Origin: Selenomonadaceae bacterium | GTDB lineage: Bacteria > Bacillota > Negativicutes > Selenomonadales > Selenomonadaceae | Direction: 5' to 3' | NCBI GenBank assembly: GCA_017455645.1 | Contig: JAFSZS010000118.1 | Location: 1 to 43,911, forward strand | Length of the DNA: 43,911 nucleotides | In this document: piece by piece, positions 1 through 43,911 of the stretch | Position numbering within the stretch: the first letter of the stretch is position 1 | How the letters are laid out: every line of letters begins with the position of its first letter | Translations under genes and position numbers: made by a program | Notes under the pieces: generated by a model | Told to the model about the DNA's origin: nothing | Database searches by the model: none | The model's input: the letters and a program-made list of their open reading frames with translations, nothing else

Positions 1-360
1 CATTAAAGCCTTGCCGTCGCTGAAGTCAATGAAACGTGAAATTTGCTTTTTGAAACATTCGCAGTTGTGGTTAATAATTTCGTCAGTCAAAACTTTTCGT
101 AAATCTGAACGTCCGGAAGGGTCGCCGATTGTGCCCGTGCCGCCGCCAACAAGTGCAATAGGGCGATGTCCTGCGCGTTGCATGTGCGCCATTACCATTA
201 AAGCGATAAAATGTCCCGCGTGCAAACTGTCAGCCGTCGGGTCAAATCCAATATAAAAAGTTACGGATTTTTCGCCGAGCAACTTTCTAACTTCAGCTTC
301 GTCCGTGCACTGCGCAATAAAGCCGCGCTCCTTCAAAGTGTCAAAAACATTTTCTGCCAA
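1..360 (-). CDS. tyrS: Tyrosyl-tRNA synthetase, N-terminal part
   Basis: Attaches tyrosine to tRNA-Tyr in the cytoplasm. The first 120 codons are present; the gene runs off the left edge. The translation contains a class I synthetase signature, LHAGH (the HIGH box), preceded by IGFDPTADS and followed by [20 protein letters not shown], which is characteristic of TyrRS rather than TrpRS. The start is a TTG at 360 (reading [14 protein letters not shown]), chosen because an AAGGAG ribosome binding site lies about 7 bases upstream (368-375) and no ATG or GTG fits. The family is usually about 400 residues, so roughly 30 percent is visible. Identity is secure; only the TTG start is inferred. Confidence 0.93.
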
Positions 361-401
361 AAAAAATCGCTCCTTCAATAAGAAAAATTTTTTGCCGCAA
401 A

Positions 402-407
402 ATTATA
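402..407 (-). promoter_or_regulatory. -10 element upstream of tyrS
   Basis: On the minus strand the sequence reads TGTTATAAT, a perfect TATAAT with an extended TG, about 42 bases upstream of the tyrS TTG start. No good -35 hexamer is seen at 17 bases. The same extended -10 style recurs upstream of mutS, the 1061-residue J-like protein, the MetF-like gene and sstT. Confidence 0.5.
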
Positions 408-440
408 ACAGATTGTACACGAAAAATCACTTATTAGTTT

Positions 441-498
441 TAGGGAATAGGGAGTAGCCAATAGGGAGTAGTTTTTTATTCACTATTCACTATTCCCT
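441..498. repeat. Heptamer tandem repeat with inverted arms
   Basis: The left arm is built from TAGGGAA/TAGGGAG units (441-471) and the right arm from CACTATT/CTATTCCC units (481-498), so the two can pair. It lies between tyrS and the flavoprotein gene. The right arm overlaps the 3' end of the flavoprotein: its last residues (GNSE) and stop are encoded by the repeat. Related blocks occur at 7859, 33257, 37384 and 40882. Confidence 0.7.
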
Positions 499-1721
499 GC
501 GAAACTGCCCGCCGCGTTGCCCATTGCCCACGCCGCCTGCAAGTTAAAGCCGCCGGTATTGCCGTCAACGTCCAAAACTTCTCCGACAATAAATAAATTT
601 TCTACAATTTTTGATTCCATGGTTTTTGGGTTAATTTCTTTGACAGAAACGCCGCCCGCCGTTACAATCGCTTCAGAAATTGGGCGCGTTGCCGAAATTG
701 TAAGTGGCAAGCCGCGCAAAATTTCAATCAAGTTTTGACGCTCCAACTTTGTAATTTCGTCAACTTTTTTATTTTCGTCAATGTACGCCAAATCTAAAAT
801 TACGGGAATTAATTTTTGCGGCAAAAGTTCAATCATTGCGTTTTTAATTATTTTGCCCTTGAATTTTTCAAAGTCGCGCAGGATTCTTGCGTTGAGTTGC
901 TCCGGCGTCAACGCGGGCTTTAAATTTATCAGCAATTCCACAAATTTTTTGTCTGCCAAAAACCTTGCAACTTGTCGGCTTAAAGTTAAAATTATCGGTC
1001 CCGAAATTCCAAAGTGAGTAAAAAGCATTTCGCCAAAAATTTCAGCTGCAACTTTGTCATCTGCTTTTAAAGTTACGCGCACATTTTTTAGCGAAAGTCC
1101 CTGTAAATCTTGTACAAAATCTTCTTCAGTTTCAAGCGGTACAAGCGCGGGCAAAATTTCTGTTACGGTATGTCCCAAAATTTTTGCAAATTTAAATCCG
1201 TCGCCTGTTGAACCGGTTGCAGGGTACGACGCGCCGCCCGTTGCCAAAATTACCGCGTCACAATCAAAAAATTTTCCTTTGACTTCGACGCCCAAAACTT
1301 TTTTGTCATTGGCAATAATATTTTCAACGCGGGAATTTAAACGCACTTCAACGCCCAAATTTTCAAGTTTTTTAGTCAAAACTTCGATAACTTCAGCCGC
1401 GTTATCGCTTGCGGGAAAAATTCTGTTGCCGCGCTCAATTTTGGTTTCAAGCCCCAAACTTTCAAAAAAATTTACAGTGTCATTCGACGTAAAATTATTC
1501 AGCACGCTGTTTAAAAATTTGCCGTTGCCGGGGATATTTTTTATAATTTCTTGAGTATCGGCGGCGTTGGTAAGGTTGCAACGCCCTTTTCCCGTGATAC
1601 TTAATTTTCTGCCGAGGCGGTTATTTTTTTCAAACAAGATAACGCGTGCGCCGTTTTCAGCTGCGCGAATAGCCGCCATCATTCCCGCGGGACCACCGCC
1701 TATTATGATTATTTTTTTCAT
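483..1721 (-). CDS. NAD(P)/FAD-dependent oxidoreductase, HI0933/BaiN family
   Basis: A predicted soluble flavoprotein of 412 residues. The N-terminus MKKIIIIGGGPAGMMAA is a dinucleotide-binding Rossmann motif (GGGPAG) for FAD, followed by LFEKNNRLGRKLSITGKGRC, which is typical of the HI0933/YhiN/BaiN group (GRKLxxTGxGRCN). The second nucleotide-binding segment VILATGGASYPATGSTGDG and the C-terminal GGVSVKEINPKTMESK and GEVLDVDGNTGGFN also match. The start is the ATG at 1721, with GGAG 8 bases upstream; an upstream in-frame ATG at 1775 would add 18 unconserved residues and lacks a ribosome binding site. The biological substrate of most family members is unknown; BaiN of bile-acid bacteria is one characterised relative, but nothing here shows that activity. 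Confidence 0.88.
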   Translation of the reverse strand: MKKIIIIGGGPAGMMAAIRAAENGARVILFEKNNRLGRKLSITGKGRCNLTNAADTQEIIKNIPGNGKFLNSVLNNFTSNDTVNFFESLGLETKIERGNRIFPASDNAAEVIEVLTKKLENLGVEVRLNSRVENIIANDKKVLGVEVKGKFFDCDAVILATGGASYPATGSTGDGFKFAKILGHTVTEILPALVPLETEEDFVQDLQGLSLKNVRVTLKADDKVAAEIFGEMLFTHFGISGPIILTLSRQVARFLADKKFVELLINLKPALTPEQLNARILRDFEKFKGKIIKNAMIELLPQKLIPVILDLAYIDENKKVDEITKLERQNLIEILRGLPLTISATRPISEAIVTAGGVSVKEINPKTMESKIVENLFIVGEVLDVDGNTGGFNLQAAWAMGNAAGSFAGNSE

Positions 1722-1785
1722 TTCAATTACTCCAAAATTTTTTATAGTTGTAACATAACGGCAAATAATTTTCAATCAAAAATTC

Positions 1786-1814
1786 TTGTCTAAAAAATTT
1801 CGCTGTGTTAAACT
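1786..1814 (+). promoter_or_regulatory. Candidate sigma-A promoter for the fliH-like/queH pair
   Basis: TTGTCT (1786-1791) and TAAACT (1809-1814) are separated by exactly 17 bases and lie about 30 bases upstream of the fliH-like start. It is the only plausible promoter between the divergent flavoprotein gene and this operon. Confidence 0.5.
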
Positions 1815-1844
1815 TTCAAAAAAATTAAAAGCGAAGTGAAATTT

Positions 1845-2729
1845 ATGTGGGGAAATAAAATCCTGAAGTACGCGCAGTACACCGAGCCGGTTGTGATTGA
1901 GGCAATTTCACCGGCGCAAAAAAAAGCCGCGGCAATTTTGGAAGAAAACGCGCTACACGTTATGTCAGTGGCTGAAGCTGAAGCCAAAAGAATTGTTTCA
2001 GAGGCAAAATCAGAATCCGAAATACTTTTGGAAGAATCTTACAGGCGTTCACGTGAAGCCGAAGAAAAATTGCAAGAGGCAGATTTTCAATCAAAACTTT
2101 TGATAAAGAAAACGCAGGACGAGTGCGAGCAAATAATTTCAGATACAAAAAAGCAAGCCGCCGAAGACGCTAAACAAACTTTGGCGCGGGCGCACGACGA
2201 AGGCAACAAACAAGGCTACGCTGAAGGTTACAAAGACGGCGTTAAGCAGGGGCGTACCGACGGCGAAAAAGCTATAAGAAAAGAAATGAAGGCGACAATC
2301 AATCAAGCCAACGCCAAGGCAGAAAAAACAATTCAAGACGCCAAAACTCAAACTGCAGAATATTTTGTTCGCGCAGAAGATGACATTGTAAAAGTTGTAA
2401 TGCAGGCGATTGAAAAAATTATCCCTCAACATTTTTTGGACGCGCCGCAAGTAATTTTGCCGGTTGTTAGAGAGGCGATTAACTACGTGCGAGATCAAAA
2501 AGAAGTCAAAATTCACGTCGAGCCGGAAAGTTACGACTTGGTTTTAATGGCGCGCAGTGAATTTCAATCAATGCTTACCGACGGCACGTCAATTTTGGAA
2601 GTTGTTTCAGATGACGCGCTGAAACCGGGCGATGTAGTCATTGAAACGCCCAACGGCGGAGTTGACGCCCGCCTTTCAACTCAACTTGAACTGATGAAGG
2701 ACGCAATTAAATCGGTACTGCAAAGATGA
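1845..2729 (+). CDS. FliH/SctL-like stator protein (orphan)
   Basis: In flagellar and type III systems FliH/SctL binds the export ATPase FliI as a dimeric stalk. This 294-residue protein has a long charged helical region (about 20-190) rich in Ala, Glu and Lys. It includes a run of glycines every four residues (EGNKQGYAEGYKDGVKQGRT), the GxxxG pattern known from FliH. The C-terminal globular region ends with GDVVIETPNGGVDARLSTQL, which matches the FliH consensus in which a Val-Ile-Glu strand precedes VDAxLxTQLE. ATG at 1845 is preferred over GTG at 1836 on spacing from a weak GCGAAG; the two differ by three residues. It overlaps queH by 4 bases (ATGA), so they are translationally coupled. No other flagellar or secretion gene is nearby. 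V/A-ATPase subunit E is the alternative, but the C-terminus favours FliH. Confidence 0.72.
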   Translation: MWGNKILKYAQYTEPVVIEAISPAQKKAAAILEENALHVMSVAEAEAKRIVSEAKSESEILLEESYRRSREAEEKLQEADFQSKLLIKKTQDECEQIISDTKKQAAEDAKQTLARAHDEGNKQGYAEGYKDGVKQGRTDGEKAIRKEMKATINQANAKAEKTIQDAKTQTAEYFVRAEDDIVKVVMQAIEKIIPQHFLDAPQVILPVVREAINYVRDQKEVKIHVEPESYDLVLMARSEFQSMLTDGTSILEVVSDDALKPGDVVIETPNGGVDARLSTQLELMKDAIKSVLQR

Positions 2730-3340
2730 AAATTTTAATGCATATGTGTTGCGGACCTTGTTCCTGTTATCCTACCGAAAAACTGCGCGAGGAAGGTTTT
2801 GAGCCGGTAGGATTTTTTTTCAATCCAAACATTCACCCCTACCAAGAATGGCGAAAAAGACTTCGGGCGGCGCGGGAATTTGCCGAAAAAGTCAACATTA
2901 AATTTTTTGCAGAAAATCATTACGGCTTGCGGGATTTTTTACAAAAAATTTCAAGCGTTGTCGGCGGCGTTAATGACGAAGATACTTTTAAATTTGCGGA
3001 CGGTTTTCATAAGCGTTGCAAAATTTGTTATTGGTGGCGATTGAGTGAAACTGCGAAATTTGCGGCTGAAAATAATTTTGAAATTTTCACGTCAACACTT
3101 TTTTACAGCGTACACCAGAATCACGAACTTATGAAACAAATTGCCGAGCGTTGCGCCCAAAATTACGGCGTCAAATTTTTTTATGAAGATTTTCGCGCAG
3201 GTTGGCAACGCGGGATTGATTTAAGTTTGGAATTGGAACTTTACCGGCAAAATTATTGCGGCTGCATTTTCAGCGAAGAGGAACGTTTCAGTAAAGAAAT
3301 TAAACACTTGCGAAAAAATATTTCTGCGCAAAATTTTTAG
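2726..3340 (+). CDS. queH: Epoxyqueuosine reductase QueH
   Basis: Converts epoxyqueuosine to queuosine in the wobble position of GUN tRNAs, the non-cobalamin alternative to QueG. The 204-residue protein begins MKILMHMCCGPCSCYP, with the vicinal-cysteine motif of the DUF208/QueH family that binds metal or an iron-sulfur cluster. Further cysteines are in CKICYWWR (about residue 97) and YCGCIF near the C-terminus. The order and spacing match the family, and the length is normal (180-220). It starts on an ATG overlapping the stop of the fliH-like gene, with no independent ribosome binding site, so it probably depends on coupling. Other queuosine genes are not in the window. Confidence 0.92.
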   Translation: MKILMHMCCGPCSCYPTEKLREEGFEPVGFFFNPNIHPYQEWRKRLRAAREFAEKVNIKFFAENHYGLRDFLQKISSVVGGVNDEDTFKFADGFHKRCKICYWWRLSETAKFAAENNFEIFTSTLFYSVHQNHELMKQIAERCAQNYGVKFFYEDFRAGWQRGIDLSLELELYRQNYCGCIFSEEERFSKEIKHLRKNISAQNF

Positions 3341-3349
3341 TGCTATAAT
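3341..3349 (+). promoter_or_regulatory. Extended -10 element for mutS
   Basis: TGCTATAAT begins immediately after the queH stop and lies about 30 bases upstream of the mutS TTG start. The hexamer 17 bases upstream (TTTCTG) is a weak -35, as is usual for extended -10 promoters. Confidence 0.55.
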
Positions 3350-3377
3350 AATTTTAAAATTAAAAAGAGTTGATTAT

Positions 3378-5939
3378 TTGAACGAAAAAAATTTAACTCC
3401 TATGATGGAGCAATATTTAAGGGAAAAAAAGAAAAATCAAGACGCGCTGTTATTTTTCCGGCTGGGCGATTTTTTTGAAATGTTTTTTGACGATGCCAAA
3501 ATTGCCTCTGCTGAACTCGGCTTGACAATGACGCACCGGCAATCTACGCCAATGTGCGGCGTACCTGCGCACGCTGTAGAAAATTATCTTCAAAAATTGG
3601 TAAACAAAGGCTACCGCGTGGCAATCGTTGACCAAGTAGGCGACCCAAAAGCCAAAGGTTTAACAGACCGTGAACTTACAAAAATTGTTACGCCCGGCAC
3701 AATTTTAACCGACGACGCCTTGACTGACGCCAATAACAATTATCTTGCGCTTGTGTACGAAAACGGCGGCGAAATTGCCTTTGCCTGCGCCGACGTTTCT
3801 ACCGGCGAAATTTTTTATTGCCTGTATGAAGGAAAAGACCGCGTGCAAAATCTTTGTGACGAATTGTACAGATTGACGCCGCACGAAATTTTGACTAACG
3901 AAAATTTAACTTTTGCCGACAAATTAAAATCTTTCGTCAAATTAAAATTGGGTAATTGCACTTTTACGAATTTTGACGCCGAAGAAAAATCTGATTTTTT
4001 AAGTAAACATTTTGAAGAAAAAGATTTTCCCGTTTCAGAAAACGCCGCCGCCGCCGTTGAATTTTTGCTGAATTATTTACATAAAACCGTTCGCACAGAT
4101 TTAAATCACTTGTCAAAGTTGACGCGGCTGGATTTAAGCAGTCATTTAATTTTAGATTCAAATACTTTAAGAAATTTGGAAATTGTACGTAACCTGCGCG
4201 ACGGCTCCAAAAAAGATACACTGTTTGCAATTCTGGATTATACAAAAACGCCGCTCGGCAACAGACTTTTGCGCCGCTGGTTAGAAAGTCCGCTCGTTGA
4301 TATTACGGCAATTAATCGCAGGCTTAACGCGGTTGACGAACTTTTCAAAAATTTTACACTGCGAAAAAATCTTCAGGAAAGTTTGAAAGAAATTCGCGAC
4401 CTTGAAAGGTTAATGACGAAAATTGAAATTGGAAGTGCAAACGCAAGGGATTTAACTGCCTTAAAAATTTCCCTGCGCGTCCTTCCCAAAATTAAATCTG
4501 CAATGGAAAATATTTCTTCGGATATTTTGAAGGCGTGCCGCGACGGCTTGAAAGATTATTCAGAAGAAGTTGATTTAATCGAACGCGCAATTTCTGAAGA
4601 CGCGCCGCTTACAATTCGTGACGGCGGGATTATCAACCGCGGGTACAGTGACGAACTCGACGAATACAGAAAAATTTCAACTGACAGCCGCGGCTTTTTG
4701 CAGGAATTTGAAGAACGGGAAAAATCTAAAACCGGTATTCGCTCCTTGAAAGTCGGCTACAACAGAATTTTTGGCTACTATATCGAAGTTCGACACAGCG
4801 GCGCAGATAAAATTCCCGACAACTACATTAGAAAACAAACTTTGGCAAATGCTGAAAGATACATTACGCAGGAACTTAAAGACTTTGAAATTAAAATTCT
4901 CGGCGCACAAGAAAAAATTGTTACGCTGGAATATAATATTTTTTGCCTTGTTCGTGACAAAATTAAAAATTGCCTCGCGCAGATTCAAGATACCGCCAAA
5001 AGAATTGCCCTGCTTGACGCGGTTGCAAGTTTGGCTGAAGCGGCAACTCAAAATAATTACGTGCGCCCGGATTTAAACATTGAAGGCAAAATTGAAATTA
5101 AAGACGGGCGTCATCCACTCGTTGAAAAAATTTTGTCGAACAGTCTTTTTGTTCCGAATGATACAAATTTAAATCCTGCGCGAAACGAAATTATGATTAT
5201 AACCGGTCCGAATATGGCGGGAAAATCTACGTACATGCGGCAAGTTGCGTTGATAATGTTAATGGCGCAAGTCGGCAGTTTTATTCCCGCAGCGCGTGCA
5301 AATATTTCGCCGGTTGACAGAATTTTTACAAGGATTGGCGCAAGTGATGATTTAGTCAGCGGGCAGTCAACTTTTATGGTTGAAATGAATGAAGTCGCAC
5401 AGATTTTAAAATACGCCACGAATCGCAGTTTGATAATTTTGGACGAAGTCGGGCGCGGCACTTCAACTTTCGACGGTATGAGTATCGCCCGCGCTGTCAT
5501 TGAATACATTGATAAAAAAATTCACGCCAAAACACTTTTTGCAACGCACTACCACGAATTAACAGACCTTGCCGACAATTCCACCAATATTGAAAATTTT
5601 TGCACGGCGGTTAAAGAGCGCGGCAACGAAATTATTTTTTTGCGCAGAATTACGCCGGGCGGCGCGGATAAATCTTACGGTATTCAAGCTGCAAAATTGG
5701 CGGGCTTGCCAAATGCAGTTATGAAACGCGCCGGAGAAATTTTAACCGCGCTTGAAAATGCCGAGCCGGTAAAATCTGCGCCCGTGCAAAAAAAGCCCGC
5801 GCCTTCTCAAAGTTTATTTGTATCGCAAGGCTTACAGGAACTTTTGAAAGTTGACATTACAACCTTAACGCCGATTGAGGCTTTGAATATGTTGTACAAA
5901 TTACAGGCGGCGGCTAAGGCTGAAACCGGCAATATTTGA
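3378..5939 (+). CDS. mutS: DNA mismatch repair protein MutS
   Basis: Recognises mismatches and small loops and couples ATP binding to MutL recruitment. The 853-residue protein has the mismatch-recognition domain with the Phe-X-Glu motif (FRLGDFFEMFF, near residue 35), the connector, lever and clamp domains (about 120-560), and the ATPase with Walker A GPNMAGKST, the STFMVEM segment, Walker B LIILDEVGRGTSTFDG and the ATHYHEL histidine switch. The tail holds SQSLFV, resembling a sliding-clamp binding motif, and LTPIEALNMLYKLQ, the conserved C-terminal oligomerisation helix. TTG at 3378 is the likely start; ATG at 3402 is possible. No mutL is adjacent. Its last 67 codons are repeated twice downstream. 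Confidence 0.97.
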   Translation: MNEKNLTPMMEQYLREKKKNQDALLFFRLGDFFEMFFDDAKIASAELGLTMTHRQSTPMCGVPAHAVENYLQKLVNKGYRVAIVDQVGDPKAKGLTDRELTKIVTPGTILTDDALTDANNNYLALVYENGGEIAFACADVSTGEIFYCLYEGKDRVQNLCDELYRLTPHEILTNENLTFADKLKSFVKLKLGNCTFTNFDAEEKSDFLSKHFEEKDFPVSENAAAAVEFLLNYLHKTVRTDLNHLSKLTRLDLSSHLILDSNTLRNLEIVRNLRDGSKKDTLFAILDYTKTPLGNRLLRRWLESPLVDITAINRRLNAVDELFKNFTLRKNLQESLKEIRDLERLMTKIEIGSANARDLTALKISLRVLPKIKSAMENISSDILKACRDGLKDYSEEVDLIERAISEDAPLTIRDGGIINRGYSDELDEYRKISTDSRGFLQEFEEREKSKTGIRSLKVGYNRIFGYYIEVRHSGADKIPDNYIRKQTLANAERYITQELKDFEIKILGAQEKIVTLEYNIFCLVRDKIKNCLAQIQDTAKRIALLDAVASLAEAATQNNYVRPDLNIEGKIEIKDGRHPLVEKILSNSLFVPNDTNLNPARNEIMIITGPNMAGKSTYMRQVALIMLMAQVGSFIPAARANISPVDRIFTRIGASDDLVSGQSTFMVEMNEVAQILKYATNRSLIILDEVGRGTSTFDGMSIARAVIEYIDKKIHAKTLFATHYHELTDLADNSTNIENFCTAVKERGNEIIFLRRITPGGADKSYGIQAAKLAGLPNAVMKRAGEILTALENAEPVKSAPVQKKPAPSQSLFVSQGLQELLKVDITTLTPIEALNMLYKLQAAAKAETGNI

Positions 5940-6169
5940 CACTTCAATTTATTTTAGCTACCATACAAATTTTAACCGCGCTTGAAAATTCCGCGCCTGT
6001 AAAATCTGCGCCCGTGCAAAAAAAGCCCGCGCCTTCTCAAAGTTTATTTGTATCGCAAGGCTTGCAGGAACTTTTGAAGGTTGACATTATAACTTTAACG
6101 CCGATTGAAGCTTTGAATATGTTGTACAAATTGCAGGCGACGGCTAAGGCTGAAACGGGCAATATTTGA
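5936..6169 (+). pseudogene. Duplicated MutS C-terminal tail, copy 2
   Basis: A 77-codon open frame that begins on a TTG overlapping the mutS stop. The first 13 residues come from the spacer and the rest repeat the MutS tail, from ALENSAPVK to AETGNI. The clamp-motif-like SQSLFV and the TPIEALNMLYKLQ helix are intact. There are a few replacements relative to MutS (Ala to Ser, Glu to Ala, Thr to Ile, Ala to Thr) and many silent changes. There is no separate ribosome binding site; expression would need reinitiation at TTGA. It is most simply a duplication relic, although the frame has stayed open. Confidence 0.55.
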
Positions 6170-6399
6170 CACTTCAAAATATTTTAACTATCATACAGAT
6201 TTTAACTTCGCTTGAAAATTCCGAGCCGGTAAAATCTGCGCCTGTACAAAAAAAGCCCGCGCCTTCTCAAAGTTTGTTTGTATCGCAAGGCTTGCAGGAA
6301 CTTTTGAAAATTGACATTACAACTTTAACGCCGATTGAAGCTTTGAATATGTTGTACAAATTGCAGGCGGCGGCTAAGGCTGAAACCGGCAATATTTGA
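6166..6399 (+). pseudogene. Duplicated MutS C-terminal tail, copy 3
   Basis: A second 77-codon open frame with the same architecture, starting at a TTG that overlaps the stop of copy 2. Compared with MutS it keeps the Glu-Pro-Val segment, SQSLFV and TPIEALNMLYKLQAAAK, with Ala to Ser and Val to Ile changes; most other differences are synonymous. The last TTGA (6396) opens into 20 codons that read in frame into the aminopeptidase, whose own ATG has a strong ribosome binding site. Function is unknown. Confidence 0.55.
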
Positions 6400-6455
6400 C
6401 ACTTCAAACTATTTTAATTATCATACAAACAATTTTTTTGAAAGGAAGTTTTAAA

Positions 6456-7856
6456 ATGGCTGACAAAGAAAAAAAGCCTTCAATTTGGAGCAAGTACACT
6501 GACGAAGATAAAAAAAATCTTGAGGAACTTAACAAAAATTACATTGACTTTTTAAGCGTCTGCAAGACCGAGCGTGAAAGCGTCGAATTTGCGATTGAAC
6601 AAGCTGAAAAATTCGGCTATAAAAATCTGCGCGAAGTTATTGCTAATCGTCAACGCCTCAACGCGGGCGATAAAGTTTATTATGCTTTTATGAATAAGTC
6701 GCTGGTAATGTTTCAAATCGGCAGTGAACCTATTCAAAACGGCTTAAAAATTTTGGGAGCGCACATTGACACTTGCCACCTTGACTTGAAACAAAATCCG
6801 CTTTACGAAGACGGCGGGCTTGCTTACCTTGACACTCACTATTACGGCGGAATTAAAAAATATCAATGGGTAACTTTGCCGCTTGCAATGCACGGCGTCG
6901 TTATCAAAAAAGACGGCACTACCATAAAAATTAATATCGGCGAAAATTCCGACGACCCCGTTTTTTGCGTTACAGATTTATTAATTCACCTCGCGCAGGA
7001 ACAAATGAAGAAAGACGCCACAAAAGTTGTTGAGGGCGAAAATTTAGATATTCTTGTTGGAAATTACCCGCTTAAAGACGAAAAAGAAAAAGAATCAGTC
7101 AAAGAGGGCGTTTTAAAAATTCTCAAAGACAATTACAATATTGAGCCTGAAGATTTTATGTCAGCCGAATTGCAACTTGTACCGGCGGGCAGGGCGCGTG
7201 AACTCGGTATTGATAAAAGTATGGTTTTGGCTTACGGGCACGATGACAGGGTTTGCTCCTACACTTCGCTTGTTGCAATGTTGGAAATTGCCAATGAAAA
7301 TCTTGACAAAACTGCTTGCTGTCTTTTGGTTGACAAGGAAGAAATTGGAAGTTACGGCGCAACAGGTATGCAGTCAAAGTTTTTTGAAAATGCACTTGCC
7401 GAAGTTATGAATGCTTGCGGGCAATATACAGAATTGGGAATGCGCCGCGCCTTGCAAAATTCTTTTATGTTAAGTTCGGACGTTTCCAGCGCGTTTGATG
7501 CACTGTACGCCGCTGCTTACGATAAGAAAAATGTTGCATATTTGGGAAAAGGTATGGTTTTCAACAAATTTACCGGCAGCCGCGGAAAATCCGGTGCAAG
7601 TGAAGCCAATGCTGAATTTGTCGGCAAACTGCGCGCTATTCTCGATAAAAATAATGTAGGTTACCAATTTTCAGAATTAGGCAAGGTCGACTTGGGCGGC
7701 GGCGGTACAATCGCTCATATTATGGCGGTTTACGGTATGGAAGTTATCGACAGCGGCGTTGCAGTTTTGTCAATGCATGCGCCTTGGGAAGCCGTCAGCA
7801 AAATTGACGTCTACGAAACTAAAAAGGGCTATGTTGCTTTTCTTAAGGAAATTTGA
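6456..7856 (+). CDS. M18 family aminopeptidase
   Basis: A cytoplasmic di-zinc aminopeptidase that removes N-terminal residues, often acidic ones in this family. The 466 residues include LGAHIDTCHLDLK (first zinc His/Asp), AYGHDDRVCSYTSL (bridging Asp), LLVDKEEIGSYGATGMQS (catalytic Glu pair), SSDVSSAFD and a C-terminal GGGGTIAHIMA with VLSMHAPWE (last zinc His). These match the bacterial M18 order. The ATG at 6456 is preceded by AAGGAAG at 6441-6447; an in-frame extension to the TTG at 6396 belongs to the mutS-tail repeat. The length is typical (430-470). It is separated from murD by a simple-sequence block. Confidence 0.93.
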   Translation: MADKEKKPSIWSKYTDEDKKNLEELNKNYIDFLSVCKTERESVEFAIEQAEKFGYKNLREVIANRQRLNAGDKVYYAFMNKSLVMFQIGSEPIQNGLKILGAHIDTCHLDLKQNPLYEDGGLAYLDTHYYGGIKKYQWVTLPLAMHGVVIKKDGTTIKINIGENSDDPVFCVTDLLIHLAQEQMKKDATKVVEGENLDILVGNYPLKDEKEKESVKEGVLKILKDNYNIEPEDFMSAELQLVPAGRARELGIDKSMVLAYGHDDRVCSYTSLVAMLEIANENLDKTACCLLVDKEEIGSYGATGMQSKFFENALAEVMNACGQYTELGMRRALQNSFMLSSDVSSAFDALYAAAYDKKNVAYLGKGMVFNKFTGSRGKSGASEANAEFVGKLRAILDKNNVGYQFSELGKVDLGGGGTIAHIMAVYGMEVIDSGVAVLSMHAPWEAVSKIDVYETKKGYVAFLKEI

Positions 7857-7858
7857 TT

Positions 7859-7956
7859 TTAGGGTTCCAGGGATAAAGGGTCATAGGGGGCTAGGGAAAA
7901 TTTTCAAGTCCCTATATCCCTATTTCCCTATATCCCTATATCCCTATATCCCTAAA
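7859..7956. repeat. CCCTATAT simple-sequence block with opposing AGGG arm
   Basis: The left part has irregular AGGG units (7859-7897). The right part has about six copies of an 8 bp unit, CCCTATAT, with small variations (7909-7955). The arms are roughly complementary. It lies between the aminopeptidase and murD and resembles the 7 bp blocks elsewhere in the window with a longer unit. Confidence 0.75.
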
Positions 7957-7975
7957 TTCTGCGAAGGGGAATTTT

Positions 7976-9337
7976 ATGGAATTTCAAAATAAAAATATTC
8001 TCGTGATAGGCGCAGGTATAAGCGGCTTTGCAGCGGCGAAAATTGCAAAAAAATTCGGCGCAAATGTTACGCTTAGCGACGCCAAAAAAGAATCAGATTT
8101 AAAATATAATTTTGACGAAATGCGCAAATTGGGAATAAATTTAAAATTCGGCGCACAAACCGAAGAACTTTTAAGCGGCGTGGATTTAATAATTGTTTCG
8201 CCCGCTGTTCCCTTGCGTATTCCAATTTTACAATCTGCACTTCAAAAAAATATTCCGGTTATCAGCGAAGTTGAACTTGCGTACAATTTGGCGCAGTCTC
8301 CAATTTGCGCAATTACCGGCACCAACGGCAAAACTACCACTACAACTTTGCTGGGCTTGTTGCTTGAAACTGCTTACAAAAAAGTTGGCGTCGGCGGAAA
8401 TATCGGCGTTGCACTTTCTGAAGTTGCACTTGAAACGGGCGCGGGCGGTTGTATTGCGGCTGAAATTTCAAGTTATCAAATGGAGGCTACAAATAATTTC
8501 AAGCCGCACGTTTCGGCGATTTTGAACATTACGCCCGACCACTTGAAACGCCACGGCAATATGAAAGTTTATCAAGAAATGAAAGAAAAAATTTTCGCGC
8601 AGGAAACCGCCGAAGATTTTTTGGTTTTAAATTACGATGACGAAATTGTCCGTGAAATTAAAAACCGCGCAAAATGCAAGGTTGTTTACTTCAGCCGCAA
8701 AAAAATTCTTGACAAAGGCGCGTACCTTGACGGCGATAAATTGGTTATAAATTACGGCGGCAAAATTTCAGAACTTTGCACGGTGGACGAACTCGGAATA
8801 AAGGGCTCTCACAACGTCGAGAATGCCCTCTGCGCGGCTTTAATGGCGTTTTTGGTAAATTGTACCGCAGAAAATATTGGACGCGTTTTAAGGGCTTTTA
8901 CGGGCGTTGAGCACAGGATTGAATTTGTGCGCGAAATTGACGGCGTGAAATATTACAACGATTCAAAGGCAACCAATACAGATTCTGCGATTAAGGCGTT
9001 GGAAACTTTCAGCGGAAATATAATTTTAATTGCGGGCGGCGACGACAAACTTACAGATTTAACTGATTTTCTGCAGTTGGTTAAACAGCGCGTAGATTAT
9101 TTAATTTTGGTAGGAGACGCGGCGGCGCGGTTTAAATCTGACGCACTGAAAAATAATTTCCCTGCCGATAAAATCCTTGAGGCGGGCTACTCAATGGAAA
9201 AAGCCGTTGAACTTGCCAAAAATATTGCAAAGGCTCCGCAAGTTGTTTTGTTAAGTCCAGCCTGCGCGAGTTTCGATATGTACGACGGATTCGAGCAGCG
9301 CGGCAAAGATTTTAAAAGGATTGTTAACTCGCTTTAA
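7976..9337 (+). CDS. murD: UDP-N-acetylmuramoylalanine--D-glutamate ligase
   Basis: Adds D-glutamate to UDP-MurNAc-L-Ala in cytoplasmic peptidoglycan synthesis. The 453-residue protein starts with a Rossmann segment, ILVIGAGISGFAAAK, has the Mur-ligase ATP loop AITGTNGKTTTTTLLG, the central LNITPDHLKRH, and the C-terminal YYNDSKATNTDSAIKAL and LLSPACASFDMYDGFEQRG, all standard for MurD. The ATG has AAGGGGA upstream. In the usual cluster murD would be followed by ftsW or murG; here a decayed antitoxin and an efflux gene intervene before murG. Confidence 0.97.
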   Translation: MEFQNKNILVIGAGISGFAAAKIAKKFGANVTLSDAKKESDLKYNFDEMRKLGINLKFGAQTEELLSGVDLIIVSPAVPLRIPILQSALQKNIPVISEVELAYNLAQSPICAITGTNGKTTTTTLLGLLLETAYKKVGVGGNIGVALSEVALETGAGGCIAAEISSYQMEATNNFKPHVSAILNITPDHLKRHGNMKVYQEMKEKIFAQETAEDFLVLNYDDEIVREIKNRAKCKVVYFSRKKILDKGAYLDGDKLVINYGGKISELCTVDELGIKGSHNVENALCAALMAFLVNCTAENIGRVLRAFTGVEHRIEFVREIDGVKYYNDSKATNTDSAIKALETFSGNIILIAGGDDKLTDLTDFLQLVKQRVDYLILVGDAAARFKSDALKNNFPADKILEAGYSMEKAVELAKNIAKAPQVVLLSPACASFDMYDGFEQRGKDFKRIVNSL

Positions 9338-9349
9338 CGAGGTGATTTT

Positions 9350-9600
9350 ATGAAAATCGCTACTGATTCCAAATTTAAGGAAAATATTGAAGTTTATTTT
9401 GATATGTTGAAAAAACGGTAAAGAAATTACAGTTACTGATAAAAACGAGAAAAAATTTGGTAAGTTTACGTCGGAAACTGAATCTGCAAAAAAAATTAAA
9501 TAAAGCTGAAGTTGACAGCGTCATAAAATCTTTGACAGGAATTATTAAAAATGACTATAATTTGGACGAAGAAAAAAAACTATTTGAGAGCAAAGTATGA
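9350..9600 (+). pseudogene. Decayed Phd/YefM-type antitoxin gene
   Basis: Starts with ATG behind a good GAGGTGA site, 12 bases after murD, and reads MKIATDSKFKENIEVYFDML before a stop at 9419-9421. Shifting frame at the A-run 9410-9415 restores NGKEITVTDKNEKKFGKF. A second shift at the A-run near 9488-9495 restores NKAEVDSVIKSLTGIIKNDY and a charged tail ending at 9600. The reconstructed order resembles a Phd/YefM antitoxin: a DNA-binding N-terminus, 'GKEITVT', then the 'SLxGIIxxDxxLDE' toxin-binding tail. Both lesions sit in homopolymer runs, so sequencing error is a possible but less likely explanation. No toxin gene follows. Confidence 0.6.
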
Positions 9601-9621
9601 TTTTGAATAGAGTGAAATAAA

Positions 9622-9948
9622 ATGAAAGGCTATTTATGTTTGGGCGCGGCGATTCTGCTTGAATTTTTCGGTACAACCTGCATGAAACTTTCAAACGGCT
9701 TTGAACATAAAATTTACACCGGCGGCACTTTAATTTGTTACACGGCTTGCTTTTACTTTTTGGCGTTGTCATTGAAAACGATTGATTTAAATATTGCATA
9801 TGCAACTTGGGGCGGGCTCGGAATAATTTTAGCTGCCGCCGTTTCGTATTTCTTTTTTCAGGAAAATATTTCAACGCCGGGAATGATTGGAATTATTTTA
9901 ATTGTGATTGGCGTTGTACTTTGTAATTTTTTTGGAGCTGGACATTAA
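9622..9948 (+). CDS. SMR-family (EmrE-type) multidrug efflux protein
   Basis: A 108-residue membrane protein with four hydrophobic segments (about 3-22, 32-50, 57-78, 85-104), the size and topology of small multidrug resistance proton antiporters. The essential Glu is present at position 14 (ILLEFFGTTCMK). The segment FYFLALSLKTIDLNIAYATW matches the EmrE/Qac branch (AYAxWxGxG) better than the guanidinium exporters. It is a single gene, so it would act as a homodimer. It ends one base before murG begins and is apparently transcribed with the mur genes, an unusual place for an efflux pump. The substrate cannot be read from sequence. Confidence 0.88.
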   Translation: MKGYLCLGAAILLEFFGTTCMKLSNGFEHKIYTGGTLICYTACFYFLALSLKTIDLNIAYATWGGLGIILAAAVSYFFFQENISTPGMIGIILIVIGVVLCNFFGAGH

Positions 9949-11049
9949 ATGAAAATAATTGTTTCAGGCGGCGGCACGGGCGGGCACATTTACCCCGCGC
10001 TGACTTTGATTGACGCCATAAAAAATAAATTGCCGGACGCCGAATTTTTGTACGTTGGAACGAAACAGGGGCTTGAATCTGATATTGTACCGAAGGCGGG
10101 AATTAATTTTACTGCGCTAAGTTTGGAGGGCGGCTTTGAACGTCATTTTACACTGGAAAATTTCAAGCGCGCCGCCGATGCAATTTTGAGCGTCAAACGC
10201 GCAAGAAAAATTGTAAAAGAATTTCAGCCAAATGTTGTAGTTGGTACGGGCGGCTATGTTTGCGGACCGGTTTTACTTGCCGCCGCGCTTATGAAAATTC
10301 CTACGCTGATTCAGGAGCAAAACGCCGTTGCAGGTATTACCAACAAAATTCTTTCAAAATTCGTTGACAAAATCGCCGTCGGCTCCGAACTTGCACTGAA
10401 AAATTTTCCCGCCGATAAAACCATTTACACCGGTAATCCCATTCGCTCCGAAGTTTTAACCGCCTTTCGTGAGGACGGCTTGAAAGAATTTAATTTTACT
10501 GAAGATAAGCCGGTAATTTTAATTTCGGGCGGCAGTCGCGGCGCACGCGCAATTAACAACGCAATGATCGACGTACTTTTGAACGCCAAAGACAACGCCC
10601 AATTTTTGCACGTTACCGGCAAGGGCGAATTTGATTCCGTTACTCAAAAGTTGAAAGACGGCGGCTTTAACTTTGACAATCCCAATATAAAAATTGTGCC
10701 GTACCTGTACAATATGCCTCAAGCAATGGCAATGGCTGACCTTGCAATTTTTCGCGCAGGAGCAACCGGCTTGGCGGAACTTACGGCGCGCGGCGTTCCT
10801 GCAATTTTAATTCCGTTTCCATACGCGGCTGAAAATCATCAAGAATTTAACGCACAAGCACTGGTAAAAGTCGGCGCGGCTCGTATGATTCTCAACAAAG
10901 ATTTAAATTCTGAAATTTTGTCAAAAAACTTGAACGAACTTTTGGAAAATCCCGACGAATTAAAAAAAATGGCGGCGGCAAGTTTAAGTTTGGGAAGACC
11001 GCAAGCCGCGGCTGATATTGCAGATTTAATTTTGAGATTGGCAAAGTAG
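9949..11049 (+). CDS. murG: Lipid II synthase (GlcNAc transferase) MurG
   Basis: Transfers GlcNAc from UDP-GlcNAc to lipid I at the inner face of the membrane. The 366-residue GT28 protein begins MKIIVSGGGTGGHIYPAL, the glycine-rich lipid-binding loop with the catalytic His. It has GTGGYVCGPVLLAA and IQEQNAVAG, and the C-terminal UDP-binding region with ISGGSRGARAIN and FRAGATGLAELTARG followed by ENHQEFNA. It follows the efflux gene by zero bases and the start ATG is unambiguous. The downstream partner expected in mur clusters (murC/murB) is missing, replaced by a restriction-like cassette. Confidence 0.97.
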   Translation: MKIIVSGGGTGGHIYPALTLIDAIKNKLPDAEFLYVGTKQGLESDIVPKAGINFTALSLEGGFERHFTLENFKRAADAILSVKRARKIVKEFQPNVVVGTGGYVCGPVLLAAALMKIPTLIQEQNAVAGITNKILSKFVDKIAVGSELALKNFPADKTIYTGNPIRSEVLTAFREDGLKEFNFTEDKPVILISGGSRGARAINNAMIDVLLNAKDNAQFLHVTGKGEFDSVTQKLKDGGFNFDNPNIKIVPYLYNMPQAMAMADLAIFRAGATGLAELTARGVPAILIPFPYAAENHQEFNAQALVKVGAARMILNKDLNSEILSKNLNELLENPDELKKMAAASLSLGRPQAAADIADLILRLAK

Positions 11050-11061
11050 GAGGTGTTGCCT

Positions 11062-13221
11062 TTGATTTATGAAAAAGATTTGTGTACTTACGAAGAATTT
11101 AAAAATATGTCAATTAGAGAACGCCGATATTATCTCAATAAAGTATACGGTGATTCCTTAAGTCATAGGGTAATTGCTGTAATTAAAGAATTTTCATCAA
11201 ATAAAATAGAATTTGAGATAAAATATTTCATCCTGCAGAATAATCTTCTTCAAGAATTTTACTTGTTTAAAGATAAATCTTTCTCAAGCTTTACTTCAAA
11301 CAGTAATATTCTTATAGCTTCTTGCATTAAAAAAAATTTTTCTGTTGGTGATTCACTTGTTTGTGAAATTTATGCGGGTGATGTACATCCCGTGTCTTTT
11401 TTCGTATGCTCCAAAAAGCAAGCTAAAAGCATACTTGAAACTTACGAAAAAATTGGTATTTCATATAATCCCGATGAAATTTCCAAAGAAAATAATAAAA
11501 ATTTCAATGATGATTCGACACTCGCTAACATTGATGTACAACTTCAAAAGAATATAGAGGAAAAAAATTCTGAAATTGAACTTTTAGAAAAACGCCTAAA
11601 CGAATTAAAAAAACTTCAAGAAGACGCCGAAAATCAATATAAGGACAAGGTTCAAATTCAGGAACAAAAATTAACTGAAGAGTACAATCAAAAAAAATCT
11701 GAACTTCAAAATCTTATTTCCGGAATGGAAAATGAACGCAATGAATTAAAAGAAGATATTGAAGACTTAAACAGCAATATTGAAGATTTGAATAAGAAAA
11801 TTCAACGTTTGAATAATGAACTTGAAGAAAAATCAAATGAACGTTACGAATTAGAAGAGTACATTGAAAATTTGAATCGTCAAAAAGATTCTTTGGAAGA
11901 AAAATTAAATATTTTGCGTGCGTACGGGATTAATTTTTTTGATAAAGAGCCTGCAGAAGAAATTGTAATTGAAGAAGAAACCGCTGATTTTGACGGCGTT
12001 ATAGATTTTCTTTTTAATGGCGATTCTGCAAAAAAAATTTCTACTCAAAAAAAATCTGTCAAGCTTAGAAATTTTAACGACTTCGACGAAATGGCGGATT
12101 ATTGGCAAAGTCATTTGAACACGGCGAAATATAATTTTTTGAAGTACGACAAAAGAATTTTGGAAAGTTTATATTTCGGCTTGCAAACAGATCAATTAAT
12201 TTTGCTTATGGGAAATCCCGGCACAGGCAAAACAAGTTTGGTTAAAGCCTTTGCAAAGTCTTTCAATTTCGCCGACGCAAAAATTATTCCCGTTCAATCC
12301 AACTGGACTGATAAAAGCGATTTGCTCGGCTATTACAACCCGCTTGAAAAAAATTACGTTGCAACACCGTTTCTTGACGCGCTCATAAATTTTTCCCGGC
12401 AAGCTGAAAAAAATCCCGACAAGCTTTTTATAATTTGCCTTGACGAAATGAATTTGGCACACGTGGAATATTATTTTGCCGAATTTTTAAGTATTTTGCA
12501 AGATAACGATAACGCCGAAATTACTTTGTACAGTGAACAACTTCAACAAAATATTTTGTACGAATTGGAAAACGTCGGCTTTAAAATTGACGGCGATAAA
12601 ATTTTCTATGAAGGTACGCCGCTTGAAAGGTTACGTTTGTTGGAGCGCAAATATTATTTTGAACTTCGACGCCTCGCGCAGATGCTGATAAATTATCCCG
12701 CAAAATTTAAAATTCCCAAAAATGTAAAGTTTTTCGGCACGCTGAATCAAGACGAAACAACTTTAGATATTAGCCCAAAAGTTTTGGATCGTTCGTACGT
12801 GATTAGGGTTGAAAAATTTTCTGACGCCGAAAAAATTCCTGTAGGTGACGAAACGCCATTGCAGTACAAGCCGCTTGAAGAATATACGTATCAATATGAA
12901 CCACAAGAATTTGATGATATGAAAAAATATTTGATAAATTTAATGGAAGATTTAAAATTCGTTCATATTAGTTGTCGTGTAACTGATAAAATCCTTTGCA
13001 ATGAACAAGTCTCAAATTGTACAAGAATTTTAGGTTCTTTGAGGATTCAAGATTTTATTATCGTGTCGTGCATTTTGCCTAAAGTTCGACTTGACGAAGA
13101 AAAATATGAAATTGACGCCGCGGCTGTCCAAAGTTTATTATTTTGGGGAAGTTGGGGCTGGGAAATTTGGCAAAGTATCAATTCGCCGGAAGAAAAAATT
13201 GCAGATTTTTGGAGGCGGTAA
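11062..13221 (+). CDS. McrB-like AAA+ protein with N-terminal coiled coil
   Basis: Probably the motor subunit of a type IV restriction (McrBC-like) system. Of 719 residues, about 1-150 form an unrecognised beta-rich domain. Residues about 153-290 form a long Glu/Lys/Asn-rich coiled coil (ENERNELKEDIEDLNSNI is typical). The AAA+ domain has Walker A GNPGTGKTS (near 384), Walker B LFIICLDEMNLAHVEYYF (near 455) and FFGTLNQDETT (near 556, sensor region) before a candidate Arg finger in LDRSYVIRVEK. TTG at 11062 is chosen because AGGAGGT (11049-11054) sits 7 bases upstream; a GTG at 11053 lies inside that site. It is followed after 3 bases by the nuclease gene. The first 900 bases look more AT-rich than the neighbours. 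The target nucleic acid is unknown. Confidence 0.85.
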   Translation: MIYEKDLCTYEEFKNMSIRERRYYLNKVYGDSLSHRVIAVIKEFSSNKIEFEIKYFILQNNLLQEFYLFKDKSFSSFTSNSNILIASCIKKNFSVGDSLVCEIYAGDVHPVSFFVCSKKQAKSILETYEKIGISYNPDEISKENNKNFNDDSTLANIDVQLQKNIEEKNSEIELLEKRLNELKKLQEDAENQYKDKVQIQEQKLTEEYNQKKSELQNLISGMENERNELKEDIEDLNSNIEDLNKKIQRLNNELEEKSNERYELEEYIENLNRQKDSLEEKLNILRAYGINFFDKEPAEEIVIEEETADFDGVIDFLFNGDSAKKISTQKKSVKLRNFNDFDEMADYWQSHLNTAKYNFLKYDKRILESLYFGLQTDQLILLMGNPGTGKTSLVKAFAKSFNFADAKIIPVQSNWTDKSDLLGYYNPLEKNYVATPFLDALINFSRQAEKNPDKLFIICLDEMNLAHVEYYFAEFLSILQDNDNAEITLYSEQLQQNILYELENVGFKIDGDKIFYEGTPLERLRLLERKYYFELRRLAQMLINYPAKFKIPKNVKFFGTLNQDETTLDISPKVLDRSYVIRVEKFSDAEKIPVGDETPLQYKPLEEYTYQYEPQEFDDMKKYLINLMEDLKFVHISCRVTDKILCNEQVSNCTRILGSLRIQDFIIVSCILPKVRLDEEKYEIDAAAVQSLLFWGSWGWEIWQSINSPEEKIADFWRR

Positions 13222-13224
13222 TTT

Positions 13225-15207
13225 TTGGAACTTTTGATGACACTGATTAACGCCCAAGATTTTACGCCGCTTGCCGACAATGAATACACTGAAAATATTT
13301 TTCGTACAGATGAGCGCGGCTACTTTCAAACGCACATTTACTTTGGCAATTATATTCCGGCGTTCAGCTTTGAGGGCGCGGCAGAAAATTATTCATTGGA
13401 ATTTGGCGCAGATAAGGATGGCAACCGCCAAAAATTTCAGCGTCATTTTAATTTCTATTACGATAAAAATTTGGGCTGGAATGTTGCCGGCTGGACTTAC
13501 ATTTTTGTTTTGAAAGACGGCGCAATTATCGAAACGCACAAACTTTTGACTTTGCCGGATATAAAAGAATGTGAGGCAATGATTAGGGAATTGCTTTCTA
13601 TTCGGCGGGAACTTTTTCAGAAAAGCAACGAAAATAAATCCAGTTTGGCTGAAAATCTGCGCGAAAAAAATTGGGCGGAAATTTTACAAGCTTTGAATGA
13701 GCAGGCAGAGGAAATATTTCAGCTTATGAAAAATGTTAATGCTCGGCGGCGTTTTGGCTTGCAGAAATTTCAAACGCAAGTTACCGCGTCAAAGATTCAC
13801 CGTTTCGATGAAAAAATTATTCGACAGTACGCCATTGCTCCAAACAGAAAAAAATATTTCGTGTCTGCCGAAAAAATTTCAATGAATATCTTTGAAAATC
13901 GCTTGTTGAAAAATAAAATCTTGCGGCTGAAAAATTTTGTCGAGCGTCAAAGTCAACAACAAAAAATTAACGCCGAAGCTTTACAACAAGATATTGTCGC
14001 GCAGATTAAGCACGTTGAAAATTTGAAGCCCCAAAATGACGACAATAAATCTTTGGCTGAAAATGCTTTAAAAAGTTTAAATTCGCAACTTCAAGCTAAC
14101 AAAAAAAATCTTGCAGTTTCGCCGGATAAGATTTTGGAAATGCTGAATAAGTGCCTCGCCTTGCCGGTTTTTAACGGCGTCGAAAACAAAAATGAAAAAT
14201 GGCGAATGACGCAAATTTTTACCAATGACGCCAATTATCGCAGGGCTTACCTCAAGCTGAAAGAGTTGGACGAAATTTTTGACTTTTCATTTGACGCCGA
14301 CGAAAAATCTTTTCCCGCCGAAAAAATGTATCAAATTTACGAATGGTGGGTACTTGCAAAAATTATTGAATTTCTTGTTGTCAAGTTGCAATTCAAAATT
14401 GAAAATACTTCAGATAATCCCGCTGAAATTTTGCGCAAACTTTTTGGCAACCTTGAAAATATTCAAAAGGCAACAATCAGCTTGACGCACGAAAATTCTA
14501 AAATGGAAATGCAAATTTTTTATAACACCGAAATAAAAGATTCTCTGAAAAGCGGCAACTGTATTTTGCGCCCGGATTATCTTTTTAAAGTTAAATCTGA
14601 AGACACAGAAAAAATTTTTATTCTTGACGCCAAATATCGCAACTACAAGCTACAGGGGAATTTTTTTTGGCAAGAAAAAGATTTGCGCGGCGTTTGCTTT
14701 GAAAAATATATTCAAACAATTAAAAAGTACACCGGCAAAGAAATTTCAATGTCTTTTATTGTCCATTCCGACGGCACGCACAAAGATAAATTTTGGGGTA
14801 AGTACGTGGTCTACAATGGCGCGGAATTTTTAAAAAATTTTGCCGAAATTGACGGCGCACGTCAACAAATAGGCTCCTTTTATCTTTTGCCGCAAATTGA
14901 CAACGAGTCTAATCAATCTGAAATAAATTTGTCATTGTTTTTCAAGATTATGTTTGAATATTTTATGGAAAAGTGGCAAATTTGCTGGGAATGCGGCTCA
15001 AACAAAGTTGACTGTACAGAAATTCCTTTGAATAAATTTTCAAAATTTCACATTCGCTGCCAAAATTGCGGGGCGTTTTGGGTCAACAATTACTGTAGTG
15101 AGTGCGCCAAAAAAAATTCCCGTATCGCTTTAATAAAGCACGCCGTCAATTATCACAACGAAAAAGCCGGTACTTGGTATGTTCGCTGTCCAAAGTGCGG
15201 GGAGTAA
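13225..15207 (+). CDS. McrC-like PD-(D/E)XK nuclease with DUF2357-type N-terminus and zinc ribbons
   Basis: Likely the nuclease partner of the preceding AAA+ protein. The 660-residue protein has an N-terminal beta-rich region resembling DUF2357-type proteins, a helical middle with coiled-coil character (about 150-310), and a nuclease core. In the core, RPDYLFKV (near 450) and ILDAKYRNYK (near 466) supply the PD...DxK catalytic residues. The last 75 residues are cysteine rich: CWECGSNKVDC, CQNCGAFWVNNYCSECAKK and CPKCGE, enough for two zinc ribbons, an uncommon addition for McrC. The start is TTG at 13225, with GGAGG about 9 bases upstream. It ends 5 bases before dprA. The family call rests on motifs and gene pairing. 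Confidence 0.8.
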   Translation: MELLMTLINAQDFTPLADNEYTENIFRTDERGYFQTHIYFGNYIPAFSFEGAAENYSLEFGADKDGNRQKFQRHFNFYYDKNLGWNVAGWTYIFVLKDGAIIETHKLLTLPDIKECEAMIRELLSIRRELFQKSNENKSSLAENLREKNWAEILQALNEQAEEIFQLMKNVNARRRFGLQKFQTQVTASKIHRFDEKIIRQYAIAPNRKKYFVSAEKISMNIFENRLLKNKILRLKNFVERQSQQQKINAEALQQDIVAQIKHVENLKPQNDDNKSLAENALKSLNSQLQANKKNLAVSPDKILEMLNKCLALPVFNGVENKNEKWRMTQIFTNDANYRRAYLKLKELDEIFDFSFDADEKSFPAEKMYQIYEWWVLAKIIEFLVVKLQFKIENTSDNPAEILRKLFGNLENIQKATISLTHENSKMEMQIFYNTEIKDSLKSGNCILRPDYLFKVKSEDTEKIFILDAKYRNYKLQGNFFWQEKDLRGVCFEKYIQTIKKYTGKEISMSFIVHSDGTHKDKFWGKYVVYNGAEFLKNFAEIDGARQQIGSFYLLPQIDNESNQSEINLSLFFKIMFEYFMEKWQICWECGSNKVDCTEIPLNKFSKFHIRCQNCGAFWVNNYCSECAKKNSRIALIKHAVNYHNEKAGTWYVRCPKCGE

Positions 15208-15212
15208 TTTTA

Positions 15213-16319
15213 ATGGAAAGGTACTATTTGGCAACTCTGAACGCCGTTAATTTAATTGGCAGTAAAACTTTGCAAAAGTTGGTTGAAAAATTCGGCAGTG
15301 CAGAAAATATTTGGCGGGCGGAAATTTCAAAACTTGCAGAGGCGGGATTTAATCAAAAAATTATCGACAATCTTACGGAATTTCGCAGTAAACACCCGGA
15401 CGCCGTAGAAAAACTTGTTGAATTTTGTTATAAAAAAAATGTAAAAATCTGCACAACTTCAGACGAAAATTACCCGCCAATTTTAAAGCAAACTTCAGCC
15501 GAGCCGATAATTTTTTACTACCGCGGCGAAATAATTCCCAACGCCGAAAGAATAGCGATAGTCGGCACTCGTGAGGCTACACCTTACGGCGAACAAGTTA
15601 CCAAAATTCTTGGCGCGGAATTGGCGGCGGCAGGTTTAACCATTGTTAGCGGCGCGGCTAAAGGGATTGATACTTTCGCACATGAAGCGGCTTTGAAAAA
15701 CGGGCGAACGGTTGCAGTTTTGGGCTACGGAATAAATAAAATTCCCTCTGAAAAGCGAAAATTTTTTGAAGAAATAGTTGCAAAAGGCGGCGTCATTATG
15801 ACAGAATTTCCGCCGAATTTTGACGGCAACACCGGAACTTTTCCTGCGCGAAACAGAATCATTGCCGGACTTTCGCGCGGCGTTATTGTGGTTGAGGCGG
15901 GCGAAAAGTCGGGTGCGTTAATTACTGCCGGGCGTGCGGCTGATTTTTCGCGTGATGTTTTTGTTGTACCGCACAGTATTTTTTCTCCAAAAAGCGCGGG
16001 CTGTCATAATTTAATACGTGACGGAGCAATTTTGATTAAGGGCGCGGAAGATGTTTTGGAAGAGTACAATTTTGAAAATAAAAAAATCGCCCCCAAAATT
16101 GAGAGCGAAGAAAAAATTGTACCTGCGCCAAAAATTGAACTTGCGGGCAATGAAAAAATTGTTTATGACGCAATACCGCAGGAAGATTTTATAACTTTGG
16201 ACGAAATTTTAAATAATGTGGAGGAAGTTTCGCCGGCTGAAATTTCTGAAATAATTGTGCAGTTGGAATTGAAAAATCTAATTTTTGAAGATGACGGCAG
16301 GTACTCAAAAAAATTTTAA
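15213..16319 (+). CDS. dprA: DNA processing protein DprA
   Basis: Binds incoming single-stranded DNA during transformation and loads RecA. The 368-residue protein has an N-terminal SAM/HhH-like region (LNAVNLIGSKTLQKLVEKFG), the Rossmann-like DprA core with AIVGTREATPYGEQV, IVSGAAKGIDTFAHEAAL, GRTVAVLGYGI, FPARNRIIAGLSRGVIVVEA and GALITAGRAADFSRDVFVVP, and a C-terminal winged helix (about 300-368). The ATG at 15213 lies 5 bases after the nuclease gene, behind GGGGAG; a frame open to 15102 overlaps that gene and is not used. The 3' end overlaps convergent thyX by 4 bases. With the minor pilins at 20 kb it hints at natural competence. Confidence 0.96.
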   Translation: MERYYLATLNAVNLIGSKTLQKLVEKFGSAENIWRAEISKLAEAGFNQKIIDNLTEFRSKHPDAVEKLVEFCYKKNVKICTTSDENYPPILKQTSAEPIIFYYRGEIIPNAERIAIVGTREATPYGEQVTKILGAELAAAGLTIVSGAAKGIDTFAHEAALKNGRTVAVLGYGINKIPSEKRKFFEEIVAKGGVIMTEFPPNFDGNTGTFPARNRIIAGLSRGVIVVEAGEKSGALITAGRAADFSRDVFVVPHSIFSPKSAGCHNLIRDGAILIKGAEDVLEEYNFENKKIAPKIESEEKIVPAPKIELAGNEKIVYDAIPQEDFITLDEILNNVEEVSPAEISEIIVQLELKNLIFEDDGRYSKKF

Positions 16320-16939
16320 ACGCTTAAATCTGAAAAAATTACCGGCAAGTTTGAATTAAGTATTTCAAAAATTTTCAGCGCAATTTGGCGCATTTGCGGG
16401 TGGGCGCGTTTCGACATTCTAAGCTTTAAAAAGTGTCGCCATTCGCGCAAATTTGCAGTCATAAAAATTTCGGTTTTCAAAGAATTTGGCAAAATGGAGC
16501 GTGCTTGTTCGGGGCGTGCTCCATTTTTTCGCATTGCCAAATAATTTTGCTCGATAACTTCCAAAGTTTGACGCCACAACAAAAAATTTTCGTCGTCGCC
16601 ATTCCAAAAACACGGCTTGATAAAAGTTAATTCGCCGCCGAATTTATCGCCGCTGTAATCACAATATCTTGAACTTTCTTGAGAATAAGACGCCAAGCGA
16701 TGGCGTACAAGTTCATGAGTTACGCCGCGGTCGCAAATGATTTTAAAAGTTATGCTGACGTGTTCAATTACTGATTCGTGTCCGCTTTTTATAATGTTTG
16801 CAATAAATTTTTCGGCTGAAGTATCAGAAATATTTGATTCAGATTTGTAACAAACTCTGCCGGCGCGTTCAATGTGTTTCATAATTTCCGCCGCGTTTAA
16901 ATCCTGCGCGAGTTCGACTGTCGGCTCAATTATTTTCAA
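16316..16939 (-). CDS. thyX: Flavin-dependent thymidylate synthase ThyX
   Basis: Makes dTMP from dUMP using FAD and methylene-tetrahydrofolate. The 207-residue protein carries the ThyX signature RHRLASYSQESSRY (RHR-X7-S) around residue 80. It also has the upstream SVIEHVSITFKI with FAD-contacting His, and the C-terminal LREWRHFLKLRMSKRAHPQM (substrate-binding Arg region). The start is TTG at 16939, with GAGGAG 8 bases upstream that overlaps the stop of the preceding NYN gene; the 12-base gap suggests coupling. The 3' end overlaps convergent dprA. Confidence 0.96.
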   Translation of the reverse strand: MKIIEPTVELAQDLNAAEIMKHIERAGRVCYKSESNISDTSAEKFIANIIKSGHESVIEHVSITFKIICDRGVTHELVRHRLASYSQESSRYCDYSGDKFGGELTFIKPCFWNGDDENFLLWRQTLEVIEQNYLAMRKNGARPEQARSILPNSLKTEIFMTANLREWRHFLKLRMSKRAHPQMRQIALKIFEILNSNLPVIFSDLSV

Positions 16940-16951
16940 ATTAATTTCTCC

Positions 16952-18295
16952 TCACTTTTTGTAAACTTGATTATCTTTGATAGTAAAACCGTTGGCGGTT
17001 AAAACTTTTTGCGAAGAAGTACTTTTGCCGAAAATTTTTAGTTCCCGCAACATATTTACAAAAGTTGAAAGCGGTATCCCCTCGACGAACGGCACTTTGT
17101 GAACGGCGTTATTATGGGCGATTGACACGAATTTTAATTTATCTTCGTGCTTGCGAATATATTCAAGGGCGGGCGGCGGGATTTTTTTTAAGTAATTTTC
17201 AATTTCGCCAACAATTTTTTCTTCGCTGTGAAAGTAAATTTTATCTTCGCGCAGGTCCAAAAAACTGTCGGCGATAATTTTTTTTACTTCATCGGCGTTA
17301 TCCGAAATTGCGTAACCTTTCAAAAGTCTTGAAAACATTTTTAGCGAAATACCGTTGACGAAGGGAATTTCTTGCAAATTGCCGTTGCACTTTATGAAAA
17401 TATTTTTAGTTTCGGCGGCGTGCGCAGTAAAATAATTGATAACATCGTTGAAAGGATTTTTGGGCGGCGCAGGCGGCTTTATTTCGGCTTGTACGGGCTT
17501 TTCGGCGGGCTTTGCAGGTTTTATATCATTGTCAAGGAAAACCGCGTTATTTTCGATTTTAAGCGGGCTCTCGTCGATAATTTGAGTAAGTGCCTTGCCG
17601 TTCGGAATAATTTTCAGCTGCATTAAAATATTTGTAAGCGTCGAAAAATTTACACCTTCGATAAAAGGAATTTCAAGCGATTTCCCGCAATACCAAACTG
17701 AAATAAATTGAATATCCGCCTCATTTTTTGTCAGAAAATCTTGCACGAATTGCGGCAGATTTTTTTTGCGCAGTTCCTTAACTTTGTTTACATTTGGATT
17801 TGGTGAAACAATTTCCACGGGCTCGGCAACACCTTTCTTTTTTTCGGCGTCAGGAATTTCAACTGCCAAATTTTTAAAATCGACAAGCTCAATAAAATCC
17901 GGGTTAATTCGTAAATCGTACAGCAGGGCTTTTAAATTTTTGTGCCCGCTGCCGTCTGAAACCAAAATAACTTTTCGCTGCTTGTCTGTAACAAGTTTAA
18001 TTGCGGCCAAAAAATCCCTGTCGCTTGAAACTATAATTATCACGTCAACCGCGGGCTTTTCAAAGATAGTTTTTGCAATTTCGGTACAAAGCCACGTATC
18101 GGCGGAATTTTTGCCGTAGAAACAATTTTTAATGTGGTAACGGTTGCCGGATTCAAGATATTTGTTTGAAATGTTGGTTTCGTTGCCAATTATTTCAACC
18201 TGTTCAACAAAATATTCAAAGCTGAATTTTTCAATCGCCTTAAATCCAATTTCCGGCTTGACGTTTTCGGCGTCAATAAAAATATGTGCGCTCAA
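16952..18295 (-). CDS. NYN-domain (PIN-like) protein with three C-terminal repeats
   Basis: A putative ribonuclease or RNA-binding protein. Residues 1-150 form an NYN (LabA/DUF88-like) domain with the acidic residues expected for a metal site: HIFIDAEN (Asp8), NSADTWL (Asp66) and SSDRDFLAAI (Asp92, Asp94). After a Pro/Lys-rich linker there are three related segments at about 183-254, 284-355 and 378-447. Each has an 'IPFxxGxxxxxFxxxLxxLKI' core and ends in a short 'IxDNxVY' strand; they may be small winged-helix or LOTUS-like modules, but the family is not recognised. The start is TTG at 18295, behind GAGGA, downstream of a strong promoter. The ATG at 18334 would overlap the promoter's -10. 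Confidence 0.78.
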   Translation of the reverse strand: MSAHIFIDAENVKPEIGFKAIEKFSFEYFVEQVEIIGNETNISNKYLESGNRYHIKNCFYGKNSADTWLCTEIAKTIFEKPAVDVIIIVSSDRDFLAAIKLVTDKQRKVILVSDGSGHKNLKALLYDLRINPDFIELVDFKNLAVEIPDAEKKKGVAEPVEIVSPNPNVNKVKELRKKNLPQFVQDFLTKNEADIQFISVWYCGKSLEIPFIEGVNFSTLTNILMQLKIIPNGKALTQIIDESPLKIENNAVFLDNDIKPAKPAEKPVQAEIKPPAPPKNPFNDVINYFTAHAAETKNIFIKCNGNLQEIPFVNGISLKMFSRLLKGYAISDNADEVKKIIADSFLDLREDKIYFHSEEKIVGEIENYLKKIPPPALEYIRKHEDKLKFVSIAHNNAVHKVPFVEGIPLSTFVNMLRELKIFGKSTSSQKVLTANGFTIKDNQVYKK

Positions 18296-18322
18296 TGAAT
18301 TTTCCTCAATGTTTTTATTTTG

Positions 18323-18350
18323 ATTGTACCACATTACTTAAAATATTCAA
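18323..18350 (-). promoter_or_regulatory. Promoter for the NYN-domain gene and thyX
   Basis: On the minus strand TTGAAT (18350-18345), a 16-base spacer and TACAAT (18328-18323) with an extended TGG. It is about 27 bases upstream of the chosen TTG start. The -35 lies in the last codons of the UPF0756 gene, so this gives the downstream pair its own transcription. The -10 covers the first in-frame ATG, arguing against that start. Confidence 0.65.
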
Positions 18351-18786
18351 ACAACGCCATTACAAAATATGTAAAACCCGCGGCGATTAAAGGACCGACC
18401 GCAATACCTTTGAAAAAAAATACGCCCGCCATTGTTCCAACGATTAACGCGGGAATGACATTTGGATTTTCCTGCATTAAGGGAACGCCTAAGCCGCCGC
18501 TAATTGCCGCCAAAAGTCCGGCGATAACTGCCACAATTCCAATCGGCGTTTTGAAGGAATTTATTATTGTTGAAATTGTAACAGTGCCGTTTGCTATCGG
18601 TACCAAAATTGCCGCCGTCAAAATTATTATCCCAAAATTTAAGCCGTGACTGCCGAAATAATTCAGCATTTCCGAAGTACCAAAAAATTTTATCGCCAAA
18701 ACAATTAACGCCGCGTAAACTACCGTCATATTGTGACCAATGACGCCCAAAATTAAAACCGCGCCGAGTGTCAAATATTCGCTCAT
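18334..18786 (-). CDS. UPF0756 (DUF441) membrane protein
   Basis: A 150-residue, very hydrophobic protein with four or five predicted membrane segments (about 5-30, 47-65, 75-97, 108-125, 128-148). The pattern TLGAVLILGVIGHN, TPIGIVAVIAGLLAAISGG and IPALIVGTMAGVFFFKGIAVG matches the YeaL/DUF441 family found in many Firmicutes. The function is unknown. It starts with an ATG 9 bases after the glycerate kinase stop, with a weak AGGCGA site, so it is probably co-transcribed with it. Its 3' end contains the promoter of the next gene. Confidence 0.88.
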   Translation of the reverse strand: MSEYLTLGAVLILGVIGHNMTVVYAALIVLAIKFFGTSEMLNYFGSHGLNFGIIILTAAILVPIANGTVTISTIINSFKTPIGIVAVIAGLLAAISGGLGVPLMQENPNVIPALIVGTMAGVFFFKGIAVGPLIAAGFTYFVMALFEYFK

Positions 18787-18795
18787 AAATTTCGC

Positions 18796-19893
18796 CTACA
18801 AAATTCTGATAAGATTTTCAACCGTTGCAGAAATATTTTGTTCAGCGGTTGATTTTTGCATTGCACTTTCTAAAGTCATCGGCTCGCGCAGGATTGAAAA
18901 AGCCGCGTCAATTTCTGAACTTGAAAAATTTTTGACACTGCCGCCTATCGCCACGACTTTTATTTTTGGATTTAAACTTTTGGCAAGTTTCGCAACGCCC
19001 GCGGGAGCTTTTCCCTGCAAAGTTTGATTGTCGATTGAGCCTTCACCCGTTATCAAAATATCTGCGTCGCGCAGGTCGTCAGAAATTTTTAATGTATCCA
19101 AAACTAAATCAACGCCCGGTACAAGTTCGCCGCGTAGAAATGTTCTGAAGGCAAAACCTAAGCCGCCAGCCGCGCCGTCGCCTTCAACAGATTTTTTTTC
19201 AATGTTGAGAGTTTGCAAAGTCATTTCAGCAAAATTTTTAATCCAATCGTCCATCTGCGCGACAATTTTTTCATCCGCGCCTTTTTGTGGACCGTAGACA
19301 GCCGAACAACCGTTTTCACCTGTCAAAGGATTTTTGACATCGCAGGCAATTCTAAATTTGCAGTCAAAAATTTCAGCCGGCACTTTATCACTTTCAATTT
19401 TTCGAGCGCGCGCCAAATCCCGCCCAAAAATTCCGCTGCCAAAATTAAATCCCAACGCCGTCAACATTCCGAGCCCGCAGTCATTGGTTGCACTGCCGCC
19501 AATTCCAATTATAAAATTTCGGCAACCGTCTTTGACAGCGTGCAAAATCATTTCACCGACGCCAAAAGTTGTAGTGCGCAGGGGATTTCTCAAATTTGTT
19601 GGAACTTGCGAAAGACCCGCCGCGCTTGCCATTTCGATTATCGCCAAGTCTCCAATTTCGCCAAATTCGGCAGCAATTCTTTTGCCGAGTGCGCCGCTGA
19701 TTTTCACGCTTTTAATTTTGCCGCCGAGTCCTTCGGTTAAAGTTTTGCAAGTACCTTCGCCGCCGTCCGCCAATGGATAAATTTTCACTTCAGCAGCGGG
19801 CGCGGCTTTTTTTATTCCAATTTCAGCCGCCTTGCCCGCCTCCAAACTTGTTAAACTGCCTTTGAAACTGTCAATCGCCACTATTATTTTCAC
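18796..19893 (-). CDS. garK: Glycerate kinase (GarK/GlxK family)
   Basis: Phosphorylates D-glycerate, in most characterised members giving 2-phosphoglycerate. The 365-residue protein begins MKIIVAIDSFKGSLTSLEAG and has YPLADGGEGT (substrate and ATP region), GIGGSATNDCGLGML, a central AGGLGFAF and a C-terminal LITGEGSIDNQTLQGKAPAG, all conserved in the GarK family. The start is GTG at 19893, with a strong AAAGGAGG upstream. It is divergent from the pilin operon. With the downstream class III aminotransferase and permease at 29-32 kb it fits glyoxylate/glycerate metabolism, although the genes are not linked in an operon. Confidence 0.95.
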   Translation of the reverse strand: MKIIVAIDSFKGSLTSLEAGKAAEIGIKKAAPAAEVKIYPLADGGEGTCKTLTEGLGGKIKSVKISGALGKRIAAEFGEIGDLAIIEMASAAGLSQVPTNLRNPLRTTTFGVGEMILHAVKDGCRNFIIGIGGSATNDCGLGMLTALGFNFGSGIFGRDLARARKIESDKVPAEIFDCKFRIACDVKNPLTGENGCSAVYGPQKGADEKIVAQMDDWIKNFAEMTLQTLNIEKKSVEGDGAAGGLGFAFRTFLRGELVPGVDLVLDTLKISDDLRDADILITGEGSIDNQTLQGKAPAGVAKLAKSLNPKIKVVAIGGSVKNFSSSEIDAAFSILREPMTLESAMQKSTAEQNISATVENLIRIL

Positions 19894-19906
19894 GGCGTCA
19901 ACCTCC

Positions 19907-19935
19907 TTTACTTTATGAATTTTTTCTGATATACT
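19907..19935 (+). promoter_or_regulatory. Promoter of the minor pilin operon
   Basis: TTTACT (19907-19912) and TATACT (19930-19935) are 17 bases apart and end 9 bases before the first pilin ATG. That leaves a very short leader and little room for a ribosome binding site. It overlaps the garK ribosome binding site on the other strand. Confidence 0.5.
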
Positions 19936-19944
19936 GCAACCGCT

Positions 19945-20457
19945 ATGAATAAAATTAAAAATCAGCGCGGCTTTGCCGTTTTGGAAATTATTTTGATTGT
20001 TGGGGTAATTGCGATTTTCTCAAGCGTTGCTCTGCCCAAAATGAAAATTACCCTTGACAAAGTTGCTTTAAATTACGAAATGAAACATTTGTACAGCGAA
20101 TTAAATTTGGTGCGTTCAATCGGTAAATCTTCCACTTTCAACGGCGGGATTTTTCCAACTATGCAAGACGCCGGACACAAAGTCGAAATTTGGCTTTACA
20201 GTAAAAATTATTCAAATGAATCTGCGCGAAATCGTTATCAGATTATGCGCACTTCTTTAACTTCGACGCCTTACTACCGCCACAATTTAACAAATGGAAT
20301 TAATCTTGAATTTTCCGGCGGCTATTATTTGAAAGAAATTGATTTTAGCAATTTGGGCGACTCTCAAAAATTTACTTTGATTTCAAAATTTGGCGATAAA
20401 GCCTACGTTAAAATTGACAGTCTTGGACGCGTTCGCGGTACTTACAATGAAGAATAA
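19945..20457 (+). CDS. Prepilin-like protein 1 (GspH/FimT type)
   Basis: A secreted minor pilin or pseudopilin of 170 residues. The short basic leader MNKIKNQRG is followed by a class III cleavage site, G-FAVLE, with Glu at mature position 5 and a hydrophobic helix (LEIILIVGVIAIFSSVALP). Cleavage and N-methylation would be done by a prepilin peptidase not in this window. The globular part has no recognised family. It is the first of four consecutive small pilin-like genes; the stop overlaps the next start by 11 bases. Only a weak ribosome binding site is seen. Confidence 0.85.
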   Translation: MNKIKNQRGFAVLEIILIVGVIAIFSSVALPKMKITLDKVALNYEMKHLYSELNLVRSIGKSSTFNGGIFPTMQDAGHKVEIWLYSKNYSNESARNRYQIMRTSLTSTPYYRHNLTNGINLEFSGGYYLKEIDFSNLGDSQKFTLISKFGDKAYVKIDSLGRVRGTYNEE

Positions 20458-20827
20458 TCAGCGCGGCTTTATGTTTTTGAGTGCGATTTTTTTAACGCTG
20501 ATAGTTTCATTTATTGCGCTGATAACTTTAAACGCCAAATACAAAGTTCAGCAAAGAAATTCCACGCTGTATCTTACGGCGATAAATCTTGCGAACGAAC
20601 AATTTGCATTTATCGAAGGCGACGCGGGCGATATACCGACTGAAGATAAAAAAAGTTACAACGGTATGAGCGAAAGTTCCGAGCCGATTGAATTTAAAAT
20701 TTCCACTTCAAGAAACGGCAACCGATTTACTGTAAAAGTTGAATGGACTGTCAACGGCGAAACTGAAACTTTTGAATCTACCAAAACAATATATCAGACT
20801 GGCGGGCAAAATTCAAATGAAAATTAA
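20447..20827 (+). CDS. Prepilin-like protein 2 (GspI/PilV position)
   Basis: A 126-residue protein starting MKNNQRGFMFLSAIF. It has the same NQRG leader and G-F cleavage site as its neighbour and a hydrophobic segment (LSAIFLTLIVSFIALITL), but Ser rather than Glu at mature position 5. ATG at 20447 overlaps the upstream stop; an open frame back to 20390 would overlap much more and hide the leader. The rest is polar with short beta-prone stretches and no cysteine pair. Position second in the group suggests a GspI/PilV-like role. Confidence 0.8.
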   Translation: MKNNQRGFMFLSAIFLTLIVSFIALITLNAKYKVQQRNSTLYLTAINLANEQFAFIEGDAGDIPTEDKKSYNGMSESSEPIEFKISTSRNGNRFTVKVEWTVNGETETFESTKTIYQTGGQNSNEN

Positions 20828-21377
20828 ACTGAATGAGCGCGGCTTCATTTTGGCAGAATTTTTAATTGCACTGCCGCTTTTAATTTTGCTGTTGTACGCG
20901 CTTGTTACTTTGATAATTCAAACTTCAAAAATTGCGCGTGAACAAGTTGCAGATTATGTTTTGGAAACAGAAGCGCAGGAAGTCCTAGACAGAATCACTG
21001 CCGACGCCCGCACTGCTTATTCAGTCAAAATAGAACCGGCAACCAGTCTTATTGACGCGGAAAATTTAATTTTAAAATGTCATAATAAAAGCGATAAATC
21101 AACTACGCTTACAGATAATCTTGAAAAAAGAGTTTACGCCGTGTATTCGGCGAATGGTAAACCTTTTCATGTTTATGAAGTGCGGCAAAACGAAATCTTC
21201 AGAAATCCAATTACCGGCGGCAATTCTTACGGCGATACAATCGTTAGGCAGTTGAAATATTATTTCGTTCCGGAGAAAAAAGTTTTACATATAACTTTGG
21301 AAATGGAAAGCGATGTTACCAAGCAAAAAGTTAAATTTACCACTGCGGTTTATATGCCCGGTTATCAATCTGAATGA
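20817..21377 (+). CDS. Prepilin-like protein 3 (GspJ/PilW type)
   Basis: A 186-residue protein starting MKIKLNERGFILAEFLIALP, with a basic leader, G-F cleavage site, Glu at mature position 5 and a hydrophobic helix to about residue 40. The globular domain (ETEAQEVLDRITADARTAYS, and FHVYEVRQNEIFR) resembles PilW/GspJ/ComGF proteins by eye. ATG at 20817 overlaps the upstream gene by 11 bases, the same spacing as the previous pair. Confidence 0.82.
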   Translation: MKIKLNERGFILAEFLIALPLLILLLYALVTLIIQTSKIAREQVADYVLETEAQEVLDRITADARTAYSVKIEPATSLIDAENLILKCHNKSDKSTTLTDNLEKRVYAVYSANGKPFHVYEVRQNEIFRNPITGGNSYGDTIVRQLKYYFVPEKKVLHITLEMESDVTKQKVKFTTAVYMPGYQSE

Positions 21378-21843
21378 ACGCGGCTTTTTTACAATCGTTG
21401 GCGTTTGTCTACTTTTAGTTTCTGCAATTTTTATCAAGGGGATTCAAGAATTTGAGGCGAATTACTCCCGCGGCGTTACGAATTTTCAAGCTGAACACCA
21501 ACTGCAAAATCTTGCTGAAACTTACTTGATTGAAAATATCCCAAATATTTCTCCGGAAAAAACCTACAAGTTTTCAGAAAAAATTGGTACTTACGGCAAA
21601 TTAAAAAATGTTGAAGTTGTAGTTTGGGCGCAATGGCAAGAAAATATTCCTATGAAAGACGGCGAAATTACTTTGCGTGAGGGTTCCGGCACAATTTTAG
21701 TTAGTGTTGCAAGTTGTGACAGTCTTTTTGTTGCAGGGAAAATTTATCGCCGCGCTTTTGCTTACATTTTGGATAATGACCCTGAAACTGAAATTGATGA
21801 ATCTGCAACGATTTATTTTGTGAATCAGTTGCCTGACAAATAA
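21313..21843 (+). CDS. Prepilin-like protein 4 (GspK/PilX position, no Glu5)
   Basis: A secreted minor pilin-like protein. The core leader is NLNERG followed by FFTIVGVCLLLVSAIFIKG; there is no Glu at mature position 5, as often in GspK/PilX. The start is uncertain: ATG at 21313 gives a 24-residue leader and overlaps the previous gene by 65 bases, whereas a CTG at 21370 would give a leader like its neighbours and an 8-base overlap. I report the ATG. The remainder (176 residues in all) is acidic with several beta-prone segments. It ends 23 bases before the GrpE-like gene, which has a strong ribosome binding site, implying one operon. Confidence 0.75.
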   Translation: MLPSKKLNLPLRFICPVINLNERGFFTIVGVCLLLVSAIFIKGIQEFEANYSRGVTNFQAEHQLQNLAETYLIENIPNISPEKTYKFSEKIGTYGKLKNVEVVVWAQWQENIPMKDGEITLREGSGTILVSVASCDSLFVAGKIYRRAFAYILDNDPETEIDESATIYFVNQLPDK

Positions 21844-21866
21844 TTTTTTTCAAAGGAGGCGAGTTA

Positions 21867-22430
21867 ATGGATTCGCAAGCAGATAATGAAACTTTTGACG
21901 CGGCGCAAGTCGATTTAAATAAATTGGTTGAACTGATTAACGAAATTTTTGACAAGCAAGAAAGAAATTCTCGGCTGTTAAATCAAGTCCTGCGCGAAAA
22001 TGTCAACTTTCAAAATCAAGTGCGGCAGGGAATGTACAACGAAATTGAAGAAATGAAAAAGCAACAACGCGGCGAACAATTCACGCCGATTTTAAAATCT
22101 TTGGCGGCAATTTGCGTGGAATATCGCACGGTTTTAAGCGATGAATCACTTTCTTCAAATACGCGCCGCACTTTGCAACTTATGTTTGAAGAAATGGAAG
22201 ATATTTTGGCTGAATACGGCGCAGAAATTTTTAATTCAAAAGTTGGAGAGCCGCGCCGCCCACTGCTTACCAAAATTATTAATACAATTTCCACCAACAA
22301 CAAGGAAAGTCATAACACCATTGCTAAAAGCCGTCGCGCAGGAGTCGTGCGCAACGGACGCCCACTTTACCGTGAATTTGTCGACGTTTTTGTATACGAC
22401 CCAACTTTTGAAAATAAATCTGAAGATTAA
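21867..22430 (+). CDS. GrpE-like nucleotide exchange factor
   Basis: A 187-residue protein behind AAGGAGGCGAG. It has an N-terminal helical region with coiled-coil spacing (about 10-75), a second helical segment (about 75-125, SLAAICVEYRTVL, LQLMFEEMEDILAEYG) and a small C-terminal beta domain ending VVRNGRPLYREFVDVFVYDP. In order and character this follows GrpE: a long helix, a short four-helix bundle, and a beta wing with the 'G(Y/R)xxxxRxxRxAxVxVY' end. It is divergent and far from housekeeping GrpE. The call gains weight because an Hsp70 gene follows. It would act in the cytoplasm to release ADP from that Hsp70. Confidence 0.68.
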   Translation: MDSQADNETFDAAQVDLNKLVELINEIFDKQERNSRLLNQVLRENVNFQNQVRQGMYNEIEEMKKQQRGEQFTPILKSLAAICVEYRTVLSDESLSSNTRRTLQLMFEEMEDILAEYGAEIFNSKVGEPRRPLLTKIINTISTNNKESHNTIAKSRRAGVVRNGRPLYREFVDVFVYDPTFENKSED

Positions 22431-22453
22431 TCAAATGAAAAAAATAAAGACGC

Positions 22454-22563
22454 GGCGTCCACGGATGGACGCCGACGCGTTGTGAATCGCGTGATGCGAT
22501 TCAACGCGGTAGAAAAGCACTTTTCTTTGGTACTTTCTTTTTTGCTTTGGAAAAAGAAAGTAC
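22454..22563 (+). repeat. Three-hairpin intergenic element, copy A
   Basis: Three successive hairpins lie downstream of the GrpE-like gene: GGCGTCCA-CGGA-TGGACGCC (22454-22473); a 13-pair stem CGCGTTG..AATCGC / GCGATT..CAACGCG around a GTGAT loop (22476-22508); and GTACTTTCTTTTT / AAAAAGAAAGTAC (22530-22563). A second element with the same order but different stem sequences is at 35741-35889 on the other strand. It occupies most of the 188-base gap before hsp70. Confidence 0.75.
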
Positions 22564-22618
22564 ATAAAAAAATTAAAAAATTTTAAATCAGTAAAAAATT
22601 TGGAGGAGAATTTTTTAA

Positions 22619-24253
22619 ATGAGTACTTACGGAATAGACCTTGGAACAACATATTCTTGCATAGCGCGCCTCGATTCAAACGGCAACCCCGAAGTTATCC
22701 GCAATAACGAAGATGATTCAAATATGGTTGCCTCGGTAGTTTTTTTTGAAAATGAAAATAACGTTGTAGTTGGACAAGCCGCCAAAGAAAATATCGAAAC
22801 TGACGGCGACCGCGTTGTACAATTCGTCAAGCGTGAAATTGGCAAACGTGATACCCGCACTTACGAATTTGACGGCAAAACTTATACACCGGTTGAAATC
22901 AGCGCGTTAATTTTGACACGCTTAAAAAATCTTGTCGAGGCGCAAGGCAACACCATTGAAGACGTTGTTATAACTGTTCCCGCGTATTTCGGACTGGAGG
23001 AACGCTCCGCCACAAAACAAGCCGGCGAACTTGCAGGCTTGCACGTTTTAAGCTTGATTAATGAACCTACCGCGGCGGCTTTAAGTTATTGCGCCCGCCA
23101 ATTTCAAGAAGACCGTACAATTTTAGTTTATGATTTGGGCGGCGGCACTTTCGACGTTACACTTGTTAAAATGTCAATGACGCGCAATGAAGCCGGTAAA
23201 GACGTGCAAAAAATTAACGTGCTTGCAACCGGCGGCGATGATAAATTGGGCGGTAAAGATTGGGACGATAAACTTTTTGAATATATTCTTAATGCTTGCT
23301 GCGAAGAAAACGGCTTGACGCCACGAGAAATTGAAGCTGAAACCCGCCAAGATATCCGCAGTAAAGTTGAAGAGGCTAAACGCAAACTTAGTAAAAAACA
23401 ATCCGCCAAAGTTCGTATCGACGTAAACGGCTCCCGCACTGAAATTACAATCAAGCGTTCAGATTTTGAAAGTATGACTGCTGATAAAGTCGCGCAGACT
23501 ATGAATTTTGTTGAATCAACTTTACAAAAAGTTCCGGGCGTCGAAGTCGATACAGTTTTACTTGTCGGCGGCTCCACTTATATGCCTATGATTAAAAACG
23601 CAGTTGAAGAAAAATTTCCCGGTAAAGTTCAACAACACGACCCCGATCAAGCCGTTGCAAAAGGCGCGGCAATTTATGCAAGTATGCTTGTTGTTGAGGA
23701 AGGCACAATTTCAACTGGCGAAACTTCAGAAAATAATTCTTCAGAAAAAAATCCGCACGCCGAACAACTTACCGCCAAATTTGCCGTTGAAGATCAAACG
23801 CCCCGCTCTTTCGGTCCCGGCGTTATGGATACCAAAGGCAGTAAACATAAATACGTTTTGGAAAATTTTATTAAAATTGGCGAAAAAATGCCCGCGGTTT
23901 TCAGCAAAACTTATTACCCGCTTGAAGATAATCAAGAACGCGTAAGACTGCGCGCCTTTGAAAATATGTCAACTGAAGATACTTTAATTCCCTGCGTCGA
24001 TGAAGACGGCAACCCGCAAGCTACAGATCCCGCCAACAATGTAAAACTTTTGGGCGAATTGGTTGTAAATTTGCCGCCGGAAACTGCGCGAAATACTCCT
24101 ATCAAAGTTACTTTCAAAGTTGACGCAAGCGGCGTACACGTCGAGGCAGTCAACACCAAAACTAATGAAATTTTTGAAACTTTCCTGCGCACTGAATCAG
24201 ATATTGACGTTGACAACAGCGCAGTACATCAACTTAGAATTTCCGCAGATTAA
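22619..24253 (+). CDS. Hsp70 (DnaK-like) chaperone lacking the lid
   Basis: A 544-residue Hsp70. The nucleotide-binding domain (1-370) has phosphate loop 1 GIDLGTTYSC, INEPTAAALSY, phosphate loop 2 VYDLGGGTFDVTL, the connect segment and LLVGGSTYMPMI. After a low-complexity stretch (about 375-390) a beta substrate-binding domain is visible: DQTPRSFGPGVMD, KTYYPLEDNQERVRLRAFE and KLLGELVVNLPPETARNTP. It ends at residue 544, right after the beta domain, so the alpha-helical lid of DnaK (about 100 residues) is absent, as is the EEVD-like tail. ATG is preceded by GGAGGAG. It ends at a strong terminator. It is probably a client-specific Hsp70 paired with the adjacent GrpE-like and J-like genes. Confidence 0.92.
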   Translation: MSTYGIDLGTTYSCIARLDSNGNPEVIRNNEDDSNMVASVVFFENENNVVVGQAAKENIETDGDRVVQFVKREIGKRDTRTYEFDGKTYTPVEISALILTRLKNLVEAQGNTIEDVVITVPAYFGLEERSATKQAGELAGLHVLSLINEPTAAALSYCARQFQEDRTILVYDLGGGTFDVTLVKMSMTRNEAGKDVQKINVLATGGDDKLGGKDWDDKLFEYILNACCEENGLTPREIEAETRQDIRSKVEEAKRKLSKKQSAKVRIDVNGSRTEITIKRSDFESMTADKVAQTMNFVESTLQKVPGVEVDTVLLVGGSTYMPMIKNAVEEKFPGKVQQHDPDQAVAKGAAIYASMLVVEEGTISTGETSENNSSEKNPHAEQLTAKFAVEDQTPRSFGPGVMDTKGSKHKYVLENFIKIGEKMPAVFSKTYYPLEDNQERVRLRAFENMSTEDTLIPCVDEDGNPQATDPANNVKLLGELVVNLPPETARNTPIKVTFKVDASGVHVEAVNTKTNEIFETFLRTESDIDVDNSAVHQLRISAD

Positions 24254-24265
24254 AAAATTTTTCCC

Positions 24266-24286
24266 GCCCTAAACAGGGCTTTTTTT
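24266..24286 (+). terminator. Rho-independent terminator after hsp70
   Basis: GCCCT-AAAC-AGGGC hairpin followed by seven Ts, beginning 12 bases after the hsp70 stop. Confidence 0.85.
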
Positions 24287-24333
24287 ATTAGAAAAATTGA
24301 AAATCCTTTCCTATTCCCTAAGCTGAAAAAAAA

Positions 24334-24342
24334 TGCTATAAT
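24334..24342 (+). promoter_or_regulatory. Extended -10 promoter for the J-like zinc-ribbon gene
   Basis: TGCTATAAT (TATAAT at 24337-24342), 24 bases upstream of the TTG start and behind the hsp70 terminator. The gene is thus a separate transcription unit. The -35 region is weak. Confidence 0.55.
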
Positions 24343-24366
24343 GCAAAAACTTAGGAGAGGATTTTT

Positions 24367-27300
24367 TTGGCTAATAAAAATATTTTTGAAATGCTCGGCT
24401 TGGAATTTGACCCGCCGGACAATCTGAAAAAAATTCGTGCGGCTTACGAAAATTGGGAAAAACGCCTGAACGCCGAATTAAATACCACAGTCGACCCCAA
24501 CCGCGCCGAAGAAATTAAAGCTGAATTGGCGATGGACAATTATATTTTGCAGACAATAGAAAATGCGCGGCTGCGTCAACGCGAGGCTGAATCTTTGAAA
24601 CAAAAACGCGTTGAAGAGTTGCGCCTTTATATTGACATTCAGCGCGGCGATATTTCCGGCACTTTGCAAGTCAACACTTCCCAAATTAAACAGATTAAAG
24701 ACAAACTCAAACTTAGCACGGCAACCATCGAGGCAACTTACCGCGAGCAGGGCTTTGAAGTTAAACCTATCAAAACTGAAAAATCTGTCACAACAATTTT
24801 GAACGGCTACTTTATTGCTGATTCTGTTATGGCTGAATTGCGAAAAAATTTTGCCGATTTTCAAACAGTTCCCGACGAAAAAAATTATCCTTGGTCTGCA
24901 AACGTTTCAAATTTTTATGAATTGGCTTACTACCTTGAAAAGCAAATTGAACCTTCGCCGGATTTTTACAAGCGGCGTGATACTGACGAACTGCGCGAAA
25001 TTTTTAAAAACGAAGCAAAAAAAGTTTCCGCGCCTATTCCCGCGTGGCGTTCAATTAAAGCACTCCTAAACCTTGCACAAACTCAAATTTTTAATTCAGA
25101 TGACAACCGCTTTAAGTACGAACATTCTTTGAAAATCGAAGGGCTTTATGATTTTTTCAACAAGTTAAAAGCCGCGCCGGAAATTTTCAAGCGTGATAAA
25201 TTTTTCGCCGATAACTGCATAAATCGAATACGCCGCCAATTTCCAAATTTGCTGAATTACGAACTTAGCGCGGCACTTTACAATAAAGCCGTTGGTTTAA
25301 CCAAAGACCCTTACGAGTCGGTTAATGACGTTTACGAAAATTTTTTCAGTTTGACTTGTACGAATTGCGGCGCGTTTGAAAGTTTTCGTACCCGCGAGGA
25401 AGCCGAGCGTTCAACTTGCCGAGTTTGCGGCGAAAATTTTTATGTTGAGTGTCCAAAGTGCGGCAAGCGTATGCCTTCCTACGCTGACCATTGTACAAAT
25501 TGCGATTTTTCTTTCAGTGAATTGCGCCGTTACGGTTATTACCTTGATCACGCAAACGCAATGCTTGATTTAATTGAGCGCAACGCAAAATCTTTTGAAG
25601 GCAGCAGCGATAAAATTTTGGCGGGCGTTGTTGATAATTTGGCAAAGGCAAAAATAGTTAAGCCGGAATCTCCCGACCTTACAAAAATTGAATGGCGTAT
25701 GAATAAAATTGCAGCCGAATTTAAAAAGCGCGAGCTTGTACGTTGGGCGGAGGCGAAACTTCCTTCACTTAGCACGCACCCCGATACTGCCGTTAGTGAT
25801 TGTATGGAAATTTTGCGCCGTATCAAAGATTATAAACCCGCGCTTGACAGATTAAGATTGATTAAGCCGAAAAAACCTTTAAGCCTTAGCGCGGTTATCC
25901 TTGAAAGTGAATCCAAAAATACTTTGGCGGCAAATTCCATTGTTCAAAAAATTTCTATCAAGTCAAAGTCAACAAGCGTTGCCTCGACAAGTTCAAATTT
26001 AGTTTGTAAATTGCATTGGCAACCCGACAGCGATTTGGGCGTTTTTTATACACTTGTTCGCAAAACTGACGGCATACCGAAAAATTATCACGACGGCGAA
26101 ATTATCGTTGAAAAAACCGAACAGATAGAATTTGAAGACGGCAATATTCACCCCGGCGTTTTGTACGGCTACGCGGTTTTTGCGGCGCGGCTGGGCTCCG
26201 TTTCAGAACCTGCAACTTGCAAAATTGTACATTACAGCGACATTGCCGCCAATAAATTAATCGCCAAAACTGAAGACGGGCATTGTAAATTTATGTGGCA
26301 GTTGCCTTCTGATAATTGCTTGGGCGTGCGAATTTTGCGCGCTGACAGCGAAGGAAATAATGTTATCGTTGCAGATTGTGTTGAATCGCCCTTTGTTGAC
26401 AGGCTTGTAAAAAATCGCAAGCAGTATCAGTATCGTTTGCAGTGCGTTTATTATTCGGCGGAAGATACGGTTACCAACTTGCAACAATTTTTGGCTGAAG
26501 TCAACAAGGAAAATTTTAACAAAGTTTGGAAAACTGAACGCTCTCTGAAGTACAGCGACGGCGTAACGGTAAATTTGTTGCCGGAATTGCCGCCACGCCC
26601 CGTGAAAAATCTGGAGCACAAAGTTTTTGAGGAGCGCGTTAAATTTACTTGGCAGTCAACCGGCGATTTTGAAATTTGGTTTAAAGAAATTGTTGACGAT
26701 AAAAAAATTTCAGTTCCCGCGGGAGAAATTTTTGACTTAAATAAAATTGACGAACTTTTGGGAAACGGCGTTGTAATGAAGCGCGCCGAATGTTCAGATT
26801 TATTTTGTGAATTTGCGTTGACTGCCGATTTAATGAAAATTGCCGTTATCAGTGCAACGCGGGAGTTTGGAGTTGTCGGGGAAATTTTGACTGTAACAAA
26901 CGCCGAGCCCTGCGAAATTGACAAGGATAAAACTCAAATTATTGCCAACGATTTAAAATTAGTTTTGCAAAAGTTGCCGCCAAATGTCTATATGATTCAT
27001 TACAAAGTTAAAACTAATGAAGCTGATGAAGTTTACGCAACGGTTGAGGACGCCAAGACGCGGCAAATGAATAGGATTTACGCCTCAAAATATATGCAAG
27101 ATAATTCGATAACTCAAACGCACTTACCGCACAGGGAATTATTTATTACGGTTATTGCCGAATACAAATTAAAAGGCGGCTCAACGGTTTATTCCGAACC
27201 AAGCACTTTGACTTTGGATAATCGCCCGCGCTCCGAAATTTCTTATTATCTTGAATGGGGAAAAAGTTTTGGGCTTTTCACGACGAAGGCGCAGGCTAAA

Positions 27301-27552
27301 AATTGCAAGCTGATGATTGAAAGTAAAGCCGAATACACGCCGAAATTATATTTGGCTTGCAGGAAAGACGGCTTGACGAATATAAATCTGAAAGATTCTT
27401 TGACGCGGATTTTGGCTGAAGTTCCGGAATATAAAAACGGTTTACCGAACGGACATATTGAAATTTCACTGCCGGACGAAATTTGGGACGAAGTTTTACC
27501 CGGCGCGATTGTAAAATTAATGACTGCGCCCGACGACGAACGCCATTTTTAA
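24367..27552 (+). CDS. Large J-like/zinc-ribbon/beta-repeat protein, probable Hsp70 partner
   Basis: A 1061-residue protein of unrecognised overall family, with no signal peptide. Residues 1-75 resemble a J domain (IFEMLGLEFDPPDNLKKIRA, then a conserved-looking AYENWEKRLN), but FDPPDN stands where HPD would be, so canonical Hsp70 activation is doubtful. Residues 80-325 are helical. A cysteine-rich block at about 330-385 (CTNCG, CRVCG, CPKCGKR, CTNC) makes two zinc ribbons, as in many DnaJ proteins. From about 545 onward there are at least three beta-rich, fibronectin III-like segments (CKLHWQPDSDLGVFYTLVRK; CKFMWQLPSDNCLGVRILRA; VKFTWQSTGDFEIWFKEI). The start is TTG behind AGGAGAGG. Placement after a lidless Hsp70 and GrpE-like gene suggests the third member of a chaperone set. 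Confidence 0.72.
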   Translation: MANKNIFEMLGLEFDPPDNLKKIRAAYENWEKRLNAELNTTVDPNRAEEIKAELAMDNYILQTIENARLRQREAESLKQKRVEELRLYIDIQRGDISGTLQVNTSQIKQIKDKLKLSTATIEATYREQGFEVKPIKTEKSVTTILNGYFIADSVMAELRKNFADFQTVPDEKNYPWSANVSNFYELAYYLEKQIEPSPDFYKRRDTDELREIFKNEAKKVSAPIPAWRSIKALLNLAQTQIFNSDDNRFKYEHSLKIEGLYDFFNKLKAAPEIFKRDKFFADNCINRIRRQFPNLLNYELSAALYNKAVGLTKDPYESVNDVYENFFSLTCTNCGAFESFRTREEAERSTCRVCGENFYVECPKCGKRMPSYADHCTNCDFSFSELRRYGYYLDHANAMLDLIERNAKSFEGSSDKILAGVVDNLAKAKIVKPESPDLTKIEWRMNKIAAEFKKRELVRWAEAKLPSLSTHPDTAVSDCMEILRRIKDYKPALDRLRLIKPKKPLSLSAVILESESKNTLAANSIVQKISIKSKSTSVASTSSNLVCKLHWQPDSDLGVFYTLVRKTDGIPKNYHDGEIIVEKTEQIEFEDGNIHPGVLYGYAVFAARLGSVSEPATCKIVHYSDIAANKLIAKTEDGHCKFMWQLPSDNCLGVRILRADSEGNNVIVADCVESPFVDRLVKNRKQYQYRLQCVYYSAEDTVTNLQQFLAEVNKENFNKVWKTERSLKYSDGVTVNLLPELPPRPVKNLEHKVFEERVKFTWQSTGDFEIWFKEIVDDKKISVPAGEIFDLNKIDELLGNGVVMKRAECSDLFCEFALTADLMKIAVISATREFGVVGEILTVTNAEPCEIDKDKTQIIANDLKLVLQKLPPNVYMIHYKVKTNEADEVYATVEDAKTRQMNRIYASKYMQDNSITQTHLPHRELFITVIAEYKLKGGSTVYSEPSTLTLDNRPRSEISYYLEWGKSFGLFTTKAQAKNCKLMIESKAEYTPKLYLACRKDGLTNINLKDSLTRILAEVPEYKNGLPNGHIEISLPDEIWDEVLPGAIVKLMTAPDDERHF

Positions 27553-27612
27553 TTCAAAATTTTAAAACCTGAAAGTGTCATTGTACCAAAGAAATAATTT
27601 AATAAAAAAAAT

Positions 27613-27637
27613 AGCCGCTCAAATTGGGCGGCTTTTT
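27613..27637 (+). terminator. Rho-independent terminator after the J-like gene
   Basis: AGCCGC-TCAAATTGG-GCGGCT hairpin followed by TTTTT, about 60 bases after the stop. Confidence 0.8.
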
Positions 27638-27698
27638 AGATTATCATTATATTTAATGCAATTATTTTTTCTGTTTTAATGTACTTTTAAAACCAATC

Positions 27699-27707
27699 TG
27701 CTATAAT
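27699..27707 (+). promoter_or_regulatory. Extended -10 promoter for the MetF-like gene
   Basis: TGCTATAAT with TATAAT at 27702-27707, 32 bases upstream of the ATG; weak -35. Confidence 0.55.
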
Positions 27708-27738
27708 AACGGCGTTAAACTTGAAAGGAGAATTTGTT

Positions 27739-28473
27739 ATGGGAAGAATAGCCGTTGAAATCGTGCCGCACAGTGAAGAAGGACTCCTGCGCGACGTTGA
27801 AATTTTAAAAAAATATTCGCAGGTAGACTGCGTAAACATTCCGGATATAATGCGCTGCGAAATTCGCCCGTGGGAAGCGGCAAAAATTACACAGCCGAAA
27901 CTTCAAACAATCCCGCACGTCCGCGCAATGGATATTGACTTGTCTAAGCCGCTGCCAATGAAAGAAACTTTTGAGAAATTTAATATCACTGAAGTTTTGG
28001 TAATTGCGGGCGACCCGCCGCAGGATATGCTCCGCACTGTTTACCCGACCGAGTCAATCGACGTGATAAGAAAATTTCGTGAGGAATTGCCGGGCGTAAA
28101 AGTTTACGCGGGAATTGACCAGTACCGCGGCAGTATTCGTGAGGAACTTTACAAAGTTGAAAGAAAAATGCAAGCGGGCGCGGCAGGGCTTTTTACTCAA
28201 CCGTTTTTTGATATGCGCTTTTTGGAAATGTACGCAGATTTACTGGACGGTATCGACGTTTACTGGGGAGTTTCGCCGGTTTTAAGCGCGCGCTCGAAAG
28301 GTTATTGGGAGCGCAAAGATAAAGCCGTTTTCCCGAAAGATTTTCAGCCGACAATGAATTGGAATGTTGAATTTTCGCACAAAGTTATAGATTTTATTTC
28401 AAATACAAACGGCGGCTTGTACTTTATGCCGATTACTATTGACATTGCCGATTTTTTGCCGCAAATTTTCTAA
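27739..28473 (+). CDS. Methylenetetrahydrofolate reductase-like protein
   Basis: A 244-residue TIM-barrel protein of the MTHFR (PF02219) superfamily. It reads VEIVPHSEEGLLRDVEILKK at the N-terminus, then TIPHVRAMDID, VLVIAGDPPQDM (the family's 'RGDPP' position), KVERKMQAGAAGLFTQPFFD (the conserved 'K..AGA.F.ITQ.FFD') and GVSPVLSARSKGYW. It is shorter than MetF (about 290) and lacks clear counterparts at both ends, so the substrate may be methylene-THF or a relative. ATG at 27739 follows AAAGGAG. It is a single-gene unit between a terminator and lptA. The superfamily is confident, the exact reaction less so. Confidence 0.78.
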   Translation: MGRIAVEIVPHSEEGLLRDVEILKKYSQVDCVNIPDIMRCEIRPWEAAKITQPKLQTIPHVRAMDIDLSKPLPMKETFEKFNITEVLVIAGDPPQDMLRTVYPTESIDVIRKFREELPGVKVYAGIDQYRGSIREELYKVERKMQAGAAGLFTQPFFDMRFLEMYADLLDGIDVYWGVSPVLSARSKGYWERKDKAVFPKDFQPTMNWNVEFSHKVIDFISNTNGGLYFMPITIDIADFLPQIF

Positions 28474-28594
28474 AATCGATTTTAAGGCGTGTCAAAATTT
28501 ATTTTAATATAAATCCTTGTGCAAGTTGCTGAAAACGTGTTACGGGCGATTCTGGAGCGCGTACGGGGCTTTATTTTCAAGAGAGGTGAAAAAT

Positions 28595-29179
28595 ATGAAA
28601 CTGCTAAAAATTTTGCTGCTGGTTTTAATGCTGCTGATTTTCCCCGCCAAAACTTTTGCAGATATGCCGGATATAAGCGCGGGCGAAACTTATTTTGACG
28701 TTATCAAAGGCTACTATGTTTTAAAGGATAATGTTCACGTTGCGATTAACAACCACGGACACAAGGCAACCATTACCGCAAATGAAGCCAAAGTTAATGT
28801 GCTGACTCAAAAATGTTGGGCTGAAGGCAAGGTCAATCTTACGCACGATAACGAAACTTTCAGCTGCGACAGTGCCTATTTGCAATGGAAAACCAAAACC
28901 GCTGAAGTTGTCGGCAATGTAAAATTCAACAGCAAAAAAATCATCAGCATAACTTCGGAAACTGCGATTTTCAACTGGGGCGAAAAAATTGTTGACTTTT
29001 ACGGCAATGTTAAAGTTAAAGCCGAAAAAAATTTGAAACTCGAAGACGGCTTGAAAGTTGGAAAGAAAATTTATTCGCACGTTCGCTACAACGTCATTGA
29101 AAATAAAATTCTCCAACTTGAAGAAATTGCTGACGCGCCGAATATCGAAATTCCTAACCCTGATAACGATAGTGAGTGA
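28595..29179 (+). CDS. LptA/OstA-like periplasmic lipopolysaccharide transport protein
   Basis: A 194-residue exported protein. The signal peptide is MKLLKILLLVLMLLIFPAKT with probable cleavage after TFA (about residue 22). The mature part consists of repeated short beta strands with the OstA pattern: TITANEAKVNVLTQKCWAEG, 'GKVNLTHDNETFSCDSAYL', 'AEVVGNVKF' and 'IVDFYGNVKVK', which would form the beta-jellyroll bridge for LPS between membranes. This implies an LPS-bearing outer membrane. ATG at 28595 follows AGAGAGGTGA; a frame open to 28517 lacks support. The class III aminotransferase follows after 6 bases. It could also be an LptC/LptA hybrid-like paralogue, since no other lpt gene is nearby. 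Confidence 0.82.
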   Translation: MKLLKILLLVLMLLIFPAKTFADMPDISAGETYFDVIKGYYVLKDNVHVAINNHGHKATITANEAKVNVLTQKCWAEGKVNLTHDNETFSCDSAYLQWKTKTAEVVGNVKFNSKKIISITSETAIFNWGEKIVDFYGNVKVKAEKNLKLEDGLKVGKKIYSHVRYNVIENKILQLEEIADAPNIEIPNPDNDSE

Positions 29180-29185
29180 AATTTA

Positions 29186-30472
29186 ATGACAGAATACATT
29201 GGGGCGCAGGGCGTCCTTGACAAAAAGAAAAAATTTATTATGCCGTGTCTCGGTCATTTTTATTTTAACCCGCCGCAATTCGTACGCGGCGAAATGCAAT
29301 ACCTTTTCGACAGCACCGGCAAAAAATATCTTGATATGTACGCGGGCGTTTCGGTTATAAATTGCGGGCACTGCAACCCTTTTATCACTGAAAAAATTAT
29401 CGCGCAGATTAAAAATCTTCAGCACGTCTGCAACATTTACCTTACCGAAAATTTTGTAAACCTTGCCGAAAAACTAGCCGAAATTACGCCCGGCAAATTG
29501 CAAAAATCTTTTTTCTGCTCCACCGGTACAGAAGCCAATGAAGGCTCTTTACTTTTGGCGTCGATTTATACAAAAAGTTCAGAATTTATCGCCCTTCAAA
29601 ACGGCTTGCACGGGCGCACAAAACTTACAATGAGTTTAACCGGTATTGGAATGTGGCGCACAGATCCAAATCCCGTTGGCGGTATAAATTTTGCGCCGAA
29701 TCCTTACTGTTACCGCTGCCCGCTCGGTAAAAAATATCCCGAATGCGACTTGGAATGTGCCAACAAAATTGAAACGATTATCAAAACTGCAACCAGCGGA
29801 AAACCTGCCGCGTTAATCGCCGAGCCTATTCAAGGCAACGCGGGAATTGTTGTACCGCCGAAAAATTATTTTAAGCGCGTCAAGGAAATTCTGAAAAATT
29901 ACGGCGCGTTATTGATTGATGACGAAGTACAAACGGGATTTGCGCGTACCGGCAAAATGTTTGCGATTGAAAATTTTGAAGTGGAGCCGGATATTATGAG
30001 CGTTGCAAAGGCGTTGGGCAACGGGCAACCTATCAGCGCGTTTATTTCAACCGCCGAAATTGCAGACACTTATACACGCCCGGGCGCGTCAACTCTGGGC
30101 GGTAATCCTGTTTCTTCGACGGCGGGGCTTGCAGTTTTAGATTATATTGCTGAAAAAAATTTAGCCGAAAATGCAAAAGTGCGCGGCGAGCAACTTAAAA
30201 GCGGCTTAAAAAATCTGCAGAAAAAATATCCTATAATTGGCGACGTGCGCGGGATTGGCTTAATGATTGGCGCAGAATTTGTGCACGCGGATAAATCGCC
30301 CGCACCTCAAGAGCTTGATAAAGTTTTGGAAATTTTGAAGGACAACGGCTTTATCATTGGCAAGGGCGGCGTTGGTAGAAATGTAATGGCGTTTCAGCCG
30401 CCGCTTGTCATTACCAAAGAAAATGTTGACGACGTTTTGAACGCGCTGGACTTAGCCTTGAGCAAAATATAA
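29186..30472 (+). CDS. Class III PLP aminotransferase (AGXT2-like)
   Basis: A 428-residue fold-type I aminotransferase. Features: YLFDSTGKKYLDMYAGVSVI near the N-terminus, CGHCNP, FCSTGTEANEGSLLLA (PLP phosphate), NGLHGRTKLTMS, ALLIDDEVQTGFARTGKMFA (Asp that binds the pyridine nitrogen) and SVAKALGNGQPISAFI (Schiff-base Lys). The 'MPCLGHFYFNPPQFVRG' opening resembles alanine-glyoxylate/3-aminoisobutyrate aminotransferase 2, but 4-aminobutyrate or ornithine relatives cannot be excluded. It is the second gene after lptA and is followed by a GntP-type permease, suggesting uptake and transamination of a small carboxylate. Confidence 0.88.
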   Translation: MTEYIGAQGVLDKKKKFIMPCLGHFYFNPPQFVRGEMQYLFDSTGKKYLDMYAGVSVINCGHCNPFITEKIIAQIKNLQHVCNIYLTENFVNLAEKLAEITPGKLQKSFFCSTGTEANEGSLLLASIYTKSSEFIALQNGLHGRTKLTMSLTGIGMWRTDPNPVGGINFAPNPYCYRCPLGKKYPECDLECANKIETIIKTATSGKPAALIAEPIQGNAGIVVPPKNYFKRVKEILKNYGALLIDDEVQTGFARTGKMFAIENFEVEPDIMSVAKALGNGQPISAFISTAEIADTYTRPGASTLGGNPVSSTAGLAVLDYIAEKNLAENAKVRGEQLKSGLKNLQKKYPIIGDVRGIGLMIGAEFVHADKSPAPQELDKVLEILKDNGFIIGKGGVGRNVMAFQPPLVITKENVDDVLNALDLALSKI

Positions 30473-30529
30473 AAAAAATTTTGAATTTGTGGAGCAAGCA
30501 GGGAGAATTTTTTTAAGGGGTCTTTATCA

Positions 30530-31945
30530 TTGGAAACATTTAGCATAGGAGTTTCAATCGTCGGCTTAATGTTGGCGGCGTATCGTGTCTGGTCGATAAT
30601 TTTAATCGCGCCAATTTTTGCGATTGTACCGGCAATTTTAAACGAATTTGACATAATGCCGACTTATACCGAATTGTACATGACGCGGCTTGCAGAGTAC
30701 ACAAAAACTTATTACCCTGTATTTTTATTTGGCGCGGTTTTTGCAAGATTAATGGAAAAAGGCGGCTTGGCTTCAGCTATTGCCGGAAAAATTATGGAAT
30801 TTTTGGGCGAACAACGCGCGGTACTTGCGGTAATTTTGGGTTGCGCGGCGTTGACTTACGGCGGCTTGAGTGTTTTTGTAGTTGCGTTTGTAATGTACCC
30901 GTTCGGCGCGGAAATTTTCCGAAAAGCTGACATTCCAAAAAAATTACTGCCGGCTACAATGTGGATGGGGATTTTTTCGTTTGCAATGGTTGCACTGCCG
31001 GGCACTCCGCAAATTCAAAATATTATTCCTTCGTCGTACTTCGGCACTTCGACTTGGGCGGGTGTTGGAATTGGTTTATTTGCCACGCTTTTATATTTGG
31101 GCGCGAGTATGGGCTGGTTGACATTCCGCGCAAAATCCCTGCAGTCAAAGGGCGAAGGTTACGGCGGCGAAGTCGCGCAGAAACAGCAGAAAGACAGAAC
31201 TTTACCGAAATGGCAATTTGCGTTAATCCCACTTTTAATGGTTATCGTGATAAATATAATTTTGAGCAACCCGTTCAATTTTGAATTTGGTTTTCACTGG
31301 AATGAATCAAGCCTTGAAAATTTTTTGCCGTTCAAATTAACTTTATTGGCGGCGAGTGTCAGCAAAGTTAAAGCAATTTGGTCAATCAGCGTTGCGTTAA
31401 TTTTGAGCAGTATAGCGGCGGCGTACATTGGGCGCAGGCGTTTTATTTCGCACAGGGAAAATTTTTTGGAGACGATAAACTTTGGCGCGGCGTCAAGTTG
31501 CGCGGCTGTTTTAAATGTTGCTTCGGGATTTGCATTTGGTAGCGTTATGGTAAGTATGCCGGAATTTTTGCCTGTCAAAGAATTTTTGATTGGAATTGGA
31601 GACAGCGCGGGACCGTTGGTTTCAGCAGTTGTAACAACAAATATCATGGGCGGAATTACCGGCTCGGCGTCGGGCGGCTTGACAATCGCCCTTTCAATGT
31701 TAGGCGAACAATGGGCGCAAATGGCAACCGCGCAAGGAATACCGCTTGAGGCGTTACATAGGATTGTTGCAGTTGCCGCTATTGGTATTGATCCTGTACC
31801 GCACGCGGGCGCGCTTGTTACTTTGCTTGCTATTTGCGGCTTGACTCACAAGGATTCTTATTTTGATATTATTGTTTTGATGGTTATCAAATTTTTTATA
31901 CCGTTCCTTTGCATTTTATTTTTCATGGCAACGGGAATATCTTAA
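30530..31945 (+). CDS. GntP-family permease
   Basis: A membrane transporter of 471 residues with about 11-12 hydrophobic segments. It fits the GntP/gluconate:H+ symporter superfamily, seen in the paired segments AVILGCAALTYGGLSVFVVA and MGIFSFAMVALPGTPQIQN in the first half and GIGDSAGPLVSAVVTTNIMG, GSASGGLTIALSML and AAIGIDPVPHAGALVTLLAI in the second. The substrate is probably a hydroxy or amino acid or short organic acid. The start is TTG at 30530, with AAGGGG 9 bases upstream. It lies between the aminotransferase and an SHMT-like gene, so it may import their substrate. Confidence 0.82.
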   Translation: METFSIGVSIVGLMLAAYRVWSIILIAPIFAIVPAILNEFDIMPTYTELYMTRLAEYTKTYYPVFLFGAVFARLMEKGGLASAIAGKIMEFLGEQRAVLAVILGCAALTYGGLSVFVVAFVMYPFGAEIFRKADIPKKLLPATMWMGIFSFAMVALPGTPQIQNIIPSSYFGTSTWAGVGIGLFATLLYLGASMGWLTFRAKSLQSKGEGYGGEVAQKQQKDRTLPKWQFALIPLLMVIVINIILSNPFNFEFGFHWNESSLENFLPFKLTLLAASVSKVKAIWSISVALILSSIAAAYIGRRRFISHRENFLETINFGAASSCAAVLNVASGFAFGSVMVSMPEFLPVKEFLIGIGDSAGPLVSAVVTTNIMGGITGSASGGLTIALSMLGEQWAQMATAQGIPLEALHRIVAVAAIGIDPVPHAGALVTLLAICGLTHKDSYFDIIVLMVIKFFIPFLCILFFMATGIS

Positions 31946-31966
31946 AAATTGAAAGGCGGGAATTTT

Positions 31967-33256
31967 ATGCTGAATAAGCAACTTTTTAAGAAACTGAAAA
32001 GTTTTGACCCCGAATTGTGCGAGGTATTAAAATTTTCTCTGGACAGGCAAATTTCTACCTTGTCATTAATTCCAACAGATAACGCCGCTTCGCCGCTGTC
32101 ACAATATCTGAAAGGCAGTGCATTGGGGAACGATTTTATCGGACACAACGCCCTTGAACATTACAGCAGAATTGAACAACTTGCAACCAAACGCGCGTGC
32201 AAACTTTTTAAAGCTGAACATGCTATCCTGCGCACAGGAAACCCCGTTGCGGCGTCCCGCGTTGTACTTTTGGCGTTGGCTAAGAACGGCGATAATATTT
32301 TGTCTTTCAATTTGCGCAAAAGGGAACATTGCACCGGCTCTCAAATGCAATATAATTTTGTAAAATTTGCCGTCGAGCCGCACGACTTCAGATTAAATTT
32401 TGATAAGGTAAGATATTTGGCATTGAAAAATAAACCCGCGCTGATAATTTTTTCGCCGGTAAATTATCCGCACAATATCGACTATAAAAAATTGCGCACA
32501 ATTGCCGATGAAGTTAAGGCGATTTTGTGGATTGACTTGGGGCAAAACGCGGGGCTTGTTGCTGCCGAAAAAATAAAATCGCCCGTGCCTTTTGCAGATG
32601 TTGTAACATTTGCTGCAAGCGACGGGCTTCACGGACCACAAAGCGGCGTTATTTTGTCGAAAAATAAATTTGCAAGTCTTCTGGAAAAAACGGTTATAGA
32701 AACGGGACACGCCTCACTGAAAAAAAATGTTATGGCGGCGTTGGCAATTACTTTTTATGAAGTTTCCGGCGAAGAATATAAAAGTTACGCGCAACAAGTT
32801 TTAGACAACGCCCGCGCCCTTGAAAAAGGCTTAAAAAAATCCGGTATCGAAGTGATTATTTCGCCGACTGAAAATCATTTGGTACTTGCCAAACTGCCAA
32901 AAAATCTTGACGCTGAATTGACTGTAAAAAATTTGGAGCAAGCCGGCTTATTGGTAAAGGCTGAAAAATTAATGACTTCAGACGACAAAATTTCTTATCC
33001 CGTCCTGCGCCTTTCGAGTTTAGACCCGACAACCCGCGCGCTTTATGAAGATGATATGTGTACAGTTGGCTTGACTTTGGGCGAATTTTTGAAATCGCCG
33101 CAAGATTCAAGGGCGATAAAAGCCGTGCATTCGGTGATTAAGGAAATGGTAGAAAATCTGCCGCTGTTTTCTGAAGAGTGGTTGCCGGCGGCTGAAATTG
33201 TTCGTGAAAAGGACGCCGATTTAATGATGAAATCTTTGGTGTATGGTACGATTTAG
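31967..33256 (+). CDS. Serine hydroxymethyltransferase-like protein lacking the PLP lysine
   Basis: A 429-residue GlyA homologue. Collinear segments are LSLIPTDNAASPLSQYLKGS (GlyA 'LIASENF.S'), IEQLATKRACKLFKAEHA, 'ALIIFSPVNYP', 'ILWIDLGQNAGLVAAE', PFADVVTFAASDGLHGPQSG, and 'NHLVLAKLP' near the C-terminus. In GlyA the segment ADVVTTTTHKTLRGP carries the Schiff-base lysine; here it reads ADVVTFAASDGLHGP, so the lysine is Asp (residue 219) and the preceding His is Ser. The catalytic Glu of 'SEN' is Asp and the His of 'DMAHIAG' is Gln. Normal transaldimination is therefore impossible. ATG at 31967 follows AAAGGCGGG. The frame is intact, so it is not an obvious pseudogene; the role is unknown. 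Confidence 0.85.
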   Translation: MLNKQLFKKLKSFDPELCEVLKFSLDRQISTLSLIPTDNAASPLSQYLKGSALGNDFIGHNALEHYSRIEQLATKRACKLFKAEHAILRTGNPVAASRVVLLALAKNGDNILSFNLRKREHCTGSQMQYNFVKFAVEPHDFRLNFDKVRYLALKNKPALIIFSPVNYPHNIDYKKLRTIADEVKAILWIDLGQNAGLVAAEKIKSPVPFADVVTFAASDGLHGPQSGVILSKNKFASLLEKTVIETGHASLKKNVMAALAITFYEVSGEEYKSYAQQVLDNARALEKGLKKSGIEVIISPTENHLVLAKLPKNLDAELTVKNLEQAGLLVKAEKLMTSDDKISYPVLRLSSLDPTTRALYEDDMCTVGLTLGEFLKSPQDSRAIKAVHSVIKEMVENLPLFSEEWLPAAEIVREKDADLMMKSLVYGTI

Positions 33257-33297
33257 GGAATAGTGGGTAGGGAGTAGGGAATAGTAACTACTGCCTC
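33257..33297. repeat. Heptamer tandem repeat, mostly one arm
   Basis: TAGGGAA, TAGTGGG, TAGGGAG and TAGGGAA units immediately after the SHMT-like stop, between convergent genes, followed by a partial opposite arm (CTACTGCC). It belongs to the same family as the blocks at 441 and 37384. Confidence 0.7.
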
Positions 33298-33301
33298 TTG
33301 C

Positions 33302-34357
33302 CTAAAAACTGTACTTTTCCCTGATTTGCTGTTGGACAGTTTCATTAGTCAAAAATTCTTCGTAGGTAGAAATTCTGTCAACCGTGCCGCTCGGTGCAAC
33401 GTCAATGATTCTGTTTGCAACATTTTCCAAAAAGGCGCGGTCGTCTTCAGAAAAAATAATCGTACCCTTGAAATTTTGCAGGGCGCGTTCAAATTCTTCG
33501 ATATTCGGTAAATCCAAAAAAGCTGTCGGCTCGTCCAAAAGTAAAAAATTTGCGTCACTGTCGCGCAGATTATCCAATTCAGTTTTCGCCGTTGCGCTTG
33601 AAAAAACTTGCGGCATATACGCCACTTTCAAGCCTTCGGCGAATTTTATTGTACCTTGTTCCGCGCCGCCGTGCGGATTTTTATTTTCCCACGCAGTGTA
33701 CAAAGTTTTCAAAAGTTTTGAGCGTCCCAATTTATTTTTGCCTACAAGTGCAACTTTCTGACCTTGCCGGATTGTGAAGCCGACGTGATTAAACAAAGTT
33801 TCACCTGCGCGAATTTTTAAAAGATTGTTGACTTCCAAGGCGGCAGAATTTTCAGGGAGCGGCTCGCAATTCAAATTAATTTTTGGTGCTTGAATATTGC
33901 CGAGGCGAATAATTTTTGGGCAAGTGCGCTTTAAAAAATATCTATCATTGCTTACGATAACCGCCGTCAAATTTTGGCGTTCAAGCAAGAAATTTATCAG
34001 CCACTCAATACCTTCTGCGTCAAGATTTTTTGTCGGTTCATCAAGCAGCAAAATAATTTCAGTGTCGTTTAAGTGTCTTACGGTACGTTTCAATTTTTCG
34101 AGTGCAGACATTTCAGCCATTCTAAGTTCAGAAAAATCTGCTGAAATATTTCCTGTTACAGTTAAAACTTCGCCGGAAATATTGACTTCGCCCGCAGTTT
34201 GAATTAATCTTCCCGCCAAAATATCAAGCAAGGAAGATTTACCCGCGCCTTCGCCGCCCGTTATTCCGAGTTTTTCGCCGCGTTTAACTTCAATATTTAA
34301 ATCTGAAAAAATTTCTTTCTGCGCGAGTTGCAAGCCCAAATTTTTTATCTGTATCAA
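33302..34357 (-). CDS. Reduced ABC-F-like tandem ATPase
   Basis: A soluble protein of 351 residues with two ABC domains and no membrane segment. Half 1 has Walker A GGEGAGKSS and Walker B IILLLDEPTKNLDAEG. Half 2 has GKNKLGRSK, in which the essential Lys is Arg, and FLLLDEPTAFLDL. Neither half shows a normal LSGGQ signature; MSALEKLK stands in its place in half 1. The linker between halves is only about 20 residues, against about 80 in ABC-F ribosome factors, which reach 500-650 residues overall. So the fold is ABC-F-like but translation-factor function is doubtful. The start is TTG at 34357. It is convergent with the SHMT-like gene and divergent from sstT. Confidence 0.78.
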   Translation of the reverse strand: MIQIKNLGLQLAQKEIFSDLNIEVKRGEKLGITGGEGAGKSSLLDILAGRLIQTAGEVNISGEVLTVTGNISADFSELRMAEMSALEKLKRTVRHLNDTEIILLLDEPTKNLDAEGIEWLINFLLERQNLTAVIVSNDRYFLKRTCPKIIRLGNIQAPKINLNCEPLPENSAALEVNNLLKIRAGETLFNHVGFTIRQGQKVALVGKNKLGRSKLLKTLYTAWENKNPHGGAEQGTIKFAEGLKVAYMPQVFSSATAKTELDNLRDSDANFLLLDEPTAFLDLPNIEEFERALQNFKGTIIFSEDDRAFLENVANRIIDVAPSGTVDRISTYEEFLTNETVQQQIREKYSF

Positions 34358-34414
34358 GTTATCGCTTCTTTCTAAATTAATCTGCCCTAAAATTCTGCAG
34401 TGTCAAATTTTTTC

Positions 34415-34443
34415 CTGCAATTAAGTTTTATCGGTGTTATAAT
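34415..34443 (+). promoter_or_regulatory. Promoter of sstT
   Basis: TGTTATAAT (-10 at 34438-34443), 17 bases after CTGCAA (34415-34420), about 30 bases upstream of the sstT ATG. The -10 is strong and the -35 weak. Confidence 0.5.
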
Positions 34444-34472
34444 GACGTGAAAAATTTTTTGGAGGTTGTTAA

Positions 34473-35714
34473 ATGTTAGGCAAAGTAGGTAAGATTTACG
34501 GTGAAACAGCATTAATAAAATTAATCGCCGTGGGTCTGGTAGTAGGAATTATTTTAGCTATATTTGTACCGGCGGTAATTCCGGTTATCGCGGTTTTCGG
34601 CAAATTGTTTGTAAATGCGTTGAAAGGCGTTGCGCCAATTTTGGTTTTCGTTTTGGTAATGAATGCACTTTCGCAAAAGGCAGAATCAAAATCTTCAATG
34701 AAGCCGATAATTCAGCTGTACGTGATAGGAACTTTTTGCGCGTCATTGGTGGCAGTTTCGGCGTCTTTTTTATTTCCTACAACTTTAAATTTGCAAACTG
34801 AAGGCTCAACTATCACGCCGCCTTCAGGAATTGTCGAAGTTTTGCAAAATGTAATTATGAATATCGTTGACAATCCAATACACGCGCTGACAAATGCAAA
34901 CTATATAGGAATTTTGGCTTGGGGCGTAATTGTCGGCTTGGCGTTGAGAAATGCGGGCGATACAACGCACGAAGTTTTGGCAGATTTGGCGGCGGCAGTT
35001 ACTCAAGTTGTACAATGGGTAATTCGTTTTGCGCCTTTCGGAATTTGCGGGCTTGTAGCTGACGCAATAGGAACTTCAGGCGTTGACGCACTTTTGGGCT
35101 ATGCAAAGTTATTGGCGGTACTTTTGGGCGCGTTCTTCAGCGTTGCCTTGATAATGAATCCGCTGATTGTTTGGCTGAAAATTGGAATGAATCCCTACCC
35201 GCTGGTTTTTGCAACCCTGCGCGAAAGTGGAATTTACGCCTTTTTCACAAGGAGTTCAGCGGCGAATATTCCTGTAAATATGAGTTTGTGCAAAAGATTG
35301 AGACTTGACGAAAATTTGTACTCGGTATCAATCCCGCTCGGCGCAACAATTAACATGGCGGGCGCGTCAATAACAATCGCCGTTTTGAGTTTGGCAACGG
35401 CACATACTTTAGGAATTAGTGTAGATATGCCGACGGCTTTATTACTTTGCATAATTTCGACAGTTGGAGCTTGCGGCGCGTCGGGCGTTGCGGGCGGTTC
35501 ACTGCTATTAATTCCGGTTGCCTGTTCAAGTTTTGGAATTTCTTCAGATATTTCAATGCAGGTTGTAGGCGTTGGATTTATAATTGGCGTGTTGCAGGAT
35601 TCTTGCGAAACTGCGCTAAATTCTTCAAGCGACGTACTTTTTACGGCAACCGCAGAATTTGCACGCCGCGCCAAAAAGGGCGAATTGAAACCTTCAGATT
35701 TAATCCCGCGCTAA
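34473..35714 (+). CDS. sstT: Serine/threonine:sodium symporter SstT
   Basis: A membrane transporter of the dicarboxylate/amino acid:cation symporter family, 413 residues, with eight transmembrane helices and two re-entrant loops. Motifs: [20 protein letters not shown] (HP1 serine-rich loop, '[12 protein letters not shown]' is characteristic of SstT), [20 protein letters not shown] (TM7 NMDGT-equivalent), [20 protein letters not shown] (HP2) and [20 protein letters not shown] (TM8 substrate residues). ATG at 34473 follows GGAGG. It imports serine and threonine with sodium. It appears monocistronic, with a multi-hairpin element downstream. Confidence 0.95.
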
Positions 35715-35740
35715 AAAATTTTTATTTTTGAAATACAGCA

Positions 35741-35889
35741 TTTCTTTCTTTTGGCGCAAAAGAAAGAAACGCTTAGGCAAAGAAAGAAAACAGCCGCGCA
35801 AGTGCGGTCACATCACGTGACCTTGCGTGGCTTGCGTAAGCAAGGCATGCTCTCTAAGCGGCAGGTTGGGAGCCGTCATCCTTGACGGC
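35741..35889 (-). repeat. Three-hairpin intergenic element, copy B
   Basis: Read on the minus strand, just downstream of cobQ: hairpin 1 GCCGTCA-AGGA-TGACGGC (35889-35872); hairpin 2 GCC.CGCAAG.GTCAC-GTGAT-GTGAC...CTTGCG.GGC (35831-35793); hairpin 3 TTTCTTTCTTTT-GCGCC-AAAAGAAAGAAA (35769-35741). Order, loop motifs (GGA, GTGAT) and the TTTCTTT stem match copy A at 22454, while stem bases differ in compensating pairs. A further small hairpin CTTGC-GTAA-GCAAG is at 35832-35845. The element fills the gap between convergent sstT and cobQ. Confidence 0.72.
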
Positions 35890-35919
35890 ATCGAAGTTTT
35901 TCTTTTTCATTTGAAAGTT

Positions 35920-37359
35920 TCAAGTTTCAAAGATAATTTTTCGTAGTAAATTCATATTCAAATTTTCACGGACGACTTTTGCAAGGCGTTCAAAACTTTT
36001 TTGCTTTTCCGCTCTGACATTTCGCGCAGATTCAAGCGGGGGCAAATTTTTTTTGCGCCGAATTGCATTTATCACTTGCCGCCGAAAATTATCGTTGTCA
36101 AAAATCCCGTGCACGTACGTACCAAAAACATTTCCCGCCGAAATAATTTTTTCTGAAATGTTGGTAACGCCGGAATGAATTTCGTAGCCGTCAAGATTTT
36201 CTGCGCTAATGTGACTGCCCAAAAATTCAAAGTCCGCCGCGTCAATCGTAACTTGTTTGGTAAATTTTTTTTCGGCAAAAGTTGTTTCAAGCGGCAAAAG
36301 ATTTAATCCGTCCAATTCAACGTGACTTGATTCAGTTTGCAACGGGTCAAAAATTTTCCTGCCGAGCATTTGAAAACCACCGCAAATTCCAATTACCGGC
36401 TTTTTCAAAATCTGCGCGACAAAATTATTTTCCTTCAGCCAAATTAAATCTTCAGAAGTATTTTTACTGCCCGGCAAAATTATTAAATCTGCGTTTTCAA
36501 GTTCAGCCGCATTTTTGGCGTAGAATAAATTTACGTCAGGCTCGCCCGCCAAAGAATCAAAATCTGTAAAGTTGGAAATTTTGTTAAGGCGAATTACCGC
36601 AATATTAATTTCGCCGCCGCTTGAAATTTTATCATCAAGTGAAACTGAATCTTCATCATCGACGCCGATTTTTTCAATGTAGGGAATTACTCCCAAAACG
36701 GGCTTACCGGTTTTATTTTCCAAAAAATCTACCGCCGGCAAAAATAATTTCACGTCGCCGCGAAATTTATTTATCACAATTCCTTTGACAAGTGCGCGTT
36801 CGTCCTCGTCCAAAAGTTCAAGCGTACCGACAACCGCCGCCAAACAGCCTCCCCTGTCAATATCAGCCACCAAAATTACCGGCGCGTTTAAATGTTTGGC
36901 AACGCGCATATTCACTATGTCATTTGCCTTCAGATTGACTTCAGCGGGGCTGCCCGCGCCTTCGACAACAATTATATCAAACTCTTCAGCAAGCCGCGCT
37001 ACGGCTCTTTCAGCCGCCTTAAAAGCGATATTTGAGTAGCCGCCGTGATATTCTGCCGCGCTCATAATTCCAACCGGTTTACCGTTGATTATAACCTGTG
37101 AAGTTGAATTGCCGGTCGGTTTTAAAAGTACGGGATTCATTAAAACATTTGGTGCAATATTCGCCGCCTCGGCTTGTGCAACTTGCGCCCTGCCCATTTC
37201 CAAGCCGTCCGCCGTTACAAATGAATTGAGTGCCATTTGCTGACTTTTGAACGGCGCAACTTTGAAGCCTTCCTGAAAAAAAATACGGCACAAAGCCGCA
37301 GTTAAAATGCTTTTTCCAACGTGCGAACTTGTGCCTTGAAACATTACGTATTTAGCCAA
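35920..37359 (-). CDS. cobQ: Adenosylcobyric acid synthase CobQ
   Basis: Amidates four side chains of adenosylcobyrinic acid diamide in cobalamin synthesis, using glutamine and ATP. The 479-residue protein has the N-terminal dethiobiotin-synthase-like domain with GTSSHVGKSILTAALCRIFF (P-loop), KSQQMALNSFVTADGLEMGR and EGAGSPAEVNLK, and a C-terminal type 1 glutamine amidotransferase domain with LPGSKNTSEDL, GICGGFQMLG (nucleophile Cys) and TYVHGIFDN (His). The start is TTG at 37359 behind AAGGGAG. No other cobalamin gene is in the window. The upstream region holds heptamer repeats. Confidence 0.96.
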   Translation of the reverse strand: MAKYVMFQGTSSHVGKSILTAALCRIFFQEGFKVAPFKSQQMALNSFVTADGLEMGRAQVAQAEAANIAPNVLMNPVLLKPTGNSTSQVIINGKPVGIMSAAEYHGGYSNIAFKAAERAVARLAEEFDIIVVEGAGSPAEVNLKANDIVNMRVAKHLNAPVILVADIDRGGCLAAVVGTLELLDEDERALVKGIVINKFRGDVKLFLPAVDFLENKTGKPVLGVIPYIEKIGVDDEDSVSLDDKISSGGEINIAVIRLNKISNFTDFDSLAGEPDVNLFYAKNAAELENADLIILPGSKNTSEDLIWLKENNFVAQILKKPVIGICGGFQMLGRKIFDPLQTESSHVELDGLNLLPLETTFAEKKFTKQVTIDAADFEFLGSHISAENLDGYEIHSGVTNISEKIISAGNVFGTYVHGIFDNDNFRRQVINAIRRKKNLPPLESARNVRAEKQKSFERLAKVVRENLNMNLLRKIIFET

Positions 37360-37383
37360 AGAAAAAACTCCCTTCGGTCGATT

Positions 37384-37472
37384 TTAGGGAATAGTGGGTA
37401 GTGAATAGCGAATAGTGAAAACTTTTTCTACTCCCTATTCCCTATTCCCTACTCCCTACTCCCTACTCCCTA
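37384..37472. repeat. Heptamer tandem repeat with two complementary arms
   Basis: The left arm is TAGGGAA, TAGTGGG, TAGTGAA, TAGCGAA and TAGTGAA (37384-37418). After a 10-base centre, the right arm has about six units of the CTACTCC/CTATTCC heptamer (37428-37472). The arms can pair over most of their length to form a large imperfect hairpin between the PNPOx-like gene and cobQ. Confidence 0.85.
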
Positions 37473-37473
37473 A

Positions 37474-37848
37474 TTAAAGCAACTGTTTCAAATTGGTTAC
37501 CGTGATTTGTAAAACCGAGCGCAGGAACGGGAATTTAGCTTTCATTTCGTCAAAATATTCGCCCTCTGTCAAAAATTCCGCCGTGCCGTTAATTCTGAAT
37601 CCCGTACCGTGGTAGCCGTTAAAGCCTTCGACTTCACGAGTTGCAAGCGTCAAAATAACTTTGTCATTAACAGCAATATCTTGTTCGGTGCTGCGCATTC
37701 CCGCCGCGGGGATTAACAAAATATTTTCGCCTTTGGTTACAAGGTAAGAATTCCACGTGCAATTTACGTGCGGCTCGTCATTTCCCCAAGTTGTAATTGA
37801 CACTGCGCCTTCATACTTCAGCACTTCAAAAAATTTTTCGGTAAACAT
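37474..37848 (-). CDS. Pyridoxamine 5'-phosphate oxidase-like FMN-binding protein
   Basis: A 124-residue split-barrel protein: MFTEKFFEVLKYEGAVSITT, CTWNSYLVTKGENILLIPAA, MRSTEQDI and FRINGTAEFLTEGEYFDEM. This is the small PNPOx-like/FMN-binding family (PF01243 type), usually a homodimer that binds FMN or F420; the reaction is not predictable. ATG at 37848 is preferred, with AAGGGAG just upstream; the in-frame ATG at 37866 overlaps that site. It follows the alcohol dehydrogenase gene on the same strand after 24 bases, so the two are probably co-transcribed. Confidence 0.8.
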   Translation of the reverse strand: MFTEKFFEVLKYEGAVSITTWGNDEPHVNCTWNSYLVTKGENILLIPAAGMRSTEQDIAVNDKVILTLATREVEGFNGYHGTGFRINGTAEFLTEGEYFDEMKAKFPFLRSVLQITVTNLKQLL

Positions 37849-37872
37849 TAAAATAGCTCCCTTCAAAAAATT

Positions 37873-38889
37873 TTATAATTTAATGACAACTTTACCTGCG
37901 CGACGGGTTGAATCGTCTGCTAAAACTTTTGGCAATTCCTCAAGCGGTAAAACACTTGTAATTATCCCGTCAAATTTAATTCTGCCGCGTGCGATTAATT
38001 CAACTGCGCGAGGGAAAGTATAAGGATTGATAAACGAAGAAGTTACAGTTAATTCTTTTTTGAAAATCATATCCGGCTTAACTTTCAATTCGGCGTCAGG
38101 CGATACAAGCCCGAAAAACATTACGGTAGCTTTTTTACCGGCAACGCGCAGGGCGTCAGCTTGCGTGCGAATATTTCCGACGCATTCAATAACGCAATTT
38201 ACATTTTGAGTTACGCCCGCCAAAAATTCGTCAAGATTTTCCGTGATAGGATTAACAACCAAATCTGCGCCGAGTTTCAACGCCAAATTTCTTTTTTCTT
38301 CGACAGGTTCAGACAAAATTACCTGCGCCGCGCCCGCCAATTTCGCAAGCTGTACAGAAATCATACCGATTGGACCGCCGCCCATTACCAAAACTGTATC
38401 GCCCGGCTTAATCTTGCACAAGTCAATTCCATGCACGCAACAAGATACAGGCTCGCTCATCGCCGCGCAAAGTAAATCAACATTTTTTGGAACTTTGAAA
38501 ACGTGGCTAGCCTTCATTGCAACATATTCAGCAAAGCCGCCGTCAACCGTTGTACCTACGCCGATATTGTCAGTGCAAAAATTTTCCATACCGTTACGGC
38601 AAAAATAACATTTCCCGCACATAATATTTGGGTCGCCGCTTACGTGATCGCCAACTTGCACATTTTTAACCGCGCCGCCAATTTTTTCAACTACGCCTGA
38701 AAATTCGTGCCCGGGAATCAGCGGAGGAGTTACGGCAAACGCGCCGCCTTCTGCGTTGTAAATGTGCACGTCAGTACCGCAAACGCCGCAGTAAGCAACC
38801 TTAATTAAAACTTCGTCCGCGTTAATTTCCCGCACCGGTACATTTTCAATTTTAATATCGTTTTTCCCGTGATAAACTGCCGCCTTCAT
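37873..38889 (-). CDS. Zinc-dependent medium-chain alcohol dehydrogenase
   Basis: A 338-residue MDR-family oxidoreductase. Catalytic zinc ligands are in VAYCGVCGTDVHIY (Cys) and IPGHEFSGVVEKIG (His, Glu); the structural zinc lobe is CGKCYFCRNGMENFC. The NAD(P)-binding loop is VLVMGGGPIGMISVQLAKL followed by a probable acidic selector in ILSEPVEEKR. It resembles sorbitol/threonine/butanediol dehydrogenases; the substrate is not determinable. ATG at 38889 is behind GGGAGGG. It follows the secreted DUF1593 gene by 18 bases on the same strand, so a sugar- or nucleoside-related polyol is possible but speculative. Confidence 0.92.
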   Translation of the reverse strand: MKAAVYHGKNDIKIENVPVREINADEVLIKVAYCGVCGTDVHIYNAEGGAFAVTPPLIPGHEFSGVVEKIGGAVKNVQVGDHVSGDPNIMCGKCYFCRNGMENFCTDNIGVGTTVDGGFAEYVAMKASHVFKVPKNVDLLCAAMSEPVSCCVHGIDLCKIKPGDTVLVMGGGPIGMISVQLAKLAGAAQVILSEPVEEKRNLALKLGADLVVNPITENLDEFLAGVTQNVNCVIECVGNIRTQADALRVAGKKATVMFFGLVSPDAELKVKPDMIFKKELTVTSSFINPYTFPRAVELIARGRIKFDGIITSVLPLEELPKVLADDSTRRAGKVVIKL

Positions 38890-38907
38890 TTTTAGCCCTC
38901 CCAAAAT

Positions 38908-40497
38908 TTATTTTACAGTAACAATGACGCGCTGATAACTTTTCAGATTGTGCGCGCCGTTGTCCTGCACTTCCAAAATAATATGAATTGTATCGCCGGA
39001 CTTTGCATCGCTCGGAACTGTAAATGAAACTTTTTCAGTATTTGCGCCGGTTAATTTTATCGTGTCAAGTTTTTCATTTGGCAAAAGCTCCCGCGTCATA
39101 CTCATAACCAAAGGCGCGCCCGGGAAATTTTGACTTTCAATGGCGGGTTTTGTGCGTTTATCATCTTGATAAGTATCAGCCTCAAAATAACGCCACCATT
39201 TGTAAGAAATTGCATCGCCGTCGGGATCTGTAGCCTTTGCAGTCAAAGTTACTTTTTGTCCTGCGCGAGCGGTAATGTTGACGCCTTCAGAAATACTGTA
39301 AACTTTTGAACCAACTTTAATGCTGACGCGGGGAGCGTGGTTAGCTTTTTTGTAAGAATCGGCAACGCACCAATCAGCACGCGCGGCAAAATCATTTTGC
39401 ATATCGTCAAACCAACGAGACAGCGAATAAACCGAATCAAATTTTTTTGTAACGGGATTATAATCTAAGGCGTCATTAATTGCGCGGTTGCCGTTAAACG
39501 CGCCGAAACGTCCGCCCCAACCGCCGTAAGAAGGATTTTCATAACTGCGCAAGCCGTTTTGTGCCAAATATAAAAATGACGGAGAATCCCCTTCAGAAAT
39601 AAAATCATAAGTTACATAATTTGGATTTTTTTCAATGTAACCGACGCCGCGCTGTTCTTCCGGCAATTCCCCTTCAATCCATTTGCCGTCATTCATCAAG
39701 GCGTAATTATCCATTAACGCGCCCTTGTTCAGCAAATTTTTCTTGTTCCAATCCGCGTGCAAAGTTGTATTGACTTCGTCTTCGTGAAGTTGCCACGCGT
39801 AGGCAAAATGCCAAAAATCGCAACGATCATTGATAACGATTAAGTTGCTCCAATTTTTTGCAATGTAATTGTTGTAGCTGTCGTCTTGGTCAAGGATTAT
39901 GTACAGGAAAAGTTTATCCTGCAATTTTTTTCTGATACTTTGCCATTGCGGCGTATTTTTATATTCGTCTTCGATTGACTTTAACGCTCGCGCAGTGGTA
40001 TTTGTGCCGCCCCAAGTTTGAACATACAAAATTCTTTTATCGTCGTCAAGAAATAATTTTTTGAGAAATTCGGATCCGTCAGTAACTTGTTCCATTTCGC
40101 CAACCGCGCTGATATTTCCAATGTGTGTTACTCTTCTGAAATAATCTGCAGGGCGGTAATATTGGTCGTGCTTTAACAAATTTGGGCGGACTTTTTCGTA
40201 ATCGTCAATAAATTTGTAAATCCAATCAGTACCTGTCCAGCGGAAGGGCGCAATTCCCTTTGAAGAATCGCCCGCGTAGTGATAAACTGAACTTGTAATG
40301 ACAATCCCCGCAATATCCATTTCATTTGAATAAAGCAGCGCACGAATAACCGAGTTCATATCGTCAACTTCGCCATCGGTTGTAATTACCGTGCGCGGCA
40401 ACCTTTCGTAATGATCGGCGGGCATTGCATTTGCAAAATTGAAACTTCCGGCGGCAACCGTGCCGAGTACCAACGCGCTTAATACAGACTTTTTCAT
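38908..40497 (-). CDS. Secreted DUF1593 (nucleoside hydrolase-like) protein
   Basis: An exported protein of 529 residues. The signal peptide MKKSVLSALVLGTVAAGSFN ends in a likely FANA cleavage site (about residue 24). The DUF1593 domain (about 30-330) begins PRTVITTDGEVDDMNSVIRA, a metal-binding Asp-rich N-terminus like nucleoside hydrolases, and includes YVQTWGGTNTTARAL and GGWGGRFGAFN. The last 130 residues (RVSIKVGSKVYSISEGVNIT to the end) form an Ig/cadherin-like beta domain with TATDPDGDAISYKWW. Homologues occur near polysaccharide degradation genes; the substrate is unknown. ATG follows GGAAGTGA. A TTGACT-17-TAAAAT promoter is upstream. Confidence 0.87.
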   Translation of the reverse strand: MKKSVLSALVLGTVAAGSFNFANAMPADHYERLPRTVITTDGEVDDMNSVIRALLYSNEMDIAGIVITSSVYHYAGDSSKGIAPFRWTGTDWIYKFIDDYEKVRPNLLKHDQYYRPADYFRRVTHIGNISAVGEMEQVTDGSEFLKKLFLDDDKRILYVQTWGGTNTTARALKSIEDEYKNTPQWQSIRKKLQDKLFLYIILDQDDSYNNYIAKNWSNLIVINDRCDFWHFAYAWQLHEDEVNTTLHADWNKKNLLNKGALMDNYALMNDGKWIEGELPEEQRGVGYIEKNPNYVTYDFISEGDSPSFLYLAQNGLRSYENPSYGGWGGRFGAFNGNRAINDALDYNPVTKKFDSVYSLSRWFDDMQNDFAARADWCVADSYKKANHAPRVSIKVGSKVYSISEGVNITARAGQKVTLTAKATDPDGDAISYKWWRYFEADTYQDDKRTKPAIESQNFPGAPLVMSMTRELLPNEKLDTIKLTGANTEKVSFTVPSDAKSGDTIHIILEVQDNGAHNLKSYQRVIVTVK

Positions 40498-40524
40498 AAA
40501 ATCACTTCCTGCTATTTTCTGAAA

Positions 40525-40553
40525 ATTTTAACTTGTAGATTTAATTTAGTCAA
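40525..40553 (-). promoter_or_regulatory. Promoter of the DUF1593 gene
   Basis: On the minus strand TTGACT (40553-40548), a 17-base spacer and TAAAAT (40530-40525), ending 27 bases upstream of the ATG. Confidence 0.65.
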
Positions 40554-40566
40554 CCATAACGGGGGC

Positions 40567-40595
40567 TTGTAAAATTAGTGCGGTAGTGTTATAGT
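40567..40595 (+). promoter_or_regulatory. Candidate promoter for the HMA-like gene
   Basis: TTGTAA (40567-40572), 17 bases, TATAGT (40590-40595). It lies inside an 8 bp repeat (TAGTGTTA, TAGTGCGA, TAGTGTAA at 40584-40608), so changes in repeat number would alter the promoter region. Confidence 0.4.
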
Positions 40596-40638
40596 GCGAT
40601 AGTGTAATAGTAAAAAAAATACCAAAGGAGAAATTGAT

Positions 40639-40881
40639 ATGTGCAAAGAATGCGGTTGCGGCGAAGGCGCGGGCGTTACGCGCTTGCAATTTACGGCGAA
40701 TGGTTACACTGCAGACAGCGCAAAAATTGTTGAAAAAAATCTGCTCGGACTGCCGGGCGTTATGTACGTTCATATTCACGCGCACGACGGCGAAACTACC
40801 ATTGATTATAATCCCGGCAGAACTAAACTTACAGAAATTATCGGCGTCTTTGCCAAAAATGACGTTGAACCTTTGTTATAG
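40639..40881 (+). CDS. Small cysteine-rich HMA-like protein
   Basis: An 80-residue cytoplasmic protein. It starts MCKECGCGEGAG, a metal-binding cysteine cluster, followed by a fold resembling heavy-metal-associated domains (beta-alpha-beta: VTRLQFTANGYTADSAKIVE, LLGLPGVMYVHIHAHDGETT, ITEII-like helix). The usual CxxC of loop 1 is missing and the N-terminal Cys cluster plus two His (VHIHAH) may take its place. ATG follows AAAGGAG. It may be a metal carrier or a degenerate chaperone. It is followed by a repeat block and argF. Confidence 0.75.
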   Translation: MCKECGCGEGAGVTRLQFTANGYTADSAKIVEKNLLGLPGVMYVHIHAHDGETTIDYNPGRTKLTEIIGVFAKNDVEPLL

Positions 40882-40913
40882 GGAGTAGGGAGTAGAAAAA
40901 ACTATTCCCTAAT
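40882..40913. repeat. Short heptamer repeat with opposing arm
   Basis: TAGGGAG-TAGGGAG-TAG on the left and CTATTCCCTAA on the right with a 6-base centre, immediately after the HMA-like stop and upstream of argF. It is the smallest block of the family and may form a hairpin. Confidence 0.7.
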
Positions 40914-40937
40914 AAGCGACTGAAAGGAGCGAATAGC

Positions 40938-41867
40938 TTGTTAAAAGGAAAAGATTTAATTTCAATTCACGATTTAAGCGCGGATGAAGTTTTTGAAATT
41001 TTGGACTGCGCGGCGAATTTGAAAGTTATGCAAAAAAATAATATCCCGCACCAATTTTTGAAAGGTAAAACGCTCGGAATGATTTTTGAAAAATCTTCAA
41101 CACGTACGCGCGTTTCTTTTGAAGTTGGAATTTTTCAACTCGGCGGAACGGGTTTATTTTTATCCAACAAAGATTTACAACTCGGGCGCGGCGAACCAAT
41201 AAAAGATACCGCCCGCGTTTTGTCAAGATATTTGGACGGGATTATGATTCGCACTTACGGACACGACAGAATTTTGGAACTTGCCAAATATTCAGATGTT
41301 CCCGTTATCAACGGCTTAAGCGATTTACTCCACCCTTGCCAAGTTTTGACTGATTTATTAACAATTCGTGAACACAAGGGCAAAAATTTTAGAAGTTTAA
41401 AAATGGCGTACGTCGGCGACGGTAACAATATGACAAATTCCTATTTATACGGCGCGGCGAAAGTCGGTATGCATTTAACCGTTGCAACGCCGCAAAAGTA
41501 CGAGCCTAACGCATTGGTTTTTGAACAAGCTTTAACTGACGCCGAAGAAACTAAGGCTGAATTAATCTGGACAGAAAATCCCGTTGACGCCGTGAAAGAT
41601 GCTGACATTATCGCAACCGACACGTGGGCAAGCATGGGGCAGGAAGCCGAGCACGACGAACGCAAGAAAATTTTTGCGCCTTATCAAGTCAACAAGGAAC
41701 TTTTGAAACACGCAAGCAAAAACGCTATTGTACTTCACTGCTTGCCGGCTTACCGCGGCGAAGAAATTACTGATGAAGTTTTTGAGAACAACGCGCACGT
41801 AATTTTTGAAGAAGCTGAAAATCGTTTGCATACTCAAAAGGCGATTATGGCTTTGACTATGGCTTAA
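40938..41867 (+). CDS. argF: Ornithine carbamoyltransferase
   Basis: Makes citrulline from ornithine and carbamoyl phosphate. The 309-residue protein has the carbamoyl-phosphate motif KSSTRTRVSFE (STRTR), the ornithine-side LHPCQVLTDLLT (HPxQ), YVGDGNNMTNS (DGNNxxxS), DTWASMGQE and the C-terminal LHCLPAYRGEEIT (HCLP). The start is TTG at 40938, behind AAAGGAG. The length is typical. It could serve arginine synthesis (anabolic) or the deiminase pathway; no arcA/arcC or other arg gene is adjacent. The 3' end contains a promoter for the SCIFF gene. Confidence 0.96.
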   Translation: MLKGKDLISIHDLSADEVFEILDCAANLKVMQKNNIPHQFLKGKTLGMIFEKSSTRTRVSFEVGIFQLGGTGLFLSNKDLQLGRGEPIKDTARVLSRYLDGIMIRTYGHDRILELAKYSDVPVINGLSDLLHPCQVLTDLLTIREHKGKNFRSLKMAYVGDGNNMTNSYLYGAAKVGMHLTVATPQKYEPNALVFEQALTDAEETKAELIWTENPVDAVKDADIIATDTWASMGQEAEHDERKKIFAPYQVNKELLKHASKNAIVLHCLPAYRGEEITDEVFENNAHVIFEEAENRLHTQKAIMALTMA

Positions 41868-41881
41868 ACTTTTGGTACAAT
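41853..41881 (+). promoter_or_regulatory. Promoter of the SCIFF peptide gene
   Basis: TTGACT (41853-41858), 17 bases, TACAAT (41876-41881) with extended TGG. It overlaps the last codons and stop of argF and ends 26 bases before the SCIFF ATG. It is one of the best promoter matches in the window. Confidence 0.75.
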
Positions 41882-41907
41882 CTAAAAAAATTTTGGAGGT
41901 GTAAATT

Positions 41908-42054
41908 ATGAAACACATTAAAACAGTTAATAAGCCCGTCCTTCAATCTACACTGAAAACCGGCGGCTGCGGCGAATGTCAAGCAAGTTGTCAATCTGCT
42001 TGCAAAACAAGTTGCACTGTCGGTAACCAAGTTTGCGAACGTCAGAAAAAATAA
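41908..42054 (+). CDS. scfA: SCIFF ranthipeptide precursor
   Basis: A 48-residue peptide. It begins MKHIKTVNKPVLQSTLKTGG and continues into a cysteine-rich core with Cys at 21, 24, 28, 32, 36 and 43 (CGECQASCQSACKTSC, then VGNQVCE). This is the SCIFF pattern (six cysteines in forty-five residues), in which a radical SAM maturase forms Cys-Thr/Ser thioether links. ATG at 41908 sits behind GGAGGTG. It has its own promoter in the end of argF and a terminator at 42081, so it is a compact monocistronic unit. Normally the maturase gene follows directly; here it does not. Confidence 0.95.
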   Translation: MKHIKTVNKPVLQSTLKTGGCGECQASCQSACKTSCTVGNQVCERQKK

Positions 42055-42080
42055 TCTGCGCGAATTATCCAATAAAAAAA

Positions 42081-42112
42081 TCCCGCTCCAACGAGTGGGA
42101 TTAATTTTTTTT
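42081..42112 (+). terminator. Rho-independent terminator after the SCIFF gene
   Basis: TCCCGCTC-CAAC-GAGTGGGA stem (with one G-T pair) then TTAATTTTTTTT. An A-run on the left lets it act also for the convergent zinc-ribbon gene. Confidence 0.82.
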
Positions 42113-42124
42113 ACAGATTTGATT

Positions 42125-42319
42125 TTACTTTGCCGAAATTTCAATTTCTTGTTTGTTGCCGCATTTCGGGCAGTGGAAAGAGTGCCTGTACTTGTTTGAA
42201 AGGTGCGCCGTGTTGTACTTGCTTGAAGAAACGTAGCCGCAATTTTCGCACTTGCGATAATAATCAACCGTACTGCCTTTTTCGCCGGCTATTACCGCGC
42301 CTTTAATCGCCGTTGCCAT
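42125..42319 (-). CDS. Small zinc-ribbon protein, unknown function
   Basis: A 64-residue protein, MATAIKGAVIAGEKGSTVDY at the N-terminus, then CENCGY and, 25 residues later, CPKCGNKQEIEI, forming a four-cysteine zinc ribbon. The N-terminal glycine-rich stretch is reminiscent of small export or RNA-binding zinc proteins but no family is recognised. ATG is behind AAGGAGG. A group II intron 3' end lies 10-12 bases upstream of that ribosome binding site, so the original promoter has been displaced. It is convergent with scfA and shares its terminator. Confidence 0.75.
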   Translation of the reverse strand: MATAIKGAVIAGEKGSTVDYYRKCENCGYVSSSKYNTAHLSNKYRHSFHCPKCGNKQEIEISAK

Positions 42320-42391
42320 AATTTTTGCCTCCTTAAATTATTCAGATAGCGATAGGTAAGGCTTTTAGGTTATTATCATATTTTCCCCCGC

Positions 42392-42433
42392 TCCACACCG
42401 TACGTGAAAGTTTCCCTTCATATGGCGTTCCAT
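42392..42433 (-). ncRNA. Group II intron domain V
   Basis: Minus-strand sequence GAACGCCATATGAAGG-GAAA-CTTTCACGTACGGTGTGGAG forms the short hairpin of domain V, with a GAAA tetraloop and a distal strand ACGTACGGT like bacterial group II introns. One stem position pairs A with C where G-C is usual, suggesting decay. It lies between the endonuclease stop and the predicted intron 3' end. Confidence 0.7.
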
Positions 42434-42462
42434 CTTTGATAACTTGTTTATATCTAATCAAT

Positions 42463-43744
42463 TTAACTTAAAATTTCATTTCCAGCTAATTTTCTCAAGT
42501 TGTTAAGTTTTTCAATATTGGGTTCGCAGTCTTGCAGATATTTGGAAATTGTTTCAGGTCTGGTTGCGTGTATCAGTTTATGCACTGTCTCTGTTACTAA
42601 GATTAAATTTTCGTATTCACCAGTGCCGCCCTTGTTTTTAGGCTTGATATGGTGGCAATGAATTTCTTCAGTTGCTTCAAAATCCTTGCCTGTTACAGCA
42701 CATTTGCCCTTTTGCGCGTTGTATAGCGATATTCGGTTGTCCGCGTATTCAATACTGCGCCTGTACAACGGCTGGTGTAAGAGCTTGATATTTATCTCGC
42801 TCGTTTCTGAAGTGTACGCTGTAATTGTTTTATTCATTGGGCTTTTGTGCTGTACATAGCCTATTGGGTAAAGTGGCTCGTCTGCTATGTACCTTAACTG
42901 CTTAGATTTTCCATATCGCGCCTTTTCAGCTTTTGTGAGCTTGCGCCCTTTTCGGCTAGCGTTTAGGCGATTCTTAATTAATGTGTTAACTGCACAACCT
43001 ATTTTCTGACAATCAATGTTAATGTGCGTTGCAATTTGATAGTAATTCTGAATGCCTCTGACCATTAAGTTATACTGCCAAATTTCCTCGACTAGTTTAA
43101 GTTTTGGTCTTGGTCGTTGAATATGTTTGATTTGCTCGCACTTTGATTTTAAATCCCAGAAATTCTAAATACTTTTCCTTGACGTTAACCACTCTTGTTT
43201 TTCCGGTGATATTTCCAATTTCAACTTTTCCTGTAACCACTGTGTGACCGCGATTCTGGTTTTTTCTGCCGCCGTTTTGGTTCTGCAAAATATTCTGAAG
43301 TCGTCCGCGTATTGTTTGTTATTGGATTTTTTTCCTAGTTGCTTACTACCCAGTGGTCAAGCTCGTTTAGTACAATGTTTGCTAGGAGTGGTGAAATTAT
43401 TCCGCCTTGCGCCGTTTGGCTTAGGTATGAACTTGCGCCTAATTGGTTTTGGGCGGTAACCGTGCTTGTGCCATTAAGTACGTATCTTATTTTTTCTACA
43501 ACTTCGTCTACTGTCAAATTTTTAATGTCATTGATTGTAAGTTTGTCTGTACCTGCAGTTGTACTGCCGGTGCTGTTTTTGATGTTTCTGTTGTAACTAT
43601 CTGCATTAAATTTTTGAAGGTTTCGCCGCTTTTTGCCCTTTCGTACAATTCGCTGTAAATGTTGTAAGGTTTCGCCTCCTTTCGGGGCGTCCTTTTTGTC
43701 TTGCACGAATCCTTATTCGATTGATTGATATATTTAGTTGTCAA
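42463..43744 (-). pseudogene. Group II intron-encoded reverse transcriptase/maturase/HNH, frameshifted
   Basis: Reassembled from several frames. The N-terminal part (43744-43470) includes GTDKLTINDIKNLTVDEVVE. It jumps to QTAQGGIISPLLANIVLNEL (about 43420-43350), skipping the RT motifs normally between them, so there is an internal deletion. A stop follows at WVVSN; in another frame KQYADDFRIFC (catalytic YADD, about 43310-43280) appears, then a further shift to the VVNVKEKYLEFLGFKIKV segment, and another to RPRPKLKLVEEIWQYNLMVR. The last frame (43065-42463) is intact: maturase X domain (GIQNYYQIATHINID) and HNH endonuclease (CAVTGKDF, HCHHIKPKNKGGTG, NLILV, HKLIH). At least three frame changes make it non-functional as a whole. 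Confidence 0.82.
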
Positions 43745-43911
43745 AGACTTGAGCCCATTCCTCCATTTCCATTACAGAAATTTCTTCGGTTCGAGCTCTA
43801 CTTTTCGGCGCGGATTAAGCAGCTTATTTTCTTCGTCTGCAAATTGTTTCCAACTCCGCGCCTTTCCTTGTTCCAATTACCCTATCTGTACATTTAGCCT
43901 TAGGTTTCAAC

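What the first reader, a model, noticed from the sequence alone, without database searches (positions are those of the whole stretch)
11053..15207. Coiled-coil McrBC-like cassette between murG and dprA, possibly a CoCoNuT-type system
The McrB-like protein carries a small N-terminal domain and a roughly 135-residue coiled coil before the AAA+ domain. Its partner has a DUF2357-like N-terminus, a PD-(D/E)XK core and C-terminal zinc ribbons. Extended coiled coils plus a McrC-type nuclease are the hallmark of the proposed CoCoNuT branch of type IV restriction, predicted to sense RNA or translation. The zinc ribbons and unknown N-terminal domain could define a new subtype.
Basis: partly seen in the sequence, partly recalled or inferred. 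Interest (0 to 1): 0.68.

Follow-up and report, generated by a model that had tools for sequence, protein, structure and literature searches.

The report
Two-gene coiled-coil GTPase–nuclease (CoCoNuT) cassette
A rumen bacterium carries, wedged between two housekeeping genes, a two-gene machine (a long-armed GTPase motor plus a DNA/RNA-cutting partner) that belongs to an already predicted but untested family of bacterial defence systems, in a form whose sensing end looks exchangeable and whose cutting partner has lost one usual domain.

Summary
11053-13221 encodes an McrB-like AAA+ GTPase and 13225-15207 its McrC-like partner. The GTPase carries the shortened NxD motif (NQD), a 123-residue helix with heptad periodicity, and a helical insert between Walker B and NxD. 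The partner has an Ig-like sandwich, a DUF2357-type helical region, an intact PD-D-x-K nuclease and eight zinc-ligand cysteines. These are the published marks of CoCoNuTs, closest to Type I-A (Bell et al. 2024, PMC11090510), and the pair corresponds to PADLOC's candidate PDC-M26. The claim that zinc ribbons and the N-terminal domain define a new subtype does not, since both are described for Type I-A or Type I. RNA or translation sensing stays untested.

New details: (1) the partner lacks the ~200-residue insertion reported as OB-bearing in Type I-A; it is present in a relative at the same murG-dprA site and absent in 7 of 18 complete partners. (2) That site occurs empty, full, reduced and decayed in related genomes. 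(3) The sensor half of the GTPase gene has foreign codon usage, and one relative carries a repetitive, beta-helix-like sensor on the same engine. Most likely a GTP-driven anti-phage nuclease with an exchangeable sensor; defence is inferred.

The parts
9532..9561 (+). promoter-like site (12 of 12 consensus matches) upstream of the SMR-murG-cnuB-cnuC-dprA gene row
   Evidence: consensus scan; a match only, not evidence of function
9949..11049 (+). murG, housekeeping gene just upstream (12 bases between its stop and the likely cnuB start at 11062)
   Evidence: Pfam; sequence
11053..13221 (+). cnuB: McrB-like NxD GTPase, 722 aa from GTG; likely true start TTG 11062 (AGGAGG at 11050-11055)
   Evidence: AAA_5 4.2e-8; PDC-M26A 2.4e-76
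11089..11451 (+). N-terminal domain (residues 13-133), OB-like strand order in the model
   Evidence: AF2 model; cold-shock identity inconclusive
11554..11922 (+). coiled coil (residues 168-290), one 123-residue helix
   Evidence: AF2 model; heptad periodicity, 0 of 5000 shuffles as high
12067..13152 (+). AAA+ GTPase region (residues 339-700)
   Evidence: structural match to E. coli McrB 6ut6_D, Z 14.5, rmsd 3.2, 183 aligned; best Foldseek hit 6hz4_A
12211..12234 (+). Walker A GNPGTGKT (residues 387-394)
12442..12453 (+). Walker B DEMN (residues 464-467)
12511..12702 (+). helical insert between Walker B and NxD (about residues 487-550), the published Type I-A mark
   Evidence: gap Walker B to N = 101 against 54 in E. 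coli McrB; helices 495-507 and 529-547 in the model
12745..12753 (+). NxD signature N565-Q-D567, followed by E
   Evidence: sequence
13225..15207 (+). cnuC: McrC-like nuclease subunit, 660 aa
13225..13554 (+). Ig/FN3-like beta-sandwich (residues 1-110)
   Evidence: VIA-align Z about 6-7, 73-82 aligned, rmsd about 3-4.2, against FN3/filamin-type domains
13561..14280 (+). DUF2357-like helical region (residues 113-352) with a beta hairpin (178-219) and two long helices (223-266, 272-296); lacks the ~200-residue insertion of close relatives
   Evidence: T. gammatolerans McrC 6ut5_G Z 10.7, rmsd 5.9, 152 aligned; span 106 residues against 273-386 in 11 of 18 complete rows
14320..14958 (+). PD-(D/E)xK nuclease (residues 366-578)
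   Evidence: PDDEXK_7 2e-9; Can2 8q41_B Z 8.1, rmsd 3.8, 139 aligned
14572..14634 (+). catalytic P450-D451 ... D468-A-K470
   Evidence: D-D-K kept in 18 of 18 complete rows of A3
14983..15198 (+). C-terminal zinc-ribbon region: C587, C590, C612, C615, C624, C627, C655, C658
   Evidence: metal binding inferred
15213..16319 (+). dprA, housekeeping gene just downstream (5 bases between the cnuC stop and the dprA start)
   Evidence: Pfam 2e-70; sequence

Best explanation
This is a CoCoNuT of Type I, closest to Type I-A: a two-protein GTP-driven nuclease. Proposed working: CnuB forms a GTPase ring (by homology with McrB). Its N-terminal OB-like domain on a long coiled-coil arm, perhaps with the Ig-like and zinc-ribbon modules of CnuC, recognises an invader-linked nucleic acid or nucleoprotein. 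The DUF2357 region of CnuC enters the ring and stimulates GTP hydrolysis. The PD-(D/E)xK domain of CnuC then cuts nucleic acid. Shown here: gene pair, motifs, insert, catalytic residues, domain order in models, patchy distribution, and an occupied, empty or decayed site between murG and dprA. Inferred: ring formation, GTP use, anti-phage role, ligand. Whether the target is DNA or RNA is open; an intact McrC-type nuclease as the only effector found makes nucleic-acid cleavage by CnuC the likeliest output.
For: NxD in the window and in 80 of 80 fetched relatives, with E. coli McrB and two NxxD relatives (L008 of the genus, L009 of the class) forming the outgroup. Walker B-to-N gap 101, a feature shared with 24 of 80 loci (77-123); the other 56 have 55-70. 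Window and seven Selenomonadaceae or related loci (L030-L036) form one group, SH-aLRT 99 and 100. The DUF2357/nuclease part of CnuC matches the McrC structures 6ut5_G, 6ut7_G, 6ut6_G, 6hz4_M. D-D-K in 18 of 18 complete partners. PDC-M26A/B models recognise the Klebsiella plasmid pair in full (E 0), linking this group to a PADLOC defence candidate. Accessory behaviour: strong relatives in 2 of 36 same-genus genomes; at the murG-dprA site L030 is full length, G004/L032 decayed, G019 empty.
Against: No functional data. CnuC is not recognised by PDC-M26B and lacks the insertion given for Type I-A CnuC. Cold-shock identity of the N-terminal domain was not established. The surroundings are housekeeping genes, not a defence island. 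The GTPase tree does not make all insert-bearing rows one clade, though it does not reject that either (AU p 0.18).
Confidence: 0.8

Rival explanations
1. A modification-dependent DNA restriction enzyme working just like E. coli McrBC, with the OB-like domain replacing the methylcytosine-binding domain and the coiled coil a passive spacer; it has nothing to do with RNA or translation.
For: Two genes only, intact PD-(D/E)xK nuclease, fold match to McrB and McrC; no HEPN or other RNase adjoining the cassette among the genes scanned.
Against: NxD instead of NxxD and the insert set it apart from McrB; the Ig-like module is stated to be absent from E. coli K-12 McrC by Bell et al..
Confidence: 0.35
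2. A host-regulatory or competence-linked system recruited to the murG-dprA operon rather than defence.
For: Seamless placement, 12 and 5 bases from murG and dprA, with no terminator-like site called in either junction.
Against: Relatives sit elsewhere: next to rimI in G011/L033 and before hisZ in L031; the site is empty in G019 and the genes decay in G004, as expected of an accessory gene.
Confidence: 0.1
3. A decaying, no longer functional copy: loss of the CnuC insertion marks the start of degeneration as in G004.
For: The same site holds remnants in G004 and the window CnuC is about 200 residues shorter than that of L030.
Against: Both ORFs are open, all catalytic and zinc residues are kept, and 6 other complete partners also lack the insertion, including four from named Bacillota strains (L039, L045, L047, L049).
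Confidence: 0.1

Closest known systems
Type I-A CoCoNuT (CnuB + CnuC), Bell et al. 2024 eLife, PMC11090510
   Same: Two genes only; NxD motif followed by E; coiled coil; helical insert between Walker B and NxD; no YTH-like domain found; Ig-like sandwich, DUF2357, PD-(D/E)xK and zinc ribbons in CnuC.
   Different: CnuC lacks the ~200-residue insertion in DUF2357 that carries a CSD-like OB in Type I-A; the N-terminal OB fold of CnuB is only suggested here.
PADLOC candidate system PDC-M26 (A+B), e.g. the Klebsiella pneumoniae plasmid pA2359-IMP pair
   Same: CnuB hits PDC-M26A at 2.4e-76; the Klebsiella pair (735 + 858 aa) has the same two-gene order and the insert (gap 123).
   Different: CnuC is too diverged for PDC-M26B (no hit).
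E. coli K-12 McrBC
   Same: GTPase and DUF2357/nuclease folds.
   Different: NxD not NxxD; insert; coiled coil; Ig-like sandwich; zinc ribbons; no DUF3578 match (best 25 of 31 families shown).
Type II CoCoNuT CnuC
   Same: Also said to have lost the CSD insertion (PMC11090510, passage read).
   Different: Type II has an inactivated nuclease and CnuH/CnuE partners; here the nuclease residues are intact and no helicase or HEPN gene lies next door.

Membership tests
CoCoNuT / NxD branch | NxD instead of NxxD in the McrB-like GTPase | tested here: met
   GTLNQDETT, N565-D567; 80 of 80 relatives NxD
[quoted passage not shown]
   helix 168-290; heptad periodicity 0 of 5000 shuffles
CoCoNuT | GTPase phylogeny inside the published CoCoNuT clade | tested here: inconclusive
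   placed among NxD relatives, far from NxxD, but the paper's own reference sequences could not be loaded
CoCoNuT Type I-A | helical insert between Walker B and NxD (stated to distinguish I-A from all others) | tested here: met
   gap 101 against 54 in E. coli McrB and 55-70 in 56 of 80 loci; helices in the model
CoCoNuT Type I-A | only cnuB and cnuC, no CnuA, CnuH, CnuE | tested here: met
   neighbours are murG and dprA; no helicase, HEPN or coiled-coil gene adjacent
CoCoNuT Type I | cold-shock-like OB fold at the CnuB N-terminus (stated as usual, not invariable) | tested here: inconclusive
   strand order fits in the model; no Pfam or PDB-sequence match; profile score 15.4 against CSDs, shuffled maximum 14.2; the fold search did not test this part
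CoCoNuT Type I | Ig-like N-terminal sandwich in CnuC | tested here: met
   residues 1-110 match FN3/Ig-type sandwiches, Z about 6-7
CoCoNuT Type I-A | insertion in CnuC DUF2357 with coiled coil and CSD-like OB (described for I-A; not the feature used to define it) | tested here: not met
   two long helices present, but the E224-Q330 span is 106 residues against 287 in L030; so filed as Type I, closest to I-A, not as a full I-A
CoCoNuT Type I-A | active PD-(D/E)xK and zinc ribbons in CnuC | tested here: met
   D451, D468, K470; eight cysteines; residues only, activity not tested
canonical NxxD McrBC | NxxD motif | tested here: not met
CoCoNuT (function) | RNA or translation-linked target, anti-phage activity | not testable with these tools
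   also only predicted by the paper

The most novel reading that the evidence does not exclude
Type I-A-like CoCoNuTs are an invariant GTPase-nuclease engine with an exchangeable sensor half. The window's sensor half (N-terminal domain plus coil) was swapped in by recombination from an AT-rich donor while engine and nuclease stayed; a sister system carries a repetitive, beta-helix-like sensor instead; and the OB insertion of CnuC, thought typical of the type, is dispensable. The murG-dprA site would then offer a natural set (empty, full, reduced, decayed) for testing which parts are needed.
Probability: 0.4. Interest if true: 0.55.

Novelty: new member of a known kind. Interest (0 to 1): 0.36.

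Why it matters
I found no published test of any CoCoNuT in the papers held, so the claim that they sense RNA or translation is open. This cassette is among the simplest forms: two genes, an active-looking nuclease, no OB insertion. Orthologues at one chromosomal site with and without the insertion give a natural comparison for deciding what CnuC needs and what the CnuB arm recognises.

Tried and rejected
Ordinary McrBC: rejected on the NxD motif and tree.

New subtype on the basis of zinc ribbons or the N-terminal domain: rejected, both are described for Type I-A or Type I in PMC11090510.

Cold-shock identity of the N-terminal domain by sequence: Pfam on nine members and on ten N-terminal or insertion stretches, PDB profile search, profile comparison (one search used a wrong control protein through a faulty pattern; one search is the corrected run: scores 15.4 and 17.5 for two profiles of several rows, 12.7 and 9.9 for two single sequences; 60 column shuffles of one profile and 60 of one single sequence gave at most 14.2; probabilities under 3%). 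Inconclusive.

Sharp single change point of codon usage in cnuB: not supported as one step (220 of 2000 permutations as strong), because the C-terminal 120 codons are AT-rich too.

Inverse relation of coil length and CnuC insertion: considered by eye from window against L030; L034-L036 do not fit, dropped.

CSD genes of the genus and class were fetched as a control; the large ORFs among the hits read as RNase R-like and other proteins (by eye), not CnuB.

Phages: 2 of 50,697 records matched; viral contigs gave 7 loci, not followed up.
Full report
What is there. Two abutting ORFs lie between murG (9949-11049) and dprA (15213-16319): 11053-13221 and 13225-15207. The likelier start of the first is TTG 11062: it aligns with the starts of the relatives in G004 and L030, and AGGAGG lies at 11050-11055. 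No terminator-like site was called in either junction; a 12-of-12 promoter-like site lies at 9532-9561, upstream of the small multidrug resistance gene and murG. Co-transcription is an inference.

CnuB. The GTPase has Walker A at 387-394, Walker B at 464-467 and NQD at 565-567. Foldseek ranks E. coli McrB first (6hz4_A, 5.6e-7); VIA-align gives 6ut6_D Z 14.5, rmsd 3.2, 183 aligned, tied with dynein AAA+ modules, so the fold alone says AAA+, and it is the sequence matches and the operon that say McrB. The model (mean pLDDT 78.5, pTM 0.55) shows one helix at 168-290, an OB-like strand order at 38-120, and two helices (495-507, 529-547) between Walker B and NxD.

CnuC. The model (pLDDT 81.5, pTM 0.81) shows a beta-sandwich (1-110), a DUF2357-like helical region with hairpin and two long helices, the nuclease and a zinc-ribbon tail. 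McrC chains are the first three Foldseek hits and the first four by VIA-align (Z 9.0-10.7); the rmsd of the three longer ones is large (11.6-12.4 over 275-278 residues), which I put down to several domains being spanned. Residues 1-110 match FN3/Ig-type domains at Z about 6-7; the tool warns that Z under 8 may be only a common arrangement. D451, D468 and K470 are kept in 18 of 18 complete rows of alignment A3 (20 rows; L032 and L033 are fragments; of the 24 insert-bearing loci, L040, L043, L046, L048 and L050 were not put in).

Relatives. A scan of the genome collection found 220 relatives among 253 pattern matches; the best 80 were kept. All 80 are NxD; the search patterns were Walker B stretches, not NxD. 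24 of 80 have a Walker B-to-N gap of 77-123, the other 56 of 55-70. The window groups with L030-L036 (seven loci, Selenomonadaceae or relatives by record title; SH-aLRT 99, 100). Insert-bearing rows as one clade are not rejected (p-AU 0.18, 25 rows against 57); seven long-branch or distant rows had been dropped before that test (L004-L007, L064, L074, L103).

Filing. Bell et al. (PMC11090510; [quoted passage not shown] Of the features tested, the window meets all except the last; the CSD-like OB at the CnuB N-terminus stayed inconclusive. So: a Type I CoCoNuT, closest to I-A. PADLOC's PDC-M26 is the same kind of system: its A and B models cover both proteins of the Klebsiella plasmid pair fully (E 0), and that CnuB carries the insert (gap 123). 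No paper in the held library contains 'PDC-M26', and searches for experimental CoCoNuT work returned only the census paper, its preprint, and a few others that mention it, among them a review and a YprA-helicase preprint (all but the census paper seen as listings only).

The site. In L030 (uncultured Selenomonadaceae, red deer) murG, cnuB, cnuC and dprA stand in the same order with an 858-aa CnuC. In G004 (apparently the same contig as L032, by equal length) the site holds remnants: CnuB without its coil, broken after the NxD region, and a 239-aa CnuC without the nuclease core. In G019 murG and dprA matches are 69 bases apart with a terminator-like hairpin between them (folding z -1.9, 8 of 200 shuffles as good). 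Of the 22 same-genus genomes compared, only G004 and G019 have murG and dprA neighbouring; G002 and G006 gave no dprA hit, G001 only a weak fragment, and in the rest the two lie on different contigs. Strong relatives of CnuB occur in 2 of 36 same-genus genomes; these draft genomes are incomplete. In G011 (L033) and L031 the cassette sits elsewhere, beside rimI and before hisZ; these gene names are my reading of the translations.

The CnuC insertion. The span E224-Q330 falls into two classes: 66-108 residues in 7 of 18 complete rows (window, L031, L039, L045, L047, L049, L064) and 273-386 in 11 of 18. The window and L031 are short within a group of otherwise long forms, which points to loss. 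That the insertion is an OB is the paper's statement; I did not test it by structure (Pfam found no OB in that stretch of L030).

Codon usage. Corrected for amino acids against 13 housekeeping genes of the window (5844 codons), third-position GC is low in the N-terminal domain (z -3.6), linker and coil (-3.8) and C-terminus (-3.0) of cnuB, but normal in the GTPase core (-0.1) and cnuC (+1.0); 29 blocks of 200 reference codons range from -1.9 to +1.9. Against its own GTPase part and cnuC, the N-terminal part is lower in 17 of 18 systems, the window most (z -5.2) and L064 the exception (19 given, L037 skipped as too short; the 18 are related, so not independent). L030, the relative at the same site, shows only a slight deficit (z -0.9). 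L031 has instead of OB and coil a roughly 430-residue repetitive N-terminal part on the same engine; 'beta-helix-like' is my reading of the repeats, no tool confirmed it. Together these suggest an exchangeable sensor half; relaxed codon selection in a fast-evolving half is the plain alternative.

Mechanism and verdict. A GTP-driven ring with McrC-type activator-nuclease is the best-supported working; GTP use, ring formation, ligand and defence are inferred from McrBC and genomic behaviour. The finding is a sound, mostly correct reading of a known but untested kind of system.

Noticed in passing
L031:8421-10829: A close relative (reindeer MAG) of the window GTPase whose N-terminal ~430 residues are a repetitive, beta-helix-like stretch in place of OB domain plus coil; its CnuC also lacks the insertion.
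   Followed up: partly
L002 / L032 (G004:C7:17896-22200): Decayed copy at the same murG-dprA site: CnuB without coil and broken, CnuC reduced to its ends.
   Followed up: yes
L004 (G010:C7), L005 (G019:C18), L006 (G034:C17), L007 (G031:C12): Other NxD McrB-like GTPases with coiled-coil-looking N-terminal parts in the same genus, without the insert; L005-L007 share a divergent NND motif and a following gene.
   Followed up: partly
window 24367-27549: A 1061-residue ORF with no Pfam match at 1e-5.
   Followed up: no
window 16952-18334: NYN-domain (PIN-like nuclease) protein with three repeated ~60-80-residue segments by eye, next to thyX.
   Followed up: no
window 22619-24253: An Hsp70-family ORF of 544 residues, about 7 kb from the cassette; no link to it was tested.
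   Followed up: no
L117 5473-10259 (MN423363.1): Full-length PDC-M26-type pair flanked by mobile-element genes on a Klebsiella plasmid; 262 of 72,556 plasmid records hold a CnuB-like match, 161 of them Klebsiella.
   Followed up: partly

Follow-up and report, generated by a model that had tools for sequence, protein, structure and literature searches.

The window analyzed here is a 43,911-nucleotide stretch of DNA from a Selenomonadaceae bacterium (assembly GCA_017455645.1, contig JAFSZS010000118.1). All of the features discussed below lie on its forward strand. Prepilin-like proteins A (170 aa, 19945..20457, motif RGF/AVLE), B (126 aa, 20447..20827, RGF/MFLS), C (188 aa, 20811..21377, RGF/ILAE), and D (157 aa, 21370..21843, RGF/FTIV) carry prepilin-type N-termini (RGF...), and each of the four open reading frames (19945-21843) overlaps the next, as a preliminary description of the locus had it. 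B and D are assigned from the open reading frame and the motif. Protein A matches NCBIfam PRK10574 (E = 4.9e-6), which is a prepilin-dependent pilin model, and GspH (E = 1e-3), and the PilV/ComGE-like protein C matches PilV (E = 0.0013) and ComGE (E = 6.7e-4); all four matches fall below cut-off. In our sample of 60 congeneric rumen Selenomonadaceae genomes, homologues of C occur in 57, the gene at the position of B (group c10) recurs in the pilin sets of other species, and an orthologous pilin set in G058 adjoins T2SSE/PilT-type and T2SSF/PilC-type genes.

Three chaperone-type genes downstream of the pilins

The gene for the GrpE-like nucleotide exchange factor (187 aa, 21867..22430) does start 23 bases past the last pilin gene and is preceded by AAAGGAGG, read earlier as a strong ribosome binding site. 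The window protein itself gives a weak GrpE match (NCBIfam E = 0.0019) and stays under the Pfam gathering cut-off; its orthologues in G125, G143, and G132 exceed the Pfam GrpE (PF01025) cut-off, and its profile aligns to the GrpE of a complete system in a sister genus (G043) with an hhalign E-value of 1.9e-9. The AlphaFold model (pLDDT 51, limited alignment depth) is too poor to prove or exclude a GrpE fold.

The Hsp70 (544 aa, 22619..24253) is lidless, as had been proposed. Its alignment to DnaK runs through the beta substrate-binding domain and stops there, and residues 5-518 match PF00012 (295 bits, E = 1.3e-87), with the ATPase and beta substrate-binding regions present and the ATPase motifs conserved. 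In the alignment, Ser145 occupies the position of DnaK Arg167, so that the Arg167 contact of DnaK is absent, and the interdomain linker is altered. In a FastTree phylogeny that was built without DnaK1 and StkA, the window Hsp70 family is sister to the operon Hsp70 of the sister genus (support 1.00), the next branch is HSP70-VWA (0.99), and DnaK and the C247 Hsp70s lie apart.

The third gene (24367..27552) encodes the 1061-aa protein, which from alignment, Foldseek, and hhalign is a putative J-like/double zinc ribbon/FNIII-repeat protein. Of the layout first ascribed to it, the zinc ribbons and the beta-rich repeats stand, whereas the J fold is only putative. Eight invariant cysteines (C331, C334, C351, C354, C362, C365, C376, and C379) make up the two ribbons, and Foldseek relates the beta-rich part to FNIII repeats (best E = 9.7e-6, with a low-confidence model). 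Among 37 sequence segments compared with DnaJ J domains, the N-terminus scores highest, yet with an hhalign E of only 0.003 and a probability of 10.6%. None of 20 orthologues gives a DnaJ match, and the HPD tripeptide is absent from all 20 in the alignment; the contact between HPD and Arg167 is the usual route by which J proteins trigger Hsp70. AlphaFold predicts N-terminal helices at 6-9, 18-40, 44-64, and 67-93 (pLDDT 45-73), in a model that is too poor overall (pLDDT 57, limited alignment depth) to prove or exclude a J fold. The GrpE and 1061-aa alignments, used as profiles against solved structures, returned no convincing match. The window copy of the gene ends at an early TAA, about 14 codons ahead of the stop of its orthologues. 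When the three proteins are set beside housekeeping DnaK/DnaJ/GrpE, they share the Hsp70 ATPase domain and the GrpE family but differ in the missing lid, the altered linker, the serine at Arg167, the lack of HPD, and the separate tree branch.

Two signals overlooked in the preliminary description separate hsp70 from the 1061-aa gene: an intrinsic-terminator-like hairpin followed by T7 (24266..24279; fold z -1.4, a weak structure taken alone) and an extended -10 promoter-like site, TGCTATAAT (24334..24342). The latter recurs in relatives, preceding the 1061-aa gene in the window and in L009, L010, L032, L103, and L104, and is also found 30-40 bases ahead of two other window genes. Because these sites intervene after hsp70, the 1061-aa gene is probably a transcription unit of its own, as far as sequence signals can tell. 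A hairpin masking the ribosome binding site of this gene was considered as a thermosensor and rejected, since the strong stem seen in the window is not a common structure in relatives.

Conservation in the genus and linkage to pilins

The GrpE-like protein was found in 52 of the 60 genomes, the 1061-aa protein in 57, and Hsp70 orthologues, with some 80-95% identity, in about 55. The proposed gene order recurs in that GrpE and Hsp70 are direct neighbours in 48 of the 51 genomes having both, which is far from chance; hsp70 adjoins the 1061-aa gene in 19 of the 54 genomes with both, some cases being hidden by contig ends. The dN/dS values between the window and L009 are 0.07-0.10 for the chaperone genes and 0.27-0.36 for three pilins, and by this sequence measure the three chaperone genes are under strong purifying selection. 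The original view is borne out in that GrpE and Hsp70 form a non-housekeeping pair for which the J-like protein is a plausible partner, and these are kept as a set across the 60 genomes.

The further proposal of an undescribed pilus-linked chaperone system is not supported. Pilins stand directly upstream of grpE in just 13 of 51 genomes, all from related clades (14 if G161, where other genes intervene, is included); in other genomes the pilins are encoded at different sites, as in G058. This largely fits the pattern that the proposal itself had named as making the linkage accidental, with triads mostly apart from pilin genes and pilin sets mostly apart from the triad. Adjacency counts and the tree rule out pilus linkage as a conserved trait beyond some clades, and prepilin-like protein A is a neighbour, outside the conserved chaperone unit. 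Nor would a link between Hsp70 and pili be new: in cyanobacteria, genetics and protein interaction show that DnaK1/DnaJ3/GrpE interacts with type IV pilus motors and affects polysaccharide (PMC9239167), and in Myxococcus the Hsp70 StkA is reported, from genetics, to be linked to type IV pili (PMC4319316). The present locus has in common with these an Hsp70 with type IV pili, but theirs are backed by genetics, whereas the association here is one of clade-limited gene adjacency alone.

Could the Hsp70 set nonetheless handle prepilins or the type IV pilus motor ATPase? By analogy with the cyanobacterial DnaK system (PMC9239167) it might, and pilins run into grpE in 13 species of related clades, including loci in which different genes precede the pilins (L105, L113, and L114); pilD-grpE spacing is 6-63 bases, on one strand, in the 11 loci measured. 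In some clades, the pilins and grpE-hsp70 are probably transcribed together. However, pilins and grpE lie on separate contigs in 37 of 51 genomes, where contig breaks are possible, yet many loci show other upstream genes. Elsewhere, grpE follows thiE at a similarly short distance in 5 loci, and in 10 its upstream neighbour is an opposite-strand gene. In G040, a 100% complete genome, a pilin homologue is present and all of the chaperones are missing; the stretch examined in G043, where the relatives of the chaperones form part of a GAP1-N2 operon, contains no pilin; and the pilins evolve roughly three- to fivefold faster when scaled to silent sites. We regard a pilus role as very unlikely, and the pilins are probably neither clients nor partners of the chaperones.

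Relation to DO-GTPase/GAP1-N2 systems

GAP1-N2-type DO-GTPase systems, a predicted conflict system, include an HSP70/GrpE/DnaJ-FNIII theme in which the FNIII-repeat protein usually carries a fused DnaJ domain or TPRs (Kaur et al. 2020, PMC7159879). The sister genus (G043) has such an operon, L169, in the order DO-GTPase2 (44.4 bits, cut-off 27), GrpE (42.4, cut-off 25.8), HSP70, HSP70-VWA, a 776-aa protein, a second DO-GTPase2 (26.6, just under the cut-off of 27), and GAP1-N2/GAP1-M (74 and 59 bits). The window Hsp70 is 35% identical to the operon Hsp70 over 565 columns. The 776-aa protein shares the layout of the 1061-aa protein, with an N-terminal FDPP motif, a zinc ribbon, and an FNIII-like segment, and hhalign matches the two in this last segment alone (E = 0.0047, probability 7%).

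A GTPase links the genus to this operon as well. In 44 of the 60 genomes, there is a 384-aa protein with N-terminal zinc-binding motifs, the Walker A sequence GVAGAGKSS, and DGAGED; it matches Pfam DO-GTPase1 with E = 1.8e-5, under the cut-off, and the protein of the sister species matches the L169 GTPase with E = 1.9e-24 over 321 columns. In 29 of the 44 genomes with both, its gene follows that of the 1061-aa orthologue at a distance of at most 160 bases. The window genome and the others of its subclade lack the GTPase, G012 (99% complete) among them. GAP1-N2 was undetected in all 60 genomes of the genus, with Corynebacterium glutamicum as a positive control.

As in the published theme, HSP70 and GrpE genes occur together, there is a protein with FNIII-like repeats and a putative J-like N-terminus, and most sister species keep a DO-GTPase-type zinc-ribbon GTPase directly behind it. 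The genus differs in that GAP1-N2 and, in the window's subclade, the GTPase are lacking, the 1061-aa gene often forms a unit apart from GrpE-Hsp70, the genes are core rather than mobile, and HPD is missing. With L169 it shares homologous GrpE, Hsp70, and GTPase and a protein of like layout, whereas in L169 the genes lie in a single compact operon that also encodes another, longer DO-GTPase, HSP70-VWA, and GAP1.

Origin and possible role of the chaperone set

These comparisons suggest that the chaperone genes are likely a reduced, core-genome derivative of a DO-GTPase/GAP1-N2/HSP70 system and not a pilus chaperone, because GrpE, Hsp70, and the GTPase of sister species are homologous to the sister-genus operon, because GAP1-N2 is absent genus-wide in the sample, as the GTPase is in the window's subclade, and because the chaperone genes are under purifying selection while pilin linkage is limited and clade-bound. 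Weighing against this derivation are the absence of GAP1-N2, the defining part, and of the GTPase in the window's subclade, a near-universal, vertical-looking conservation unlike that of a mobile defence system, the frequent dispersal of the members, the tentative J fold with its poor structure model, and the weak match between the 1061-aa and 776-aa proteins.

The same conservation can be read in other ways. An ordinary second Hsp70/GrpE pair for general-purpose stress folding, with the 1061-aa protein unrelated, would fit the core status, strong conservation, and intact ATPase motifs, as well as a 1061-aa gene that is dispersed and, in the window, separated by the terminator-like and promoter-like sites. 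We consider this unlikely, as the Hsp70 clusters with that of the GAP1-N2 operon and has no lid and an altered linker, and the 1061-aa protein nearly always accompanies the pair (adjacent in 19 genomes). Kinship with a predicted conflict system (PMC7159879) and the presence of other candidate defence clusters in the genome would instead point to a still active anti-phage system in which the effector and a GAP1-like sensor are encoded elsewhere or have diverged too far to be seen. Against this rather doubtful alternative stand the lack of GAP1-N2 in any of the 60 genomes and the strong, near-universal conservation in the genus; PADLOC is uninformative for chaperones, with one weak partial Hsp70 match.

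If the set is a reduced derivative of the DO-GTPase type, the Hsp70 would work as a clamp driven by ATP, with its own GrpE recycling it, and the 1061-aa protein would be its partner, with the J-like end touching Hsp70 in a contact made without HPD and Arg167. The zinc ribbons and FNIII repeats may recognise clients or an intruder's protein, and the zinc-ribbon GTPase, where present, may act as a switch. The most likely job would be to remodel or sequester a specific protein assembly in envelope or phage stress. It is possible, and we put it forward tentatively, that a conflict system has been domesticated here, with the GAP1 sensor (and in one subclade the GTPase) lost and Hsp70, GrpE, and the J-like FNIII protein becoming a core machine of the genus that works without HPD and Arg167.

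The set is thus best read as a known system type in pared-down form and not as a new pilus machine. In the literature found, the HSP70 branch of DO-GTPase systems is covered only by comparative genomics. The genomes compared here form a natural series, from the complete system of the sister genus through most species without GAP1 to one subclade without the GTPase. Hsp70, GrpE, and the FNIII protein are conserved across this series and may therefore be the working core, which makes its function testable. If the Hsp70 and the J-like part do interact, the losses of HPD and Arg167 would mean that a partner docks on Hsp70 in a different way.

The chaperone set and its conservation

Three genes on the forward strand of the window encode a GrpE-like protein (21867-22430), an Hsp70 (22619-24253) and a 1061-aa protein (24367-27552). 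Rechecking the ORFs confirmed the genes and coordinates of the preliminary description. Four small overlapping genes with prepilin-type N-termini (19945-21843, forward strand) are followed after 23 bases by the 187-aa GrpE-like gene; 188 bases separate grpE from hsp70 (544 aa), and 113 separate hsp70 from the 1061-aa gene. The 188-base gap, compared with ∼40-70 bases in most species, contains a palindrome-rich insert (22440-22560). The window, contig C49, belongs to a genome that is 81% complete, with MAGs of uncultured Selenomonadaceae from the rumen as its close relatives.

The Hsp70 matches PF00012 with 295 bits, retains the ATPase motifs and, as judged by alignment, has no helical lid. The GrpE-like protein by itself is a weak GrpE match, and three orthologues exceed the Pfam GrpE cut-off. 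The orthologue alignment reveals two invariant CxxC...CxxC zinc ribbons in the 1061-aa protein, the C-terminal beta region of which resembles fibronectin type III (FNIII) arrays by Foldseek, in a model of low confidence as a whole. Its gene ends in a TAA ∼14 codons short of the orthologues' common end (27549-27597), and the frame beyond still resembles the common C-terminus; on the face of the sequence, this early stop is either a recent truncation or an assembly error.

The J-like start of the 1061-aa protein can be aligned to helices I and II of DnaJ and has T/N-A-E in place of HPD; it is the top score of 37 windows against DnaJ, yet weak (E=0.003). Suh and co-workers are said to have identified DnaK Arg167 in 1998 as a contact to the J-domain HPD. 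In alignment, Ser145 occupies this position in the window Hsp70, and the Arg167 equivalent is also missing in the Hsp70s of G043, a sister-genus genome. Because HPD and Arg167 are both missing, the pair fits a different J-Hsp70 contact, or none.

Of 60 genomes sampled from the window's genus, 52 were found to have the GrpE-like protein, 57 the 1061-aa protein and about 55 the Hsp70, with identities of roughly 80-95%. In a comparison of the window with a relative's locus, L009, the three chaperone genes have dN/dS values of 0.07-0.10, and three of the pilins have values of 0.27-0.36. In the family and order beyond this genus, the genera sampled yield no clear relative of the 1061-aa protein; the GrpE profile picks up a single relative there, in G043. 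Congeneric genomes contain up to 17 Hsp70 matches each, and in many of them (G132:C30, G131:C7, G092:C4, others) a second GrpE-like protein of about 330-390 aa adjoins an Hsp70 of 487-489 aa.

Relation to GAP1-N2-type DO-GTPase systems

GAP1-N2-type DO-GTPase systems were described by Kaur et al. 2020 (PMC7159879), with HSP70 and GrpE in about 14% of their neighborhoods. Systems of this HSP70/GrpE theme occur mostly in actinobacteria and firmicutes, and their FNIII-repeat protein is typically a DnaJ-domain or TPR fusion (PMC7159879). A role close to the membrane, and in membrane stress, has been predicted for DO-GTPases. The literature we found holds no experimental study of such HSP70/GrpE systems.

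G043 carries a full example, with genes for DO-GTPase2, GrpE, HSP70, HSP70-VWA, a J-like/zinc ribbon/FNIII protein, DO-GTPase2 and GAP1-N2/GAP1-M in a row. Its GrpE is homologous to the window type (E=1.9e-9), its GTPase to that of the window's genus (E=1.9e-24) and its Hsp70 to the window Hsp70 (35% over 565 columns); its 776-aa protein matches the 1061-aa protein weakly, in the FNIII-like segment and the FDPP start only. The G043 Hsp70 is the sister of the window family (1.00), with HSP70-VWA next (0.99), these being FastTree support values with few outgroups; the family falls outside DnaK and outside the four other clustered Hsp70s of the window genome. These comparisons show, at the level of homology, that the chaperone set and the GAP1-N2 operon share ancestry.

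The genus GTPase is a 384-aa protein encoded downstream of the 1061-aa gene in most species, with N-terminal zinc-binding motifs, a Walker A GVAGAGKSS, DGAGED and TKLD; its best Pfam matches, DO-GTPase1 and DO-GTPase2, are both below cut-off. The two genes share contig and strand in 34 of the 44 genomes that encode both proteins, and in 29 of these they are no more than 160 bases apart. The GTPase gene is often followed by one for a small protein that begins like a signal peptide and has no Pfam match (15257-15853 in the relative locus L088, and equivalents). The GTPase was not found in the window genome or its close relatives, including the 99%-complete G012, nor GAP1-N2 in any of the 60 congeneric genomes. 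Since both defining components are missing from the window set, we treat it as a derivative and do not file it as a member; the best reading is a reduced derivative of a GAP1-N2-type DO-GTPase system of the HSP70/GrpE theme.

Pilin linkage and transcription units

The preliminary description proposed a pilus-linked chaperone system. Its observation of the set was largely right, but the pilus interpretation is unsupported. GrpE and Hsp70 are neighbors in 48 of the 51 genomes in which both were found (separate contigs in the other three), whereas a PilV-like pilin lies closely upstream of grpE in 13 of 51 with both; in a fourteenth, G161, other genes intervene. On the Hsp70 tree the pilin-linked species fall into two neighboring groups, and nested beside these is a large clade that lacks the linkage; the history read from this tree is either one origin and one loss or two gains. 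The gap between the last pilin gene, pilD, and grpE is 6-63 bases in the 11 loci measured, which makes co-transcription there plausible, and this closeness is kept where the genes upstream of the pilins differ.

Elsewhere, grpE follows thiE (named by Pfam) in five loci, at spacings of -19 to 129 bases, or succinate dehydrogenase-like or other genes; in 10 loci an opposite-strand gene precedes it, so grpE there must have its own promoter. The G058 pilin set is located elsewhere, adjoining PilT-type, PilC-type and FtsE-like genes. A search of G040, listed as 100% complete, returned a pilin homologue (E=2e-6); the GrpE-like protein, the 1061-aa protein and the GTPase were all missing, and the best Hsp70 match was at DnaK level. 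Taken with the varied neighbors of grpE, this indicates that the pilins can do without the chaperones; the preferred reading of the linkage is a gene neighborhood with clade-limited co-transcription. Nor is such a linkage undescribed: Hsp70s linked to T4P are known in cyanobacteria (PMC9239167) and in Myxococcus (PMC4319316).

Downstream of hsp70 is a hairpin resembling a terminator, with seven Ts (24266-24279), and the promoter-like TGCTATAAT lies upstream of the 1061-aa gene, as it does at a similar place in five relatives. This nonamer has three copies in the window versus 0.5 expected by chance, and two other window genes also have it 30-40 bases upstream. Given the hairpin and the nonamer, the block as it stands in the window probably comprises two transcription units. 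Across the genus, hsp70 is next to the 1061-aa gene in 19 of 54 genomes, a count in which contig ends conceal some cases; true separation is seen at loci with ample flanks (e.g., L032-L036, L040, L042, L124-L126).

Other possible defense loci and a proposed mechanism

On contig C247 of the same genome, a cluster (L016:6142-16508) contains four Hsp70-like genes, genes for 205-aa, 261-aa and 455-aa proteins, and an AAA+ ATPase gene. The ATPase domain of the first Hsp70 is interrupted by an inserted PIN_4 nuclease domain (E=2.9e-11, residues 100-210), and the cluster is possibly an Hsp70-PIN conflict system. Within the window, a low-GC stretch behind murG (11053-15207) encodes a coiled-coil/McrB-like AAA protein and a PDDEXK_7 nuclease; it is a PADLOC candidate for PDC-M26A (E=2.4e-76) and looks like a type IV restriction-like defense pair.

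For the chaperone set, the most likely mechanism is one in which the Hsp70 would serve as a clamp that is driven by ATP and that its own GrpE resets, and the 1061-aa protein would be the recognition component or a scaffold. The Hsp70/1061-aa set may once have been switched by the GTPase, and would act on a specific assembly during envelope or phage stress.
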